Shown piece by piece: positions 1-64,000 of a stretch of 64,000 nt of DNA. This DNA is from Rhizobium tropici CIAT 899 (lineage in GTDB: Bacteria > Pseudomonadota > Alphaproteobacteria > Rhizobiales > Rhizobiaceae): positions 1,167,001 through 1,231,000 of the forward strand of contig NC_020059.1 in the NCBI RefSeq assembly GCF_000330885.1. Reading direction: 5' to 3'. The first letter of the stretch is position 1, and each line of letters opens with the position of its first letter. The notes under the pieces were generated by a model. It had not been told where the DNA came from. It saw only the letters and a list, made by a program, of their open reading frames with translations, and ran no database searches. Made by a program: the position numbers and the translations under genes.

Positions 1-239
1 GCAAGCTCCTCGTTGACGAGCGTACCCGAGAACCAGCCGCCACAAAGCGTCACGTCGGCGGCGCGCAGGATCGGCAGCATCTCATCGGGATTGCTCGGGA
101 AGCGCCGGCCCTGTTCCATACCGGTGAAGCCCGCGCCGCGCGACTGGCGTAGGCATTCTTCCAGAGATACGTCGTCGCTGAGCTCCGGAAGATCGTCGTT
201 CCACCAGGCGATGGGCGACATGCCGAGTTTGGCCTTCAT
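1..239 (-). CDS. iolE: myo-inosose-2 dehydratase IolE, N-terminal part (cut by window edge)
   Basis: The frame opens at an ATG at 239, preceded by an AAGGAG ribosome binding site, and runs off the left edge after about 79 residues. The protein begins MKAKLGMSPIAWWNDD, the usual start of IolE. The enzyme dehydrates scyllo-inosose to the trihydroxycyclohexane dione that IolD cleaves. It lies 67 bases downstream of iolD on the same strand, so it is probably co-transcribed. The identification rests on the N-terminus and the iolC-iolD context; most of the protein, including metal ligands, is outside the window. Confidence 0.88.
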   Translation of the reverse strand, partial: MKAKLGMSPIAWWNDDLPELSDDVSLEECLRQSRGAGFTGMEQGRRFPSNPDEMLPILRAADVTLCGGWFSGTLVNEEL

Positions 240-264
240 CAATGGTCTCCTTGAAAATAGCGTT

Positions 265-286
265 GGAGGAGCGTCTCAGCTCCTCC
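265..286 (-). promoter_or_regulatory. stem-loop in the iolD-iolE spacer
   Basis: A perfect 8-bp inverted repeat (GGAGGAGC and GCTCCTCC with a 6-base loop) fills the short gap between iolD and iolE. On the transcribed strand it is not followed by a U-run, so it looks more like an mRNA processing or stability hairpin than a terminator. The ribosome binding site of iolE lies just downstream of it. Confidence 0.5.
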
Positions 287-306
287 GGAAAAATAAAAGA
301 AATCGA

Positions 307-2157
307 TCAGCCGATGCGCTGGGCGGCACGGGCTTGTTCGTAGGCGGCGCGGGCCTTGTTGACCTCGGCACGCGGGCTGACTTCGGGAACGGCGACGTCC
401 CACCAATGGCCGCCTTCGTCCGTCGTGATCAGCGGATCGGTATCGATGACGATGACGGAGCTGCGGTCGTTCTTCTTCGAGACTTCGATCGCCTGTTCCA
501 GCTCGGCGATGGAAGCGACCTTCACGGCAACCGCACCCATGCTGGCGGCATGCGCTCGGAAGTCGATCTCCGGCATCACTTCGAACCGCGAGTCCTTCAA
601 GAGGTTGTTGAAGTTCGCACCACCGGTCGCCATCTGCAGGCGGTTGATGCAGCCATAGCCGCGGTTGTCGAGCAGCACGACGGTGATCTTCAGGCCGAGC
701 ATGACGGAGGTCGCCAGTTCCGAATTCATCATCATGTAGGAGCCGTCGCCGACCATGACGACGACTTCCTTTTCCGGACGGGCCATCTTCGCGCCGAGCC
801 CGCCGGCGATCTCGTAGCCCATGCAGGAGAAGCCGTATTCCATGTGGTAGCTGCCGGGCGCGGTTGCCGGCCAGAGCTTGTGCAGTTCGCCGGGCAGGCC
901 GCCCGCTGCGCACACCAGAATGCTGTCCTTGCCGCCGAGCGTACGCGTAACAGCGCCGATGACCTGGGCGTCCGAGGGCAGGGCGGCGTTCGTGGTCGCC
1001 ATCGCCTTTGCGGCGGCCTCCATCCAGATCTTCTTTTCCTGCGTCGCTTTTTCGGCCAGCGATGCCGGGGCGCGCCAGCCCGTGAGGCCGGCGGAAAGCG
1101 CCTTCAGCCCTTCGCGCGCATCCGTCACTAGGGGGTAACTGTTGTGCTTGAGAGCGTCGTAGGCCGCGATATTGAGGCCGATCATGGCCAGCTTTTCATT
1201 CTTGAATAGAGCCCAGGAGCCGGTGGTGAAATCCTGGCAGCGGGTTCCCACAGCGATCACCAGATCGGTGTCTTCGGCAATGGCATTGGCAGCCGATGTG
1301 CCCGTCACGCCGACGGAGCCGAGCGCCAGGGGATGCGTCTCGTCGATGGCCGATTTACCGGCCTGTGTGACGACAACGGGAATACCATGAGCTTCGGCAA
1401 AAGCGGCCAGTTCCTTCGTCGCCTGCGAATAGAGCACGCCGCCGCCGGCAAGAATGACCGGCTTTTCGGAGCGGCGGATCAATGCAATGGCATTGGCAAG
1501 TTCGTCTGCATCCGGCTGCGGACGGCGCGGCACCCAGACATGCTCCTCGAAGAAGCTTTCCGGATAATCGAAGGCTTCGGCCTGCACGTCCTGACACAGC
1601 GACAGCGTCACAGGACCGCAATCGAGGGGATCGGTCAGCACCTGCATGGCGCGTTTCAGCGCGGAGATGATCTGCTCGGGGCGGGTGATGCGGTCGAAAT
1701 AGCGGGACACCGGGCGGAAGGCGTCATTGGCCGACACGGTGCCGTCGCCGAAATCCTCGATCTGCTGCAGCACCGGATCGGGCGCGCGGTTGGCAAAGAC
1801 GTCGCCGGGAAGGAAGAGAACGGGGATGCGGTTGACGTGTGCAACGCCAGCGGCCGTCACCATATTCAGTGCGCCGGGGCCGATGGAGGTCGTGCAGGCC
1901 ATGAAGCGCTGGCGGAAGCTCGCCTTGGCATAGGCAATGGCGGCATGGGCCATGCCCTGCTCGTTATGGGCGCGGAAGGTCGGCAATTCCTCGCGCACCT
2001 GATAGAGCGCCTCGCCGATGCCGGCGACGTTGCCGTGACCGAAGATCGCCCAGACGCCGCCGAAAATCGGCTGCTTCTGCCCGTCGATGATGGTCATCTG
2101 CTTCTTGAGGAAATGCGCGACGGCCTGTGCCATCGTCAATCGGATCGTCTTGCCCAT
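307..2157 (-). CDS. iolD: 3D-(3,5/4)-trihydroxycyclohexane-1,2-dione acylhydrolase IolD
   Basis: A 616-residue thiamine-diphosphate enzyme that opens the inositol ring (trihydroxycyclohexane dione to 5-deoxyglucuronate). The family's N-terminal pyrimidine-binding domain is present with the catalytic Glu at about residue 66 (RAHNEQG). The C-terminal ThDP motif starts GDGS at about 470 and ends with an Asn near 498 (LLDNRGYG). I chose the ATG at 2157 (MGKTIRLTM) over the longer reading frame because that is where similarity to IolD starts. It sits 25 bases after iolC and before iolE in the same direction, as in the rhizobial iolRCDEB operon. Confidence 0.95.
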   Translation of the reverse strand: MGKTIRLTMAQAVAHFLKKQMTIIDGQKQPIFGGVWAIFGHGNVAGIGEALYQVREELPTFRAHNEQGMAHAAIAYAKASFRQRFMACTTSIGPGALNMVTAAGVAHVNRIPVLFLPGDVFANRAPDPVLQQIEDFGDGTVSANDAFRPVSRYFDRITRPEQIISALKRAMQVLTDPLDCGPVTLSLCQDVQAEAFDYPESFFEEHVWVPRRPQPDADELANAIALIRRSEKPVILAGGGVLYSQATKELAAFAEAHGIPVVVTQAGKSAIDETHPLALGSVGVTGTSAANAIAEDTDLVIAVGTRCQDFTTGSWALFKNEKLAMIGLNIAAYDALKHNSYPLVTDAREGLKALSAGLTGWRAPASLAEKATQEKKIWMEAAAKAMATTNAALPSDAQVIGAVTRTLGGKDSILVCAAGGLPGELHKLWPATAPGSYHMEYGFSCMGYEIAGGLGAKMARPEKEVVVMVGDGSYMMMNSELATSVMLGLKITVVLLDNRGYGCINRLQMATGGANFNNLLKDSRFEVMPEIDFRAHAASMGAVAVKVASIAELEQAIEVSKKNDRSSVIVIDTDPLITTDEGGHWWDVAVPEVSPRAEVNKARAAYEQARAAQRIG

Positions 2158-2182
2158 CGGGCGCCTCCCAAATGCTCTAATT

Positions 2183-4117
2183 TTACAGATCGCGGGTCTT
2201 AAGCCACGCATCCGTCAATTGCTGGAAACGGCCGGCCATGTCGGCAATCGCTTCCTCGTCGTTCATGCCGCCCGAGAGCCATGCGCGGGCCGCATCGGAG
2301 AAGATGGTCCGCCCCACGGCGAAACCCTTGACCGAAGGGGCCGCCAGCGTCGCCTCGAAACTGCGGATCAGTTCCTCTGCCGGTGCCTCAAGGCCGAGCA
2401 GCACGATACCGCGGCACAATGGATCATTTTTGGCGATCACGGCATCGATTTTTTTCCAGGCAGCCGTCGATTCCTGCGGCTCCAGCTTCCACCAGTCCGG
2501 CTTGATGCCGAGCGCATAGAGTTCTTCCATGGCCGTCGGGATCGTGTCGTCGCTCAGGGGACCGTTCTTGCTGGCGATGATTTCGACCAGAAGCTCGCGG
2601 CCAACCTTGCGCGCGGCCTCGAACAGTGTCCGCAGCTTCTCCTGCTGCTCCGCCTTCAGCTCCTTCGGATCGTCTGGATGGTAGAAGCAAAGGCATTTGA
2701 TGCAATGGTTGAGCGGCCATTCGACGAGCTGCGAGCCGATATCCTGGCTGAACTCGAATTTCAGCGGCTTCGATCCCGGCAGCTCGACGGGGCGGCCGAT
2801 CCAGGAGAAATTCTTGGTTGCCGCATCGAAGAAGGCGTCGCGCCCGAAGCGTTCATCGATCAGCATGCCATAGCCCTGGCGGCCGTCGGCCACACGCGCC
2901 GCAGCCTCGACCGCGAGCCGCTTGAAGGCGACGATCCTGTCGTAACCGACGCTTAGCTCATCGCAGACGCTGACGAGCTGCGAACGATGGTCGATCGCAA
3001 GCGCCATCAGCAGCGGGATTTCGTCGCCGCGACGGGTCGTCGCCCAATGAATGTGATTGATCGCCTCGTCCTTGCGCAGCGCCCTGTGTTTGCTGCCCGT
3101 CTTCAGGAAGAAATCGAGCTCCGTCCAGGTGGGATATTCCGGTGAGCAGAGCAGGCGGGAAACGGCGAAGGCGCCGCAGGCATTCGCCCAAGTGGCGCAG
3201 GTCTTCAGCGGCTCGCCGCGCAGATAGCCGCGCAGAAATCCGGACATGAAGGCATCGCCCGCGCCGAGAACATTGAAGACCTCGATCGGGAAACCCTGGC
3301 CAACGATGCCGGCTTCGAGATCGTCGGAGATCGGGCCGTCATAGACGATGCAGCCCATGGCGCCGCGCTTGAGCACGATGGTCGCTGGAGAGAGGCGACG
3401 GATTTCCTTGAGCGCGCCGAGCACGTTGTCGACGCCCGAGCCGATCATGATCTCTTCTTCCGTGCCGACGATCAGGTCGCAATCCGGCAGCGTTTCCCTC
3501 ATCTTCGAGGAAACGCGATCCGATTTCACATAGCGCTCGAAGCCCTCGGCATGGCCGGCAAGACCCCAGAGGTTCGGCCGGTAGTCGATGTCGAAGATCA
3601 CCTTACGGCCGTTCGCCTTGGCGATGCGGATCGCCTTGCGCTGTGCTGCTTCGGTGTTCGGCTTGGAGAAATGCGTGCCGGAGACCAGAACGGCGCCCGA
3701 AGACTTGATGAAGCCTTCGTCGATATCGTCTTCGTTCAGCGCCATGTCGGCGCAGTCTGAGCGATAGAAGATCATCGGCGAGACGCCTTCGGCCTCGACC
3801 GCCAACAGCACCAGCGCTGTCAGCCGCTCCTCGTCTGTCGCGATCCCATCGACCGCCACACCCTCGCGCGCCGCCTGTTCGCGGATGAAGCGGCCCATCT
3901 GCTCGTCGCCGACACGGGTGATGAGGCCGGATTTCAGGCCGAGCCGCGCGGTGCCGATGGCGATATTGGCCGGGCAGCCGCCAACCGACTTGGCAAAAGA
4001 GGCTATGTCTTCCAGGCGCGAACCGATCTGCTGACCATAAAGGTCGACGGAGGAGCGGCCGATAGTGATCACATCGAGTTTTGCTTCCGGCTCGGCGCCA
4101 GGATTGCCGTGTGCCAT
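2183..4117 (-). CDS. iolC: 5-dehydro-2-deoxygluconokinase IolC fused to a DUF2090/LacD-like aldolase domain
   Basis: A 644-residue two-domain protein. Residues ~15-330 are a PfkB sugar kinase with the anion-hole motif GAGD at 285-288 (catalytic Asp288), which phosphorylates 2-deoxy-5-keto-gluconate. Residues ~350-644 are DUF2090, a class I aldolase-like TIM barrel. It contains LAIDHRSQL, a KCLCFYHPDD strand, and KPDWWKLEP, whose Lys544 aligns by eye with the Schiff-base lysine of LacD (LKVEVP). The ATG at 4117 is used because GGGAGG lies just upstream of it; the earlier ATG at 4138 has no such site. Inference: the second domain may do the IolJ aldolase step, making the protein bifunctional. 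Confidence 0.94.
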   Translation of the reverse strand: MAHGNPGAEPEAKLDVITIGRSSVDLYGQQIGSRLEDIASFAKSVGGCPANIAIGTARLGLKSGLITRVGDEQMGRFIREQAAREGVAVDGIATDEERLTALVLLAVEAEGVSPMIFYRSDCADMALNEDDIDEGFIKSSGAVLVSGTHFSKPNTEAAQRKAIRIAKANGRKVIFDIDYRPNLWGLAGHAEGFERYVKSDRVSSKMRETLPDCDLIVGTEEEIMIGSGVDNVLGALKEIRRLSPATIVLKRGAMGCIVYDGPISDDLEAGIVGQGFPIEVFNVLGAGDAFMSGFLRGYLRGEPLKTCATWANACGAFAVSRLLCSPEYPTWTELDFFLKTGSKHRALRKDEAINHIHWATTRRGDEIPLLMALAIDHRSQLVSVCDELSVGYDRIVAFKRLAVEAAARVADGRQGYGMLIDERFGRDAFFDAATKNFSWIGRPVELPGSKPLKFEFSQDIGSQLVEWPLNHCIKCLCFYHPDDPKELKAEQQEKLRTLFEAARKVGRELLVEIIASKNGPLSDDTIPTAMEELYALGIKPDWWKLEPQESTAAWKKIDAVIAKNDPLCRGIVLLGLEAPAEELIRSFEATLAAPSVKGFAVGRTIFSDAARAWLSGGMNDEEAIADMAGRFQQLTDAWLKTRDL

Positions 4118-4289
4118 GATGTCCTCCCGTCGGGGCATGACCTCTTCTGCTTTTCAGCCTGCGCCGAGATCATGCGTTATTGAAAGTGCCGGTGCTCGTT
4201 TCGTCCCGGCTGCTATGGATCTGGCGACCATCTCCCGCGGCCGTGATCTTGGTTGTAGTGAAACATTGGTTCCGAGATTTTGTCAATTC

Positions 4290-4303
4290 GGAATATTTAT
4301 TCC
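4290..4303. promoter_or_regulatory. IolR-type operator upstream of iolC
   Basis: GGAA-TATTTA-TTCC matches exactly the GGAA-N6-TTCC palindrome described, to my knowledge, for IolR of Sinorhizobium meliloti. It overlaps the last codons of iolR and lies about 170 bases upstream of iolC, so it could let IolR repress an internal promoter for iolCDE. No binding data are available here. Confidence 0.6.
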
Positions 4304-5169
4304 ATTTTCGTTTTATCGGCTTTTGTCGCAGCTTTTCGCCGACGCTCGGCAATGGCAACCGGAAAGGCCATGATCAGCGCCATCGACGCCGACAGCGAGC
4401 GGAAACCGGCAAAATCGGCTTCCGCCACTTCAAACCAATAATCCGCGCAGGCGGTAAGCGGCGAGAAGGCCGAATCGGTAATGGCGATGACCGGCACGTT
4501 GCGCGCAGCAAGATCCTGTGCCTGCGCTAGGCTATCGGCTGCATAGGGCGAAAAGCTCGCGGCGATCGCAGCGTCCTTCTCCGTGGCGAAGCGGGTGATC
4601 TCGCCGTCTATACCATTGGGCGAGGCGACGATCTGATGACGTATGTTGAGCTTGGAAAAGGCATAGGTCATATGTGCCGTCAGCGGATAGGAGCGGCGCT
4701 TGGCGATCAGATAGATCGTCTCGGCCGCTGCAAGCACGTCGATGGCTTTGGCGAAGGTGTCGGTCTCGATGGTTGCGGCGAGCTTGTTGACGGATTGGCT
4801 CGCCGCAGAGAGGAAGCCCGAGAGAATACTGGCCTCTTCGTTCTCTACGCCGGAGCGTTCGAGCGTCACCAGCCGCTCCTCATAACTGAGCGTCCGGTCG
4901 CGCAGCCGTTCGCGAAAGATGCTCTGAAGATCGGAAAAGCCCTCATAGCCGAGGTGATGGGCAAGGCGCACCAGCGTGGAGGGTTGAACTTCGGCGGCAG
5001 TGGCGATGCTGGCCGTCGTGCCGAAGGCGATCTCATCGGGATTGCCGAGCGCGAAGGCGGCAACCTGCGCGAGGCGCTTTGGCATGGCGCTCTTGCGCTC
5101 GATGATGATGCTTCGAAGGCTTTCGAAGTCGCGCGGCACCCTGGTTTGCGTCTCGACATTGTTGTCCAT
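4297..5169 (-). CDS. iolR: RpiR/MurR-family repressor of inositol catabolism, IolR
   Basis: A 290-residue regulator with an N-terminal helix-turn-helix of the RpiR type (about residues 15-85, containing TAAEVQPSTLVRLAHHLGY) and a C-terminal SIS sugar-phosphate-binding domain (about 130-260, with the segment YLIAKRRSYPLTAHM). It is the first gene of the iolRCDE series and is divergent from a sugar dehydrogenase. Family members in rhizobia repress the iol genes until an inositol-pathway intermediate binds the SIS domain. The ATG at 5169 (MDNNVETQ) follows AAGGACG; a start 8 codons earlier is possible but lacks a clear site. Confidence 0.88.
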   Translation of the reverse strand: MDNNVETQTRVPRDFESLRSIIIERKSAMPKRLAQVAAFALGNPDEIAFGTTASIATAAEVQPSTLVRLAHHLGYEGFSDLQSIFRERLRDRTLSYEERLVTLERSGVENEEASILSGFLSAASQSVNKLAATIETDTFAKAIDVLAAAETIYLIAKRRSYPLTAHMTYAFSKLNIRHQIVASPNGIDGEITRFATEKDAAIAASFSPYAADSLAQAQDLAARNVPVIAITDSAFSPLTACADYWFEVAEADFAGFRSLSASMALIMAFPVAIAERRRKAATKADKTKME

Positions 5170-5202
5170 GCGCCGTCCTTCAGCTCCCCACATGCCCGCA
5201 AT

Positions 5203-5216
5203 GAAACAGATATTCC
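5203..5216. promoter_or_regulatory. near-match IolR operator in the iolR / dehydrogenase intergenic region
   Basis: GAAA-CAGATA-TTCC differs by one base from GGAA-N6-TTCC and lies 34 bases upstream of the iolR start. A weaker candidate (GGTC-TAAATA-TTCC, left half degenerate) is at 5347-5360, just upstream of the divergent dehydrogenase. Together they suggest shared control of both transcripts, but each is weaker than the exact site at 4290. Confidence 0.4.
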
Positions 5217-5403
5217 ATATTTGGCAACGATACCGGATTTTGAATCGTTCGGCACGAATAATTTTAACATAATGAATTTACACATATAAATACGGGTTTT
5301 CATCATTTCGGATTGAGGTCGATACCATGAGTGCGCTTGTCAAAACGGTCTAAATATTCCAAAAATCGTCCACTTCGGGAGAAGATGTGAGGAGGAAAGG
5401 CAA

Positions 5404-6522
5404 ATGAAGCCATTGGGCGTTGGATTGATCGGCACCGGTTATATGGGCAAATGCCATGCGCTAGCCTGGAATGCGGTCAAAACAGTATTCGGTGATGTCG
5501 CGCGGCCGCGCCTGGTGCATCTCGCCGAAGCCAATGCCGATCTGGCAAAGGCGCGTGGTGACGAATTCGGCTTCGAAAAGGCAACGGCCGACTGGCGCGA
5601 GCTCATAGCAGATCCCGATGTCGACGTCGTCTCGGTCACGACCCCCAATCAGTTCCACCCGGAAATGGCGATCGCAGCCCTTGAAGCTGGCAAGCACGTC
5701 TGGTGCGAAAAGCCGATGGCGCCGTCCTATGGCGATGCCGAGCGCATGCTCGCCGCAGCCAAGGCCTCCGGCAAGGTCGCCATCCTCGGTTACAATTATA
5801 TCCAGAACCCGGTGATGCGTCACATCAAGGCGCTGATCGCAGAAGGGGCGATCGGCGCGGTCAATCACGTCCGTGTCGAGATGGATGAGGATTTCATGGC
5901 CGATCCGAACGGTCTCTTCTATTGGAAGAGCGAACTTGCTTCCGGTTACGGCGCTTTGGATGATTTCGCCGTGCATCCGCTTTCGCTTCTCTGGTTCTTG
6001 TTCGGCCATGTTGAGGCTGTCATCACCGATATGGTGAAGCCCTATGCCGAACGTCCCCTAAAGGACGGCGGCACCCGCGCCGTCGAAAACCACGATCTCG
6101 CCAATGTGCTGATGCGGCTTGGCGGCGGCATTTCCGCCGCGCTGATGGCCAACCGTTCTGCCTGGGGCCGCAAGGGCCGGATCGCCCTGCAGATCTTCGG
6201 CTCCAAGGGCTCGATCTCCTACGACCAGGAGCGCATGAACGAATTCGAGCTCTATCAGGCCGAGGGCAGGGACAGCGAGCAGGGCTTCCGCAAGGTGCTG
6301 GCCGCACCCGCGCACAAGCCCTATGACCGTTTCATCCCGGCGCCCGGTCATGGTCTCGGCTTCAACGATCTGAAGATCATCGAGTGCCGGGAGCTGATCC
6401 GCGCCATATCAGGCGAGGCTGCGTCAGTCGTGGCTTTCAAAGACGGCCTGCGCATCGAAAAATCGGTACACGCCATGGCCCAATCCTTCCACGAACGCCG
6501 CTGGGTCGAAATATCAAGCTGA
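5404..6522 (+). CDS. Gfo/Idh/MocA-family dehydrogenase (inositol-type; possible IolY)
   Basis: A 372-residue oxidoreductase with an N-terminal Rossmann fold (GLIGTGYMGKCHA, residues 5-17) and the family catalytic block CEKPMAPS around 101-108, followed by the substrate domain. A strong GAGGAGG-type ribosome binding site precedes the ATG. It is divergent from iolR, so it is probably an inositol dehydrogenase. In S. meliloti the gene at this place was, as I recall, named iolY and linked to scyllo-inositol or inosamine use; I could not verify orthology. The exact substrate is not readable from the sequence. Confidence 0.85.
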   Translation: MKPLGVGLIGTGYMGKCHALAWNAVKTVFGDVARPRLVHLAEANADLAKARGDEFGFEKATADWRELIADPDVDVVSVTTPNQFHPEMAIAALEAGKHVWCEKPMAPSYGDAERMLAAAKASGKVAILGYNYIQNPVMRHIKALIAEGAIGAVNHVRVEMDEDFMADPNGLFYWKSELASGYGALDDFAVHPLSLLWFLFGHVEAVITDMVKPYAERPLKDGGTRAVENHDLANVLMRLGGGISAALMANRSAWGRKGRIALQIFGSKGSISYDQERMNEFELYQAEGRDSEQGFRKVLAAPAHKPYDRFIPAPGHGLGFNDLKIIECRELIRAISGEAASVVAFKDGLRIEKSVHAMAQSFHERRWVEISS

Positions 6523-6663
6523 GCGTTTGGCCTAATTTTCTCCCGATCCGGGGCGCAGGGTCAGCCGTGATTGACGCTTGCGGATGCAGGCGTTACCCCT
6601 GAAGTCCTAGGCAGCCTTCCGTGCAACGCGGAAGGAGCGCCATAATAACATGGAGTACGGATC

Positions 6664-7881
6664 GTGACGGGCAGATTGGTCATTGTCGGGGCCGGGCAGG
6701 CGGGTTTCGCGCTCGCAGCCAAATTGCGCGGGCTGGGTGATTCCAGGCCGATCACCATCGTCGGTGCCGAGGAAAACCTTCCCTACCAGCGCCCACCTTT
6801 GACCAAGAAGTACCTGCTCGGCGAGATGGCTTTCGATCGCCTGCTCTTCCGGCCTGAACATTGGTACTCGGACAACAATGTCGAGATTCGCGTGTCCACC
6901 TGGGTCGAGCAGATCGATCGCGCCGCAAAGCAGATCGTCATGCAGGACGGCTCCAGGCTGGATTACGAGACGCTGGCGCTTGCGACGGGCTCGACGCCGC
7001 GCCGCCTGCCGCCCTCCGTCGGCGGCGCGCTCGAAGGTGTCTATCTCGCCCGTGACAAGCGAGACGCCGATCTTCTTGCCGGCGAAATGCGCCCCGGACG
7101 CCGGGTGCTCATCATCGGCGGCGGCTATATCGGGCTTGAGGCCGCTGCTGTTGCGCGCCATCGCGGCCTGGAGGTCACGCTCATCGAGATGGGCGACCGG
7201 ATATTGCAGCGCGTGGCGGCCAAGGAAACCGCCGATATTTTTAGGGCCATCCATCAAAAGCACGATGTGGTCATTCGCGAGAAGACCGGCCTGAAGCAGC
7301 TCATCGGGCGCAACGATCATGTCACCGCCGCCGAATTGTCCGACGGGTCTACCATCGACGTCGATTTCGTCGTTGTCGGCATCGGCGTCGCCCCCAATGA
7401 CAGGCTCGCCAAGGAGGCCGGCCTCGAGGTCGGCAACGGTATCGTCGTCGATTCGTTTGCCCGCACCTCCGATCCCACCATCTTCGCCATGGGTGATTGC
7501 GTGGAATTGCCCTGGGAGGGCGGGCGCATCCGGCTCGAATCGGTGCAGAACGCCGTCGATCAGGCTGAGGCCGCGGCGGGAATCATAGCCGGCGGCGAAA
7601 AAGCCTATGATCCGAAGCCGTGGTTCTGGTCGGATCAATATGACGTCAAGCTGCAGATTGCCGGCTTCAACCTGGGTTACGACGAGACGCTGCTGCGTCC
7701 GGGCCTCCGCGAGGGCGCAGCTTCCGTCTGGTATTTCAAGCAGGGCCGTTTCATCGCCGTCGACGCGATAAACGACGCAAAGGCCTATGTGACCGGTAAG
7801 AAGCTGCTGGAAACCGGCGCCAATCCATCCAGGGAGATCCTTGCCGACCCGGCCGCGGATTTGAAGCAGCTACTGGCTTGA
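6664..7881 (+). CDS. FAD-dependent ferredoxin/rubredoxin-type reductase
   Basis: A 405-residue pyridine-nucleotide-disulfide-fold flavoprotein. The FAD site VIVGAGQAGF is at residues 6-15, the ATG-like FAD motif LALATGSTPR near 108, the NAD site IIGGGYIGLE near 151, and the second FAD motif FAMGDC near 276. There is no redox-active Cys pair, which fits the ferredoxin reductase class that passes electrons from NADH to a ferredoxin for oxygenases. The start is a GTG at 6664 with GGAG about 10 bases upstream. It follows the dehydrogenase after 141 bases, possibly with its own promoter. No ferredoxin or oxygenase partner is visible nearby. Confidence 0.88.
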   Translation: MTGRLVIVGAGQAGFALAAKLRGLGDSRPITIVGAEENLPYQRPPLTKKYLLGEMAFDRLLFRPEHWYSDNNVEIRVSTWVEQIDRAAKQIVMQDGSRLDYETLALATGSTPRRLPPSVGGALEGVYLARDKRDADLLAGEMRPGRRVLIIGGGYIGLEAAAVARHRGLEVTLIEMGDRILQRVAAKETADIFRAIHQKHDVVIREKTGLKQLIGRNDHVTAAELSDGSTIDVDFVVVGIGVAPNDRLAKEAGLEVGNGIVVDSFARTSDPTIFAMGDCVELPWEGGRIRLESVQNAVDQAEAAAGIIAGGEKAYDPKPWFWSDQYDVKLQIAGFNLGYDETLLRPGLREGAASVWYFKQGRFIAVDAINDAKAYVTGKKLLETGANPSREILADPAADLKQLLA

Positions 7882-7955
7882 TGTGAATTTTCGAGCCGGC
7901 CGGAGCATAGTTCGGTCGACAATCGCCTGTTGCTGAATCATGGAAAGAACGTACA

Positions 7956-7975
7956 CAAGCGCGAAAAAGCGCTTG
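7956..7975 (+). terminator. hairpin after the ferredoxin reductase gene
   Basis: CAAGCGC and GCGCTTG form a perfect 7-bp stem with a 6-base A-rich loop, 75 bases after the reductase stop and before the tRNA. A second short palindrome, GGCCCT-atc-AGGGCC, is at 7991-8005, directly upstream of the tRNA. Neither is followed by a T-run, so termination is uncertain. Confidence 0.35.
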
Positions 7976-8010
7976 CGTCGATAAATGAATGGCCCTATCA
8001 GGGCCGCACC

Positions 8011-8100
8011 GGAGAGGTGGCCGAGTGGTCGAAGGCGCTCCCCTGCTAAGGGAGTATACCAGAAATGGTATCGTGGGTTCGAATCCCATCTTCTCCGCCA
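8011..8100 (+). tRNA. tRNA-Ser (anticodon GCT)
   Basis: A 90-base cloverleaf with the long variable arm typical of serine tRNAs. The acceptor stem is GGAGAGG paired with the 3' end before an encoded CCA. The anticodon stem CTCCC/GGGAG (8038-8042 and 8050-8054) holds the loop CTGCTAA with anticodon GCT at 8045-8047. The T-arm has GGTTCGAATCC. It reads AGC and AGT serine codons. Confidence 0.97.
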
Positions 8101-8174
8101 TTTTCCTGATTGTCCTACCCTGCAGGCGACGGCCCGCGATCTTGGCGCTGCGCCAAGCCGATCAAGGTCAGTTA

Positions 8175-9089
8175 TTATAGAGAATTTCGGCCTGCAAAGC
8201 CTTCGGAGCGCTTCAGATATGCTACGAGCGCGCGCAACTTGGGAGCCATGTTCCGTCGATTGGGATAGTAGAGGTAGAAGCCCGGAAAATAAGGGCAATA
8301 TTCCTCAAGGATCGGCACCAGCTCGTTTCTGCCGATGAAGTTGCGGAAGCTTTCTTCCATCCCGAATGTGATCCCCGCTCCGGCGACAGCCAGCTTGATC
8401 ATCACGCCCATGTCATTCGTCGTCACCTCCGGCGCGACCTCCACCCGGAATTCCTTGCCTTCCTCGGCAAATTCCCAACGGTAGGGGACAGCCTTCGGTG
8501 AGGATCGCCAGCCTATGCATCGATGCATCGAGAGTTCTTTCGGATGCGGGGGGATGCCGAATCGGTCGCGATAGGCCGGGGAACAGACGGCCAATTGCCG
8601 CTCGTTGCCGGCGACGGGTACGGCAATCATGTCCTGTTCGATGACTTCGCCAAGCCGGACGCCCGCGTCATAGCCTTCCGATACGATGTCGAATTCCTCG
8701 TCCGTGACGGTGATGTCGAGCTGAATCTCGGGATTGGCGTCCGCAAAGCCTGCGAGAAAGTCGCCGGCGAGAAAACGCTCCGCGATCGACGAGACGGCGA
8801 GCCGTAATTGACCGCGAGGTCGGGTGCGCAAAGTTTCCGTCTTTTCCATAGCTGTGCGTATGTCCGAGACTGCCGGCTCTACGTCCGCATAAAGCCGTTC
8901 GCCAGCCTCGGTCAGGCTGACGCTGCGGGTTGTGCGCTGCAGCAACGCAATGCCCATGCTCTCCTCCAATCGCCGGATCGTCTGGCTGACTGCCGAGCGG
9001 GTAACGCCGAGCCTATCGGCAGCGGCGCGAAAATTGCGCTCCTGAGCGACCAGGATGAAGACGGAGAGAGCATTGAGATCGGGCCACAT
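8175..9089 (-). CDS. LysR-family transcriptional regulator
   Basis: A 304-residue regulator with the winged helix-turn-helix at residues 5-65 (ALSVFILVAQERNFRAAADR and RSAVSQTIRRLEE) followed by a periplasmic-binding-protein-like effector domain. It is transcribed away from the SDR gene at 9209, and 119 bases separate the two starts. This is the classical layout for a LysR regulator that controls its divergent neighbour. The effector is not predictable. Confidence 0.92.
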   Translation of the reverse strand: MWPDLNALSVFILVAQERNFRAAADRLGVTRSAVSQTIRRLEESMGIALLQRTTRSVSLTEAGERLYADVEPAVSDIRTAMEKTETLRTRPRGQLRLAVSSIAERFLAGDFLAGFADANPEIQLDITVTDEEFDIVSEGYDAGVRLGEVIEQDMIAVPVAGNERQLAVCSPAYRDRFGIPPHPKELSMHRCIGWRSSPKAVPYRWEFAEEGKEFRVEVAPEVTTNDMGVMIKLAVAGAGITFGMEESFRNFIGRNELVPILEEYCPYFPGFYLYYPNRRNMAPKLRALVAYLKRSEGFAGRNSL

Positions 9090-9208
9090 TGGTAATTATT
9101 GCTTTCCAAGCTGTCACTAAATGGATGTCTTATCACGACAATGAAGCTCTGTATCCTCCTCATGTTCGGTTCCGGGAAAGAGCCGCTCACACAAGAAGGA
9201 GTGATCGC

Positions 9209-9937
9209 ATGCCTATCGATAAAGTCATTCTCATCACCGGCGCCTCCAGTGGCATCGGTGCGGGCATCGCCCGCGAACTCGCGTCTGCCGGCGCAAGGGT
9301 CATGCTGGGTGCCAGGCGCATCGACAGATTGGAAGCATTGGCGGCCGAGATACGAGAAAAGGGCGGCACGGTCATGACCCGCCGGCTCGATGTCACCGAC
9401 AGGGCTGACGTAGCTGCCTTTGCAGAGGCGGCACGCCTGGCCTGGGGAGGTGTCGATGTGATCGTCAATAATGCCGGCATCATGCCGCTTTCCCCGATGG
9501 CCTCGATGAAGGTCGAGGAATGGGACAGAATGGTCGACGTTAACATCAAGGGCGTGCTTCATGGCATTGCGGCGGTCCTGCCGGAAATGACGGCGCATGG
9601 TTCCGGCCACATCATCAATATCGCCTCGATCGGGGCGCTGGCCGTCTCTCCGACCGCCGCCGTCTATTGCGCGACCAAGTATGCCGTTCGGGCGATCTCC
9701 GATGGGCTGCGGCAGGAATGCCGCGACATCCGGATCACCTGCATCCATCCGGGCGTCGTCGAGAGTGAGCTCGCCGATACGATCACCGATCCGGTGGCGG
9801 CCGAAGCGATGAAATCCTATCGAGCCGTTGCGCTGACTCCCGATGCCATCGGTCGGGCGGTGCGCTTCGCCGTCGAGCAGCCAGATGATGTCGATGTCAA
9901 TGAGATCGTCGTTCGCCCGACGCGGGCGGCGCATTGA
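9209..9937 (+). CDS. short-chain dehydrogenase/reductase (SDR)
   Basis: A 242-residue classical SDR with the cofactor motif TGASSGIG at 10-17, NNAG near 85, and the catalytic YxxxK (YCATK) near residue 150. The ATG at 9209 (MPIDKVIL) is preceded by AGAAGGAG, so the 40 codons upstream in the same frame are not used. It is divergent from the LysR gene. The downstream secreted protein starts inside its stop codon, so the two are translationally coupled. The substrate is unknown. Confidence 0.92.
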   Translation: MPIDKVILITGASSGIGAGIARELASAGARVMLGARRIDRLEALAAEIREKGGTVMTRRLDVTDRADVAAFAEAARLAWGGVDVIVNNAGIMPLSPMASMKVEEWDRMVDVNIKGVLHGIAAVLPEMTAHGSGHIINIASIGALAVSPTAAVYCATKYAVRAISDGLRQECRDIRITCIHPGVVESELADTITDPVAAEAMKSYRAVALTPDAIGRAVRFAVEQPDDVDVNEIVVRPTRAAH

Positions 9938-10254
9938 TCCGCTCCCTTGCTCTCATCCTGGCAGGCATCCTGTTCGCTTCGCCGGCACTTTCCGAGGATC
10001 GAATCCAAATGAAGAAACCGACTCACGCTTACGCCGGCATGTGGGTGACCGCAGACGGTCATATCCGCCATGAGCTCCTGCCGAACGGCCGCTATATCGA
10101 GGCGCGGGGCAGTCGTGAGCGTGCCTATCAGGGGCGCTACGTGTTGACTGGGGATCATATCGACTACTGGGACGACACCGGTTTCACCGCCGATGGTGAC
10201 TTTATCGATGGCGTGCTCCATCACGCCGGGATGATCCTCTATCGAAGGAAATGA
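9934..10254 (+). CDS. small secreted Atu4866-like protein
   Basis: A 106-residue protein with a signal peptide (MIRSLALILAGILFASPALS, likely cleaved near residue 20). The mature part has the pattern YAGMWVTADGHIRHELLPNG, which I associate with the small Atu4866 family of unknown function. The start is a TTG at 9934 that overlaps the SDR stop codon, needed to include the signal peptide; an ATG at 10009 would give a protein without one. Coupling to the SDR suggests a common response, but the role is unknown. Confidence 0.7.
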   Translation: MIRSLALILAGILFASPALSEDRIQMKKPTHAYAGMWVTADGHIRHELLPNGRYIEARGSRERAYQGRYVLTGDHIDYWDDTGFTADGDFIDGVLHHAGMILYRRK

Positions 10255-10794
10255 TGGTTCGGAGCGGCGTTTGGTACTCAGCGGCCCTTCCTTTTCCAAT
10301 GGCTGCTCGCGCCTGTCCGAATCGCTCATCCTGGAATCATCCGCGTCCCTGCTTCGTTTTGGGACGCGGGTGGAAGTCACCAGTGGCTATTTGTCCGGCG
10401 ACGAAGCGAGGCCAGTGCCGCAAAGAGCTCGCCGGACCGCGCAAAAATCGGCCGGCTAGCCATGGAATGGCCATTTCCTCGCCTTTTTCCAGCTGACTGA
10501 AGCTATTCTAGCCGTTGGCGTAAGTACCCGTAGATTAAGACGTTTCTTAACGAAGTCTAAATAAATGCGGCCACCGTGTCGCCGACTTGTGTCCTTTCAG
10601 CAACAGGAATTGCGGAAGGCTTACGCAAATCCCCTTTTCGGAGAAGATGTCGATTGCGTGACAGGCCGCGTCTTGTATTTTCACTCTCGGAAGCGAGGGC
10701 GATTGATCGTCCACTTCTTGAAACACGAGGATGGGACAGGGAATGCCTTCGGGTAGTTCTCATTCTTGAGATAAAACTTTGACTGGAGGTCAAT
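10255..10794. other. 540-base intergenic region upstream of the first porin
   Basis: No convincing gene was found; the short frames here have no recognisable family and start or end at random points. It holds a strong hairpin at 10341-10369 and, at the right end, the long upstream leader of the porin, ending in an excellent GGAGG ribosome binding site at about 10785. The A/T-rich stretch around 10525-10565 could hold a promoter, but I could not assign boxes. Confidence 0.6.
10341..10369. terminator. strong hairpin downstream of the SDR pair
   Basis: CCGCGTCCC and GGGACGCGG form a perfect 9-bp stem with an 11-base loop rich in T, about 85 bases after the Atu4866-like gene. No clear T-run follows, so it may be a Rho-type end or an RNA stability structure. 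Confidence 0.4.
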
Positions 10795-11844
10795 ATGAAC
10801 ATCAAGAGCCTTCTTCTCGGCTCCGCTGCTGCGCTGGCAGCAGTATCCGGTGCTCACGCGGCTGACGCGATCGTCGCTGCTGAGCCCGAGCCGCTGGAAT
10901 ACGTTCGCATCTGCGACGCATACGGTGCTGGTTACTTCTTCATCCCGGGCACGGAAACCTGCCTCAAGATCGGCGGTAAGGTTCGTACCGAAGGCAAGTG
11001 GTACGATGCTTACGACGCAGACAGCCACAATGGCACTCTCTGGCACACGCGTGCTGAGCTGCAGCTGCAGACGGCAACCGACACCGAATACGGCCCGCTG
11101 AAGACCAACACCGAGCTGCGTTGGGACTGGAATGACGGCAATGCGACGTCGACCAACCTGCTGCACGCCAGCATCAGCCTCGGTGGCTTCACCGTTGGTA
11201 AGGAAGACTCGCAGTTCAACGTCTTCACCGGCTACGCCGGCGACGTCATCAACGACGACGTGGTCTATGACGGCCCGTACGAACTGAACCAGATCACCTA
11301 CAACTACGACGCCGGCAACGGCTTCACGGCTGTGATCTCGGTTGAAGACAGCAACTCGGGCGCTGGCGCCACGGGTGCAAACGGCGAAGACAGCACCAAC
11401 CACTACCTGCCTGACGTTGTTGCCGGTGTTGGCTACAAGGCCGGCGCATGGGCCTTCAAGGTCGTTGGCGGTTACGACTCGATCGTCGAAGAAGGCGCCA
11501 TCAAGGCTCGCGTAGACGCTGACTTTGGCGTATTCTCGGCCTTCTTGATGGGCGGCTGGAACACCGACGGCGACAAGCTCAACAAGTACGCTGGTGCTGG
11601 CAGTGAAGGCATCGGCTGGGGTGACTGGGCTGTCTGGGGCGGCGTTGGCGTACCGGTCAACGAAAAGCTGAAGTGGAACCTCCAGCTCGCTTACACCGAC
11701 TCCAAGGTCTTCGCCGCTACCACGAACGTCAAGTGGAATCCGGTCAAGAACCTGCTCATCGAGCCGGAAGTTTCCTACACCAACTGGGACTCCATCAACA
11801 AGGACCAGTGGGCTGGTATCCTCCGCTTCGAGCGCTCGTTCTAA
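10795..11844 (+). CDS. ropA: outer-membrane porin, RopA/Omp2b type (copy 1)
   Basis: A 349-residue alphaproteobacterial porin (Porin_2 family) with a signal peptide cleaved after GAHA (residue 22). It then has the conserved EPLEYVRICDAYGAGYFFIP start, a disulfide-type pair in RICDAYG/ETCLKIGG, and a C-terminal aromatic residue (LRFERSF), the usual beta-barrel assembly signal. It forms trimeric channels for small solutes. A GGAGG site precedes the ATG. It is the first of two tandem porins and has its own terminator at 11889. Codon use is strongly biased to preferred codons, as in highly expressed genes. Confidence 0.95.
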   Translation: MNIKSLLLGSAAALAAVSGAHAADAIVAAEPEPLEYVRICDAYGAGYFFIPGTETCLKIGGKVRTEGKWYDAYDADSHNGTLWHTRAELQLQTATDTEYGPLKTNTELRWDWNDGNATSTNLLHASISLGGFTVGKEDSQFNVFTGYAGDVINDDVVYDGPYELNQITYNYDAGNGFTAVISVEDSNSGAGATGANGEDSTNHYLPDVVAGVGYKAGAWAFKVVGGYDSIVEEGAIKARVDADFGVFSAFLMGGWNTDGDKLNKYAGAGSEGIGWGDWAVWGGVGVPVNEKLKWNLQLAYTDSKVFAATTNVKWNPVKNLLIEPEVSYTNWDSINKDQWAGILRFERSF

Positions 11845-12308
11845 TCTGATCTGACTTCGGTCACATGAGATTTCTCACCCCGGTGAGGAAAAGCCCGGTC
11901 TAAAGGCCGGGCTTTTTGCGTTGCCTGAAGCAGCATTTCTTTCTGATCTTGAAGATAGACGCGACCATCTTGGTATGGCGCATTTTTCTCTGCGGATATT
12001 GCCTGACGCGCGAAAGTTTTTTCCATGTAATTTTAAGTAGAATTTGCTCCGGGTGCTTCGGAAGTATGACAGATTTGCGACGTGATTTTTGTGCAACGCA
12101 CTCGTTTGAAACCGCCGTCACAATTGTTCATAGTTTGCCTCTGATATTGCTCTGAAAAAAACGATCTGTAGGTTCCCAATCGGAAGCAAGACTTACTGTC
12201 TTGGTTCTCCCAGATCAGGGGTCAACTTTTAAAACTAGGTGGGGTAGGGCGCGTCGATTTTTTCGATGTGATTTCTCATACCTAATTGATATTGAAACTG
12301 GAGTTACT
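11845..12308. other. 464-base region between the two porins
   Basis: It holds the double hairpin ending porin 1 and the promoter/leader of porin 2. It is clearly more A/T-rich than its neighbours. A CAAGAC-N5-GTCTTG palindrome at 12187-12203 could be an operator. The porin 2 ribosome binding site is GGAG at about 12300. No gene is supported: short frames on both strands lack family features. Confidence 0.6.
11889..11917 (+). terminator. intrinsic terminator of porin 1
   Basis: AAAAGCCCGG and CCGGGCTTTT form a 10-bp stem followed by a T-run. A second hairpin, CTCACC-cc-GGTGAG, lies immediately upstream at 11874-11887. Confidence 0.9.
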
Positions 12309-13376
12309 ATGAACATCAAGAGCCTTCTTCTCGGCTCCGCTGCTGCGCTGGCAGCAGTATCCGGTGCTCACGCGGCTGACGCGATCGTCGCTGCTGAGCC
12401 CGAGCCGCTGGAATACGTCCGCATCTGCGACGCATACGGTGCCGGTTACTTCTTTATCCCGGGCACGGAAACCTGCCTCAAGATCGGCGGCCGCGTCCGT
12501 ACCGAAGGCGGCTGGTACAACGCCTATAAGGCTGGCCAGGACGCTGGTGGCCGCGGCACCTATTGGCATACCCGCGCTGAACTCTCGCTCGACACCGCGA
12601 CCGACACCGAATACGGCCCGCTGAAGACCAATACCGTTGTTCGTTGGGACTGGAATGACGGCAACGCGACCACGACCAAGCTGCTTTGGGCCAACATCAG
12701 CCTCGGCGGCTTCCTCGTCGGTAAGGCTGATTCGGTCTACTCGACCTTCACCGGCTACGCCGGCGACGTCATCAACGACGACGTGATCGAATACGGCATC
12801 AACGGCACCGACGAACTGAATCAGATCACCTACAAGTACGACGCCGGCAACGGCTTCACCGCTGTGATCTCGCTGGAAGATTCCAATTCCGGCACGGGCG
12901 CGACCGGTGCAAACGGCGAAGACAGCACGAACCACTACCTGCCTGACGTCGTTGCCGGTGTTGGCTACAAGGCCGGCGCCTGGCAGTTCCGCGTCGTCGG
13001 CGGCTACGACTCGATCGTCGAAGAAGGCGCTGTCAAGGCTCGCGTCGATGCCGACTTTGGCGTTCTCACCGCTTTCGTTATGGGCGGCTGGAACACCGAT
13101 GGCGACAAGCTCAACAAGTATGCCGGTGCTGGCGGTGCTGGCCTCGGCTGGGGTGACTGGGCCGTATGGGGCGGCGTTGGCGTTCCGGTCAACGACAAGC
13201 TGAAGTGGAACCTGCAGCTTTCCTATGACGATCTGAAGACTTTCGCCGCAACGACGAACGTCAAGTGGAACCCCGTCAAGGACCTGCTGATCGAGCCGGA
13301 AGTGACCTACGTCAACTACGACGCCGTCAACAAGGACACCTGGGCTGGTATCCTGCGCTTCCAGCGCACCTTCTAA
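12309..13376 (+). CDS. ropA: outer-membrane porin, RopA/Omp2b type (copy 2)
   Basis: A 355-residue paralogue of the preceding porin, with the same signal peptide, the same EPLEYVRICDAYG start and a C-terminal Phe (LRFQRTF). The first 110 coding bases are identical to copy 1. After that the two drift apart, with changes and small insertions concentrated in presumed surface loops (for example residues ~70-80 and ~155-160). The ATG at 12309 follows GGAG; the upstream in-frame extension is non-coding leader. It ends with its own double hairpin. Confidence 0.95.
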   Translation: MNIKSLLLGSAAALAAVSGAHAADAIVAAEPEPLEYVRICDAYGAGYFFIPGTETCLKIGGRVRTEGGWYNAYKAGQDAGGRGTYWHTRAELSLDTATDTEYGPLKTNTVVRWDWNDGNATTTKLLWANISLGGFLVGKADSVYSTFTGYAGDVINDDVIEYGINGTDELNQITYKYDAGNGFTAVISLEDSNSGTGATGANGEDSTNHYLPDVVAGVGYKAGAWQFRVVGGYDSIVEEGAVKARVDADFGVLTAFVMGGWNTDGDKLNKYAGAGGAGLGWGDWAVWGGVGVPVNDKLKWNLQLSYDDLKTFAATTNVKWNPVKDLLIEPEVTYVNYDAVNKDTWAGILRFQRTF

Positions 13377-13404
13377 TTCGGTCGCCGAATCGAATTTGAC
13401 AGAT

Positions 13405-13466
13405 CTTCCGATCAGACCTCCGATCGGAAGAGGGAAGGCCCGGTTTCCCACCGGGCCTTCTTGTTT
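13405..13466 (+). terminator. double-hairpin terminator of porin 2
   Basis: A first perfect stem, CTTCCGATC/GATCGGAAG (13405-13430, 8-base loop), is followed by a second, GAAGGCCCGG/CCGGGCCTTC (13434-13460), and then TTGTTT. This repeats the two-hairpin plan seen after porin 1. Confidence 0.85.
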
Positions 13467-13497
13467 CATGAGGACTGAACGATTTCAGGCTTCGTTC

Positions 13498-14391
13498 TCA
13501 AAGCCCCGAGATGAAAGCGCCGATTGCCTTTGGAATGTCGCCGAGATGCAGGATCGGAGCGTGTCCTTGTCCGTCGGCGATCTTAACGACGATGCCTGGG
13601 TGGCGTCTTGCCATTTCATCTGTCGTGGATTGCGTCAGCAGCTTCGAATTCTCGCCGCGAATCACCATCAGCGGAATATCCTGAAATCCTTGGAACTGCG
13701 CCCATAAATCGGGAATCGGCGCGTCCAGATCGAGTGCCTGCATCTGCAGCGCGATGGCGGGATCGTAGTCAGCGACAGGTTTCTCGTCGACAACCGCGTA
13801 GATCGCACGGGCCATGTCCTGCCAATCGTCTTCGGCAAGCGCGGCAAAGGCATTCCCATGGTTTTCGCGCAGGATCTCGACCGCCTCGCTCCAGTTGGCG
13901 GGCTTCTTGTCACGATTTAGATAATCGCGGATATCCGCTAGCCCATTCCGCTCCAGGAGGGGGCCAATATCGTTGAGAATGACCGCTTTCAGGATGTCCG
14001 GCCGACTGGCCGCGATCATATGCAAAACCAGCCCGCCGCGCGAGGTGCCTATGAAGATGGCTTGCGAGATATCGAGAGCGGCGCAAACGGTCAGGACGTC
14101 CTGCGCTTCGACGGCGAGATTGTAGTGGGACTTATCGGGATCCCGTTCGGATAGGCCACGTCCGCGGGCGTCGAGTGTAATCACCCTGTGTGGGTCCAAG
14201 GAATCCTGCGATAGAAGCAGCGCCAACTGGTGAAAATCGCGCGAGTTGCGTGTGAGCCCCGGCAGGCAGAAGACGGGCGGCCGGTTGTGCGCCGTCGCTT
14301 CGCTGCAGGCATAATCCCGCACATAAAGCTTCAACCCGTCCCCGGCCGCGATCGTTCTGGCAAGGAAGCCGCTTTCATCGTCGCTGCGCAT
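13498..14391 (-). CDS. alpha/beta-fold hydrolase
   Basis: A 297-residue hydrolase with the oxyanion-hole segment FCLPGLTRNS (about 41-50), the nucleophile elbow GTSRGG (about 119-124, Ser nucleophile), an acid residue expected in the late LMVIRGENSK region, and the final His in GQGHAPIL near 276. It is convergent with the porin terminator. Substrate class cannot be told; such proteins include esterases and lactonases. Confidence 0.85.
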   Translation of the reverse strand: MRSDDESGFLARTIAAGDGLKLYVRDYACSEATAHNRPPVFCLPGLTRNSRDFHQLALLLSQDSLDPHRVITLDARGRGLSERDPDKSHYNLAVEAQDVLTVCAALDISQAIFIGTSRGGLVLHMIAASRPDILKAVILNDIGPLLERNGLADIRDYLNRDKKPANWSEAVEILRENHGNAFAALAEDDWQDMARAIYAVVDEKPVADYDPAIALQMQALDLDAPIPDLWAQFQGFQDIPLMVIRGENSKLLTQSTTDEMARRHPGIVVKIADGQGHAPILHLGDIPKAIGAFISGL

Positions 14392-14467
14392 GCATCACTC
14401 CCTCGGATTTTGGATATCGCGAGGGATGTAACGGCATTTCCGCAGCACGCACAACTGGGGTCACCGG

Positions 14468-16519
14468 CTAGCCGCGACCGCTTATCAGATCGTGTACGAT
14501 GTCGGCTTTCTGCCCCAGTCGCGCCTTGTACACCTGATAGTTTTCCATCACGCGCTGCACGTAGTTGCGGGTCTCCGGGAAGGGGATGCGCTCGATCCAG
14601 TCGATCACGTCGTCGAGCGACTTGCCGCGCGGATCGCCATAGCGGCTGATCCATTCCGGCACCTTGTTCGGCCCGGCATTGTAGGCGATGAAGGTCAGGA
14701 TGTAAGATCCGCCGAAGGTGTCGATCTGCTCGCCGAGATAATGGGCGCCGAGTGTGGCGTTGTAGCCGGCATCCTGCGTCAGCTTGTCGGCGGAATAGGT
14801 TATGCCGTGCCGGCCGGCAACGGCCTTTGCCGTCTTCGGCAGCAACTGCAGCAGGCCACGGGCATTGGCAGAGGAAACGGCGGCCGGATTAAAGGCGCTT
14901 TCCTGCCGGGCGATGGCATAGGCGAGTGCCTTGCCCGAGCCCGAAATATTGGCGTTGTCCGGAATGACGCCGATCGGGAAGGCGAGGGCTGCGACGTCGA
15001 TGCCGCGCCCATAGGCGATCTTGCCGATCTGCAGCGAAAGCTGGTGATTGCCGGAACGCTCGGCGCGGGCGGTCAGCATGGCGACTTCGCCGGGGCTATC
15101 CAGCTGCTTGGCGAGAGCGCGATAGAGCGCGTCGGCACGCCATCCGTGCCCGGCCGCCTCAAGCCGCGAAATCGCCTGTACCGCCTCGCGCGCCTGAAAG
15201 CGCTGGCGATCCGTAGCCGCGGGCGAGGGATAGGTGACATCAAGGGTGCGACGGCCAAGTTTCTCAGCGGCAAGCTGGCCGTAGAAAGTGCTCGGATAGG
15301 AGGCGGCCTTCGCATAGAAATCGGCAGCCTTGCCCGGTCCGCCTGCCTCTGCTGCCCGGCCGAGCCAATACCAGCCGCGCGATTGCGAGATCGGACCGTT
15401 CGAGACCTGCAGGATCTTGCGGAAATGGGCTGCCGCGTTTGCACCGTCCTGCAAGCCGCGCAGAGCGTACCAACCGGCATGGAATTCGGCCTCGCCGATA
15501 TCCTGCGGGCTTTCCGCGACGCTGGCGTCGACGATGCGATAGGCAGCCTTGAATTCACCCTGATCCACCAGTCCGCGGCTGACGATGCGCTGCTCGGCCC
15601 ACCATGCGCCGGGGCTGACAAGCAAGCTGCGGTCTTTGGGCATCTGCGCCAGAAGACTGGCGGCATCGTCATATTTGTTCTGGCGGCGCAGGTTCTCGAT
15701 GCGCATGAAGAGGTAGGCAGGATCCTTGCGCAATTGCGCATCCACGCCTGCAATCATCGCATCGGCTTTCGGCGAGCGGTCATTGACGGCCGCCCACGCC
15801 TTGTAGAGCGATTGCGCCCTGCCGAGATCGCCGAAGCGCTTGGCCTGTGCGGTTCGGTCGCGGTAAAGCAGATAGTCCATGCGGGCCTTGTGATCGGCAG
15901 GCGAAAGCAGGCTGGCGAATTCCGCAAGGATCTTGTCTTCGAGAGGCTTGTCCAATGGCTCATCGCGCCAGATCTTGCGGATCAGCTTTCCGGCCTGCGT
16001 CGACGCGCCGCGCGCCATAAGAGCACGTGAGAGGATGATACTGCCCTCCACGGTCTCCGGCTGCGAGTTGCCGAAGGCGGCGAGGACCTGTTCCGTCGCC
16101 GGATTTTCCGTGTAAAGCGCCCGCTCGGAATTGGCGCGCAGGCTGCCAAGCCCCGGCCAGCCGACAAGCTCACGGGCGGCGGCGGCAATCTCGCCGGAGG
16201 GGATGCCCGGCTGGCCCGAAGTGGCGATTGCCCAGGTGAGGATATGGCGGTCGAGCGTGCCTTCCCCCATGCCATTGCGAATGGCGAGCGCCTGCATAGG
16301 GTTCTTGTTGGAGAGCGCGTCGAGTCCTGCCTTCAGGTCGCCGCTGATGGGGGCGATAGCGCCGCTGCGCGGGATCGCGGCCGTGCTCATGGGATCCGGC
16401 GCCATGGCGACATAGGCATTGGCGCTCGTCGGTATCTGCTGGCCAGGAATTTGCGAGGCAACGGCGCCCCAGGCGACCGCCAAGCCCACGGCGGTCCAGA
16501 TCATGACAGGTCTCTTCAT
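14468..16519 (-). CDS. soluble lytic murein transglycosylase (Slt70 type)
   Basis: A 683-residue periplasmic protein. An N-terminal hydrophobic signal (MKRPVMIWTAVGLAVAWGA) is followed by a long helical repeat region (superhelical U-domain) and a C-terminal lysozyme-like domain. The catalytic Glu is at about 540 (ARQESAFNPAAVS), followed by GLLQLLPKTA and AYNAGP, the family's three motifs. It cleaves peptidoglycan glycan strands to anhydromuramyl products. I preferred the ATG at 16519 to one 11 codons upstream because the signal peptide then starts normally. It is divergent from dapA, as is usual in rhizobia. Confidence 0.93.
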   Translation of the reverse strand: MKRPVMIWTAVGLAVAWGAVASQIPGQQIPTSANAYVAMAPDPMSTAAIPRSGAIAPISGDLKAGLDALSNKNPMQALAIRNGMGEGTLDRHILTWAIATSGQPGIPSGEIAAAARELVGWPGLGSLRANSERALYTENPATEQVLAAFGNSQPETVEGSIILSRALMARGASTQAGKLIRKIWRDEPLDKPLEDKILAEFASLLSPADHKARMDYLLYRDRTAQAKRFGDLGRAQSLYKAWAAVNDRSPKADAMIAGVDAQLRKDPAYLFMRIENLRRQNKYDDAASLLAQMPKDRSLLVSPGAWWAEQRIVSRGLVDQGEFKAAYRIVDASVAESPQDIGEAEFHAGWYALRGLQDGANAAAHFRKILQVSNGPISQSRGWYWLGRAAEAGGPGKAADFYAKAASYPSTFYGQLAAEKLGRRTLDVTYPSPAATDRQRFQAREAVQAISRLEAAGHGWRADALYRALAKQLDSPGEVAMLTARAERSGNHQLSLQIGKIAYGRGIDVAALAFPIGVIPDNANISGSGKALAYAIARQESAFNPAAVSSANARGLLQLLPKTAKAVAGRHGITYSADKLTQDAGYNATLGAHYLGEQIDTFGGSYILTFIAYNAGPNKVPEWISRYGDPRGKSLDDVIDWIERIPFPETRNYVQRVMENYQVYKARLGQKADIVHDLISGRG

Positions 16520-16736
16520 CCGGCTACTCACAAAACAAAAGGCCCCTTCCATTTGCCAAATGCAATATTAACGAAACCTTACCGGTGGTCCGAATTTCAA
16601 TCAATTATGATATCAGAAACTGCCCTTTACCATTCAAAGCGTGCTTGTCGCGGTCAAGCCTGCGCTTTATGGTGCGCGGATTCATAACCATGGATTGCGG
16701 CTGAAGCATGAATGCCGCACCGCTAGGGAGACTTGC

Positions 16737-17621
16737 ATGTTCCAGGGATCCATTCCCGCTCTCGTTACGCCCTTTACTGACGCCGGCAAGGTGGATGAGG
16801 CTTCCTTCGCCTCGCATGTCGACTGGCAGATAAAAGAGGGCAGCAAGGGACTGGTGCCCGTGGGTACGACGGGTGAATCGCCGACCCTGTCGCATGACGA
16901 GCACAAGCGCGTCGTCGAGCTCTGCATCGAGATCGCCAATAAGCGGGTCCCTGTCATGGCGGGCGCGGGTTCGAACAATACCCGCGAGGCGATCGAGCTG
17001 GCGCAGCATGCCGAAAAGGTTGGCGCCAATGCGGTTCTGGTCGTCACGCCCTACTACAACAAGCCGACCCAGAAGGGGCTTTACGCGCATTTCGCCGCGA
17101 TCGCGGAGGCGGTGAAGCTGCCGATCTATATCTATAACATTCCCGGCCGTTCGGTTGTCGACATGACGCCGGAGACGATGGGTGCGCTTGCCAAGTCCTA
17201 TTCCAATATTGTCGGTGTCAAGGATGCGACCGGCAAGATCGAACGTGTCTCCGAGCAGCGTATCAGCTGCGGCCGCGATTTCCGCCAGCTTTCCGGCGAG
17301 GATGCCACGGCGCTCGGCTTCAACGCCCATGGCGGCGTCGGCTGCATCTCGGTCACGGCCAACGTCGCACCGCGTCTTTGCGCCGAATTCCAGGCGGCGA
17401 CGCTCGCCGGTGACTATGCCAAGGCTCTGGACTATCAGGATCGATTGATGCCGCTGCACAAGGCGATCTTCCTCGAGCCTGGCCTTTGCGGTGCCAAATA
17501 CGGTCTCTCCCGGCTGGGCCGCATGAGCCGCAATGTGCGCTCGCCGCTGCTGTCGACCCTGGAGCCGGGCACGGAGGCGGCGATCGATGCGGCCCTGCGC
17601 CACGCCGGCCTCTTGAACTGA
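16737..17621 (+). CDS. dapA: 4-hydroxy-tetrahydrodipicolinate synthase DapA
   Basis: A 294-residue TIM-barrel aldolase that condenses pyruvate with aspartate semialdehyde in lysine and diaminopimelate synthesis. Key residues are visible: GTTGE at 43-47, Tyr133 in YIYNIPGR, and the Schiff-base Lys162 in GVKDATGK. The ATG at 16737 follows AGGGAG; the longer upstream frame is not family sequence. It is followed by a hairpin and then smpB, a conserved rhizobial neighbourhood. Confidence 0.97.
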
Positions 17622-17652
17622 CGCTATTCGAGGCCATTACCAAACTCTGCCG

Positions 17653-17680
17653 GACCGCTCTCTTCACAAGGAGGGCGGTC
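17653..17680 (+). terminator. terminator after dapA
   Basis: GACCGCTCTC pairs with GAGGGCGGTC (10-bp stem with one T-G pair, 8-base loop), followed by a moderately T-rich tail. It lies between dapA and smpB. Confidence 0.6.
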
Positions 17681-17753
17681 TCGCTTATTTAGGGACTAGG
17701 ATGTGGCGCACCTCTGGTTGCTGCCGGAACGACGCAGGAAAAGAAGAAGAATC

Positions 17754-18233
17754 ATGGCACCCAAAGGCAGCCAGCGCGTGGTGAACAAGGTCGTGGCGGA
17801 AAACCGCAAGGCCCGCTTTAACTACGAGATCATCGATACCTATGAGGCTGGTCTCGTGCTGATGGGCACCGAGGTCAAGTCGCTGCGTGAAGGCAAGGCC
17901 AATATCGCCGAATCCTACGCTTCGGACGAAGGCGACGAAATCTGGCTGATCAACTCGTATCTGCCGGAATACCTGCAGGCGAACCGCTTCAATCACGAGC
18001 CGCGCCGTCGCCGCAAGCTGCTGCTTTCCAGCCGCGAAATTGGCCGGCTGCGTTCGGCGATCAACCGTGAAGGCATGACCTTGGTGCCGTTGAAAATCTA
18101 TTTCAACGACCGGGGCCGCGCCAAGCTGGAATTGGCTCTCGCCAAGGGCAAGAAGCTGCATGACAAGCGCGAATCCGAGAAGGAACGCGATTGGAACAGG
18201 CAGAAGAGCCGCCTGCTCAAGGACAATGGGTGA
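17754..18233 (+). CDS. smpB: SsrA-binding protein SmpB
   Basis: A 159-residue protein that binds tmRNA and brings it to stalled ribosomes in trans-translation. The OB-fold core is clear: [27 protein letters not shown] (about 35-49) and [18 protein letters not shown], then the basic C-terminal tail [15 protein letters not shown], which mimics the tRNA anticodon side. The ATG at 17754 (MAPKGSQR) is used; the 17 codons upstream are not conserved in the family. Confidence 0.97.
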
Positions 18234-18247
18234 GGGTGAGGAGCGAT

Positions 18248-18488
18248 CGGGCAACGCCCGAGCAATCGATCCAGTGAATCGATTGCAGCGACGAACGCCC
18301 TGAGCCTAGCGAAGGGCCGGCTGTCGCGGCAAACGCAAAATGCTTCCACCGCGCGCAACTATCCCTGAGCAAAGACAGCTGCGCATGAATCGATTGCAGC
18401 GGCGAACGCCCCTTCGGCAGGCTCAGGATGCCCTAGCGAAGGGCCGGCTGTCGCGGCAAACGCGAAACGCTTTCTGCCGCGTGCAGCG
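18248..18488. repeat. intergenic repeat cluster between smpB and the NYN gene
   Basis: After a small hairpin (18248-18260) comes a perfect 9-bp inverted repeat, GCAATCGAT-N7-ATCGATTGC (18262-18286). Two imperfect direct copies follow, about 18275-18358 and 18386-18488. They share TGAATCGATTGCAGC, CGAACGCC and CTAGCGAAGGGCCGGCTGTC. The second copy has an extra 15-20 bases containing CCTTCGGCAGGCTCAGG, the reverse complement of a CCTGAGCC core in copy 1. These look like dispersed palindromic elements of alphaproteobacterial genomes rather than a gene. Confidence 0.75.
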
Positions 18489-18511
18489 AACCCGTCTAAT
18501 GCAGTCCCTAA

Positions 18512-19096
18512 CTATTCCTCGGATTCCGCAGCGGTGTGACCTCCCTCGGGTGCACGTGCGGGCCGTTCCGAGGCTTCGCGGCCGATCTCGGCCTTCAGCG
18601 AGACAAGGTCGATGAAATGGTCGGCCTGGCGGCGCAGATCGTCGGCGATCATCGGCGGCTGGGTCGACATGGTCGAGATCACCGAAACCTTGCGTCCGCG
18701 GCGCTGGAGGGCTTCCACGAGGGTCGTGAAGTCGCCGTCGCCGGAAAAGATCACCAGATGGTCGACGGTCTCGGATTGCTCCATGGCGTCGATCGCCAGC
18801 TCGATGTCCATGTTGCCCTTGATCTTGCGGCGTCCCATGGAATCCGTGAATTCCTTGGCCGGCTTGGTGACGACCTTGTAGCCGTTATAGTCGAGCCAAT
18901 CGATCAGCGGGCGGATGGAGGAATATTCCTGATCCTCGATGAGAGCGGTGTAATAATAGGCCCGCAGCAGATAGCCGCGTTTCTGAAATGCCTTCAGCAG
19001 CTTGCGGTAATCGATATCGAAGCCAAGGCTCTTGGACGCAGCGTAGAGATTGGCGCCATCTATAAAGAGTGCAATTTTTTCGCGTGGGTCAAACAT
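18512..19096 (-). CDS. NYN-domain (LabA/DUF88) putative ribonuclease
   Basis: A 194-residue PIN-like NYN domain protein. Conserved acidic residues are in IALFIDGANLY (Asp13), KGNMDIELAIDAM and IFSGDGDFTTLVEALQRRG, the metal-binding signature of this family. Family members are thought to cleave structured RNA, but the cellular target is unknown. It is convergent with smpB across the repeat cluster and divergent from rpoZ. An inverted repeat sits about 80-110 bases upstream of its start. Confidence 0.9.
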   Translation of the reverse strand: MFDPREKIALFIDGANLYAASKSLGFDIDYRKLLKAFQKRGYLLRAYYYTALIEDQEYSSIRPLIDWLDYNGYKVVTKPAKEFTDSMGRRKIKGNMDIELAIDAMEQSETVDHLVIFSGDGDFTTLVEALQRRGRKVSVISTMSTQPPMIADDLRRQADHFIDLVSLKAEIGREASERPARAPEGGHTAAESEE

Positions 19097-19407
19097 TGCT
19101 TACTTATCCACTGTTATAAAAACGTAATCACTTCATTCAAACGCTAGCTAAAACAATGCCTTGTAAGGCGTTGCAGAATAATTCGTATTACTTTATGAAT
19201 TATTCATATAACCGAGATTTAGGGCACGCAATGGGATATTCCAAGCAACTTCCGGTGGAAATCACCGTTTGTCTAGGGGAATTTTAGCACTTTCCCGGGG
19301 CCTGCAAAGGCGCTGAAACAGGAAAAACTTGAATTTGCCATCGTTTGCTTGTATCGGCGTGCTACTCCGAGACATGATGACGACATCACGACCGCAAAGG
19401 ACAGGCA
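19097..19407. other. 311-base divergent promoter region (NYN gene / rpoZ)
   Basis: An A/T-rich control region with no gene. It contains a perfect 9-bp inverted repeat, GAATAATTC-N12-GAATTATTC, at 19176-19205, and a small palindrome, GCCTT-gt-AAGGC, at 19158-19169, both nearer the NYN gene. The rpoZ leader has AAGGACAGGCA just before the ATG. Confidence 0.6.
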
Positions 19408-19806
19408 ATGGCCCGTGTCACAGTAGAAGATTGCATTGATAAAGTAGAGAACCGGTTCGAGCTCGTGCTGCTCGCCAGCCACCGCGCCCGTCTGATTTCG
19501 CAGGGCTCGTCGATCACCATCGACCGCGATAACGACAAGAACCCGGTCGTCGCGCTGCGCGAAATCGCCGACGAGACCCTGTCGCCTGATGATCTCAAGG
19601 AAGACCTGATCCATTCGCTGCAGAAGCATGTCGAAGTGGATGAGCCTGAGCCCGATCCGGCAAGCCTCCTGGCAGCAGGTGCTTCCACCACCAGCGAAGA
19701 GGAAGAAGACGCTCCTGAAGCCGTTACTTTCGACCAGATGTCGGAAGAAGAACTTCTGGCCGGCATCGAAGGCCTGGTTCCGCCGGAAAAAAGCGACGAT
19801 TACTGA
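19408..19806 (+). CDS. rpoZ: RNA polymerase omega subunit RpoZ
   Basis: A 132-residue omega subunit. The N-terminal [20 protein letters not shown] and ARLISQG segments are the family signature and bind the beta-prime subunit; the acidic C-terminal tail is typical of alphaproteobacterial forms. Omega helps RNA polymerase assembly and, in many bacteria, forms part of a ppGpp site. It lies directly before rsh, the ppGpp synthetase/hydrolase gene, but a terminator separates them. Confidence 0.97.
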
Positions 19807-19855
19807 TCGTCGATCTTGATGCTCCGGGCAGGAGCGATATGATGGCAAGATGCGT

Positions 19856-19888
19856 GCGCCGGTCAGATGACTGGCGCGCTTTTGTTTT
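19856..19888 (+). terminator. intrinsic terminator between rpoZ and rsh
   Basis: GCGCCGGTCA pairs with TGACTGGCGC (one G-T pair), followed by GCTTTTGTTTTTG. The stem is only about 30 bases before the rsh start, so it may attenuate rather than fully block read-through. Confidence 0.75.
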
Positions 19889-19906
19889 TGCGGGAGTAGC
19901 TTCGGA

Positions 19907-22138
19907 ATGATGCGGCAATACGAGCTTGTTGAGCGCGTGCAGAAATACAAGCCCGATGCCAACGAAGCTCTTCTCAACAAAGCCTATGTTTATGCGATGC
20001 AGAAGCATGGCCAGCAGAAACGTGCCAGCGGCGATCCCTATATTTCCCATCCTCTCGAAGTTGCTGCGATCCTGACGGATATGCGTCTGGATGAATCGAC
20101 CATCGCAGTCGCTCTTCTCCACGATACGATCGAGGATACGACGGCGACGCGCGCCGAAATCGACGAGATGTTCGGCGAGGACATCGGTCGCCTGGTCGAG
20201 GGCCTGACGAAGATCAAGAAGCTGGATCTCGTCACCAAGAAGGCCAAGCAGGCCGAAAACCTGCGCAAGCTGCTGCTTGCCATTTCCGACGACGTACGCG
20301 TGCTTCTGGTCAAGCTTGCCGACCGCCTGCACAATATGCGCACGCTCGATCACATGTCGCCGGAAAAGCGCGCGCGCATTTCCGAGGAGACGATGGAAAT
20401 TTATGCGCCGCTCGCCGGCCGCATGGGTATGCAGGACATGCGCGAGGAGCTGGAGGAGCTGTCCTTCCGCCATATCAATCCGGAAGCGCATGAGACCGTC
20501 ACCAAGCGCCTGGAGGAGCTGTCGCGCCGTAACGAAGGGCTGGTCAAGAAGATCGAGACCGAACTGCGCGATCTTCTTGTTGCCAACGGCTTGGCCAATG
20601 CCATGGTCAAGGGCCGGCTGAAGAAGCCCTATTCGGTCTTCCGCAAGATGCAGTCGAAGTCGCTGTCTTTCGAGCAGCTTTCCGATATCTACGGCTTCCG
20701 TCTTCTCGTCGACGATATTCCGTCCTGCTATCGGGCACTCGGCATCGTCCACACCCGCTGGCGTGTCGTTCCCGGCCGCTTCAAGGATTATATCTCGACG
20801 CCGAAGCAGAACGATTATCGCTCGCTGCACACAACGATCGTCGGCCCTTCCAGCCAGCGCATCGAGCTGCAGATCCGCACGAAGCGCATGCATGAGATCG
20901 CCGAATTCGGCATCGCCGCCCATACGCTCTACAAGGACGGCACGAATAGCAATGGCAATGGTGCGGATGGTGAGCTCCTGTCGCGGGAAAGCAATGCCTA
21001 TTCCTGGCTGCGCCATACGATCGAGGCCTTGGCCGAGGGCGACAGCCCGGAAGAATTCCTCGAGCACACGAAGCTCGAGCTGTTTCAGGACCAGGTCTTC
21101 TGCTTCACGCCCAAGGGCAAGCTGATCGCCCTGCCGCGCGGCGCGACGCCGATCGACTTTGCCTATGCCGTCCATACCAATATCGGCGACACCACGGTCG
21201 GCGCCAAGATCAATGGCCGCATCATGCCGCTCGTTACGCGGCTGAACAACGGCGATGAAGTCGAGATCATCCGCTCGGGCGTGCAGGTGCCGCCTGCCGC
21301 CTGGGAAGAGATCGTGGTTACCGGCAAGGCGCGCGCCGCCATTCGCCGCGCAACCCGTCTTGCCATCCGCAAGCAATATGCCGGCCTCGGCCACCGCATT
21401 CTGGAGCGCACCTTCGAGCGCGCCGGCAAGGTCTTCTCGCGCGATGCCCTGAAGCCTGCCCTGCATCGCCTCGGTCAGAAGGATGTCGAGGATGCGATCG
21501 CCGCTGTCGGGCGAGGGGAGATGTCGTCGCTCGATGTCTTGCGCGCCGTCTATCCGGATCATCAGGACGAACGCGTGACGGTCAAGCCTGCCGGCGACGA
21601 GGGCTGGTTCAACGTTCGCAGCGCCTCGGGCATGATCTTCAAGATCCCGGGCAAGAACAAGGCCGAGGTTTCCGATGGCGCCGATCTCGATGCGCCGCCG
21701 ATCCGCGGCATCTCTTCGAATGTCGAGGTGCATTTCGCGCCGACCGGCGCCGTCCCGGGCGACCGCATCGTCGGCATCATGGAAAAGGGCAAGGGCATCA
21801 CCATATATCCCATCCAGTCCCCGGTCCTGCAGCGGTTCGACGATGAGCCCGAGCGCTGGATCGATGTGCGCTGGGATCTGGACGAAGCCAACAAGTCCCG
21901 CTTTGCCGCCCGCATCCTGATCAATGCTCTCAACGAGCCGGGCACGCTTGCAAAGGTGGCGCAGACCGTAGCGGACGTCGACGTCAACATTCGCGTGCTC
22001 AATACCGTTCGGGTTGCGGCCGATTTCACCGAAATGGCTCTCGACGTCGAAGTCTGGGATCTGCGCCAGCTCAACCAGCTTCTGGTGCAGCTCAAGGAAC
22101 TCGATTGCATTGCGACGGTAAAGCGCCTCTACGATTAA
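19907..22138 (+). CDS. rsh: bifunctional (p)ppGpp synthetase/hydrolase Rsh (RelA/SpoT)
   Basis: A 743-residue long RSH enzyme. An N-terminal HD hydrolase domain (HPLEVAAIL, HDTIEDT near 73, RLHNMRTLDHM) is followed by the RelA/SpoT synthetase domain (YGFRLLVDD, KDYISTPKQNDYRSLHTT), a TGS domain (FTPKGKLIALPRGATPIDFAYAVH) and a C-terminal ACT domain (INALNEPGTLAKVAQTVAD). With intact HD and synthetase motifs it should both make and degrade the alarmone, as in other rhizobia with one Rsh. It drives the stringent response, linked to nodulation in relatives. Confidence 0.97.
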   Translation: MMRQYELVERVQKYKPDANEALLNKAYVYAMQKHGQQKRASGDPYISHPLEVAAILTDMRLDESTIAVALLHDTIEDTTATRAEIDEMFGEDIGRLVEGLTKIKKLDLVTKKAKQAENLRKLLLAISDDVRVLLVKLADRLHNMRTLDHMSPEKRARISEETMEIYAPLAGRMGMQDMREELEELSFRHINPEAHETVTKRLEELSRRNEGLVKKIETELRDLLVANGLANAMVKGRLKKPYSVFRKMQSKSLSFEQLSDIYGFRLLVDDIPSCYRALGIVHTRWRVVPGRFKDYISTPKQNDYRSLHTTIVGPSSQRIELQIRTKRMHEIAEFGIAAHTLYKDGTNSNGNGADGELLSRESNAYSWLRHTIEALAEGDSPEEFLEHTKLELFQDQVFCFTPKGKLIALPRGATPIDFAYAVHTNIGDTTVGAKINGRIMPLVTRLNNGDEVEIIRSGVQVPPAAWEEIVVTGKARAAIRRATRLAIRKQYAGLGHRILERTFERAGKVFSRDALKPALHRLGQKDVEDAIAAVGRGEMSSLDVLRAVYPDHQDERVTVKPAGDEGWFNVRSASGMIFKIPGKNKAEVSDGADLDAPPIRGISSNVEVHFAPTGAVPGDRIVGIMEKGKGITIYPIQSPVLQRFDDEPERWIDVRWDLDEANKSRFAARILINALNEPGTLAKVAQTVADVDVNIRVLNTVRVAADFTEMALDVEVWDLRQLNQLLVQLKELDCIATVKRLYD

Positions 22139-22318
22139 TGCAGCCGATCTCAAGGCAGCCTGCATATTTTGTGATCATTTTATGACCAAATTCGAGCACC
22201 TTTCCGGATAGATATGCATTATACGCATGGCTGCGTATATTTCAAAGCGGTGGTAATTAACCTTTGTCAGGCCTATCTTCTGGTCATCGAAGAAACGAAA
22301 CTGAGATGAGAGAAGACA

Positions 22319-22468
22319 ATGTTTAGCCCGATCAAGAAAATCGCCCGTGCCCTGCGTGTTCCGAGTGTTGAAGAACGCGAAATGGCTTACCTGAATGGTT
22401 CGCATGACCGTTTTGACCTTGAGTATCGTCAGCGTCAGGTCGACCGCGGTCTGTTCCGCACGCGTTAA
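22319..22468 (+). CDS. DUF3563 small protein
   Basis: A 49-residue protein beginning MFSPIKKIARALRVPSVEER and ending DRGLFRTR. The basic N-terminal helix followed by the EREMAYLNGSHDRFDLEYR block matches what I know of the DUF3563 family, common as single short genes in rhizobia and relatives. It has a GAGAGAAG-type ribosome binding site and an A/T-rich 180-base upstream region that includes GGTAATTAACC, so it probably has its own promoter. Function is unknown. A weak hairpin follows. Confidence 0.85.
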   Translation: MFSPIKKIARALRVPSVEEREMAYLNGSHDRFDLEYRQRQVDRGLFRTR

Positions 22469-22496
22469 CAGCCGTTAATACTTGAAAGACCAGGAG

Positions 22497-22517
22497 GGGC
22501 GCGTCGTTGTTGCGCCC
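22497..22517 (+). terminator. possible terminator after the DUF3563 gene
   Basis: GGGCGC-N9-GCGCCC forms a 6-bp stem 28 bases after the stop codon. The tail is only TTGG, so it is a weak candidate. Confidence 0.35.
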
Positions 22518-22689
22518 TTGGAGCATCCCGATCTCGCGGGATTGCTGCCCGCCGCTGAAGGGGAACGTCCATTTTCTGCTTCAATAGCGGGTGACGTCCA
22601 AAAAAGAGCCGTACTTTCGGTCCTTAATCGGTGCATGATACGCTTGGCCGCTCTTGTCACGACGGTCCCCATTGCACTAGATAAGCCGC

Positions 22690-23277
22690 ATGCTGTTTCG
22701 CCGCCGAAAACCACTGACATTCAAGGAAAAACTGCGGGAGCATCTTTGGCCTCGCAAGGGTTTTGTCCGCTCGTTCCAATATTTCGGCAAGCGCCTCGTT
22801 CGCCTTGCTGCATCGCCGCATTCGGTTGCTGCCGGCTTTGCCGCGGGTATTGTCGTGTCCTGGACGCCGTTCATCGGTGTGCATTTCGTCATGGCGATCA
22901 TCATCGCATATCTGATCCGCGGCAATGTCATCGCTTCGGCGTTGGGCTGTCTGGCCGCCGGCAATCCCATTACCTACCCCTTCATCTGGGCCCTGACCTG
23001 GGAGATCGGTCATCTGATCCTGTCACGCGATAGCGGCGGTCAGGGCGGCAGCATCGATCTGCCCGCGCTCTGGCACAAGGGCGATCTCTCGCAAATCTGG
23101 GACCCGGTGTTGAAGCCCATGCTGATCGGCGGCATTCCGCCTGCCATCGTGACGGGTGTGATTGTCTACGCGCTGACCTATTATGGTGTGAAGACCTTCA
23201 AGACCCGCCGCAAGGAGCGCCTGATGGAGCGCGCCCGTGAGCGGCTGGCGCTTGCCGAGAACGCATCGAGCGTCTGA
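22690..23277 (+). CDS. DUF2062 membrane protein
   Basis: A 195-residue protein. After a basic N-terminus (MLFRRRKPLTFKEKLREHLW) comes the DUF2062 core, with SPHSVAAGFAAGIVVSWTPF and AGNPITYPFIWALTWEIG, and about three membrane segments, the last near residues 150-170. The C-terminus is highly charged. The family is of unknown function; in proteobacteria it often sits near rsh, acpS and lepB as here. It lies 40 bases before acpS in the same direction. Confidence 0.9.
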   Translation: MLFRRRKPLTFKEKLREHLWPRKGFVRSFQYFGKRLVRLAASPHSVAAGFAAGIVVSWTPFIGVHFVMAIIIAYLIRGNVIASALGCLAAGNPITYPFIWALTWEIGHLILSRDSGGQGGSIDLPALWHKGDLSQIWDPVLKPMLIGGIPPAIVTGVIVYALTYYGVKTFKTRRKERLMERARERLALAENASSV

Positions 23278-23317
23278 TCGCGCCTGATTTTGTCCGGGCC
23301 GCCAGGAGGGCCTTCCC

Positions 23318-23722
23318 ATGATTATCGGCATAGGCAGCGACCTTATCGACATCCGCCGTGTGGAGAAGACGATCGAACGTTTCGGCGCCCGGTTCACCGA
23401 GCGCTGCTTTACCGATATTGAGCGCGCCAAGTCCGAGCGCCGTAAGAACAAGGCGGCCTCCTATGCCAAGCGTTTTGCCGCCAAGGAAGCCTGCTCCAAG
23501 GCTTTGGGCACAGGATTGGCGCAGGGCGTCTTCTGGCGCGACATGGGCGTCGTCAATCTGCCCAGTGGAAAGCCGACCATGCAATTGACCGGTGGGGCCG
23601 CCGAAAGAGTGGCGGCCATGCTGCCACCAAATCACCGCGCCGCCATTCATTTGACGATAACGGATGATTTTCCTCTTGCTCAGGCCTTTGTGATTATCGA
23701 AGCGCTGCCGATGGATGCCTGA
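23318..23722 (+). CDS. acpS: holo-[acyl-carrier-protein] synthase AcpS
   Basis: A 134-residue phosphopantetheinyl transferase that turns apo-ACP into holo-ACP using CoA. The two Mg-binding motifs are present: [20 protein letters not shown] at the N-terminus (Asp8) and [14 protein letters not shown] at about 49-62. The length is typical. It follows the DUF2062 gene closely and precedes lepB by about 115 bases. Confidence 0.96.
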
Positions 23723-23836
23723 ATCACGACTGAATGTCGCTTTTGGCACCCGCACCATTGCCGCGATGATATGAAGCGAGTAGACAGTGCCTGAATATAA
23801 GTGCGCCGGTGGGGTGCGAAAAAGGAACAAGACTGC

Positions 23837-24583
23837 GTGTCCGAGAAAGCCGTAAAACAGCAGAACGCCCTGTGGGAGAACATTAAAGTCATCGTTCAGG
23901 CGCTTGTCCTGGCCATGATCATCCGCACGGTTCTCTTTCAGCCATTCACCATTCCGTCCGGCTCGATGATGCCGACGCTTCTTGTCGGGGACTATATCTT
24001 CGTCAACAAGTTCGCCTACGGCTACTCCAAGTACTCGCTGCCGTTCTCGCCCGATCTGTTCAGCGGCCGCATTTTGGGCAGCGAGCCGAAGCGTGGCGAT
24101 GTTGTGGTCTTCCGCTTCCCGCCGAATCCTGATGTCGACTACATCAAGCGCGTGATCGGCCTGCCGGGCGACCGCATCCAGGTCAAGAACGACATTCTCT
24201 ATATCAACGGCCAGGCCGTTCCGCGCGAGCCGCATGGCACCTTCTCGTCCGACTACAGCCAGGAGCCGGGTGACCATATCGCCGTCTACAGCGAACGTCT
24301 GCCCGATACCGGCAAGGTCTTCGACACGCTGGACCTTTCACCGAATTCGCGTGGCGACAACACCCAGGAATATGTCGTTCCCCCGGCCCATTACTTCATG
24401 ATGGGCGATAATCGCGACAATTCCGACGACAGCCGTTTCGATGTCGGCTATGTCCCCGCCGAGAACCTGATCGGCCGTGCCAGCGTCATTTTCTTCTCGC
24501 TGGGTCACGACACCTCGTTCCGTGAAATCTGGAAATGGCCGACCAATATGCGTTGGGACCGTATTTTCAAGGTTGTCGAATGA
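23837..24583 (+). CDS. lepB: signal peptidase I LepB
   Basis: A 248-residue inner-membrane serine protease that removes signal peptides from exported proteins. One N-terminal membrane segment (about 16-36) precedes the catalytic Ser43 in PSGSMMPTLLVGD and Lys104 in YIKRVIGLPGD, with the late GDNRDNSDDSR box near 193. I chose the GTG at 23837 (VSEKAVKQQN), with AAGGA upstream, because homologues start this way; another GTG 12 codons earlier is possible. Its stop overlaps the rnc start (ATGA). Confidence 0.96.
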   Translation: MSEKAVKQQNALWENIKVIVQALVLAMIIRTVLFQPFTIPSGSMMPTLLVGDYIFVNKFAYGYSKYSLPFSPDLFSGRILGSEPKRGDVVVFRFPPNPDVDYIKRVIGLPGDRIQVKNDILYINGQAVPREPHGTFSSDYSQEPGDHIAVYSERLPDTGKVFDTLDLSPNSRGDNTQEYVVPPAHYFMMGDNRDNSDDSRFDVGYVPAENLIGRASVIFFSLGHDTSFREIWKWPTNMRWDRIFKVVE

Positions 24584-25299
24584 CGAAGGCACAGACGCTC
24601 TCCCAGGCGGATCGTGCCAGGCTTGAGGTCGTTATCGGCCACGAATTCGCCGAGAAGGAGCGTCTCGACCGCGCGCTGACCCATGCCAGCGCGCGTACGC
24701 ACAAGACGGGCAACTACGAGCGGCTGGAATTTCTCGGCGACCGTGTTCTCGGCCTCTGTATCGCGGAATTGCTTTTCAAGACCTTCGGTGCGGCGACGGA
24801 AGGCGAGCTTTCGGTTCGCCTCAACCAACTCGTGAGTGCCGAAACCTGTGCCGAAGTTGCCGACGAGATGGAGCTGCATCTCTATATCCGCACCGGCGCC
24901 GACGTGAAGAAGCTGACGGGTAAGCGGATGCTCAACGTGCGCGCCGATGTCGTCGAAAGCCTGATTGCAGCACTCTACCTGGACGGCGGGCTTGAAGTCG
25001 CCCGCGCCTTCATCCTACGCTTCTGGGAGCCTCGCGCCATCCGGCCGGAGGGCGCAAGGCGCGACGCCAAGACGGAGTTGCAGGAGTGGGCGCATGCGAA
25101 ATTCGGCGTCACCCCGGTCTACAGGGTTGATGATCGCAGCGGACCGGATCATGATCCTCGCTTTACGGTGACGGTGGAAGTCAAGGGAACGGCGCCTGAA
25201 ACGGGAATAGAACGTTCCAAGCGTGCGGCCGAACAGATGGCGGCGACACGGATTCTGGAGCGCGAAGGTATTTGGCAGCCTCAGTTGACTGAGAAGTGA
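24580..25299 (+). CDS. rnc: ribonuclease III Rnc
   Basis: A 239-residue double-strand-specific RNase. The catalytic signature ERLEFLGDRVLGL (about 47-59) and the second acidic motif ADVVESLIAALYLDGG are intact, followed by a double-stranded-RNA-binding domain (about 160-230). It matures rRNA and cleaves structured mRNAs. The start overlaps the lepB stop by four bases and era follows after about 20 bases, the conserved lepB-rnc-era operon. Confidence 0.97.
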   Translation: MTKAQTLSQADRARLEVVIGHEFAEKERLDRALTHASARTHKTGNYERLEFLGDRVLGLCIAELLFKTFGAATEGELSVRLNQLVSAETCAEVADEMELHLYIRTGADVKKLTGKRMLNVRADVVESLIAALYLDGGLEVARAFILRFWEPRAIRPEGARRDAKTELQEWAHAKFGVTPVYRVDDRSGPDHDPRFTVTVEVKGTAPETGIERSKRAAEQMAATRILEREGIWQPQLTEK

Positions 25300-25319
25300 C
25301 TGCCGGGGAATAGTGGAAA

Positions 25320-26264
25320 ATGACCAATCAGCAGGACATGCCCGCCGAAGACGGCGCGGTTGAACATATCGGCCCGACGCATTCGGGCTTCGTTGCCCTT
25401 ATCGGCCCCACCAATGCCGGTAAGTCGACGCTCGTCAACCGGCTCGTCGGCGCAAAGGTCTCGATCGTCAGCCACAAGGTGCAGACGACGCGCGCCATCG
25501 TGCGCGGCATCGCCATTCATAACAACGCGCAGATCGTCTTCATGGACACGCCGGGCATCTTCAAGCCGCGTCGCCGTCTTGATCGCGCCATGGTGACGTC
25601 CGCCTGGGGTGGCGCCAAGGATGCCGATCTCATCATGCTGCTGATCGACAGCGAGCGTGGTCTGCGCGGCGATGCCGAAGCCATCCTGGAAGGGCTGAAG
25701 GATGTTTCCCAGCCGAAGATCCTCGTCTTGAACAAGATCGACCGCGTTCGCCGTGAAGACCTCCTGGCGCTTGCCGCCGCCGCCAACGAGAAGATCGCCT
25801 TCGAACAGACCTTCATGATCTCGGCGGAAAACGGCTCCGGCTGTGACGACGTCATGGATTATCTGGCGAAGACCCTGCCGGAAGGTCCCTGGTATTATCC
25901 GGAAGATCAGATTTCCGACCTGCCGATGCGCCAGCTTGCCGCCGAAATCACCCGCGAAAAGCTGTTTCTGCGTCTGCATCAGGAGCTTCCCTATTCCTCG
26001 CATGTCGAGACGGAAAAGTGGGAAGAGCGCAAGGACGGCTCCGTGCGCATCGAACAGGTGATCTACGTCGAGCGCGAAAGCCAGAAGAAGATTGCTCTCG
26101 GCAAGGGCGGCGAAGCGATCAAATCGATCTCGACCGCATCACGCAAGGAACTCTCCGCGATCCTGGAGCAGCCCGTGCACCTCTTCCTCTTCGTGAAGGT
26201 CCGTGAAAACTGGGGAGACGACCCCGAGCGTTTCCGGGAAATGGGGCTCGACTTCCCGCATTGA
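25320..26264 (+). CDS. era: GTPase Era
   Basis: A 314-residue ribosome-assembly GTPase. Visible motifs are the P-loop GPTNAGKSTL near 30-39, DTPG in the G3 region near 76, and NKID (G4) near 139. The C-terminal KH domain is marked by KIALGKGGEAIKSI. It binds the 3' end of 16S rRNA during small-subunit maturation. It is the last gene of the lepB-rnc-era run. Confidence 0.97.
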   Translation: MTNQQDMPAEDGAVEHIGPTHSGFVALIGPTNAGKSTLVNRLVGAKVSIVSHKVQTTRAIVRGIAIHNNAQIVFMDTPGIFKPRRRLDRAMVTSAWGGAKDADLIMLLIDSERGLRGDAEAILEGLKDVSQPKILVLNKIDRVRREDLLALAAAANEKIAFEQTFMISAENGSGCDDVMDYLAKTLPEGPWYYPEDQISDLPMRQLAAEITREKLFLRLHQELPYSSHVETEKWEERKDGSVRIEQVIYVERESQKKIALGKGGEAIKSISTASRKELSAILEQPVHLFLFVKVRENWGDDPERFREMGLDFPH

Positions 26265-26349
26265 CGAGAGTTTGCGTTCCTGCAACGCTTAATATTACAG
26301 TGGCTTATTGGGCATATTCTGTTTGCCGCTGTAACTTGAGGGGTGTTTC

Positions 26350-27105
26350 ATGGCGAAGGCAGCAGCGACGGTGCATGGACGACGCACGCCCTGCCAGCAA
26401 TGTCCGCTGAGATCACTGCCGCATTTCCGGGAATTCGATCGCGACGAGCTGAATTTCATCAGCGGCTTCAAGAAGGGTGAGCTTCTTGTCGATGCCGGTG
26501 CCACGATCTTCCTCGAAGGCGCGCATAGCGCTCACCTTTTCACCATCCTCTCCGGCTGGGGTTTTCGATACAAGACGCTGGAGGATGGCCGCCGCCAGAT
26601 TCTGAACTACGTGATGCCCGGCGATCTTATCGGATTGCAGGGGTCGATCATGGGGGAGATGCAGCATTCGACGGAAGCGCTCTCGCCAGTATCGCTCTGT
26701 GTTTTCGAGCGCACGGAGTTGATGACGCTCTATAATTCTCATGCCTCGCTGGCCTATGATCTGACCTGGATCGCATCGCGTGAGGAGCGGATTCTCGATG
26801 AGCATCTGCTGAGCATTGGCCGCCGCTCCGCGATGGAGCGGGCCGCTTATCTCATTGCATATCTGCACCAGCGCGCCAGCACTCTGCGCCTTTTCAACGG
26901 CAGCAAGGTTATCCCCATCACGCAGCAGCATGTCGCCGATACACTCGGCCTTTCCGTCGTCCATACCAATAAGACTTTGAAAAAGCTGGCGGCCCGAGGG
27001 TTGCTCCTTTGGCAGGAGAGGGGCTGCGAGGTTCTGGATGGGAAGGGGCTTGCAGAACTTGCGGGCTGGGACGGTTTTGATTCGGGCAAGCGCCCCTTCA
27101 TCTAG
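26350..27105 (+). CDS. Crp/Fnr-family transcriptional regulator
   Basis: A 251-residue regulator with an N-terminal cyclic-nucleotide-like beta-barrel (about 35-150) and a C-terminal winged helix (about 165-235; TQQHVADTLGLSVVHTNKTL is the recognition region). Three cysteines (15, 18, 117) have the same spacing as Cys20, Cys23 and Cys122 of E. coli FNR, but the fourth ligand (FNR Cys29) is replaced by Pro24. It may therefore not hold a standard [4Fe-4S] cluster. It has its own promoter region after era. The signal it senses is unknown. Confidence 0.9.
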   Translation: MAKAAATVHGRRTPCQQCPLRSLPHFREFDRDELNFISGFKKGELLVDAGATIFLEGAHSAHLFTILSGWGFRYKTLEDGRRQILNYVMPGDLIGLQGSIMGEMQHSTEALSPVSLCVFERTELMTLYNSHASLAYDLTWIASREERILDEHLLSIGRRSAMERAAYLIAYLHQRASTLRLFNGSKVIPITQQHVADTLGLSVVHTNKTLKKLAARGLLLWQERGCEVLDGKGLAELAGWDGFDSGKRPFI

Positions 27106-27435
27106 GCACTGCCTTTTTAGCAAACGCATGTCTTTTTTAAATGCCGGCAATAACTGTATCAGCATAGATTACTGTTATCGTCACTTTTCTACCAGTTTCA
27201 CCTTTTACTAACCCCGGCGACAAAAGCGATTGGAGCGTGGTGACGAGCCCATAGTACCGCAGTGCAAAAAGTGCGAAGCGGGGTTGGAGGCAAAGTCATG
27301 TCACAAGAGACTGAGCCAAGGCGGATGGGGCAAACCATCCATTCAATACGGGCCGATGATTGGCGCCGGAGGGATAGATGCGGGACTTTTTACGGGCTGC
27401 GCCAACTGGCGCATACGTGCAGGGATGGCGCTGAT
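27106..27435. other. 330-base region between the Crp/Fnr gene and the response regulator
   Basis: The left half is A/T-rich (27110-27215) and probably holds promoter elements. The right half contains a good ribosome binding site, GGAGG at 27286-27290, in front of an ATG at 27298 that is in frame with the response regulator, so up to 46 codons of this region may be translated. No separate gene or RNA is recognisable. Confidence 0.5.
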
Positions 27436-27807
27436 ATGACGTTTCAGCGCGTGCTTATATTGGAAGATAATCTCATTATTGCAATGGAGACTGAGGAAAT
27501 CCTTCGTCTTGTAGGTATCCAGCAGATTGAGATTGCTTCGAATCTGGAACAGGCGGTCAACGCGATTCATTCCGAACATTATGATTTTGCGATGCTTGAC
27601 GTGAATCTCGGGGAGTCGACGAGCTTCGGCTTTGCCAGATTGCTGATGGAACGCGGCATTTCCTTCGGCTTCGTCAGCGGTTATTCCGATACGCTCGATT
27701 TTCCGGCCGATCTGCGGCATGTGCCGCTTTTGAACAAGCCCTTCGACGAGCAATCCATGCGTCTCTTTGTCGAGGCCCTGGCCGGCGGCTCCTCTCTTGC
27801 CATGTGA
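27436..27807 (+). CDS. single-domain response regulator
   Basis: A 123-residue receiver domain with no output domain. It has the acidic pair in LILEDN (about 7-12), the phospho-acceptor Asp in DFAMLDVNLGES (about 53) and the conserved Lys in LLNKPFD near 102. Such proteins pass phosphate between kinases or act by protein contact. I placed the start at 27436, where the domain begins; an in-frame ATG at 27298 with a stronger GGAGG site would add 46 arginine-rich residues unlike any domain I know. Its kinase is not in the window. Confidence 0.85.
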   Translation: MTFQRVLILEDNLIIAMETEEILRLVGIQQIEIASNLEQAVNAIHSEHYDFAMLDVNLGESTSFGFARLLMERGISFGFVSGYSDTLDFPADLRHVPLLNKPFDEQSMRLFVEALAGGSSLAM

Positions 27808-27865
27808 CAGCCGCGGCCGTTTGCCCTAAACTCGAATCGCGGAAATTTTTCGGGGCAGCCGGCCG

Positions 27866-28633
27866 ATGCAATGGCAGGACCATGCGATCATTCTGGGTGT
27901 CAAACGTCTCGGCGAGACCAGTGTCGTCGCTGAGGTGATGACGCGTGGCCGCGGCCGCCATATGGGGCTGGTGCGATCCGGCCGCTCGCGTGCCATGCAG
28001 CCGGTGCTGCAGGCCGGCAATCTCGTCGAGGTCACGTGGCGGGCCAGGCTGCATGAGCATCTCGGCGAGTTTCGCATGGAGCCGGTCACGCTCAGGGCCG
28101 CGCGGCTGATGGAGACCGCGACCGCCGTCTATGGCGTGCAGGCAATGGCCGCATTGCTGCGGCTCTTGCCGGAGCGTGATCCGCATCCGCATCTCTACGA
28201 TGCGCTCGATGTCATTCTGGAAAACCTCCAGAATCCCGCCGATGCCGGTGAACTCTTCGTGCGCTTTGAACTTGCCGTGTTGAACGATCTAGGCTTCGGC
28301 CTCGACTTGACCGAATGCGCGGCAACCGGCGTGCGCGAGGATTTGGCTTTCGTTTCGCCGAAGAGCGGGCGGGCCGTCTGCCGCGCGGCCGGCATGCCCT
28401 GGGCGGACAAGATGCTGGCACTGCCGCCGTTTCTATCGACGGGAGCCGTGGTTGCCGCCGATATGGAGAGCCTTGCGGCGGCCTTCCGCTTGACCGGCTT
28501 CTTCCTGCATCGCCATGTCTACGAACCGCGCGGCATAGAGATCGCCGCTGCGCGCGAGGGCTTTATTCAGGCCGCGATGAAGGCGCTGCATGCGGTGTCG
28601 CCGGAGCGGCCGGCCATTGCAGCCAAGAGATAG
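27866..28633 (+). CDS. recO: DNA repair protein RecO
   Basis: A 255-residue RecO. The N-terminal OB-fold starts [19 protein letters not shown], which is typical, and is followed by the helical domain ([32 protein letters not shown]). It loads RecA onto SSB-coated single-stranded DNA with RecR. The position after era is conserved in alphaproteobacteria, although here a regulator pair intervenes. It is convergent with the peroxiredoxin gene. Confidence 0.94.
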
Positions 28634-28702
28634 AACACGCCCACAAAGTGCACGGCAAAGGGGCACGCTCGCGGCGTGGTCGGAGGTGAAAGACCGCTCG
28701 CT

Positions 28703-29383
28703 TCAAACAGCCATATTCGACGCCGCCGACATCACTTCCCGCGGTGCGGGAATGCCGAACATATGACGACCGGCCTCTTCAGCTTCGGTGAAACACCAGC
28801 GGATGACGCCATCCCGATCAAGCAGGAATTCGCCGACGAGCTGGCCTTCGCCGGTGGCAATCATCTGCTTGTCGTCCTGCGTGAATTCATATCCGTCTGC
28901 CTTGTCGAGGAATTCTGTCGCTGCCATCGGATCCATCGGCTCGGGAAGTTCGCCCGGCATGTCGATACGCATCGACCGCACGGCGCTGATGCCGACCTTG
29001 CGCGGCCAGTCGGTCTCATCTTCGGTGAACTGGACATTCGGCAGGCCGAAGGCCTTGTGCGATACCCGCTCCGGATCAGAAGCGGCCAACAGATTGGGAA
29101 GCGGATGAAACCGGAAATAGAGCCGGGCGCGTTCGATTGGCGTGTTGACGACGGTCAGGCTATCGATGCCTTTCTCCTGCAAAGCGCCTGAGAGTTCGGA
29201 CATGGCGGCGATCTGCCGGCGGCAGAAGGGACAATGCAGCCCGCGGAACAATCCGACGAGCACGGGCTTTTGACCACGAAAATCGTCGATTGCGATCTTG
29301 CCCTGGCGAGTAATCGCGTCCAGCACGACATTCGGCGCACGATCTCCCGGCTGCAATGGTCTTTCGCTGTGGTTCTCCTGCAT
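28703..29383 (-). CDS. peroxiredoxin-like (AhpC/TSA) family protein
   Basis: A 226-residue thioredoxin-fold protein. PGDRAPNVVLD opens the domain and the active-site segment GLHCPFCRRQIAAM gives a CxxC pair at about 50-53, more like a thioredoxin-type redox site than a classical peroxiredoxin Thr-x-x-Cys. It probably reduces peroxides or disulfides. No ferredoxin- or glutaredoxin-type partner is adjacent. Confidence 0.85.
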   Translation of the reverse strand: MQENHSERPLQPGDRAPNVVLDAITRQGKIAIDDFRGQKPVLVGLFRGLHCPFCRRQIAAMSELSGALQEKGIDSLTVVNTPIERARLYFRFHPLPNLLAASDPERVSHKAFGLPNVQFTEDETDWPRKVGISAVRSMRIDMPGELPEPMDPMAATEFLDKADGYEFTQDDKQMIATGEGQLVGEFLLDRDGVIRWCFTEAEEAGRHMFGIPAPREVMSAASNMAV

Positions 29384-29454
29384 GTTTCGTTCCTCCCTTT
29401 GTGTGCTTTAATAAAGTCTCCTGACAATTGCCGACGACCGTCATGGCAGGGCGG

Positions 29455-32400
29455 TCAGTCGAGAAACGGCAATACGACGAGTGTTCCTGGATCGAGGTTG
29501 TGGCGCATGCACACATCCTGTGCCAGCGTGAAAAACCGCTCCGCTTCGGCCAGGTCGTCATGTTCAAGGCTCAGTGTCGCCAAGCCATCATAGCATGGAA
29601 AGAGCAATTGAGGTTCATCGATCTCCTTCGCGACCTCAAGAGCTTCCTCGTAATACTTGCGGGCCAGCTTCGGCTGCCCGTGGCATTGATGGATCTGCCC
29701 AAGGACGATCAGGGGCACGGAAAGGTGGTCACGCTGATCGAGCGCCTGGTCGATTTCCACCGCCTTCTCCGCTGCCGGCACGCCCTCGACGGCGCAGCGG
29801 TCGGTGAAGGTGCAGCAGGAAACGGCAAGGTTGGCGAGAAGGCGCGCCTGGAAGCCGAGATCGCCGATGCGGGTCGCGACCTCCAGCCCCTGCCGGCAGA
29901 TCTTGATGGCGTGAGCCGGATCGACGATGGTGTAGAGCACGCCGAGGTTGGAATAGGCGCGACAGGCAGCACTTTGCAGATCGGCCTTTTCGGCGACGGT
30001 GAGGCTGCGCTCCACTTCCTGCACGGCATCGCGGCGGCGGCCGAGCCGCGCAAGTGCCACGCCCTTGGTGTTCAGCGCCTCCGCCATGGCGCGGGCCGCC
30101 TCCCGTCCTGCCTCGGTCGTTCCGTCGATGGGCAGCATCTCCAGCCGCTGCAGGGCCTGCGTCGCCCATTCAGCGGCTGCGGCCTGGTCGCCCATGCGGA
30201 AGGCCAGATGGCCGCGCTCCTGTAAGAGATGCGCGTGCTCGACCGGCGCGTCGACCATCGCGATCATCGCTTCGGCCTCGGCGCAATGCGCTTCCGCCTG
30301 ATCGCGGCGCCCGGCGTCCAGATGCAGCCGGCCGATCTTGCGCAATATCCTCGCTGCCGCCATCCGATCGTCTCCGGTACGATGGATTGCCAGCGCTCGT
30401 TGATAATGATCTAACGCCGCGTCGCGGCGACCGGCAGGGCCGTAGAGATCAGCAAGACGCTCCAGGAGCGCCGATTGTTCTGGTGTTACCTTCGGTTCGT
30501 TTGCGAAGGTGGCGAGTGCCTGGCGATAAAGGCGCATCGCGTCGTCATTGGCATAGGTCTTGCGCGCCAGATCGCCCGCGGCCATCAGATAGGCGGCACC
30601 TTTTGCCTTCTCTGTCGTCAGGCTGAAATGATGGCCGAGCTGCGCCAGATGCTCGGGCCGGTCCGGCGTCGAGCCATATTGGCGCTCCAGAGCCCGGCCG
30701 ATCCGGTGATGCAGCTCCATGCGCCGCTGCAGCAGGAGATTATGGTAGATGACGTCATGCAACAGCGATTGGCTGAAACGATAGGTGGGCGAGGCCCCGG
30801 CATCCGGCCCACGCAATTCTTCGATGATATCGGCATCGCAGAGATAATCCAACGCAGCATCGATGGCTGCCGGGTCGGTTGCGATGGTGTGGAGCAGGGC
30901 GGTGTCGAATTTCGGGCCGACCACCGCCGCCTCCTGCGCCAACCGTCTGATCTCTTGCGGCAGGCGATCGACACGGGCAAGCAGCAGGGTCTGCAGATTG
31001 ACCGGAATATCGACATCCGTGTCTTCGGCCGCAATTCGCCAGCGCTGACCGTCATTCTGTAGTCTGCCCATATCGATCAATCCCCGAAGGATTTCCTCAA
31101 TAAAGAGCGGATTGCCGCCGGCTCGATCAAGGATGCGCTGACACATCGCAACCGGCAGCCTGCCATGGCTCTCGCCGAAAAAGGCGGCGAGCAGCTTCCG
31201 CCCGTCGGCGGCGGCGAGTGGGCCGAGACGCTGCACTGTGACGCTGACCCGATTGGAATCCAGCGGGTCGATCTGCGACGTCGGCCGGTAGATCGCCAGC
31301 AGCATGAGCCGGCTGCGTTCCAGCCGATCCATCATGAAGCGAAGCACTTCCAGCGAAGCGGCATCGGCCCAATGCAGATCCTCGATGACCAGCAGTAAAG
31401 GTCCTTGCGCCAGCCGCCGCTCGAAGACGGTGCGGACCGCATAGAAGATCTGGCGGCGCAATTGTTCCGGCTCGATATGGCGCAACGCTCCGCCGGGGTC
31501 ACCCAGGCCGAGAACATGCAGGAAAAGCGGCAGAAGCCCGTCTATATCCTCCTGCGTGAGATCGAGCGCGCGGAATCCCGTCGCCAGCAATTGTCGCATC
31601 CTGTCAAGATTGTCGCGCTCGCCGATGCCGTAGGCGCTGCGCACCACCGCGGCAAGCGTCCCATAGGATTGTTCGCCGAGAGGCGAGCAGGTCGCCTTGC
31701 GGATGGCGAGGCCCGGAAAGCGGGCCGTGTCGCCGGCAATGCCGATGAACTCGTTGACCAGCCGCGACTTGCCGATACCCGCTTCGCCGATGAGGCGGAC
31801 AAGCTGCGCCGCACCCCCGCGGGCAAGGTCGAGGCAGGTCAAAAGCCGCGACAATTCCGCATCCCGCCCGATCATCGGTGCCTGAAGGCCGAAACTTTCG
31901 AGCCCGCGCGCCGCATGCGGCGCCTCCAGCGGTCCCGTCAGCCGATGGACAAGCACATTGCCGCTTTTGCCGCGTAAGGCTTGGGCACCGAGGCTGTCGA
32001 AGGCGAAGGCATGGCGGGTGAGGCGACAGGTCAGCGGTCCGACGAGGATGTCGTTTTCGCCGGCCATGGATTGCAGCCGTTGGGCTGTGTTCACCGTGTC
32101 GCCTGTCACGGAATAGGATTTGGTGCTGACGGCACCGAAGCCGCCGGTGACGACGGGACCGCTGTTGATGCCGATATGCAGCCGCAGTGGGACGCCGGCA
32201 CGCGATTGCCAGCGCTCGCCGACCTGCGTCGCCCGCTCGATCATGTCGAGTGCTGCATTCAGTGCCCGCACCGGATCGTCTTCATGGGCAACCGGCGCAC
32301 CGAACAGGGCCAGCAGCGCGTCGCCGACGAACTTGTCGACGAAGCCGCCATAGGCCTCGACTGCCTGGGTCATCTCCTCGAACAATTCGTTCTGCAGCAT

Positions 32401-32700
32401 CCGCATGACTTCGGGATCGATCTGCTCGCTCAATGTCGTGAAGCCGCAGAGGTCCGCAAAAAGTACGGTCACCGGCCGCCGGTCGGCATCATCCTCGGAT
32501 TTTGCAGGCGCAGTCTTGATGGCCGGCTTGGCTACGGATTGGGCCTTGTCGGCAGTCGCAGCGCCGCATCGGGGGCAGAAGGCAAAGTCAGGCTGGCAGG
32601 GATAGCCGCACGCGGCACACGAAATAGGTTGCCTTGCCCCGCATCGCGGACAGAAAGCAAAGCCGCTCTGAATATCGAAACCGCAGCCGGCGCACTCCAT
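29455..32700 (-). CDS. zinc-ribbon / class III nucleotide cyclase / AAA ATPase / TPR signalling protein
   Basis: A 1081-residue multidomain protein. Two CxxC zinc ribbons (about 3-21 and 28-46) precede a class III cyclase domain (about 75-255) with both metal-binding Asp, Asp83 in LFADLCGF and Asp127 in KFVGDALLALFG. A STAND-type NTPase follows with Walker A GEAGIGKS at 305-312, then about ten TPR-like helical repeats to the end. It should make cAMP or cGMP under control of the ATPase/TPR sensor. The ATG at 32700 is preceded by GAGGT. The input is unknown. Confidence 0.9.
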   Translation of the reverse strand: MECAGCGFDIQSGFAFCPRCGARQPISCAACGYPCQPDFAFCPRCGAATADKAQSVAKPAIKTAPAKSEDDADRRPVTVLFADLCGFTTLSEQIDPEVMRMLQNELFEEMTQAVEAYGGFVDKFVGDALLALFGAPVAHEDDPVRALNAALDMIERATQVGERWQSRAGVPLRLHIGINSGPVVTGGFGAVSTKSYSVTGDTVNTAQRLQSMAGENDILVGPLTCRLTRHAFAFDSLGAQALRGKSGNVLVHRLTGPLEAPHAARGLESFGLQAPMIGRDAELSRLLTCLDLARGGAAQLVRLIGEAGIGKSRLVNEFIGIAGDTARFPGLAIRKATCSPLGEQSYGTLAAVVRSAYGIGERDNLDRMRQLLATGFRALDLTQEDIDGLLPLFLHVLGLGDPGGALRHIEPEQLRRQIFYAVRTVFERRLAQGPLLLVIEDLHWADAASLEVLRFMMDRLERSRLMLLAIYRPTSQIDPLDSNRVSVTVQRLGPLAAADGRKLLAAFFGESHGRLPVAMCQRILDRAGGNPLFIEEILRGLIDMGRLQNDGQRWRIAAEDTDVDIPVNLQTLLLARVDRLPQEIRRLAQEAAVVGPKFDTALLHTIATDPAAIDAALDYLCDADIIEELRGPDAGASPTYRFSQSLLHDVIYHNLLLQRRMELHHRIGRALERQYGSTPDRPEHLAQLGHHFSLTTEKAKGAAYLMAAGDLARKTYANDDAMRLYRQALATFANEPKVTPEQSALLERLADLYGPAGRRDAALDHYQRALAIHRTGDDRMAAARILRKIGRLHLDAGRRDQAEAHCAEAEAMIAMVDAPVEHAHLLQERGHLAFRMGDQAAAAEWATQALQRLEMLPIDGTTEAGREAARAMAEALNTKGVALARLGRRRDAVQEVERSLTVAEKADLQSAACRAYSNLGVLYTIVDPAHAIKICRQGLEVATRIGDLGFQARLLANLAVSCCTFTDRCAVEGVPAAEKAVEIDQALDQRDHLSVPLIVLGQIHQCHGQPKLARKYYEEALEVAKEIDEPQLLFPCYDGLATLSLEHDDLAEAERFFTLAQDVCMRHNLDPGTLVVLPFLD

Positions 32701-32822
32701 CGGACGCACCTCGTGCAAGCCCGCACGCCACGACTATCTTAGCCGCAACCGACGGGTTCAAAACGAACCATAAGCATGCGCCTGCTGCTTTGGGTTCGCA
32801 AGCCAAACAATCGGCGGAACGA

Positions 32823-33671
32823 CTATCGCCGCTTGAGCGCCCAGCCCTCCGGCCGTTCCTCAAGCACCGTCACAGCATCGCCGATCTTCACCGAGCCTTC
32901 ACCGCGCGGCACGGCATTCCAGCCGAAGAGCGGGCCGGGGACGCGGCGGTCGGCCGACATGCGGATGCGGCCCATGGCGGGCATTGGATTGGGCACATCG
33001 CGCGAGCCGGTCTGCTGGTCCTGCGTCGTCATGATGCAACGAGAGCAAGGCTTGACGAGATCGAGGCGAATGCCGCCGATCTCGATTGCCGCCCAGCGAT
33101 CTTCCGGCCACTCCTCGTCAATATCGATGACTATATTCGGGCGGAAGCGCTCCATGCCGACCGCGCCTTCGCCGTGATTGGCGAGATCGGCGTTAAGCGC
33201 TTTCAGCGAGCCGGTGGTGGTGACCAGAATCTGGTAGCCATCGGAAAACGTAACAGGCGCGTCCTCGCCCGCCCATTCCGGGCTGGCGATGCGCTTCGCG
33301 AGCCTGTCGAAGAAGACCATTTTGACTTCGCGGCCCATCCATGCCGACAGCGCCTTGTTGGTGTCCTCATCCGCGACGGACGCGTTGACGGCTGATTTCC
33401 AGACGACGATGTCCATGCGGTTGTCGGGGTGTGGCGGCGGGACGATGATGTCGGGTTTGTCCTCCATCTTCAGGCGCAGATGGGAAGGCGCCGGCTGGAT
33501 GTCGATCCGGGCCAGTGCCTGCAATTCGCGTTGGGTGATGAAGTTGCCCGAGGGATCGACCAGCATGGCGCGGCGGTCGCCGGCGAGACCGAAAGCATCG
33601 ACGGCGGCCGACGGAATGGCGATGCCGCGGGCGCTCTTGAGGGGATAGATGAAAAGATCGCTGACGCGCAT
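32823..33671 (-). CDS. MOSC-domain protein (YcbX-like)
   Basis: A 282-residue protein with an N-terminal beta-barrel MOSC-N domain (VSDLFIYPLKSARG) and a C-terminal MOSC domain whose conserved Cys is in VKPCSRCIMTTQDQQTG near 210. This Cys ligates molybdenum cofactor sulfur in the family. It probably acts with molybdopterin enzymes in reduction of N-hydroxylated compounds. It is followed upstream, in the same direction, by an HD-domain gene ten bases away. Confidence 0.9.
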   Translation of the reverse strand: MRVSDLFIYPLKSARGIAIPSAAVDAFGLAGDRRAMLVDPSGNFITQRELQALARIDIQPAPSHLRLKMEDKPDIIVPPPHPDNRMDIVVWKSAVNASVADEDTNKALSAWMGREVKMVFFDRLAKRIASPEWAGEDAPVTFSDGYQILVTTTGSLKALNADLANHGEGAVGMERFRPNIVIDIDEEWPEDRWAAIEIGGIRLDLVKPCSRCIMTTQDQQTGSRDVPNPMPAMGRIRMSADRRVPGPLFGWNAVPRGEGSVKIGDAVTVLEERPEGWALKRR

Positions 33672-33680
33672 GGGTGGCCC

Positions 33681-34334
33681 TCAGATTTCGTCAATGAACA
33701 TTGCCAGCACGGTTTTCAGCCGGTCGTGTCGTGCTCCGGCAAACCTGGCTCCGGTCTCGGTCTGGAATCCATCAGCCAGTTTGAACAGCTTTGTCTCGAA
33801 ATGGTCAATGGCGAAGCGCTTGTCGTCAAGCGGCCGCTCTGTCGCAAGCGGATCGAAGGGGTCGTAGAGACCGGAGCCGAGACGCCCGGCAATATAGAAA
33901 CAACGCGCAGCGCCCACCATGCCGATCGCATCCAGCCGGTCGGCATCCTGCAGGATCTTCGCTTCGAGTGTTTCCGGCGACAGGTTGGCGGAGAAACTAT
34001 GTGTGGTGATCGCATGCGCAGCAGCGGCAATGTCGTCGTCTGCCCAGCCGAGCTGCTGCAGAATGCCCGAAGCTTTCTCGGCCGCAAGCCGCGAGGCCTG
34101 CGCGCGCTGCGGCGAATTCTTTTCGACGGCGACGCAATCATGCAGCAGCACGGCCGCGGCGAGAATGCGCGCATTGCCGCCTTCTTCGGCCTGGATGGCC
34201 ATGGCATTGCGGAAGACGCGCAGGATATGGGCAATATCGTGCGAACCGTCATCGCCATCCGCGGCGTGGGGAATGAGATCCGCAGCCAGCGCTTCGAACG
34301 GGGCAAAGGCTCGCGTCATCTTGTCAGTATTCAT
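33681..34334 (-). CDS. HD-domain phosphohydrolase (YedJ-like)
   Basis: A 217-residue HD protein. Metal ligands are in SHDIAHILRVF (about 31-41) and the HD pair in LLHDCVAVEK (about 67-76), with a late Asp in ILQDADRLDAIG near 135. The long C-terminus includes PLATERPLDDKRFA. The family is thought to hydrolyse nucleotides, but the substrate is unknown. It probably shares a transcript with the MOSC gene ten bases downstream. Confidence 0.87.
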   Translation of the reverse strand: MNTDKMTRAFAPFEALAADLIPHAADGDDGSHDIAHILRVFRNAMAIQAEEGGNARILAAAVLLHDCVAVEKNSPQRAQASRLAAEKASGILQQLGWADDDIAAAAHAITTHSFSANLSPETLEAKILQDADRLDAIGMVGAARCFYIAGRLGSGLYDPFDPLATERPLDDKRFAIDHFETKLFKLADGFQTETGARFAGARHDRLKTVLAMFIDEI

Positions 34335-34404
34335 TGTTGCGTTTGCTCCGGAATGATCAGTCGGCAGGTTCTTTCCTCCTACCGGGCGAATGGATTCGCC
34401 GCAA

Positions 34405-37152
34405 TCATTCCGTCGCCTTCTTACGCGTCAGGATCTTTTGGTAGAACAGGCCGATACCGATCAGCACTGCGCCGAGGCCGATGAAGGAGAGGGCGCGCAG
34501 GAAGCCTTCGAGATTCGCCATGTCGATGAGGAAGGCCTTGACGACGGCGATGAAGACGAGCACCGCCGAGGCGATGCGCAGGCTCCGGGCCTCGAAGCGG
34601 GCGCCGAGCCCGAGAAGTGCGATGCCGATCAGCAGCCAAACGACGGAATAGGAATAGAGCTCGCCCTGGATGAAGCCGTTCCAGAAGGGAATGTACTCGC
34701 CCTGCCAGAAGCGACGCACAGACAATGTCGCCCATGCAAAGGCCATCACGGCCGCCGCGACAGCCAGCATTGCGACATAGGGGAGAGGACGCCGGTTGCG
34801 GGCAAAGAGCGCCAATCCGCCATAGGCGGCAGCGGGCAGAAGATAGGCAAGCAGCAGCAGATTGAAGAGTGGGATGCGACCCGTGCTCTCGCCTGTCATG
34901 AACGGGTTCAGTCCCAGCAGATGCAGCGTGAGGATCATTGCGACCGAAATGACGCCGAGGGCCATGCCGCCATAGCGGAAGACAGGGCTCGCGGCGCTGA
35001 GATCGAGCGCCATCAGCGTTGCGGAAGCACCGATTGCCAACAGCGTATAGATCGACTGTTCCCCGAGCGTTGGAGCCGCATCGTTCAGAACGCCGCCGTT
35101 CATGGCATGGCGTACGAGTATGGCGATCATTAGCAGTACGAGGAAGCAGGCGAGCGCCTGCAAAGCGTTGCGCAGTCGCAGGCTTGGCGAATGACGCGTG
35201 ATGAACGCCGCAAGGACGGCAAGGGCGGCCGGAATGCCGTAGCCGGCAAGCAGCATGTTGAAGACCGGTGTCGTGCCGAGCTCCGAGGGATCGACGATCG
35301 TCGGTTGCCAGGCGATGCGCCCCATAGTGATGACAAGCGCGGCAACCATGGTCCATGGCAGAACGGGCCAATTGCGCAGGCGCCCGGCCAGCAGATAGGC
35401 GATGCCGAGAACCGGCAGCAGGATCGTCGCGGAGGCATGATGCGCAAGCGTATGCAGGGCGAAGACTGCCGCGGCAAACGAGCCGGCCGCGAGGATGTTC
35501 GTCGGCAGCTTCAACCCTTCTCCGTCGCTACGATCCTGCCATTCCGCAAGTCCGATGAGAACCAGCGCCAGTCCGATGCCGTACAGCCCATGCAGCCAGT
35601 CGAGTGTCCAGTTGCCGAAGTTGACGAAGCTGATCGTCGCGATCGCCAGCGGCGTGGCGGCCATGACAAGGCTCCAGAGAGCGGCATATGGCTTCTCCGC
35701 CTCGGCGAAGCGCCGGAGGAAGAAGGCGCCGATCAGTACGAAGAGGGCGCCGAGGCCGAGGACCTCATGGAGCACCGTGCTCTGCAGGCTGGCGGTTCCA
35801 TCCGCCGTGGATTCGATCCCGGCGATCCAGTTGGTCAGAATGCCGGACGTGCCGACGATGGCGACGAGCGCGGACAGGATCGTTGCCCAGGCTGCATGCA
35901 GGCGGCCGGCGCCGAAGGCCGCAACCGCTGCGACGATCGCCGCAAACATGAACGTCGCATCGACAATGGGATAACCATATCGAAGGCCGAAGCTGACGAT
36001 GCAGAGTGATACCGTGAGCGCACCGATCGCGGCCGTCAGCGTCATGCCGAGGGGTTGTCGGGCGAGAAATGCCGCCCATTCCATACCGGAGCTTACTCGC
36101 TGAGGCGCCTCTTCGGCTGGTGCCGTTGTTGCGTCTTCTTTCACTGCTTCCGAGACTGCATAGCGTCCCGGCCACAAGAAGATGGTGCCGCCGATCATGG
36201 CCAGCATGGAAAGCGTGACCGGCGCGAGATCGACGACCGGGCTGAAGGTAATGTAGAGCAGCGGCCAGAGGCTCAGAAGCCCATTTGCTAGGGATGGCGC
36301 GATCAGCCAGCGACGCAGGCGCGACGCCAAAAGGGTCGCAAGCCAGGTCAGAACGAGATAGCCGAAGAGTATCCAGGGCCGTGGCGCGGTGGAAGCGACG
36401 AGGGCAGGGGTCGCCATCGACGCCAGCAGGCCGAGGCCAGCAAGCGCCTGCCCGTGCAGCAGCGATAGTCCGAGCGTGGCAAGCGAGATCAGCGCGAGAA
36501 GAATGAAGGCGGTTGCGGGGCCGATGAATTCGTAGATGGCATGCGCCGCATAGGTCGAGCCGAACAGGGCGACGACACCGGCTGCCGTCAAGACGCCAGG
36601 GATCATCGCATTCTGAAAGGCGCTGTTCGGAACCGGCGCGGCGCGGCGGCGGATCACTTCGCCCGCGGCAATCAGGACAAGGCCGAAGAGTGCCGCAAGA
36701 GCCAGACGCACGCCGGGGCTGAGAAGGCCGCTTTCGATCGAATATTTCACCATGAAGATGCCGCCGAGTGCCAAGGCGATGCCGCCGACCCAGACCGCCC
36801 AACGTGCGCCGATGGTGCTTTCCAGGCTTTCCTTCGGTGGGGTGGAGGTCTGGCTCGCAAGAGGAGCGTCTTCTTCCTGGCCCGCATCCGCAATGTTGCG
36901 TGCGGCGAGAGCGGGCGCCTCGATTTCGGGCGTGGAAGTATCTTCGATCGCGACTTTCGGTTCGTCGTCCATGGGTTGCGCGACGGCATAAGCCGCCGGA
37001 ATCGATTCGCCCGTATCCGGCGTCAGCACCTTGCCCTCGAGAGCGTTTTGCAGCTCCTGAACGCGTGCCTCAAGCTGCTTTATCCGTAGGTTGTGGCCCC
37101 GCAATACCACGACACCGACAATCAGGATGACGAGCGGCAACAATTCCATCAT
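34405..37152 (-). CDS. DUF2339 polytopic membrane protein
   Basis: A 915-residue inner-membrane protein with about 25 predicted hydrophobic segments. A short N-terminal segment and a coiled-coil stretch (LRIKQLEARVQELQNALEG) are followed by an acidic, proline-rich linker and then the DUF2339 core, starting near ESTIGARWAVWVGGIALALG. The ATG at 37152 (MMELLPLV) follows GGAGGGG. Function of the family is unknown; it may be an envelope transporter or scaffold. It begins opposite the small EF-hand-like gene. Confidence 0.88.
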   Translation of the reverse strand: MMELLPLVILIVGVVVLRGHNLRIKQLEARVQELQNALEGKVLTPDTGESIPAAYAVAQPMDDEPKVAIEDTSTPEIEAPALAARNIADAGQEEDAPLASQTSTPPKESLESTIGARWAVWVGGIALALGGIFMVKYSIESGLLSPGVRLALAALFGLVLIAAGEVIRRRAAPVPNSAFQNAMIPGVLTAAGVVALFGSTYAAHAIYEFIGPATAFILLALISLATLGLSLLHGQALAGLGLLASMATPALVASTAPRPWILFGYLVLTWLATLLASRLRRWLIAPSLANGLLSLWPLLYITFSPVVDLAPVTLSMLAMIGGTIFLWPGRYAVSEAVKEDATTAPAEEAPQRVSSGMEWAAFLARQPLGMTLTAAIGALTVSLCIVSFGLRYGYPIVDATFMFAAIVAAVAAFGAGRLHAAWATILSALVAIVGTSGILTNWIAGIESTADGTASLQSTVLHEVLGLGALFVLIGAFFLRRFAEAEKPYAALWSLVMAATPLAIATISFVNFGNWTLDWLHGLYGIGLALVLIGLAEWQDRSDGEGLKLPTNILAAGSFAAAVFALHTLAHHASATILLPVLGIAYLLAGRLRNWPVLPWTMVAALVITMGRIAWQPTIVDPSELGTTPVFNMLLAGYGIPAALAVLAAFITRHSPSLRLRNALQALACFLVLLMIAILVRHAMNGGVLNDAAPTLGEQSIYTLLAIGASATLMALDLSAASPVFRYGGMALGVISVAMILTLHLLGLNPFMTGESTGRIPLFNLLLLAYLLPAAAYGGLALFARNRRPLPYVAMLAVAAAVMAFAWATLSVRRFWQGEYIPFWNGFIQGELYSYSVVWLLIGIALLGLGARFEARSLRIASAVLVFIAVVKAFLIDMANLEGFLRALSFIGLGAVLIGIGLFYQKILTRKKATE

Positions 37153-37444
37153 GTCCCCTCCATGGGCAATCCGTCGCACCATATACGAAACTGTTCACCG
37201 AGTAAGGCTGGATAGCCGGATTTGCCTATGATTCCAGGGGATTATGCCGCGTCGCCAGACAAGGCATCACAAAACCAATATTAGAAAATCTGGATTTAAC
37301 GCTCGGGAACTATGGTTAATACTCATTAACAATTTGTCTTTACCGGCAGCGCGAAGCAGCTTAATACCCACTTCATAGTTTAGCTCTGAATGTATTGAGT
37401 ACAAACGACGTCGCATGAGGCGGCTCCTACCCTAGGAGGTTTGT

Positions 37445-37783
37445 ATGTCCCATGTTTCTTCCATATCCAATAGCTCCTATCCGTATCGTGGCACGCTCTC
37501 GCGCCTTGATGCGAATGACGACGGTCTTTTGAGCGAAGGCGAGCGCGCGGCGGCCGAGCGCCCCGGCATTCTCGAAGCCGACGACCCCGGTGCTGCAGCC
37601 GATGGTTCCAGCAGCGCTTTGGGTAATCTGATCGCCAAGCTCATTCAATTGCCGGGCGCCGACGCTGCCTCTACGGCAAAGTCGCCGGAATCCAATGCCG
37701 TCTACGATCTTAATCTGCTGTCGCCGATGGATGCCTACAACAGTACCTACGGCCAATATGACGCCGATAGCGTAGCGGCCTGA
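37445..37783 (+). CDS. small protein with a single EF-hand-like calcium loop
   Basis: A 112-residue protein with no signal peptide by eye. Residues 22-33 (DANDDGLLSEGE) fit a canonical 12-residue EF-hand loop: D1, N3, D5, G6, a hydrophobic at 8, and E12. The rest is Ser/Ala-rich and has no recognised domain. The ribosome binding site AGGAGG is strong and a long A/T-rich upstream region carries the palindrome GTTAAT-N4-ATTAAC (37315-37330). It might be a Ca-binding secreted or surface protein, but this is inferred from one motif. Confidence 0.7.
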   Translation: MSHVSSISNSSYPYRGTLSRLDANDDGLLSEGERAAAERPGILEADDPGAAADGSSSALGNLIAKLIQLPGADAASTAKSPESNAVYDLNLLSPMDAYNSTYGQYDADSVAA

Positions 37784-37932
37784 TACGTACTTTCATCCAA
37801 TGAGAGGGCGGCCTGCCGGCACACTGGCAAGCTGCCTTATCATTTTGATGTAGGATCATTTTTTCCAGTTACCGGAACCGTCATGCCTGCCATGCGTTGG
37901 GCAACAGCCACGCAGAACAGGGAGGGTGTTCC

Positions 37933-38445
37933 ATGAAGCGGATAATGATCGTTGCAATTCTCGCTCTTGCCGCAGCCGCGCCCGCGGCAGCACAAACCCA
38001 AAGTCAAAATACCGCTACTGCCGATTTTGTCGGCCTCGACGGTAAGCAGGCCGGTCGGGCGACGTTGACTGAAGGTAAAAAGGGCGTGCTCATCGAATTG
38101 GAAGTGTCCGGCATGCCCGCCAATCGCTGGGTCGCCTTCCATATCCATGAGAATAGCCGGTGCGAGCATACGCACGGCTTCGAGTCCGCCGGCGGGCATT
38201 TCAATCCCACAAAGGCGGAACACGGCTTTCTGGCCGCCAGCGGGCCGCATGCGGGCGATATGCCCAACCAGTATGTCGATCAGGATGGCAAGCTGCGCGC
38301 CCAGGTCTTCAACGGCATGGTATCGCTGAACGGCAAAGACGGCATTCGCGGCCGCACGCTGATGATCCATGCGGAGTCCGACGATTACCGCAGCCAGCCT
38401 GTGGGCGGTGCCGGCAAGCGTCTGGCATGTGCCGTTATTCAATAG
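37933..38445 (+). CDS. sodC: periplasmic Cu/Zn superoxide dismutase SodC
   Basis: A 170-residue exported enzyme. A signal peptide (MKRIMIVAILALAAAAPAAA) is followed by the SodC fold with all ligands: His70 and His72 (copper), bridging His89 in GGHFNP, zinc ligands His97, His106 and Asp109, copper His146, and the structural disulfide Cys77-Cys166. It removes superoxide in the periplasm. The ATG at 37933 follows GGAGG. It is convergent with the phosphatase gene. Confidence 0.95.
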   Translation: MKRIMIVAILALAAAAPAAAQTQSQNTATADFVGLDGKQAGRATLTEGKKGVLIELEVSGMPANRWVAFHIHENSRCEHTHGFESAGGHFNPTKAEHGFLAASGPHAGDMPNQYVDQDGKLRAQVFNGMVSLNGKDGIRGRTLMIHAESDDYRSQPVGGAGKRLACAVIQ

Positions 38446-38561
38446 GAGGCCGGCGGCCAGGCAAGCGAGGGTGAGCCCCGCTATTGACGCGATCGGTGTC
38501 CGGCAGTGATTGTTCTGCCGATGGCGTGCCTGCTGGCGATGATTTTATGGCCGTCGATGCG

Positions 38562-39080
38562 TTAGCTGGCCAAGGATAGTGTGAAAGGCGCATTGCCGTC
38601 GGCATCCGCGCCGCGGCCGATCTGTTTGACTGCCGCGACCAGGCGCCCTTGGCGCCCCAGCAGCTCATCGCCGATGGCGACCAGCCGGGCATTCGGCGTG
38701 ACGAATGGCGAGCTCGCCCGCAGCCGATGCACCAGCACTAAATCGTCTTGCTGGGGGTGAACGGCCAAAGCCGCGATCAGCGCTGCCGCCGGCGAGCGGG
38801 AGACGCCCATCCAGCAATGGATAAGCAAAGGCGCGCTTCGATCCCAGCCGGAGACAAAATCGATAATCGCGCGAACATGCGCCTCCTGTGGAGCGACGAG
38901 ATCGCCTGTCCCGGCAAAACTGATGTCGTTCATATGGAGCAGCAGATGCCGATCCGCCTGGATGACCGCCGGGCGGTGGAAGCTGTGCTCCTTGGCCATC
39001 AGGCTGATCATTTCGCGCGCGCCATGATGAACGGCCATTTCGGCAATGCGCGCGAGCGGCGATACGACGATCCTGGTCAC
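38562..39080 (-). CDS. tyrosine-phosphatase-like protein
   Basis: A 172-residue cysteine phosphatase fold. The P-loop is IHCWMGVSRSPAAAL, giving Cys89-x5-Arg95, the catalytic signature of PTP/DSP enzymes, with a general-acid Asp likely in the 50-60 region. The start is a GTG at 39080 that overlaps the stop of the HD gene (GTGA), so the two are translationally coupled. The substrate (protein or phospho-nucleotide) is not known. Confidence 0.88.
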   Translation of the reverse strand: MTRIVVSPLARIAEMAVHHGAREMISLMAKEHSFHRPAVIQADRHLLLHMNDISFAGTGDLVAPQEAHVRAIIDFVSGWDRSAPLLIHCWMGVSRSPAAALIAALAVHPQQDDLVLVHRLRASSPFVTPNARLVAIGDELLGRQGRLVAAVKQIGRGADADGNAPFTLSLAS

Positions 39081-39694
39081 GCCCCAACCCTCATGGCAGC
39101 GCGCTCCGCCTCGATCGCTTCGAAGCGCTTCAGAAACAGCCGTTGCGCCTCGATTGCCGGCAAAGGCTCGATCGGCAGCATCTCGCGCGTGATGTCGCGC
39201 GGCTGACCGAAGAACTTGCGCGCCTCCTCGGGCGAAAAGCCCGCAAGCAGCGTTGCCTCGAAATAGGCAGAGATCGTGTCGGCCTTCTTGATTCTTTCCT
39301 TGAGCTTCGGCGCGCAATGGGGGGGCAGGGCGAAGCGCCGGTAGATGGCTGCTTCGAGCCGCTTTTCCACGGCCTTGTAATCGCCGCCGACAACGGACTT
39401 GAAGGGCGAGATCATGTCGCCGATCACATATTCCGGTGCATCATGCAGCAAGGCGGCGAGCAGTTCGCCCGGCGTCGCCGGATTGAGGTGACGAAAGATC
39501 GCCTCCACCACGAGGCTGTGCTGCGCCACCGAAAAGGCGTGATCGCCGGAGGTCTGGCCGTTCCAGCGCGCGACACGGGCAAGCCCATGCGCAATGTCAC
39601 TGATCTCGACATCGAGCGGCGACGGGTCCAGTAGGTCGAGCCTGCGCCCGGATAACATACGCTGCCAGGCGCGCGCAGTCGTCGCCGATGTCAT
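39077..39694 (-). CDS. HD-family hydrolase (YfbR-type)
   Basis: A 205-residue HD protein with the metal ligands in DHAFSVAQHSLVVEAIF (about 51-67), the HD pair LLHDAPEYVIGDM (about 82-94) and a late Asp in KKADTISAYFEA near 139. The spacing fits 5'-deoxynucleotidase-like YfbR proteins. It lies between ygfZ and the phosphatase gene and overlaps both by four bases, so the three appear to be one translationally coupled operon. Confidence 0.9.
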   Translation of the reverse strand: MTSATTARAWQRMLSGRRLDLLDPSPLDVEISDIAHGLARVARWNGQTSGDHAFSVAQHSLVVEAIFRHLNPATPGELLAALLHDAPEYVIGDMISPFKSVVGGDYKAVEKRLEAAIYRRFALPPHCAPKLKERIKKADTISAYFEATLLAGFSPEEARKFFGQPRDITREMLPIEPLPAIEAQRLFLKRFEAIEAERAAMRVGA

Positions 39695-40530
39695 GCCGAC
39701 GCCTCATCGGCGCGGGTGGGGAAGGAGAGGCCGGACCAAGCAGGAAGAGACACGGTGACGTCGATATCGCCAGCCCTTATCGGAGCCTCTTCGGCAATGG
39801 CTTCGCCGGCCCGGTCGATACGGACGATGGCAAGGCCCATATTGCCGGCGGTCGAGCCGAGCGTGCCGATCGGCTTGCCGCCGACGGTCAATTCCGTACC
39901 GGAGGAGGGCAATTCCGAACTGCCGCTGACAATGACGACGCGCCTGCGCGCCGTGCCGCGATGATGCATGCGCGAAACCACTTCCTGGCCGATATAGCAA
40001 CCTTTTCGAAAGCCAAGGCCTCCGTTCAGATCCATCAGCACATCGTGCGGGAACGCATCTTGCAACGCGAAATCGAGGCCGGAAACGGCGATGCCGTTGG
40101 CGATCCGCAGCGTGTCATAAAGTGTCTCGGGGTCGCCGCCGTGCTCGTTGGGCGTCCGGGTCAGCACAATGCCCGCCTTGGCGAAGCGACTGTCCTTTGG
40201 TCCATGCGTCGCATTATCTCCCCACGCGACCGTGACCCCCTGGGTATCCTCAGCGACGAAATCGACCTTGGCGCGCAGCCGATACATGGTGAGCCGCTTC
40301 AGCAGACCTTCCCGCTGCGCCGTGTCGGTTTCGAGTAGAAACCCTGCGCCATCCCGCCAGATCATGAGGTCGAACAGGATCTTGCCCTGCGGCGTCAGCA
40401 ACGCGCCGGGGCGAGCCTCATCGGCGCCAAGCGAGACGAGATCGGTGGTGATGAGATTGTGCAGAAACGCTTCTGCTTCTGCGCCGGTGATGCGGATAAA
40501 GGAGCGCTCTCTGAGGAATACGGCTGGCAT
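39691..40530 (-). CDS. ygfZ: folate-binding YgfZ/GcvT-like protein
   Basis: A 279-residue protein with the aminomethyltransferase-like fold. The hallmark KGCYIGQE is at 176-183, with Cys178. YgfZ helps make or maintain iron-sulfur clusters in a folate-dependent way. It starts the ygfZ-HD-phosphatase operon, and its stop overlaps the next start (ATGA). Upstream is a 177-base spacer dominated by a rhizobial repeat. Confidence 0.93.
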   Translation of the reverse strand: MPAVFLRERSFIRITGAEAEAFLHNLITTDLVSLGADEARPGALLTPQGKILFDLMIWRDGAGFLLETDTAQREGLLKRLTMYRLRAKVDFVAEDTQGVTVAWGDNATHGPKDSRFAKAGIVLTRTPNEHGGDPETLYDTLRIANGIAVSGLDFALQDAFPHDVLMDLNGGLGFRKGCYIGQEVVSRMHHRGTARRRVVIVSGSSELPSSGTELTVGGKPIGTLGSTAGNMGLAIVRIDRAGEAIAEEAPIRAGDIDVTVSLPAWSGLSFPTRADEASA

Positions 40531-40556
40531 GACGGTTCCGCTGATTTGACCTGAAG

Positions 40557-40655
40557 CACGGCGCGATCTCTAAGATTCGCTTCCTGTATTTCAGGTCTTT
40601 GATCTTGCGCATGTCGTTGTCGCAAAACCGCTGCGCACTTTTGCGCGACATGCTT
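40557..40655 (-). repeat. dispersed rhizobial palindromic repeat (copy 1)
   Basis: On the minus strand this reads GCAAAAGTGCG-c-AGCGGTTTTGCG inside a longer block ending near GATCGCGCCGTGCT. The core is imperfectly palindromic (GTCGC-AAAA with TTTTGCG-GAC). The same core, GCAAAAGTGCG-x-AGC-x-G-x-TTTGCG, occurs again at 45496. I have seen near-identical blocks repeated in Rhizobium intergenic regions. It lies upstream of ygfZ. Confidence 0.65.
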
Positions 40656-40707
40656 CATCACGCAGAGGTAGGGCCTTCGGCGGGGAACCGCAAGTTCTCC
40701 GGCCGGA

Positions 40708-41466
40708 TCATTCGCCCGAGGTGAAGAATTTCCAGCGGCCGTCCGGCGTGATGCCGACGCGATAGAAATTATAGCCGCCGAATTCCTGCATATCGGCATA
40801 GTCGCCGGCCGTCACGATACGCATCAGATCGACCTTCTCCGGCGTGGAGAGCGCCTTGATGTCCTTTTCGGCGAAATAGGGCCAGACATAGACCTCATCC
40901 GGGGTTCCCTGGCCGACATGGGCAAAGCCTGACGACATGATGTCGAGGAGAATGGACTGGATTTCTATGCCGTCGGGATCTCCCGAAAGGTCATGCAGCG
41001 TCTTGATCGGATCTTCGCCGGGATCGTCGGCCGTAACCTGGGTCTGTTTCAGACCTCCTCCGATGTTCATCAACGGGCGCAGACGCTCAAGATCGCCGGA
41101 AGCAGCAGCCTCGACGATCGCCGTACGGAGCTTCTTTACCGGCTCGGGCGCCTTGTCGATATCGAAGAGGAATTCGACCGATTTGCCGGTATTAGAAGCG
41201 CTGCCGCTGCTCTGTGCAGCCTGCTTGTTGATCAAGGGCTCAGGCGCCGGCAGCGCATTGTTGGCGGGTGCTTCCAGCGCCTGCTCGATCGGTTTCTCGT
41301 TTTTCTGTTGCGCGGACTTTGCTGTATCTTTCGCCTGGGGGGCCGGCGGATTGAGCTGAGAAAAGGCGCTAGCCGGAATCGGCAGAGCCACGCTGCCCAA
41401 AAACAGGGTTACGGCAGCGAAGGAGGCAATGGAACAGGTGAGCGCATTGCCTGGAAAGATACGCAT
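40708..41466 (-). CDS. conserved rhizobial exported protein, function unknown
   Basis: A 252-residue protein with an N-terminal signal segment (NALTCSIASFAAVTLFLGSV, about 7-26) and a Pro/Ala/Gln-rich low-complexity linker (about 35-90). The compact C-terminal domain contains LRTAIVEAAASGDLERLRPL, VYVWPYFAEKDIK and FYRVGITPDGRWKFFTSGE. I do not recognise a family beyond its common presence in rhizobia. The ATG at 41466 is used because the signal segment starts there. It lies just after the 85-residue gene. Confidence 0.75.
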   Translation of the reverse strand: MRIFPGNALTCSIASFAAVTLFLGSVALPIPASAFSQLNPPAPQAKDTAKSAQQKNEKPIEQALEAPANNALPAPEPLINKQAAQSSGSASNTGKSVEFLFDIDKAPEPVKKLRTAIVEAAASGDLERLRPLMNIGGGLKQTQVTADDPGEDPIKTLHDLSGDPDGIEIQSILLDIMSSGFAHVGQGTPDEVYVWPYFAEKDIKALSTPEKVDLMRIVTAGDYADMQEFGGYNFYRVGITPDGRWKFFTSGE

Positions 41467-41482
41467 AAGCAATCTCTGATTG

Positions 41483-41740
41483 TTATTGCAGGGTACGGTT
41501 AGGAGAGAATTCGCCAGCGAGCATGCGTTCACGCAGCGATTCGAGCAAGGCTTCGGCGCCCTGTTCCCCCTGAATCCGGATTGTCTCGCGAATTGCATGG
41601 GCGATGGCTGCATCGGCGATGATTTCAGGCTCGATGCCGTCAGCCATACCGTCTGCCCAAGCTTCGTTCTGGTATTCCAGCGCTGCCTGCATCTTTTCAT
41701 GAACGATCATGTCGTCGATTTCGTTCAGGCTGGCTTCCAT
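41483..41740 (-). CDS. conserved small acidic protein, function unknown
   Basis: An 85-residue acidic, helical protein (MEASLNEIDDMIVHEKMQAA, then ADAAIAHAIRETIRIQGEQG). The ATG at 41740 follows GAGGAAAG; the 8 codons before it are less likely. It overlaps nothing and lies 16 bases upstream of the exported protein gene, so the two may share a transcript. No motif of known function was found. Confidence 0.7.
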   Translation of the reverse strand: MEASLNEIDDMIVHEKMQAALEYQNEAWADGMADGIEPEIIADAAIAHAIRETIRIQGEQGAEALLESLRERMLAGEFSPNRTLQ

Positions 41741-41844
41741 TGTTTCTTTCCTCGAGACGTTCATGTCCTTACCACTTGCTTAATAACTTTATCAGCCTTT
41801 TCTCAAAACGACACGGCTCGCTGTCAAAAGAGGTTAATAAATCG

Positions 41845-42276
41845 TCAATTTCCAAAGCGTGCGGTGATTTCTGTCGCCAGTGTTGCACCTTCGTTACGGT
41901 ATCGCTCTTCCGCGATGCGGGCCTGCGGCGTGCAATTCGTGTAAACCGATGCAAAGGACCTATACCCTCGGTTGAAAGCCGCAGTCAGCCTTTCTTTTCG
42001 CTTTGGCTCGTTCTTGGTTTCCGTGTCGAGCAATTGCTGCATGTCGCCGCGCCAACCATCCTCCCGTGTCGGGCTGCAGAGATTGCGCAGATAGTCGATC
42101 GAGCCGAGGATTTCGGAAAGCCGGGACAGCCGTTCGTCGTAGGGTACCGGCTGCTCCGCATTCCCGCCATCGGGCGCCTGTGCCGGCGGCGTGCTCGCTG
42201 CCGGCTGTGCGGCAGCGGGAAAGGCGGCGGCAAGCGCGATGCAGATCAGAAGCGGTGGGCCAAGGTTATGAATCAT
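41845..42276 (-). CDS. TIGR02301-type secreted protein
   Basis: A 143-residue exported protein. The signal peptide is LLICIALAAAFPAAA, followed by a Pro-rich linker and then DERLSRLSEILGSIDYLRNLC, the opening of the TIGR02301 family of alphaproteobacterial periplasmic proteins; two cysteines (about 68 and 116) may pair. Function is unknown. The ATG at 42276 gives the signal peptide; the longer frame does not. Confidence 0.82.
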   Translation of the reverse strand: MIHNLGPPLLICIALAAAFPAAAQPAASTPPAQAPDGGNAEQPVPYDERLSRLSEILGSIDYLRNLCSPTREDGWRGDMQQLLDTETKNEPKRKERLTAAFNRGYRSFASVYTNCTPQARIAEERYRNEGATLATEITARFGN

Positions 42277-42370
42277 GTAACCATGTTGACCGGACAAGCA
42301 TGACGGGAACAAGGCGTGGCAGGTGGTTTCCACCCCGATATTGCTCAGCATCGTTAATTTCGGGGCTGAG

Positions 42371-42790
42371 CTATGCGTTTTCTGCAGCAAGCCGTTCCAC
42401 GCATTCGAGCACGCTGGCCGGAACGGGCAGGGCGCGCACCTCCTCCACCGTGTACCAGCCGATGGCAGCCGCATCGTCGGCGGCCTCGGCGACGGCATCC
42501 TCATCGGCGTCCACAAGGAAGACCGAGAGCAGGAAGTGGCTCGTCAGCGTTCCGTCTGCCGCATGGGAACGCAGGTCGTAGGTTTCGAACAGGCGGGGAT
42601 TGCGGGCTGATATGCCGGTCTCCTCCTTGAACTCGCGCAGGGCCGCGTCGGCCGGCATCTCTCCTTCCTCGGCCCGCCCGCCCGGAAAGGCATACATGTC
42701 GGCAGACGGCGGATTGCTGCGCAAGACAAGCAGGAAGCGGCCATTGCGCTCGAGAATGGCGGAAGAGGCAGGGCGAGGATTGGAAGTCAT
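42371..42790 (-). CDS. NUDIX hydrolase
   Basis: A 139-residue Nudix fold protein. The Nudix box GGRAEEGEMPADAALREFKE-ETGI fits GX5EX7REUXEEXGU at about 32-54, with the metal-binding Glu residues intact. It hydrolyses a nucleoside diphosphate linked to another moiety (X unknown). It starts near the divergent YnfA gene and may share that regulatory space. Confidence 0.92.
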   Translation of the reverse strand: MTSNPRPASSAILERNGRFLLVLRSNPPSADMYAFPGGRAEEGEMPADAALREFKEETGISARNPRLFETYDLRSHAADGTLTSHFLLSVFLVDADEDAVAEAADDAAAIGWYTVEEVRALPVPASVLECVERLAAENA

Positions 42791-42952
42791 GGATCGCTTT
42801 GCATCGGATGGGAAGATCGGTGTGCGACGACGAAGGTCATCGGCGACTAATCTCTACAGGAAACGCCGCTTGCTGTCCCGCGGGAAAGCCCATTAACTCG
42901 CTTCCGGCGGAAGCCGCGATTCTGAATGCATCGAACATGGGAACGATCGGGG

Positions 42953-43273
42953 ATGATCTACGGGCTATACGCTTTGGCTGCTCTCGCCGAGATCGCAGGC
43001 TGCTTTGCCTTCTGGGCGTGGCTGCGTCTGTCGAAGCCGGTCTGGTGGCTGGCACCCGGCCTTGTCTCCCTGGCGCTCTTTGCCTGGCTGCTGGCACTGG
43101 TGCCGAGCGAGGCGGCGGGGCGCACCTTTGCTGCCTATGGCGGCGTCTATATCGTTGCCTCCATTCTCTGGCTCTGGCTTGCCGAAGGGCGGCTGCCGGA
43201 CCGGTGGGATATTTCGGGCGCCGTCATCTGCCTTGTCGGCGCGGGGATCATTCTCTTTGGTCCGCGCGGCTGA
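42953..43273 (+). CDS. YnfA-family small membrane protein
   Basis: A 106-residue protein with four membrane segments, a typical YnfA/UPF0060 size. Conserved pieces are [39 protein letters not shown] and [19 protein letters not shown]. The family resembles small multidrug resistance exporters, but a transport role is inferred only from that. The ATG at 42953 is chosen over the frame's earlier start because the first membrane segment begins there. Confidence 0.9.
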
Positions 43274-43316
43274 CATCAGACTTGACCCTCCGCGTCTCGG
43301 GTGCAACACAGGCCTC

Positions 43317-44081
43317 ATGTGCGGACGTTTCGCTTTGACATCGACGGCAGACCAGGTGGGCGAAGCGCTCGGCGTCCTGCTGAATGAGGCATTTCCCGCG
43401 CGCTATAATATTGCGCCGACGCAGCCGATCCTTGTCGTCATATCGGGCGATAGGCAGCGACCGGGCAGCAACCTGCCGGATCGCCGTGCTCTGCTCGTGC
43501 GCTGGGGCTTTATGCCCGACTGGGTGAAGGATCCCAAGGAGTTCCCGCTGCTGATCAATGCGCGAGCGGAAACGGCCATCGGCAAGGCGTCCTTTCGTGC
43601 CGCCATGCGCCATCGCCGCATCCTCATTCCTGCATCCGGTTTCTACGAATGGCATCGGCCGCCGAAGGAGAGCGGCGAGAAGTCGCAGGCCTATTGGATT
43701 CGGCCTCGCAGCGGCGGCGTCATCGCTTTTGCCGGGCTGATGGAAACTTGGTCGTCGGCCGACGGTTCCGAGGTCGATACGGGTGCGATCCTGACGACGG
43801 CGGCAAACAGCGCCATTCGATCCATCCATGACCGCATGCCCGTTGTTATCAAACCGGAGGATTTCGCTCGCTGGCTCGATTGCAAGACGCAGGAGCCGCG
43901 CGATGTCCTTGATCTGATGAAGCCGGTTCAGGAGGATTTTTTCGAGGCGATCCCGGTTTCGGATCGCGTCAACAAGGTTGCCAATATGGGGCCGGATGTG
44001 CAGACACCCGTAATGCTCGATCCGGTCAGAAAGCCGCCGAAGAAGGCGGATTCGGACGATGGCCAGCTAAGCCTTCTCTGA
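43317..44081 (+). CDS. SRAP-domain protein (HMCES/YedK family)
   Basis: A 254-residue SOS-response-associated peptidase-like protein. The initiator Met is followed by Cys2 (MCGRFAL), which after Met removal cross-links to abasic sites in single-stranded DNA. Asn81 (INARAET), Glu111 (SGFYEWH) and a His in SIHDRMPV complete the active site. It protects abasic sites during replication. The ATG at 43317 is certain because Cys must be second. It ends near a GCCGCC-ATTC-GGCGGC hairpin (44086-44101). Confidence 0.93.
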   Translation: MCGRFALTSTADQVGEALGVLLNEAFPARYNIAPTQPILVVISGDRQRPGSNLPDRRALLVRWGFMPDWVKDPKEFPLLINARAETAIGKASFRAAMRHRRILIPASGFYEWHRPPKESGEKSQAYWIRPRSGGVIAFAGLMETWSSADGSEVDTGAILTTAANSAIRSIHDRMPVVIKPEDFARWLDCKTQEPRDVLDLMKPVQEDFFEAIPVSDRVNKVANMGPDVQTPVMLDPVRKPPKKADSDDGQLSLL

Positions 44082-44156
44082 GCGGCCGCCATTCGGCGGC
44101 CAGTGATCGGAAATGCTGCCTGCCGGTATTGGTCGGCGGCGGGCAGAATTGTATTT

Positions 44157-44297
44157 TCAGGCGATCTTTTTCTTGAGAGGCTTCGTCTTCAGCATCAGAT
44201 GTGCTGCAAGAACGGCTTTCAGGCCCAGCGGACGATAATGCTTGCTGGGATCGATCTTTGCCTGCGGTTGTGCCGGCTGGTCTTTCTTCTGCGTCAT
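44157..44297 (-). CDS. 46-residue basic small protein, function unknown
   Basis: A short frame missed by length filters. It starts with an ATG at 44297 after a GGAG ribosome binding site and ends TCGCCTGA. The sequence is MTQKKDQPAQPQAKIDPSK, then HYRPLGLKAVLAAHLM-LKTKPLKKKIA, basic at both ends with a central hydrophobic helix. A hairpin sits in its leader (44313-44328). It is opposite in direction to the SRAP gene. Whether it is translated is inferred from the ribosome binding site and clean codon use. Confidence 0.65.
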   Translation of the reverse strand: MTQKKDQPAQPQAKIDPSKHYRPLGLKAVLAAHLMLKTKPLKKKIA

Positions 44298-44620
44298 GTT
44301 TCACTCCTCACCATGCTCCCCGGAGCATTTTTCGATTCACAGTCGAGTAGTGGTTTTTGTCGTAAATCATGACAAATCGAAGGCGTTTTCCAATCAGCTT
44401 TTGTAAACAACGACCATATTTCGAGAGATTAGCGCCGAAACCTCGTGTAGAATCCGCACTGCCGCAATGTTGAATCTGCGGAAATATTGCGCTGCGACGG
44501 TTCGCGATGGCGCCGATCAGCTATCGCCATGTCTCTGATCGATAAGGAAGACTTGCCGACTTGCGGTTGCAGTGCAGCGAAGCCGCTGCAGGGCTGCTGC
44601 GCAGGGATATGACAAGCAAA
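44298..44620. other. 323-base region between the 46-residue gene and pssA
   Basis: No gene. On its left it has the hairpin ATGCTCC-cc-GGAGCAT (44313-44328) followed on the plus strand by TTTTT, so it could end antisense transcription from the SRAP side or act in the small gene's leader. A TTTGTC-N9-GACAAA palindrome is at 44356-44376. The rest looks like promoter-rich, A/T-moderate DNA. Confidence 0.5.
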
Positions 44621-45481
44621 TCAGATATGCCGGCCTATGTCGTCATTGGAATCGTCGACATTGGGATCCGCGGGGCCGTTGATGGTGTAGGTGCCGTATT
44701 TCTTCGCCCAGGAGCGCGCACCGAAGGGCAGGGACAGCAAATAGATGACGACGGTCACGACCATGACATGCCACGTGTAGCTCATTAGCAGCGCGACATA
44801 GACGACAAGGCCGAGCATGATCGGCAGCACCAGATCACGCCTTACGCCATTGCCTTCCGATTTGCCGGACCATACCGGCAGACGGCTGACCAGAAGAAAG
44901 CCGATGAGGACGGTATAGGCTGCACCCCACAAGGCGAAGGTGCGGTCCGGCGTCAGGCCGAGAAAGCCGAGATAAACAGGCAGCAGCACCAGCATGGCGC
45001 CGGCAGGCGCGGGTACGCCGACGAAATATTCCGACTGCCAGGAAGCCTTGTGCTCGCGCTCGGCCATGACGTTGAAGCGGGCGAGCCGCAGCCCGGCGGC
45101 GATCGTGTAGATCAGTGCCGCGATCCAGCCAAGCGAGCGGGCCTGGTCGAGCAGGAAGACGTAGACGACGAGCGCCGGGGCAACGCCGAAGTTGACGATG
45201 TCGGCGAGCGAATCCATCTGCGCGCCGAACTTCGAGGTGGCCTTCATTAACCGCGCGACGCGCCCGTCGATGCCGTCCAGGAAGGCGGCGACCAGCACGG
45301 CCACGACGGCGAGCTCGTAGCGGTTTTCGAAAGCGAGACGAATGCCCGTCAGGCCCGAGCAGATCGCCAGCACGGTGATCATGTTCGGCACGATCAGCCG
45401 CAACGGAATTTCCCGGAGACGCGGTCCGCGTGCTTCGTCGTTAGGCCCGTGTGGCTCGAAAGGCGGAAAAGGCGTCTTCAT
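44621..45481 (-). CDS. pssA: CDP-diacylglycerol--serine O-phosphatidyltransferase PssA
   Basis: A 286-residue membrane enzyme that makes phosphatidylserine. The CDP-alcohol phosphotransferase signature D-G-x2-A-R-x8-G-x3-D-x3-D is present as LDGIDGRVARLMKATSK-FGAQMDSLAD at about 70-98, with around eight membrane segments. It is the type II (membrane-bound) form usual in rhizobia. The ATG at 45481 (MKTPFPPF) is used because the upstream frame is non-coding repeat. Psd, which decarboxylates its product, lies upstream, with the spacer repeat between. Confidence 0.95.
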   Translation of the reverse strand: MKTPFPPFEPHGPNDEARGPRLREIPLRLIVPNMITVLAICSGLTGIRLAFENRYELAVVAVLVAAFLDGIDGRVARLMKATSKFGAQMDSLADIVNFGVAPALVVYVFLLDQARSLGWIAALIYTIAAGLRLARFNVMAEREHKASWQSEYFVGVPAPAGAMLVLLPVYLGFLGLTPDRTFALWGAAYTVLIGFLLVSRLPVWSGKSEGNGVRRDLVLPIMLGLVVYVALLMSYTWHVMVVTVVIYLLSLPFGARSWAKKYGTYTINGPADPNVDDSNDDIGRHI

Positions 45482-45495
45482 CTCGCTCGTGTTCC

Positions 45496-45597
45496 TAGAG
45501 CAATTCCAGCAAAAGTGCGAAGCAGCTTTGCGTCCGAAATTGCGTGAAAACAATAGTGTAGAGTATTTCCGTACCTCCGTTTAGGGCGGAAATACTC
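45496..45597 (-). repeat. dispersed rhizobial palindromic repeat (copy 2) with a terminator-like hairpin
   Basis: 45496-45553 contains AGCAATTCCAGCAAAAGTGCG and the repeat core shared with 40557. A hairpin with an 11-bp perfect stem, GAGTATTTCCG/CGGAAATACTC (45561-45597), lies at its edge right after psd, and could end psd transcription on the minus strand, although pssA lies downstream. Confidence 0.6.
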
Positions 45598-45603
45598 TCG
45601 GCT

Positions 45604-46302
45604 TCAGCTGCGGCGGCTAAGGGTTGCGCCCTTGGCCGAGCCGAATTCGGCAATGACGGTTTCGCCGGCGATCGCCCGCTGGCCGACGGCAACGCGCGAC
45701 GAAGCACCTTCCGGCAGGAAGACATCGAGGCGCGAGCCGAAACGGATGAGGCCGATGCGCTCGCCGGCATCCAGCGGCTCGTTCGGATGGACGAAGCAAA
45801 GAATGCGCCGGGCAACGAGGCCGGCAATCTGCACGACGCCGATTTCGCCATGCTTCGTTTCGATCACGAGGCCGTTGCGCTCGTTCTGTTCGCTGGCCTT
45901 GTCGAGTTCGGCATTGAGGAAGCTGCCCTGACGATAGGCGACGTTGGTGATGCGGCCGCGCATAGGCGAGCGGTTCACATGGCAATCGAAGACGTTCATG
46001 AAGATCGAGATACGCAGCATCGGCTGGCTGCCGAGGTTGAGCTCAGCCGGCGGCGTCACCATCTGCACGCTCGAAACCTTACCGTCCGCCGGCGATATCG
46101 CCAGATCATCGTCCTGGGGCGTCAGGCGTTCGGGATCGCGGAAGAAATAGGCGCACCACAGCGTCAGGATCAGGCCGATCCAGAAGAGCGGCTTGAAGAT
46201 CCAACCGAGCACCAGCGACGCGACGAAGAAACCTGCAACGAAGGGATAGCCCTCCTTGTGTACGGGAACGATGACATTGCGCACGCTGTTCATCAAGCTC
46301 AT
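45604..46302 (-). CDS. psd: phosphatidylserine decarboxylase Psd
   Basis: A 232-residue Psd of the short prokaryotic type. An N-terminal membrane helix pair (about 20-50) is followed by the core with [11 protein letters not shown] and [11 protein letters not shown]. Self-cleavage should occur at Gly189-Ser190 (RFGSRLDVF) to make the pyruvoyl group. It converts phosphatidylserine to phosphatidylethanolamine. It precedes pssA in the same direction, so substrate and product genes are clustered. Confidence 0.96.
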
Positions 46303-46608
46303 CTATGGCCTACTCCGTTAGGGCATTTCCGCCAGGAACCGGGCTCCGGTTCTCCGTCAAGATCATGCCAGTCAAAAGAATGAGAACAAGATAAGCGGTC
46401 TTGCTCTGAATACCAGTCGAGCGTGACTACAGGCAAACTCTGTCACGGGCAATGCTTTCGCACGCTCGTCCTCAACGCAATCCGCATCGAGCAAGATGCC
46501 AACGTCCCCCGGACTTGAAAAGTGTAGCCTGTGGAAACCCGTGTGGGATGCAATGAAAAGGCCGCCGATGGCGGCGGCCTCCTATGTTTTGCGTCGATCG
46601 ACAGGAAA
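46303..46608. other. 306-base region between psd and the acid phosphatase
   Basis: No gene. Left part is the psd leader with the hairpin GAACCGG-gct-CCGGTTC (46336-46352). The right end carries the phosphatase terminator at about 46555-46580. Confidence 0.6.
46555..46580 (-). terminator. intrinsic terminator of the acid phosphatase gene
   Basis: AGGCCGCC pairs with GGCGGCCT around a short loop; on the minus strand it is followed by TTTTC, about 30 bases after the phosphatase stop. Confidence 0.75.
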
Positions 46609-47307
46609 TCAGAGGCCGAGAGCAGCGCGCAGTTCCGTCTTGGCGCCTTCATACTCGGTCTTGTAATCGTCATGCGTCATGATGGTTTCGGCGATGACGG
46701 TGCCTGCAATGCGGCCGGCTTCGATGTCGGAGGCGTAATGGATGCCGCCGACGATGCGGTTATGGCCGTATTCCCAGGCGCGGGCCATGATGGCGGCGCG
46801 CTTTTCCGGCACCATATTCGCAAGCACGATGCCCATCAGCGTGCCGACCGTGGTGTGGCCGGACGGATAGGAGCCGGACTTGGAGAGCGGTACGATCGGC
46901 TTGACGAGATCGCTGTAGAGATGCGGGCGCGGACGCTTCCAGACATCCTTGGCTGGGTCGACGACGGCGCCTTCGGTCTCGACGACGCGATCGAAGAAGG
47001 CCGAAAACTTCGGCAGGTTTTCCTTGGTGAATTTCGGATTGTCGATGACGTCGGAAAAGCGCCAGACATTCTCTTCCGCGTCGGCCACGGCGCGTGCCGC
47101 CATTTCCGGTGTGCGGGTCACCTGGATCGTCAGGATTTCGCCGAGCTCCGCCTTCATCTGCGCGGAATCATTGGCAGGCGGGGGCGGAAGCAGATCGAGG
47201 AGGTTGATCTCCTTAGCATCGGCGAAAGGCTTGGCATCCTCGGCGAAAACCGGCGAGGCCAGGCCGACGACGAGCAAAAGGCTTAAAGCTTTGGCAAGAG
47301 TACGCAT
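46609..47307 (-). CDS. PAP2-family class A acid phosphatase
   Basis: A 232-residue exported phosphatase. A signal peptide (SLLLVVGLASPVFA) is followed by the three conserved PAP2 motifs: KDVWKRPRP near 120 (KX6RP), SYPSGHTT near 145 (PSGH), and NRIVGGIHYASD near 183 (SRX5HX3D, here with Asn in place of the first Ser). It probably hydrolyses phosphomonoesters in the periplasm. It has its own terminator. Confidence 0.92.
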   Translation of the reverse strand: MRTLAKALSLLLVVGLASPVFAEDAKPFADAKEINLLDLLPPPPANDSAQMKAELGEILTIQVTRTPEMAARAVADAEENVWRFSDVIDNPKFTKENLPKFSAFFDRVVETEGAVVDPAKDVWKRPRPHLYSDLVKPIVPLSKSGSYPSGHTTVGTLMGIVLANMVPEKRAAIMARAWEYGHNRIVGGIHYASDIEAGRIAGTVIAETIMTHDDYKTEYEGAKTELRAALGL

Positions 47308-47439
47308 TGGGGGGCTCCGTTCAAAAAGACCCTCGTACCTAGCAAGCTGTCATCTCAGTCTCGTGACAGCAATCGGTGCATAACTGCTGCGCCCCGGTGC
47401 TGCCATGGAGTGCAGAATTCAATGCTTCTGCGGGTTTTC

Positions 47440-49326
47440 TCACCTTGCCGGCGCCAGCCGATCGATAACGCCCAGGTCGTCGTTCTCGCGCACCTGCTTC
47501 AGATGCTCCTCGGCCTGCGTCGCCTCGCGCTGGCGGTTCCACATGGATGCATAAAGCCCGTTCCGCGCCAGCAGTTCGGCATGTGTGCCGCGCTCGGCGA
47601 TCACACCACTTTTCAGCACGATGATCTCGTCCGCGCCGATAACAGTCGACAGACGATGAGCAATCACAAGTGTCGTGCGGTTCTTGGAGACGACGTCGAG
47701 TGCGGCCTGTATTTCGCGCTCGGTCGTCGTATCGAGCGCAGAGGTCGCCTCGTCGAGGATCAGAACGGGCGGCGATTTAAGAACGGTGCGCGCGATCGCC
47801 ACGCGCTGCTTCTCGCCGCCAGACAATTTGAGACCGCGTTCGCCGACCTTGGTCTCGAAGCCTTCCGGCAGTTGACGGATGAAATCGCCGATCTGCGCGA
47901 TCTCCGCGGCCGCCATCACTTCCGCCTCGCTTGCGCCCGGCCGGCCATAGCGGACGTTGTAGGCGATGGTATCGTTGAAAAGCACGGTATCCTGCGGCAC
48001 CATGCCGATGACCTTGCGCAGGCTCTTCTGCGTGACGGTTCGCAGATCCTGGCCGTCGATGGTGATCGTACCGCTTTGCACGTCGTAGAAACGATAAAGC
48101 AGGCGCGACAACGTCGATTTTCCGGCGCCTGAAGGCCCGACGACGGCGACGGTCTTGCCTGCCGGAACCTCGAAAGAAATGCCCTTCAGGATCGGCCGGG
48201 CCGGATCATAGGCGAAATGCACGTCCTTGAACGTGATCGCGCCATTACCGATGACAAGTTCCTTGGCGTCAGGCGCATCGACCACCTCGGGCTTGACCTC
48301 GAGCAGATCGAACATCTCCTCGATATCGGTCAGGCCCTGGCGTATTTCGCGATAGACGAAGCCGATGAAGTTGAGCGGCACGGAGAGCTGCAGCAGCATG
48401 GCATTGATGAAGACGAAGTCTCCGACCGTGTGTTGGCCGTTGAGGACAGACCAGCCGGACATGACCATCATCACTGTCGTGCCGAGGCCGAAGATCAAGC
48501 CCTGGCCGAAGTTCAGCCAGCCAAGTGACGTCCAGACGCTGGTGGCAGCCTTTTCATATCGCTCCATCGATTGATCGAAGCGTTTGGCTTCCATCTCCTC
48601 GTTGCCGAAATATTTGACCGTCTCGAAGTTCAGCAGCGAATCGATCGCCTTGGTGTTGGCGTCGGTGTCGCTGTTGTTCATCGTCCGGCGGATGGAGATG
48701 CGCCAGTCGCTCGCCTTGACGGTGAACCAGATGTAGAGCCAGACCGTGACGGCTGTGACCGCGAGATAGGAAAAGCCATAGCCGCGCCAGAAGATAATGG
48801 CGGTCAGCAGGAATTCGATGAAGGTCGGAAACGTGTTGAGGATCGTGAAGCGGACGATCGTCTCGATGCCCTTGGTGCCGCGCTCGATGATGCGAGAGAG
48901 GCCGCCGGTCTTCCGCTCCAGATGGAAACGCAGCGAGAGTTCGTGCATGTGCACGAAGGTCCTGTAGGCGAGCTGGCGCACCGCATACTGACCGACACTC
49001 GCAAACAGCGCGTCGCGCAGCTGGTTGAGGCCGAGCTGGATCAGGCGCGTCGCGTTCGTGGCGATGATCAAGGCGACAGCGCCGACCAGGAAGGCAGGCA
49101 GAATGCCCTGCATGTCGAGCTTGCCGTTCAGCGCATCGACGGACCATTTGAAGAAGTAGGGGACCAGCAGCAGGAAGAATTTCGAGACCAGCAGGAAGAC
49201 GGTCGCCCAGACCACCCGCATCTTTAGATCCATGCGCCCGCTCGGCCACATATAGGGCCAGAGATTGACGATCGTGTTCAACGGATTGCTGGAATCCGCC
49301 GATATGGTTTTCTTCTGGCCTGCCAT
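47440..49326 (-). CDS. Atm1-type ABC exporter
   Basis: A 628-residue half-transporter. Six membrane segments (about 30-340) are followed by an ATPase domain with Walker A GPSGAGKS, signature LSGGEKQR and Walker B LILDEATSALD. The sequence, with SLRFHLERKTGGLSRIIERG and NFETVKYFGNE, is that of the ATM1/HMT1 class that exports glutathione-linked compounds and supports cytosolic iron-sulfur or heavy metal homeostasis. The ATG at 49326 (MAGQKKT) follows GGAGA. Confidence 0.94.
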   Translation of the reverse strand: MAGQKKTISADSSNPLNTIVNLWPYMWPSGRMDLKMRVVWATVFLLVSKFFLLLVPYFFKWSVDALNGKLDMQGILPAFLVGAVALIIATNATRLIQLGLNQLRDALFASVGQYAVRQLAYRTFVHMHELSLRFHLERKTGGLSRIIERGTKGIETIVRFTILNTFPTFIEFLLTAIIFWRGYGFSYLAVTAVTVWLYIWFTVKASDWRISIRRTMNNSDTDANTKAIDSLLNFETVKYFGNEEMEAKRFDQSMERYEKAATSVWTSLGWLNFGQGLIFGLGTTVMMVMSGWSVLNGQHTVGDFVFINAMLLQLSVPLNFIGFVYREIRQGLTDIEEMFDLLEVKPEVVDAPDAKELVIGNGAITFKDVHFAYDPARPILKGISFEVPAGKTVAVVGPSGAGKSTLSRLLYRFYDVQSGTITIDGQDLRTVTQKSLRKVIGMVPQDTVLFNDTIAYNVRYGRPGASEAEVMAAAEIAQIGDFIRQLPEGFETKVGERGLKLSGGEKQRVAIARTVLKSPPVLILDEATSALDTTTEREIQAALDVVSKNRTTLVIAHRLSTVIGADEIIVLKSGVIAERGTHAELLARNGLYASMWNRQREATQAEEHLKQVRENDDLGVIDRLAPAR

Positions 49327-49529
49327 GTCCGTCTCCGGCGAATGATTGGGCAGCCGGGATGGCAGTGTTTGCACAGCCGACTGGCGAGCCTTCGCAGCCA
49401 AGACATGGCCATTGCGCGAAGGCTATGGGGTCGGGCGACGCTTATACTATTTTCATGCGGTATAAAAGCAGCGGCCAGGCGTTGATGCACCTGGCCGCAA
49501 TCAATGTTCTCACTGGACTATGGTTGCTG

Positions 49530-51575
49530 CTAGAGATGCTCGCCCGAAAGCCGCTTGCGATGGAGCTCCTCGGCATTCGGAAGAGCGTCCTTCGGCAGAC
49601 CAAAGACCTGACCCGGCAGGATCCGGTCCGGATTGTTGATCTTGTCTTCGTTGGCCAGATAGATCGTTGTATAGCGTACACCCGCACCGTATATGCGGCG
49701 TGAGATCTGCCACAGCGTGTCGCCGCGGCGGATGATGACGGCATTGCTATCCTGCGAGAGCGGCGCCTGCTCGAGCGTCTTCGGCTCGCTGGACGAGACT
49801 TCGGCATTCGGCTGTGCTGGCGCCGTCTGCGCCGGCGCCGTGATAACGGCGATCATCTGTTCGAGTCCAGGCAGGGCGGCGGCGACCGACTGCGGGTCCT
49901 TCGGCAAGGCGACGAGAGCAGCTAGCGCCTTGCCGGCCATGCTGGAGGCATCGGCCGCAGCCTTCTTGAGCGCGGCGCTGGCGTTGATGGTCGGCCGGAA
50001 TTCGGAGAGCGACTTCAGCGCGATTTCCGTGCCGGAGCGGGCGGCTGCGAGCTGTTCCGTATTCGGTTGCTTACCGTCGGTAAAGAGGCCCTTCAGCAGC
50101 GCAAAAGCCTTGCCGGCGCCTTCCTTGAGCTTTGCAAGCTCGCCCTCGTCGAGCGGTACCATGTTTGCCGTGGTCGCTTGCGTTTGACCATTGGCGGCGG
50201 ACGTCTGCGCCGCAACCGTCACCTGATTGCCCTGGGGGCGCGTGAAGTTGACGCTGGTCCGCACTACGACTTTGCCGGCGCCATCGAGCACATCGACGCG
50301 GATCTTGTGATCGCCGACAGCCAGAGGCATGGGTCCGTCTACGACGAAGTGGCCATCGGCACCCGCGACGTTCTCACCGATGAGCTTGTCGTCGGCATAG
50401 GCGCGGATCTTGGCATTCGGCTTCGTGGTGCCGGCGACGAAGATATGATCGTTTTCGATCTCAACCGCGTTGACCATGACGTCTTGATCCGCCTCCACCT
50501 TTGCTGCCGACGGCGTTGCCGTGCCTGCCGCAGTATTGGCGGATGCAACCGCGGTGCCGTCTTGTTGCGGCTTGGCATCTGTCGTGGCTGCCGGCTTGTC
50601 CGTCGCTTTGGCCTGAGTGTCGGCTGCGGACGCGTCCTGTTCGCCGGCGGTCACGCGGCCCTGCTTGGCGGAAGGCGCGGTGATGATGCGGCTTGCAGCG
50701 CCTGGCTTGGACACCATCGCGAGGACCTGGGTGGAATTGTCTTTCGGCACGGAGACAGTGGCGACTTCCTCGGAATTGACGGCCTTGCCGTCCTTGCCGG
50801 TGGCGCGTAGCACCAGTTCGTGGTCCCCAGGCGGCAGTGGATTGTCGAGCACGGCGGCAAAGTCGCCGCTCGGGCCGGCATTGGTCGTCGTGACGACCTT
50901 TTCACCGTCGACGATTTCCAGCTTGGCATTCGGCTCGGCCGAGCCTGCGATAACCGTCGAGCCATCCGGCTCGACGCGCAACACGTCGAATGACGGCACG
51001 CGCGGAGTGCCGGCAGCCGTCTCAGGTGCCGGCTGGCCGGTCAGCGCTGCGAAAGCCTTGTCGATAGCCGCACTCGCTTCGGCGGCATTGTCGGGGAGAG
51101 ACTGGATGATGGTGAGCGCCTTGCCAGCGCCGTCCTGTACCTTCTTCACAAGTCCGGTTGTCGTGGCGTCGATCCCCTCGGGAAGCGCAAAGCCGACGAT
51201 CGATTGCAGGGCGTTGGTTGCCTTCGTCTTTGCGGCCGTGAAGGTATCCTGGGACGGTGTGTTGCCATCCTTGAACAGCGCCTTGAGATCGGCAAGCGAG
51301 GTGGTTGCCGCACCCGTAAGCTCGGTCAGCTTCTTGGTGAGATCTGCGGTGTTGACGGCATTCTGTGCGGTTTTGGTCGCGTTCTGTGCAGTCTCGCCGG
51401 CCTTCTGCGCGTTCTCGTCGATGGTGTTCTTCACCGTGTTGCTGGCTTGATTGACCGCATCGCCGATCGGGGTCTTGTCACCGTTGATGCGCGGCATCAC
51501 GAAGAAGACCATCAACAGGGTCGCAATTGCCAACACCAACAGAGCCAGCCACCCGGCACGGTTCTTCATCATCAT
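49530..51575 (-). CDS. LysM-domain envelope protein with Ig-like repeats
   Basis: A 681-residue protein. It has one N-terminal membrane anchor (LALLVLAIATLLMVFFV) and an Ala/Lys/Thr-rich helical region. Two bacterial Ig-like modules follow (about 200-285, with VLRVEPDGSTVIAGSAEPNA, and about 380-465, with FVAGTTKPNAKIRAYADD). A LysM domain is at about 613-661 (VIIRRGDTLWQISRRIYG). LysM binds peptidoglycan; the Ig modules suggest a structural or adhesion role. It is typical of rhizobia but its function is not known. Confidence 0.88.
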   Translation of the reverse strand: MMMKNRAGWLALLVLAIATLLMVFFVMPRINGDKTPIGDAVNQASNTVKNTIDENAQKAGETAQNATKTAQNAVNTADLTKKLTELTGAATTSLADLKALFKDGNTPSQDTFTAAKTKATNALQSIVGFALPEGIDATTTGLVKKVQDGAGKALTIIQSLPDNAAEASAAIDKAFAALTGQPAPETAAGTPRVPSFDVLRVEPDGSTVIAGSAEPNAKLEIVDGEKVVTTTNAGPSGDFAAVLDNPLPPGDHELVLRATGKDGKAVNSEEVATVSVPKDNSTQVLAMVSKPGAASRIITAPSAKQGRVTAGEQDASAADTQAKATDKPAATTDAKPQQDGTAVASANTAAGTATPSAAKVEADQDVMVNAVEIENDHIFVAGTTKPNAKIRAYADDKLIGENVAGADGHFVVDGPMPLAVGDHKIRVDVLDGAGKVVVRTSVNFTRPQGNQVTVAAQTSAANGQTQATTANMVPLDEGELAKLKEGAGKAFALLKGLFTDGKQPNTEQLAAARSGTEIALKSLSEFRPTINASAALKKAAADASSMAGKALAALVALPKDPQSVAAALPGLEQMIAVITAPAQTAPAQPNAEVSSSEPKTLEQAPLSQDSNAVIIRRGDTLWQISRRIYGAGVRYTTIYLANEDKINNPDRILPGQVFGLPKDALPNAEELHRKRLSGEHL

Positions 51576-51727
51576 TTATCTCCACGCGGCGAAGTCGTCG
51601 CAACTCCTGAAATTGCTAGCGATTTCGCCTGCTTTTACAAGCTTTCTCAGCCATTTTCGCATGTCCCGGCACAAGTTTTCCTTTGAAAAATCTTGACTGA
51701 GCATCTGCAGCATAGTTGTTTGCATCC

Positions 51728-52351
51728 ATGACCGACGATTCCACGCCAATTCGAACCATTTGCGTCTATTGCGGCTCACGGCCGGGGCGCGATCCCTCCC
51801 ACATGGCTGCCGGCCGCGAACTGGGCAAAAGCATTGCCGAAAACGGCCTGCGCCTGATCTACGGCGGCGGAACGAAGGGCATCATGGGCGCTGTCGCGAG
51901 CGGCGTGCTATCGCACGGCGGTCAGGTTACCGGCATCATTCCGGAATTCCTCGTCGATATGGAAGCGACGCGCCATTCGCTCGGTCAACTCGACGAGCTC
52001 ATCATAACGCCTGACATGCATGCGCGCAAACACGGCATGTTCGAACGCGCCGATGCTTTCGTGGCATTGCCGGGTGGCATCGGCACTTTGGAAGAGATCG
52101 TGGAGATCATGACCTGGGGTCAGCTCGGCCGTCACGAAAAGCCGATGGTCTTCGCCAATATCAACGGTTTCTGGGACCCGATGATGGAACTCATCCGCCA
52201 TATGACGGAAGAGGGCTTCGTCCATACCGCCCACCGCGTCCAGCCGCTGGTCATCGACAAGATCGCTGATATCATCCCCGCCATCCGCAAGCACGCTGCG
52301 GAGGTGCCCGGAGATCGCGGCGGCGAAGAGGCCGTCATTTCCAAGCTTTGA
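51728..52351 (+). CDS. LOG-family (TIGR00730) phosphoribohydrolase-like protein
   Basis: A 207-residue Rossmann-fold protein with the LOG motifs: RTICVYCGSRPG at the N-terminus and LPGGIGTLEEIVEIMTW near 110. In plants and actinobacteria such enzymes release cytokinin bases from nucleoside 5'-monophosphates; in rhizobia the natural substrate may be another nucleotide. The ATG at 51728 is chosen over a TTG four codons upstream. Confidence 0.9.
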   Translation: MTDDSTPIRTICVYCGSRPGRDPSHMAAGRELGKSIAENGLRLIYGGGTKGIMGAVASGVLSHGGQVTGIIPEFLVDMEATRHSLGQLDELIITPDMHARKHGMFERADAFVALPGGIGTLEEIVEIMTWGQLGRHEKPMVFANINGFWDPMMELIRHMTEEGFVHTAHRVQPLVIDKIADIIPAIRKHAAEVPGDRGGEEAVISKL

Positions 52352-52379
52352 CTGGGGATCTGCTAACCAGGCCCGCTGG

Positions 52380-53291
52380 TTAGCCTCCTCTGCTCTGACG
52401 CAGCATCGACCAGCTGTAGAGCACGAGACCGGCCCAGATCAGCGAGAAAGCAATCAGCTGCGTCGTCCCGAAGGGCTCCTTGAACAGGAAAACGGCGATC
52501 AGGAAGACCATGGTCGGCACGATGTATTGCATAATGCCGATGGTCGACATTTTGAGAAGCTTCGCGCCATTGGCGAAGATCATCAGCGGCAGCGCCGTCA
52601 CAAGCCCGCAGCCGAGCAGAAGTGCGGTGTCCGACAGGCCGGTTTGGTAGAAATGGCCTTCGCCCCGCGCTTCCAGATAGATGATGTAAAGCGTCGCGGG
52701 AATGCAAAGCAGCAGCACTTCCAGGAAGAAGCCCTGATTGGCGCCGACGGGCAGCGTCTTGCGGAAGAAGGCATAGAAGCCCCAGGAGAAGGTGAGCGAT
52801 AGCGCGACCCAGGGCAGGGTGCCGGCCTTGACGGTCAGGATAACGACGGCTATCGCCGCAAGGCCGATCGCGACGATCTGCGTCGGTGCCAGTTTTTCCT
52901 TGAGCAGGATGGCTCCGAGCGCGATGCTGAACAGCGGGTTGATGAAGTAGCCGAGGGCAGCATCGAGCGAATGTCCGGCGCCGATCGCCCAGACGTAGGT
53001 GCCCCAGTTGATGGTGACGAGCGTCGCCGTCAGTGATGCCATGGCGATTGTCCGCGGATTGCGAAACGCCGCCTTCACGTCCCCCATGCGTCCCAGCGCC
53101 AGCAGCACTATGCCGGCGACCGGAACCGACCAGACGATACGATGGGCGATGACCTCGAAAGCCGGAATATGGGCCAGCGCCTTCATATAGAGCGGCAGGA
53201 TGCTCCAGAAGAGGTAGGCCGTCAGCGCGAAGCCGAAGCCCCGGACCGCGTCGTTATTCTTGATTTCAGGTTTGACCGCATCTGTGGCCAT
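52380..53291 (-). CDS. rarD: RarD/EamA-family transporter
   Basis: A 303-residue ten-helix drug/metabolite transporter. The N-terminal RarD mark is YLFWSILPLYMKAL and EVIAHRIVWSVPVAG; two EamA repeats span the protein. The substrate is unknown; relatives export amino acids or other metabolites. The start is uncertain: the ATG at 53291 has GGGAAAA upstream and I prefer it to the ATG at 53306. It converges with the LOG gene. Confidence 0.88.
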   Translation of the reverse strand: MATDAVKPEIKNNDAVRGFGFALTAYLFWSILPLYMKALAHIPAFEVIAHRIVWSVPVAGIVLLALGRMGDVKAAFRNPRTIAMASLTATLVTINWGTYVWAIGAGHSLDAALGYFINPLFSIALGAILLKEKLAPTQIVAIGLAAIAVVILTVKAGTLPWVALSLTFSWGFYAFFRKTLPVGANQGFFLEVLLLCIPATLYIIYLEARGEGHFYQTGLSDTALLLGCGLVTALPLMIFANGAKLLKMSTIGIMQYIVPTMVFLIAVFLFKEPFGTTQLIAFSLIWAGLVLYSWSMLRQSRGG

Positions 53292-53399
53292 GAGTTTTCC
53301 CGTCATTCTCTGTTATTTGAGACGGGATTACCCCAATGCATGCGGCATGGCTAATTCATTTCATTGACGGCATCGTCAAGCTTTTTGATGGGCGGCGGA

Positions 53400-55016
53400 T
53401 TACTCCGCCGCGATCCTGCCGGCCATGTGCCGGTTTTTCATCAGCTTGTAGATGACCGAATCCACCAGGGCCTGGAACGATGCGTCGATGATGTTCTCGG
53501 ATACGCCGACGGTCCACCAGCGTACGCCGTCGCTATCCGTAGATTCGATCAGGACTCGGGTTATGGCCTCCGTACCGCCATTGAGGATACGCACCTTGAA
53601 GTCGGCCAGTTCCAGGTCGTCGATTTCGTGCTGGTATTTGCCGAAATTCTTGCGCAGCGCCAGGTCGAGCGCATTGACCGGGCCGTCGCCTTCGGCAACC
53701 GACATGATGGTCTCGCCATCGATGATGATCTTCACGACCGCTTCCGAGACGATTTTCACCCGGCCGTGGGAATCGAAGCGGCGTTCGACCATGACGCGGA
53801 AACCGTCGATTGCGAAGAATTCCGGGATGGTGCCGAGCGTGCGGCGCGCCAGAAGTTCGAAGCTCGCATCCGCACCTTCGTAAGCATAGCCCGTCGCTTC
53901 GCGCTCCTTGACGATCTGGATCAGCTGGTCGAGCTTGGGATCGTCCTTGCCGACCTCGATGCCGCGCCGTTTCAGCGCGTTGATGAAGTTCGACTTTCCG
54001 CCCTGGTCGGAAACCATGACCTTACGGAAGTTACCGACGCTTTCCGGCGGCACATGCTCGTAGGTGCGCGGGTCCTTCAGCAGCGCCGAGGCATGGATGC
54101 CGGCCTTGGTAGCAAAGGCCGACGCGCCGACATAGGGCGCCTGGTGGTCGGGCGAGCGGTTCAGCAGTTCGTCGAAGGCATGCGAAAGGCCGGTCAGGCC
54201 CACCAGCCGTTCGGTGTCGATCGTCGTTTCGAAGCGTTCGCTATAGGCCCTTTTCAGTGCCAGCGTCGGGATCAGCGTGATCAGGTTGGCATTGCCACAG
54301 CGCTCGCCGATGCCGTTCAGCGTGCCCTGGATCTGCCGGACACCTGCCTCGACTGCGGCAAGCGAATTGGCAACCGCCTGGCCGGTGTCGTTGTGGGCAT
54401 GGATGCCAAGACAGTGCCCGGGAACGCCGCAGGCGATGACGGCTTCGACGATGGCGCGCACCTCCGGCGGCTGCGTGCCGCCATTGGTGTCGCAGAGCAC
54501 CACCCAGCGCGCACCGGCGTCATAGGCTGTCTTGGCGCAGGCAAGCGCATAGGTCGGGTTGGCCTTGTAGCCGTCGAAGAAATGCTCGCAATCAACAAGC
54601 GCTTCCTTGCCGGCATTGATCGCCGCCTTGACGCTCTCAGCGATGCTTTCGAGGTTCTCCTCGTTGGTACAGCCGAGCGCGACCTTGACGTGATAGTCCC
54701 AGCTTTTCGCCACGAAACAGATCGCATCGGATTTCGCCTGCAGCAGGCTGGCAAGGCCGGGATCGTTGGAGGCGGAGATACCGGCGCGCTTCGTCATGCC
54801 AAAGGCGACGAAGGTGGCCGATTTCGTGCGCTTCTCATCGAAGAAGGCCGTATCGGTCGGGTTGGCGCCGGGGTAACCGCCTTCGATGTAGTCCAGGCCG
54901 AACTCATCCAGCATGGTCGCAATCGCAATCTTGTCCTCGACCGAGAAATCGATGCCGGGCGTCTGCTGACCGTCACGGAGCGTCGTGTCGAAGAGATAGA
55001 TTTTTTCGCGTGTCAT
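53400..55016 (-). CDS. cimA: citramalate synthase CimA
   Basis: A 538-residue member of the isopropylmalate/homocitrate synthase family. The start is IYLFDTTLRDGQQTPGIDF, and the metal-binding motif IHAHNDTGQAVANS and GTLNGIGERCGNANL follow. The C-terminal leucine-type regulatory domain (about 410-530) is present. It condenses pyruvate and acetyl-CoA to (R)-citramalate, feeding isoleucine synthesis without threonine. Its start is 41 bases from the GC-rich repeat that borders the pip cassette. Confidence 0.95.
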   Translation of the reverse strand: MTREKIYLFDTTLRDGQQTPGIDFSVEDKIAIATMLDEFGLDYIEGGYPGANPTDTAFFDEKRTKSATFVAFGMTKRAGISASNDPGLASLLQAKSDAICFVAKSWDYHVKVALGCTNEENLESIAESVKAAINAGKEALVDCEHFFDGYKANPTYALACAKTAYDAGARWVVLCDTNGGTQPPEVRAIVEAVIACGVPGHCLGIHAHNDTGQAVANSLAAVEAGVRQIQGTLNGIGERCGNANLITLIPTLALKRAYSERFETTIDTERLVGLTGLSHAFDELLNRSPDHQAPYVGASAFATKAGIHASALLKDPRTYEHVPPESVGNFRKVMVSDQGGKSNFINALKRRGIEVGKDDPKLDQLIQIVKEREATGYAYEGADASFELLARRTLGTIPEFFAIDGFRVMVERRFDSHGRVKIVSEAVVKIIIDGETIMSVAEGDGPVNALDLALRKNFGKYQHEIDDLELADFKVRILNGGTEAITRVLIESTDSDGVRWWTVGVSENIIDASFQALVDSVIYKLMKNRHMAGRIAAE

Positions 55017-55056
55017 ACTGTTTCCTCCGGCGAACCGGTTTTCTTGCTCAGTCGCT

Positions 55057-55096
55057 CCCTCTCCCCGCGTGCGGGGAGAGGGTTAGGGTGAGGGGC
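55057..55096. repeat. GC-rich hairpin repeat between pip and cimA
   Basis: CCCTCTCCCCGC-gt-GCGGGGAGAGGG is a perfect 12-bp hairpin (55057-55082), followed by TTAGGGTGAGGGGC. This is a motif I have seen many times in intergenic regions of alphaproteobacteria. It forms the 3' border of the pip/GFA/DUF559 cassette and could end its transcript. Confidence 0.75.
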
Positions 55097-55106
55097 CTTA
55101 CTCGGC

Positions 55107-56531
<1,425 letters not shown>

Positions 56532-56539
<8 letters not shown>

Positions 56540-57023
56540 GGTGCTTCTCCTGTGGCCAGCTTGAGGTATCGTGATCGGGATGTTGATGATTGGAGAGCTT
56601 GATCGATATCGCACGATCCGAGCTATCCTCATCCGGTTCCATCGGCAGCGCATCGAGCGCCTGGAACCAGGTCATTTTTCCTGCGCGGTTCGATTGCGCA
56701 ACGGGTTGGACCAGCGCCGGCTCATCCAGTGAGCCAAGTGTCACATTGATAGAATCCGTGCCGGGCACATCATAGAACAAGGGTGTACCGCAGGTGCCGC
56801 AAAAGCCGCGACGCACAAGATCGGACGAATGAAACCAGGAGGGTTCGCCGCGTGTCAACTCGAAATCGACGCGCTTGGCACTCCCCAGTGGGAGGGCGTA
56901 ATTGCCGGATGCCTTCTGGCACATGCGGCAATGGCAAAGATGCGGATAGCCGAGCGCACCGGCGGTGCGATAACGAACCGCGCCGCATTGGCATCCGCCG
57001 CTAAATCCCGCTGCCATTGTCAT
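56532..57023 (-). CDS. GFA-family zinc protein (tandem copy 2)
   Basis: A 163-residue GFA protein with zinc ligands Cys11, Cys13, Cys30, Cys32, Cys35 and Cys75/Cys78, and the shared C-terminal HQHPDHDTSSWP. It is the most divergent of the three copies, differing at many positions between the ligands. Its start overlaps the copy 3 stop (ATGA) and its stop overlaps the copy 1 start, so translation is likely coupled. Confidence 0.9.
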
Positions 57024-57502
57024 TTGCTGCTCTCCAGAGGCCATGCCGCCGTATCGTGGTCAGGATGCTGATATGACACAAGTTCAAGCACGAAAGGCGC
57101 CTGCCCGGCGTCCTCTTCCGTGCGGTGTCCAGGCAGCAGATGCAGCCGATCGACGAAGCCGATCTTGGCTTCCGTGCCATATTGCACGACAGGCGGCAGT
57201 TGCGAGGGATCGTCGAAGGCACCGGCCGCGACTGCAATGCCATCGGGCGCCTCATAGGTCAGCGGTGTGCCGCAATCCCCGCAGAAACCGCGCTTTACGA
57301 AGTTCGACGATTGAAACGCCTTTCGCTCTCCGCGCGTCCAACTGAGTTCGGCGCCGCGCACCGAAACCAGCGGCGCATAATAGGCGCCGAATGCCTTCTG
57401 ACACATGCGGCAATGACAGATGGAGGCATCCTTCAGCTCGCCCCGCACCCGGAAGCGAACCGCGCCGCACTGACAGCCGCCGGTGTAGGTCGAGACGGTC
57501 AT
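57020..57502 (-). CDS. GFA-family zinc protein (tandem copy 3)
   Basis: A 160-residue GFA protein with Cys10, Cys12, Cys29, Cys31, Cys34 and Cys74/Cys77 (GFCGDCGTPL) and the shared YQHPDHDTAAWP end. The start ATG at 57502 overlaps the stop of the DUF559 gene (ATGA). The three copies are similar but clearly not recent duplicates. Confidence 0.9.
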   Translation of the reverse strand: MTVSTYTGGCQCGAVRFRVRGELKDASICHCRMCQKAFGAYYAPLVSVRGAELSWTRGERKAFQSSNFVKRGFCGDCGTPLTYEAPDGIAVAAGAFDDPSQLPPVVQYGTEAKIGFVDRLHLLPGHRTEEDAGQAPFVLELVSYQHPDHDTAAWPLESSK

Positions 57503-57867
57503 GATCTATCCTTTCCGGCGACGATGAGGATATGCATGCAGACGTTATCGATATCCTTGAGGACGTCGTCATTCCAGAAGCGCAGGACAGTCCAGCCGTC
57601 GGCTTCGAGACGGCGGGTGCGAACCTGGTCATAGGTCTGATCACGATCATTGCCGTGCTGGGAACCATCGACTTCGACGATGAGTTTTTCAGTAGGGCAG
57701 GCGAAATCGACGATATAACCGGCGATGGGCAGTTGGCGGCGAAAGCCGAGACCCATGAGGCGGTGTGCGCGCAATTCATTCCAGAGCCGAAGTTCCGCGT
57801 CCGTCATGACCTTGCGCATGCGGCGGGCGTTACTGCGGATTTTGGGCGGGACTGGAATATGCGGCAA
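57499..57867 (-). CDS. DUF559 (Vsr-like) endonuclease-domain protein
   Basis: A 122-residue PD-(D/E)xK nuclease-like domain. Conserved acidic residues are Asp54 (YIVDFA), Glu65/Asp67 (VEVDGSQH) and a C-terminal TVLRFWNDDV block typical of DUF559 and Vsr-type folds. I chose a TTG start at 57867 (LPHIPVPP), the usual opening in relatives; an ATG at 57819 is an alternative. The G-run that would act as Shine-Dalgarno lies inside the adjacent 50-bp repeat. Its stop overlaps the next GFA start. Confidence 0.8.
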   Translation of the reverse strand: MPHIPVPPKIRSNARRMRKVMTDAELRLWNELRAHRLMGLGFRRQLPIAGYIVDFACPTEKLIVEVDGSQHGNDRDQTYDQVRTRRLEADGWTVLRFWNDDVLKDIDNVCMHILIVAGKDRS

Positions 57868-57869
57868 GG

Positions 57870-57919
57870 TACCCCCCTTTGTCACTTTCGTGACATCTCC
57901 CCCACAAGGGGGGAGATTG
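57870..57919. repeat. 50-bp inverted repeat, arm 1 (at the DUF559 start)
   Basis: This arm contains GTCAC-tttc-GTGAC and TCTCCCCC-acaa-GGGGGGAGA, itself palindromic. Its reverse complement matches arm 2 (58011-58060) with one mismatch. On the minus strand it reads AAAGGGGGGTACC directly before the TTG start of the DUF559 gene. Confidence 0.85.
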
Positions 57920-58010
57920 TTAACCCGCGGCACTCGCTCGGCCCAAATGGACATCGAACTTGCGGTGACCAAGCCTAGTGATCTTGCGAAGACATGCGGC
58001 AAACTCCCCC

Positions 58011-58060
58011 CAATCTCCCCCCTTGTGGGGGAGATGTCACGAAAGTGACAGAGGGGGGTA
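58011..58060. repeat. 50-bp inverted repeat, arm 2 (after cysS)
   Basis: The reverse-complement copy of arm 1, seven bases after the cysS stop. The two arms flank a 91-base spacer. As RNA they would fold into a 50-bp stem, ending or insulating cysS and giving an RNase III-type target. Confidence 0.85.
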
Positions 58061-58067
58061 TAAAAAC

Positions 58068-59459
58068 TCACCGCTTGATCTCCCAAGTCGTGATGCGCTC
58101 GCTAGTCGCCGCATCCTTGCCGTCCTTGAGCTGGATGCCCATGGCCGTCAGCTCCTCGCGAAGCTTGTCGGCTTCGGCAAAATTCTTCGCCTTCAGCAGT
58201 TCAAGCCGCTGCCGCACCTTGGTATCGATCTCTGCGACTACAGCTTCGTCGATCTCCGCCTTCTTCGGCAGCAGGCCGAGAAGATCGGCGCTGGCCGCGA
58301 AGACCGACAGGAGGCTGGCATCGGCATTGGCGGCCTGTGCCAGGGCATGCAGTGCCTGGATGGCGGCAACGGTGTTGAGGTCGTCGCCGAGTGCGGCAAG
58401 CACTGTTTCATCCGGAGCCGCCCCACTTAGGTCGGCAGCCGGCCATTTGGCGATCAGCCGTTCCGCTTCCTCGAGGCGCTTCACCGAGAAGTCGATCGGC
58501 TCGCGATAATGCGTCATCAGCATGGCAAGCCTGAGCACCTCGCCCGGCCAGGTTCGGCCGCCGAGCTTGTCCGTCTGCAGCAGCTCATGGATGGTGACGA
58601 AATTGCCTTCCGATTTCGACATCTTGCGGCCTTCGACCTGCACGAAGCCGTTGTGCATCCAGACATTCGCCATCGCATGCGTGCCGTGCGCGCAGCGCGA
58701 CTGGGCGATTTCGTTCTCATGGTGCGGGAAGATCAGGTCGAGCCCGCCGCCATGAATGTCGAAGAGGTCGCCGAGATAGCGCCCGCTCATGGCAGAGCAT
58801 TCGATGTGCCAGCCTGGACGACCGCGGCCCCAGGGGCTTTCCCAGCCCGGCTCGTTCTCGTTCGACAGCTTCCACAGAACGAAATCGCCAGGGCTTTTCT
58901 TGTGTTCGTCGACGGCGACACGGGCGCCGGCCTGCTGCTCATCGAGATTGCGCTTCGAAAGCTGGCCGTAGTCGGCCATCGATTTGGTGTCGAACAGCAC
59001 CTCGCCGGCCGCTCGGTAGGCATGGCCCTTCTCGATCAGCGTTTCGATGATCGCGATCATCTCAGCGATATTGTCGGTCGCCCGCGGCTGTACTGTTGGC
59101 TCCAGGCAGCCGAGCGCCGTCGTATCCTCGCGGTACTGCCGCTCGGTCTTTTCCGTCACCAACCGGATCGCATCGTTCAGCGGCAAGCCGGGGTGATCGC
59201 GCAGCGCGCGCGCGTTGATCTTGTCGTCGACGTCGGTGATGTTGCGGACATAGGTGACCTGGCTTTCGCCGTAGACATGCCGCAGCAGCCGGAACAGCAC
59301 GTCGAAGACGATGGCCGGCCGGGCGTTGCCGATATGGGCGAAGTCATAGACCGTCGGGCCGCAGACATACATGCGGACGTTGTTGCGGTCGATCGGCTGA
59401 AAATCGACCTTTTCGCGCGTCAGCGTGTTGTAGAACTTCAATTGCGGCTCGGTGGCCAT
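58068..59459 (-). CDS. cysS: cysteinyl-tRNA synthetase CysS
   Basis: A 463-residue class I synthetase. The zinc ligand Cys33 in [13 protein letters not shown] at 42-45 (HIGH motif), a second zinc segment HIECSAM near 205 and KMSKS in [10 protein letters not shown] near 265 are intact. The ATG at 59459 (MATEPQLK) follows GGGAGAATG-type sequence. It charges tRNA-Cys. Its 3' end abuts the inverted repeat. Confidence 0.97.
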
Positions 59460-59681
59460 ATCATTCTCCCAAGGCATAAATCCGAAAAATACCGTCACCG
59501 GCAGGCCGGACGTTTGTCATCTTGGATTTTGGGAGACGAAAACGGCCAGGCCAGCGAAGCGCTAGCGAATAATCTTCCGGCAGATAATGCAGATAACCGT
59601 TTTCATGGGCGGCTTTATCGCGCGCCGGAAGAATTTGGTCAAGTAGGGATAAGGCGCCTCGTGTAAAGGCGAGGGACTATC

Positions 59682-60422
59682 TTATTCCGGCATCCGATAG
59701 TCGACGAGCTTGTTTTCGCGCACGACGAAAAGCTTGCCGGTTTCGGCGACATCGGAACCGACGAGCGGCAGGATCGCCTGGGCGACCTCGCGGGGATGCG
59801 GCAGCGTATCCGGATCTTCGCCGGGCATGGCCTGGGCGCGCATGGCGGTGCGGGTGGCGCCGGGATCGACGCTGGTGATGCGCAGCGGCGTGCTCTGCGT
59901 TTCCCCGGCCCAGGTCCGCGCCAGCGCCTCGACGGCGGCCTTGGATGCGGAATAGGGACCCCAGAAGGGCCGGCAGCGATGGGCGGCGGCCGAGGACAGG
60001 ATGACGGCGCGGCCGGCCTCGGCGCGCATCAGCAGCGGCTCGACGGAGCGGATCAGTCGCCATGTGGCGGTGACGTTGATCGTCATCACCTTCTCGAACA
60101 CCTTGGCCTCGACGTGGCCGATCGGTGAGATCACGCCGAGGACACCCGCATTGGCGACGAGAATATCGAGTTTGCTCCACCGCTCGTAGATGGAGGCGCC
60201 GAGCGCGTCGATGGCATTCATGTCAGCGAGGTCGAAAGGAACGAGAGTTGCCGAGCCGCCGGCAGCCTTGATGGCATCGTCAAGCTCCTCCAGTCCCCCG
60301 ACTGTGCGGGCGCAGGCGATCACGTGCGCGCCGGCCTTGGCCAGTTCCAGTGCCGTGAAATAGCCGATACCGCGCGATGCGCCGGTGACGAGGGCGATCT
60401 TGTCCTTGAGATTGACGCTCAT
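59682..60422 (-). CDS. short-chain dehydrogenase/reductase (SDR)
   Basis: A 246-residue SDR with TGASRGIG at 14-21, NAG near 92, and the catalytic Ser...YxxxK as YSASK near 160. The substrate is unknown. It lies between cysS and purF, all on the minus strand, and is separated from purF by 71 bases. Confidence 0.92.
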   Translation of the reverse strand: MSVNLKDKIALVTGASRGIGYFTALELAKAGAHVIACARTVGGLEELDDAIKAAGGSATLVPFDLADMNAIDALGASIYERWSKLDILVANAGVLGVISPIGHVEAKVFEKVMTINVTATWRLIRSVEPLLMRAEAGRAVILSSAAAHRCRPFWGPYSASKAAVEALARTWAGETQSTPLRITSVDPGATRTAMRAQAMPGEDPDTLPHPREVAQAILPLVGSDVAETGKLFVVRENKLVDYRMPE

Positions 60423-60493
60423 GCTGCCTGGATCCAGATATGTAAGGGGAGGGAGAGGAGCGAAATGCCCCTCTCGGCCGTTACTTGGGCGTG

Positions 60494-61978
60494 TCAGCCG
60501 TTGCTGGCGAGAACGGAAAGCTTGCGCACGTTGCTGGTGCTTTCCTTGTCGAGCAGGCGCGTCGGATAGTCACCGGTGAAATAATGGTCGGTGAACTGCG
60601 GCTGCGCATTGTTGCGGGGCTCGCCGCCGACGGCTCGGTAGAGCCCGTCGATCGACAGGAATTCCAGCGAATCCGCGCCGATGAAATCGCACATGGCCTT
60701 CAGGCTGCTGTACTGGTTGGCGAGTAGCTTGTCGGCGTCCGGCGTGTCGATGCCATAGAAGTCCGGATGGAAGATCATCGGGCTGGCGACGCGGATATGC
60801 ACTTCGCTGGCGCCGGCATCGCGGATCATCTGCACGATCTTCACGGACGTTGTGCCGCGCACGATGGAATCGTCGACCAGCACGACGCGCTTGCCCTCGA
60901 TGATGGCACGGTTGGCGGAATGCTTGAGCTTCACGCCGAAGGCGCGAATCTGCTGCGTCGGCTCGATGAAGGTGCGGCCGACATAATGGTTGCGGATGAT
61001 GCCGAGTTCGAAGGGAATGCCGCTCGCCTGGGCAAAGCCAATGGCAGCAGGCGTGCCGCCGTCCGGCACGGGGACGACGACGTCGGCCGCAACAGGCGCT
61101 TCCCTGGCGAGGTTGATGCCCATGTTCTTGCGGGCGACATAGACGTTGCGGCCACCGACGACGGAATCGGGGCGGGCGAAATAAACGTATTCGAAGAGGC
61201 AGAGCCGCTCGGGCTTCGGAGCGTCGGGCTTGCGGGCATCGATGGTGATCGAGCCATCGGGCTGGATCTCGCAGATGACAACCTCGCCGTTTTCGACATC
61301 GCGGACATATTTTGCGCCGATGATGTCGAGCGCGCAGGTTTCCGAGCAGAAGATCGGCTTGCCGTCGAGTTCGCCCATGACCAGCGGCCGGATGCCGATG
61401 GGGTCTCGGGCGGCGATCAGCTTCGTGCGCGTCATGGCGAGCATCGAATAGCCGCCTTCCATCTGCCTGATGGCATCGATGAAGCGGTCGGAGGAGGAAA
61501 CCTGCTTGGAGCGGGCAATGAGATGAAGGACGACTTCGGTATCCGAGGTCGATTGACAGATGGCACCGTCGGCGATCAACTGCCGGCGCATGGTCAGGCC
61601 GTTGGTGAAGTTGCCATTATGGGCGATGGCGATGCCGCCGACTTCGAGCTCGGCAAACAGCGGCTGCACGTTGCGCAGTATCGTCTCGCCTGTCGTCGAA
61701 TAACGCACATGGCCCATGGATCGGTCGCCGGGCAGGCGGGCAAGCGTCGCGGGATCGGTGTAGTGATCGCCAACGAGACCCATCCGTCGCTCGGAATGGA
61801 AGCGCTGACCATCGAAAGAAACGATGCCGGCCGCTTCCTGGCCGCGATGCTGCAGGGCGTGCAGGCCAAGCGCCGTCAGCGCTGCCGCGTCCGGGTGTCC
61901 CAGAATGCCGAAGACGCCGCATTCTTCATGCAGCGTGTCGCCGTCGATATCGTCCTCGAAGGAAAGGGAATGATTCAT
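60494..61978 (-). CDS. purF: amidophosphoribosyltransferase PurF
   Basis: A 494-residue enzyme for the first committed step of purine synthesis. A short propeptide ends before Cys20 (HEECGVFGILG), the N-terminal nucleophile of the glutamine amidotransferase domain, and the C-terminal PRPP-binding motif is VVLVDDSIVRGTTS near 365. It follows cvpA on the minus strand, the usual cvpA-purF pairing. Confidence 0.97.
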   Translation of the reverse strand: MNHSLSFEDDIDGDTLHEECGVFGILGHPDAAALTALGLHALQHRGQEAAGIVSFDGQRFHSERRMGLVGDHYTDPATLARLPGDRSMGHVRYSTTGETILRNVQPLFAELEVGGIAIAHNGNFTNGLTMRRQLIADGAICQSTSDTEVVLHLIARSKQVSSSDRFIDAIRQMEGGYSMLAMTRTKLIAARDPIGIRPLVMGELDGKPIFCSETCALDIIGAKYVRDVENGEVVICEIQPDGSITIDARKPDAPKPERLCLFEYVYFARPDSVVGGRNVYVARKNMGINLAREAPVAADVVVPVPDGGTPAAIGFAQASGIPFELGIIRNHYVGRTFIEPTQQIRAFGVKLKHSANRAIIEGKRVVLVDDSIVRGTTSVKIVQMIRDAGASEVHIRVASPMIFHPDFYGIDTPDADKLLANQYSSLKAMCDFIGADSLEFLSIDGLYRAVGGEPRNNAQPQFTDHYFTGDYPTRLLDKESTSNVRKLSVLASNG

Positions 61979-62142
61979 GGCTGCGGGCCTTTGCTCTCAA
62001 CGTGGGCGGATCGGGGCGGCGTCACGAGTAACCATTAAAATAGCTCAAAATCCGGCCGGAAAAAATATCCGGTCGGATCTTCTATTGTCACGCCGCTCAA
62101 ATGGAGATTCTCGAGCGGCAGGTCAAGCCTGTAAACGCACCG

Positions 62143-62748
62143 TCAATTGTTTGTCTGCGGCGCCGGCGCGTCATCCGAGGGCGCGGTATCGTTCGGCGCG
62201 GTGTTATCGCCATTTCCTTGCTGCTTCGGCGCGATCTTGTTGAGGATCTCAGCCGGCAACCTCGCCTGAATGTCCTGCGGAAGCGCTGCGGTCAGCTTCT
62301 CGACCATCGAATCGAGGAACGGCTTCGATTTGGCGTTGTTGACCCAGTCCGGACGGGCGGCCGGTGCCACCAGCCAGTTCCAGAAGGCCACGACGACGAC
62401 CATCAGGAGCAGGCCGCGAGCCGCGCCGAAGAGGAAGCCGAGCGTGCGGTCGAGCGCGCCGATGCGGCTGTCGATGATGAAATCGGCAATCCGGATGGTG
62501 ATGAAGGAAATGATGATGAGCGCCAGCAGGAAGATGACGGCGGCTGACGCGATCGTCGCGATCTTGGTGTCGGCCTTGTATTGCAGGGCATAGGGAACGA
62601 GCAGCGGATAAAGATAATAAGCGGCGACTGCGGAGCCGCCCCAGCTGACAATCGAGAGGATTTCGCGCGAGAAGCCACGAACCATGGCCAGAACGGCGGA
62701 GAAGAGAATAACGCCGATAACAATACCGTCGAAAATCGTAATGGGCAT
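62143..62748 (-). CDS. cvpA: CvpA-family membrane protein
   Basis: A 201-residue protein with about four membrane segments in the N-terminal 150 residues (FDGIVIGVILFSAVLAMVRG, IASAAVIFLLALIIISFITI) and an acidic, Asp/Ala/Pro-rich tail. CvpA is needed for colicin V production in E. coli and is linked to purF in most genomes; its biochemical role is not firmly known. Confidence 0.9.
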   Translation of the reverse strand: MPITIFDGIVIGVILFSAVLAMVRGFSREILSIVSWGGSAVAAYYLYPLLVPYALQYKADTKIATIASAAVIFLLALIIISFITIRIADFIIDSRIGALDRTLGFLFGAARGLLLMVVVVAFWNWLVAPAARPDWVNNAKSKPFLDSMVEKLTAALPQDIQARLPAEILNKIAPKQQGNGDNTAPNDTAPSDDAPAPQTNN

Positions 62749-62839
62749 TTATAATCCACTTCAAGACTTGCCAGACCTTTTGGTCGGCATCGGCCTCAAT
62801 CAGGAGCCTCTTCTTCGCCAAGAACGGCTGAAGTAAGGC

Positions 62840-64000
62840 TCAGTCTTCATCTTCCGCGCGTTTCAGCGCGCCCTTGGATCCGGCAATGCGCGCCACCAGA
62901 TCGGGCAGGCTGTCGATCTCGCTCCAGCGTCCGCCGTTGACCTTCGGCAGATCGGCAGAAGCGGCAGGCAGAACAGCCCCGGAAAATCCCAGCTTCTCGG
63001 CTTCCTTGAGGCGCTGGGCGGTGTGCGCAACCGGCCGGACGGCGCCCGACAGGCTGACTTCGCCGAAATAGACGCAATCGGCGGGCAGAGCAAGACCGGC
63101 TAGGGAGGAAACCAGTGCAGAAGCGACGGCTAGGTCCGCAGCCGGCTCGGAAATGCGGTAGCCACCGGCAATATTGAGGTAAACATCGTGCTGGCCGAGC
63201 CTGACGCCGCAATGCGCTTCCAGCACGGCCAGAATCATAGAAAGGCGCGCCGAATCCCAGCCGACGATGGCGCGGCGCGGAGTGCCGAGCGATGTCGGCG
63301 CCACCAGCGCCTGCACTTCGACCAGCACCGGACGTGTCCCCTCGATGCCGGCGAAGACGGCCGCACCCGGCGACTTTTCGTTGCGCTCGCCGAGAAAGAG
63401 TTCGGACGGATTGGGCACATCGCGCAGGCCGGCGTCGGACATTTCGAACACGCCGATCTCGTCGGTGGGGCCGAAGCGGTTCTTCACCGTGCGCAGGATG
63501 CGGTAATGATGGCCACGATCGCCTTCGAAATAGAGGACGGCATCGACCATATGCTCGACGACGCGCGGCCCTGCAATCTGGCCATCCTTGGTGACGTGGC
63601 CGACCAGCACCATGGCCGTGCCGGTCTGCTTGGCGAAGCGGATCATCGCCTGCACGCCGGTGCGCACCTGCGTCACCGTGCCGGGCGCGGACTCGGCAAG
63701 TTCGCTCCACAGCGTCTGGATGGAATCGATGATGACGAGATCCGGCCGCTTGCCTTCGGAAAGCGTCGCCAGGATATCCTCGACGTTGGTCTCTGCGGCC
63801 AGCAGCACTTCCGTATCAGCCGCTTTCAGACGTTGGGCGCGCAGGCGAACCTGCGCCACGGCTTCTTCACCGGAGACATAGACGATCTTGTGCCCCTGCC
63901 GGGCGAGGGCGGCCGCGGCTTGCATCAGCAGCGTCGATTTGCCGATGCCGGGATCACCGCCGACGAGAACGGCCGAGCCGCGCACGAAACCGCCGCCTGT
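62840..64000 (-). CDS. radA: DNA repair protein RadA (C-terminal part; start beyond the window)
   Basis: A 386-residue piece of RadA (Sms) read in to the right edge. TGGGFVRGSAVLV is followed by Walker A GGDPGIGKS, Walker B VIIDSIQTLW, the RadA-specific KNRFGPTDEIGVFEM, and a C-terminal Lon-like domain. The N-terminal zinc finger and first residues lie outside. RadA helps branch migration during recombination. It lies 92 bases upstream of cvpA in the same direction. Confidence 0.95.
   Translation of the reverse strand, partial: TGGGFVRGSAVLVGGDPGIGKSTLLMQAAAALARQGHKIVYVSGEEAVAQVRLRAQRLKAADTEVLLAAETNVEDILATLSEGKRPDLVIIDSIQTLWSELAESAPGTVTQVRTGVQAMIRFAKQTGTAMVLVGHVTKDGQIAGPRVVEHMVDAVLYFEGDRGHHYRILRTVKNRFGPTDEIGVFEMSDAGLRDVPNPSELFLGERNEKSPGAAVFAGIEGTRPVLVEVQALVAPTSLGTPRRAIVGWDSARLSMILAVLEAHCGVRLGQHDVYLNIAGGYRISEPAADLAVASALVSSLAGLALPADCVYFGEVSLSGAVRPVAHTAQRLKEAEKLGFSGAVLPAASADLPKVNGGRWSEIDSLPDLVARIAGSKGALKRAEDED

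Follow-up and report, generated by a model that had tools for sequence, protein, structure and literature searches.

The gene for a DUF559-family nuclease next to cysS in Rhizobium tropici CIAT 899 begins directly behind a large inverted repeat, which raises the question of whether the enzyme and the palindromes belong to one mobile system. An earlier note on this DNA had suggested such a system, likened it to the REP/RAYT arrangement and mentioned similar palindromes beside DUF559 genes in other alphaproteobacteria. According to PMC3116915 and PMC3733652, REP/REPIN elements are intergenic palindromes present in many copies, for the most part arranged as inverted doublets whose spacer is less conserved; the RAYT gene lies near or is flanked by repeats, and repeat classes go with particular enzyme genes.

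The window (the whole stretch analyzed; 64,000 nucleotides of contig NC_020059.1) contains the features listed in Table 1. The two inverted copies described in the earlier note were recovered where it had placed them, as 50-nt arms (98% complementary, one mismatch) lying 91 nt apart. Together they form a doublet of 191 bp with a fold energy of −128.4 kcal/mol (shuffled sequences, −69.5 ± 4.6; 0 of 200 as low). The minus-strand order is cysS, doublet, DUF559, GFA gene, with arms on one side of DUF559 only and the near-arm tail pointing toward it. The near-arm end reads AAAGGGGGG-TACC-TTG; the arm does supply a Shine-Dalgarno-like run, as had been proposed, but 4 bases ahead of the TTG start, not 5. 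The frame likewise stays open across the repeat, but the repeat-encoded N terminus is most likely a mis-call, because the long frame gained no additional Pfam domain from that part and the short start is common to relatives (M at residue 1 and H at residue 3 are invariant across 22 aligned rows). In most of the more distant lineages an arm lies ~30 to 90 bp from the DUF559 start, so this Shine-Dalgarno role of the arm is a local development. No Rfam family scored above the cutoff within positions 57300 to 58500. Downstream of DUF559, three small frames that resemble one another in sequence follow in an overlapping series (56063 to 57502, minus strand) and form a possible tandem array; the one closest to DUF559 belongs to the GFA family (Pfam), and the other two are alike by eye only.

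Table 1. Features of the cysS-DUF559 region, in window coordinates
Feature	Position	Strand	Remarks
Repeat arm adjoining gene	57870-57919	-	G-run tail 57870-57880; hairpin 2 57881-57894 (GTCAC..GTGAC); hairpin 1 57895-57917
Second, inverted arm	58011-58060	+	Hairpin 1 58013-58035; hairpin 2 58036-58049; tail 58050-58060
Doublet spacer, 91 nt	57920-58010		Weakly conserved among 18 aligned own-genome copies
DUF559 (PF04480) nuclease gene	57499-57867	-	TTG start 57867; 122 aa; Pfam E 4.6e-40
Open frame through doublet, 195 codons	57499-58086	-	Probable false long start
Hairpin, second palindrome family (CCCTCTCCCC..GGGGAGAGGG)	55057-55082		Family flanking the genome's second DUF559 gene

A 62-base query containing the arm gave 51 matches in the R. 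tropici genome (6.69 Mb), the last few weak. On the largest contig, C1, 48 matches resolved into 22 inverted doublets, one of them the window copy, and 4 short leftovers; with these numbers, chance is excluded for the window repeat. The spacer measured 88 to 100 nt in 20 of the 22 doublets, and just 1 of the 22 stood beside DUF559. The genome holds two full DUF559 domains plus one partial. The second gene (L002) is flanked by a different palindrome (CCCTCTCCCC..GGGGAGAGGG; 36 copies in the genome), present before the gene, directly after its stop and once more, and the two paralogs thus stand with two palindrome families. The partial domain (E, 3.9e-6) lies inside a 778-aa frame (L003; G000:C3:443342-443539). 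Four Y1_Tnp matches of equal score on C1 are probably identical IS200-type copies.

Close relatives were taken as the best 80 of 322 confirmed loci. An arm was found within 350 bp of DUF559 in 76 of these 80 (on both sides in 25), and arm density was 2.99 per kb near the gene versus 0.049 per kb far from it. The four misses comprised two loci at a contig end on one side (L035 and L076), one with a tail remnant (L110) and one with none (L045). The order cysS-DUF559-GFA was present in 53 loci (4 more have the GFA gene but too little upstream sequence), which therefore represent few events and are not independent. At this locus the gene seems to be an old resident, vertically inherited, and the doublet is the loose part that comes and goes; in L045, a gap of 15 bp separates cysS from DUF559, compared with the usual ~200, the doublet being absent and the gene kept. 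The remaining 23 loci fell into 10 clusters without common flanking DNA, although L087 is still 1.3 kb from cysS. Six of the ten cluster representatives had both arms, with like linkers inside them; two had arms upstream only (L065 and L087) and two, near the gene, downstream only (L078 and L101). An intergenic gap that is occupied by one palindrome family in one species is occupied by another family in its relative (L048 and L066 compared with L049), as at shared hot spots.

At a single locus, inheritance could explain the link, and the hairpins could be terminators or common intergenic repeats that stand beside DUF559 by coincidence. PF04480 has a patchy distribution: in the order, 54 of 121 genomes carry it, with as many as 8 matches in one genome, and in the phylum 78 of 299 genomes do (E, 1e-15). 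The order sample comprised 109 matches; the fetched stretches covered 84 DUF559 domains (nearly all the stronger ones), of which 79 had 300-bp flanks and were counted and 5 were dropped, a count that leaves out the window's own DUF559 and takes in the genome's second one. The phylum sample comprised 61 domains in 60 stretches, hand-chosen among the matches listed, and all 61 were counted. Control genes were the output of a simple longest-frame caller. Hairpins whose 5' arm is pyrimidine-rich occurred within 300 bp of 72 of 79 Hyphomicrobiales DUF559 domains, whereas 70 of the 798 control genes from those stretches had one; they stood on both sides of 39/79 versus 1/798. Hairpin counts per 200 bp were 0.87 adjoining DUF559, 0.09 in the next 200 bp and ~0.02 farther away; intergenic gaps of at least 100 bp away from DUF559 carried a pyrimidine-first hairpin in 52 of 777 cases. 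In the order, purine-first hairpins showed no such excess (2/79 versus 14/798), and mixed hairpins were alike in both groups (65/79 versus 633/798). The 18 locus ids that a strict detector left unflagged among 145 domains were counted as misses, and most of them bear the same kind of palindrome by eye.

Outside the order, pyrimidine-rich hairpins stood beside 23 of 28 DUF559 genes versus 27 of 296 controls and beside 28 of 33 versus 32 of 314; in the 33-gene group of other Pseudomonadota, purine-first (RY) hairpins were also in excess (4/33 versus 5/314). At least one flanked DUF559 was found in 22 of the 23 families sampled in the order. Against the controls run, the association between DUF559 and these hairpins is specific. 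The control frequencies, the spread over families, the excess outside the order and the palindrome richness of DUF559-bearing genomes (below) all argue against coincidence, to which we attach almost no credence. The palindromes mentioned in the earlier note beside other alphaproteobacterial DUF559 genes are real, the enrichment proposed as a check was found, and the link reaches beyond the class.

The 121 genomes of the order were also scanned for two palindrome patterns; the reversed patterns, used as controls, gave 0 to 2 per strand. At least three copies were present in 42 of 49 genomes with DUF559 (E, 1e-9 or better) versus 8 of 72 others (p = 3e-17), leaving 7 DUF559 genomes below three and 8 palindrome genomes without DUF559 (G041 has 34 copies), which may have lost the enzyme or use another. 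Among the 15 families with both kinds of genome, DUF559 genomes had more copies in 12, fewer in 2 and equal numbers in 1. Palindrome copies rose with DUF559 gene number (rho, 0.74 across 121 genomes and 0.66 across the 54 with any match). The Y1_Tnp family, which includes RAYTs, had no palindrome link (9/23 versus 41/98 genomes).

Each arm comprises one pyrimidine-rich hairpin, in some cases a second one, and a G-rich tail, which faces the gene in 121 of 198 arms and is in mirror orientation in 27 (rest unclear). The hairpin on one side of a gene resembles the reverse complement of the hairpin on the other (mean edit distance, 4.1, versus 9.1 after permutation; 0 of 2,000 as low); the fit is better inverted in 48 cases and direct in 14, with 9 ties (n = 71). 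Protein and arm similarity were weakly correlated (r = 0.21). Genome G071 carries two DUF559 copies at unrelated sites. They share 93.6% identity across 499 bp, a stretch that starts at one arm's outer edge and ends shortly beyond the other arm; arm-gene-arm can thus occur as one ~500-bp unit at unrelated sites. In the sister genome G410, both orthologous sites lack DUF559; one has a whole lone arm and the other has hairpin 1 followed by other sequence. Since these sites hold arms, gain and loss are not told apart, and the G410 flanks are diverged at the junction. No target-site duplication was recognised at the G071 sites.

Among plasmids, 47 records matched and 16 were fetched, chosen mainly for host variety; of the 15 assessed (without L317), 10 had clear palindromes (some one-sided), 1 weak and 4 none (L318, L319, L324 and L325). 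The link recurs at some Deinococcus and cyanobacterial loci. On Deinococcus plasmids, inverted repeats enclose the gene, 53 bp long in L314 and 56 bp long in L316, with the tail outside, and an hpaE/oxidoreductase junction filled in L320 is closed in L314, where DUF559 occupies another junction within the same gene cluster. Terminal inverted repeats, as in an IS element, bound the unit in both the G071 copies and the Deinococcus repeats. The repeat-bounded presence and absence anticipated in the earlier note was therefore seen at the G071/G410 sites and at the Deinococcus junction, but no wholly arm-free empty site was found for any DUF559 copy of the order. On cyanobacterial plasmids (L312 and L318), DUF559 genes lie near DUF499/DUF1156 and BREX PglX genes, and in Neisseria gonorrhoeae (L321) repeated CTCTCTCCCTGTGGGAGAGAG palindromes follow the gene.

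We consider it probable (about 0.68) that DUF559 is the nuclease of a family of palindromic mobile elements, of which the doublet is a non-autonomous copy. The chief rival holds that the palindromes were spread by something else and serve as landing pads, DUF559 being a free-standing homing-type gene that settles beside or between them. Its fold matches 3hrl, the homing endonuclease I-Bth0305I and Vsr, and is thus Vsr-like; its profile is also akin to the homing endonuclease. The acidic and histidine residues E25, D54, E65, D67, H71, D80 and D101, candidates for the active site, are invariant in 22 aligned rows. The landing-pad account also draws on the arm sequence without a gene at both G410 sites and on the many doublets away from DUF559. 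The window gene is intergenic between cysS and the GFA gene and sits in no intron or intein, in which it differs from EDxHD homing endonucleases; free-standing homing genes exist, so its position is compatible with homing. A multicopy palindrome family goes with DUF559, and we know of none for homing genes. The DUF559 protein has ~120 aa, compared with the long multidomain protein described for I-Bth0305I in a passage of PMC3943268. Against landing pads, the two arms around a gene resemble each other more closely than they do the genome's remaining copies, the linkers within them move together with the gene, and palindrome number tracks DUF559 number but not that of Y1_Tnp, the one other enzyme family tested. 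We therefore regard landing pads as unlikely, and prefer DUF559 as the element's own nuclease.

Pfam families matched were PF04480 and, below the cutoff, PF18741, but not the Y1/HUH family PF01797; because the enzyme is a PD-(D/E)XK/EDxHD-type nuclease unrelated to the HUH tyrosine transposase of RAYTs, a REP/REPIN-RAYT system proper is ruled out. The arms also differ, being C/T-rich with a G-rich tail rather than GTAG-tagged. The likeness lies in the many inverted doublets of near-fixed spacing, in repeats that surround the gene of their enzyme and in the coexistence of several families; in anatomy this is a set of REPINs with a RAYT, and by analogy DUF559 and its palindromes would work like a RAYT system. 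Like MITE/IS elements, the palindromes come both as a short doublet that is non-autonomous and as a longer arm-gene-arm unit that ends in inverted repeats, but the unit codes for no known transposase type (DDE, HUH, serine or tyrosine), no target duplication was recognised, and each end has one or two hairpins. RIME elements are intergenic mosaic repeats in rhizobia, and in that general description the doublets resemble them.

DUF559 could instead be a resident Vsr- or MutH-like repair nuclease for hairpins or mismatches, with nearby repeats kept by selection, for example for regulation. The common cysS locus and the Shine-Dalgarno-like run supplied by the arm in the window are consistent with this, as is the Caulobacter DUF559 protein VsrA, which in the part of PMC12907096 that describes it is proposed as a mismatch-repair nuclease and triggers SOS in cells without the YGCCGGCR methylase. 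Patchiness, with up to 8 matches per genome, the arm-bounded copies at new sites in G071 and the ten flank clusters argue against a resident role, and unlike Vsr very-short-patch repair endonuclease and YcjD, the DUF559 gene travels with palindromes. We think this account improbable. Hairpin 2 of the Mesorhizobium arms (GTCCGGCAGGAC; for example in L071, upstream of 10001) resembles the YGCCGGCR motif tied to VsrA, a possible candidate substrate link suggested by sequence likeness.

The association is best read as a mobile system that resembles REP/RAYT but is run by a nuclease of the unrelated EDxHD/Vsr type. The broad tests support the repeat-nuclease system proposed in the earlier note; enzyme-driven movement, including cleavage, mobilization in trans and the direction of change, we infer. 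Most likely, the nuclease acts on its own arms and host repair completes the rest: it would recognise the arms, cut or nick there or at target sites, and leave repair to copy or insert arm-bounded DNA, the cargo being doublets in trans or, in cis, the nuclease gene itself. This role would parallel what RAYT transposases are believed to do for REPINs. In Rhizobium, the gene at cysS would have turned resident, with the doublet ahead of it supplying the Shine-Dalgarno-like run.

In the literature searched, which lay outside most subscription journals and all preprints, no report linked DUF559 with palindromic repeats. We see an even chance that these elements are a new class of transposable element that occurs in three or more phyla and encodes no protein other than an EDxHD/Vsr-type nuclease, with ~0.5-kb autonomous arm-DUF559-arm units and swarms of non-autonomous doublets, and that it supplies the missing enzyme for many untagged REP-like repeats. 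DUF559 starts can be read into repeats, which is a warning for annotation. Palindromic repeats crowd many bacterial genomes, and for a large group of them, rich in pyrimidines, DUF559 is a candidate protein; a domain whose function is unknown thereby becomes one half of a nuclease-substrate pair that can be tested.
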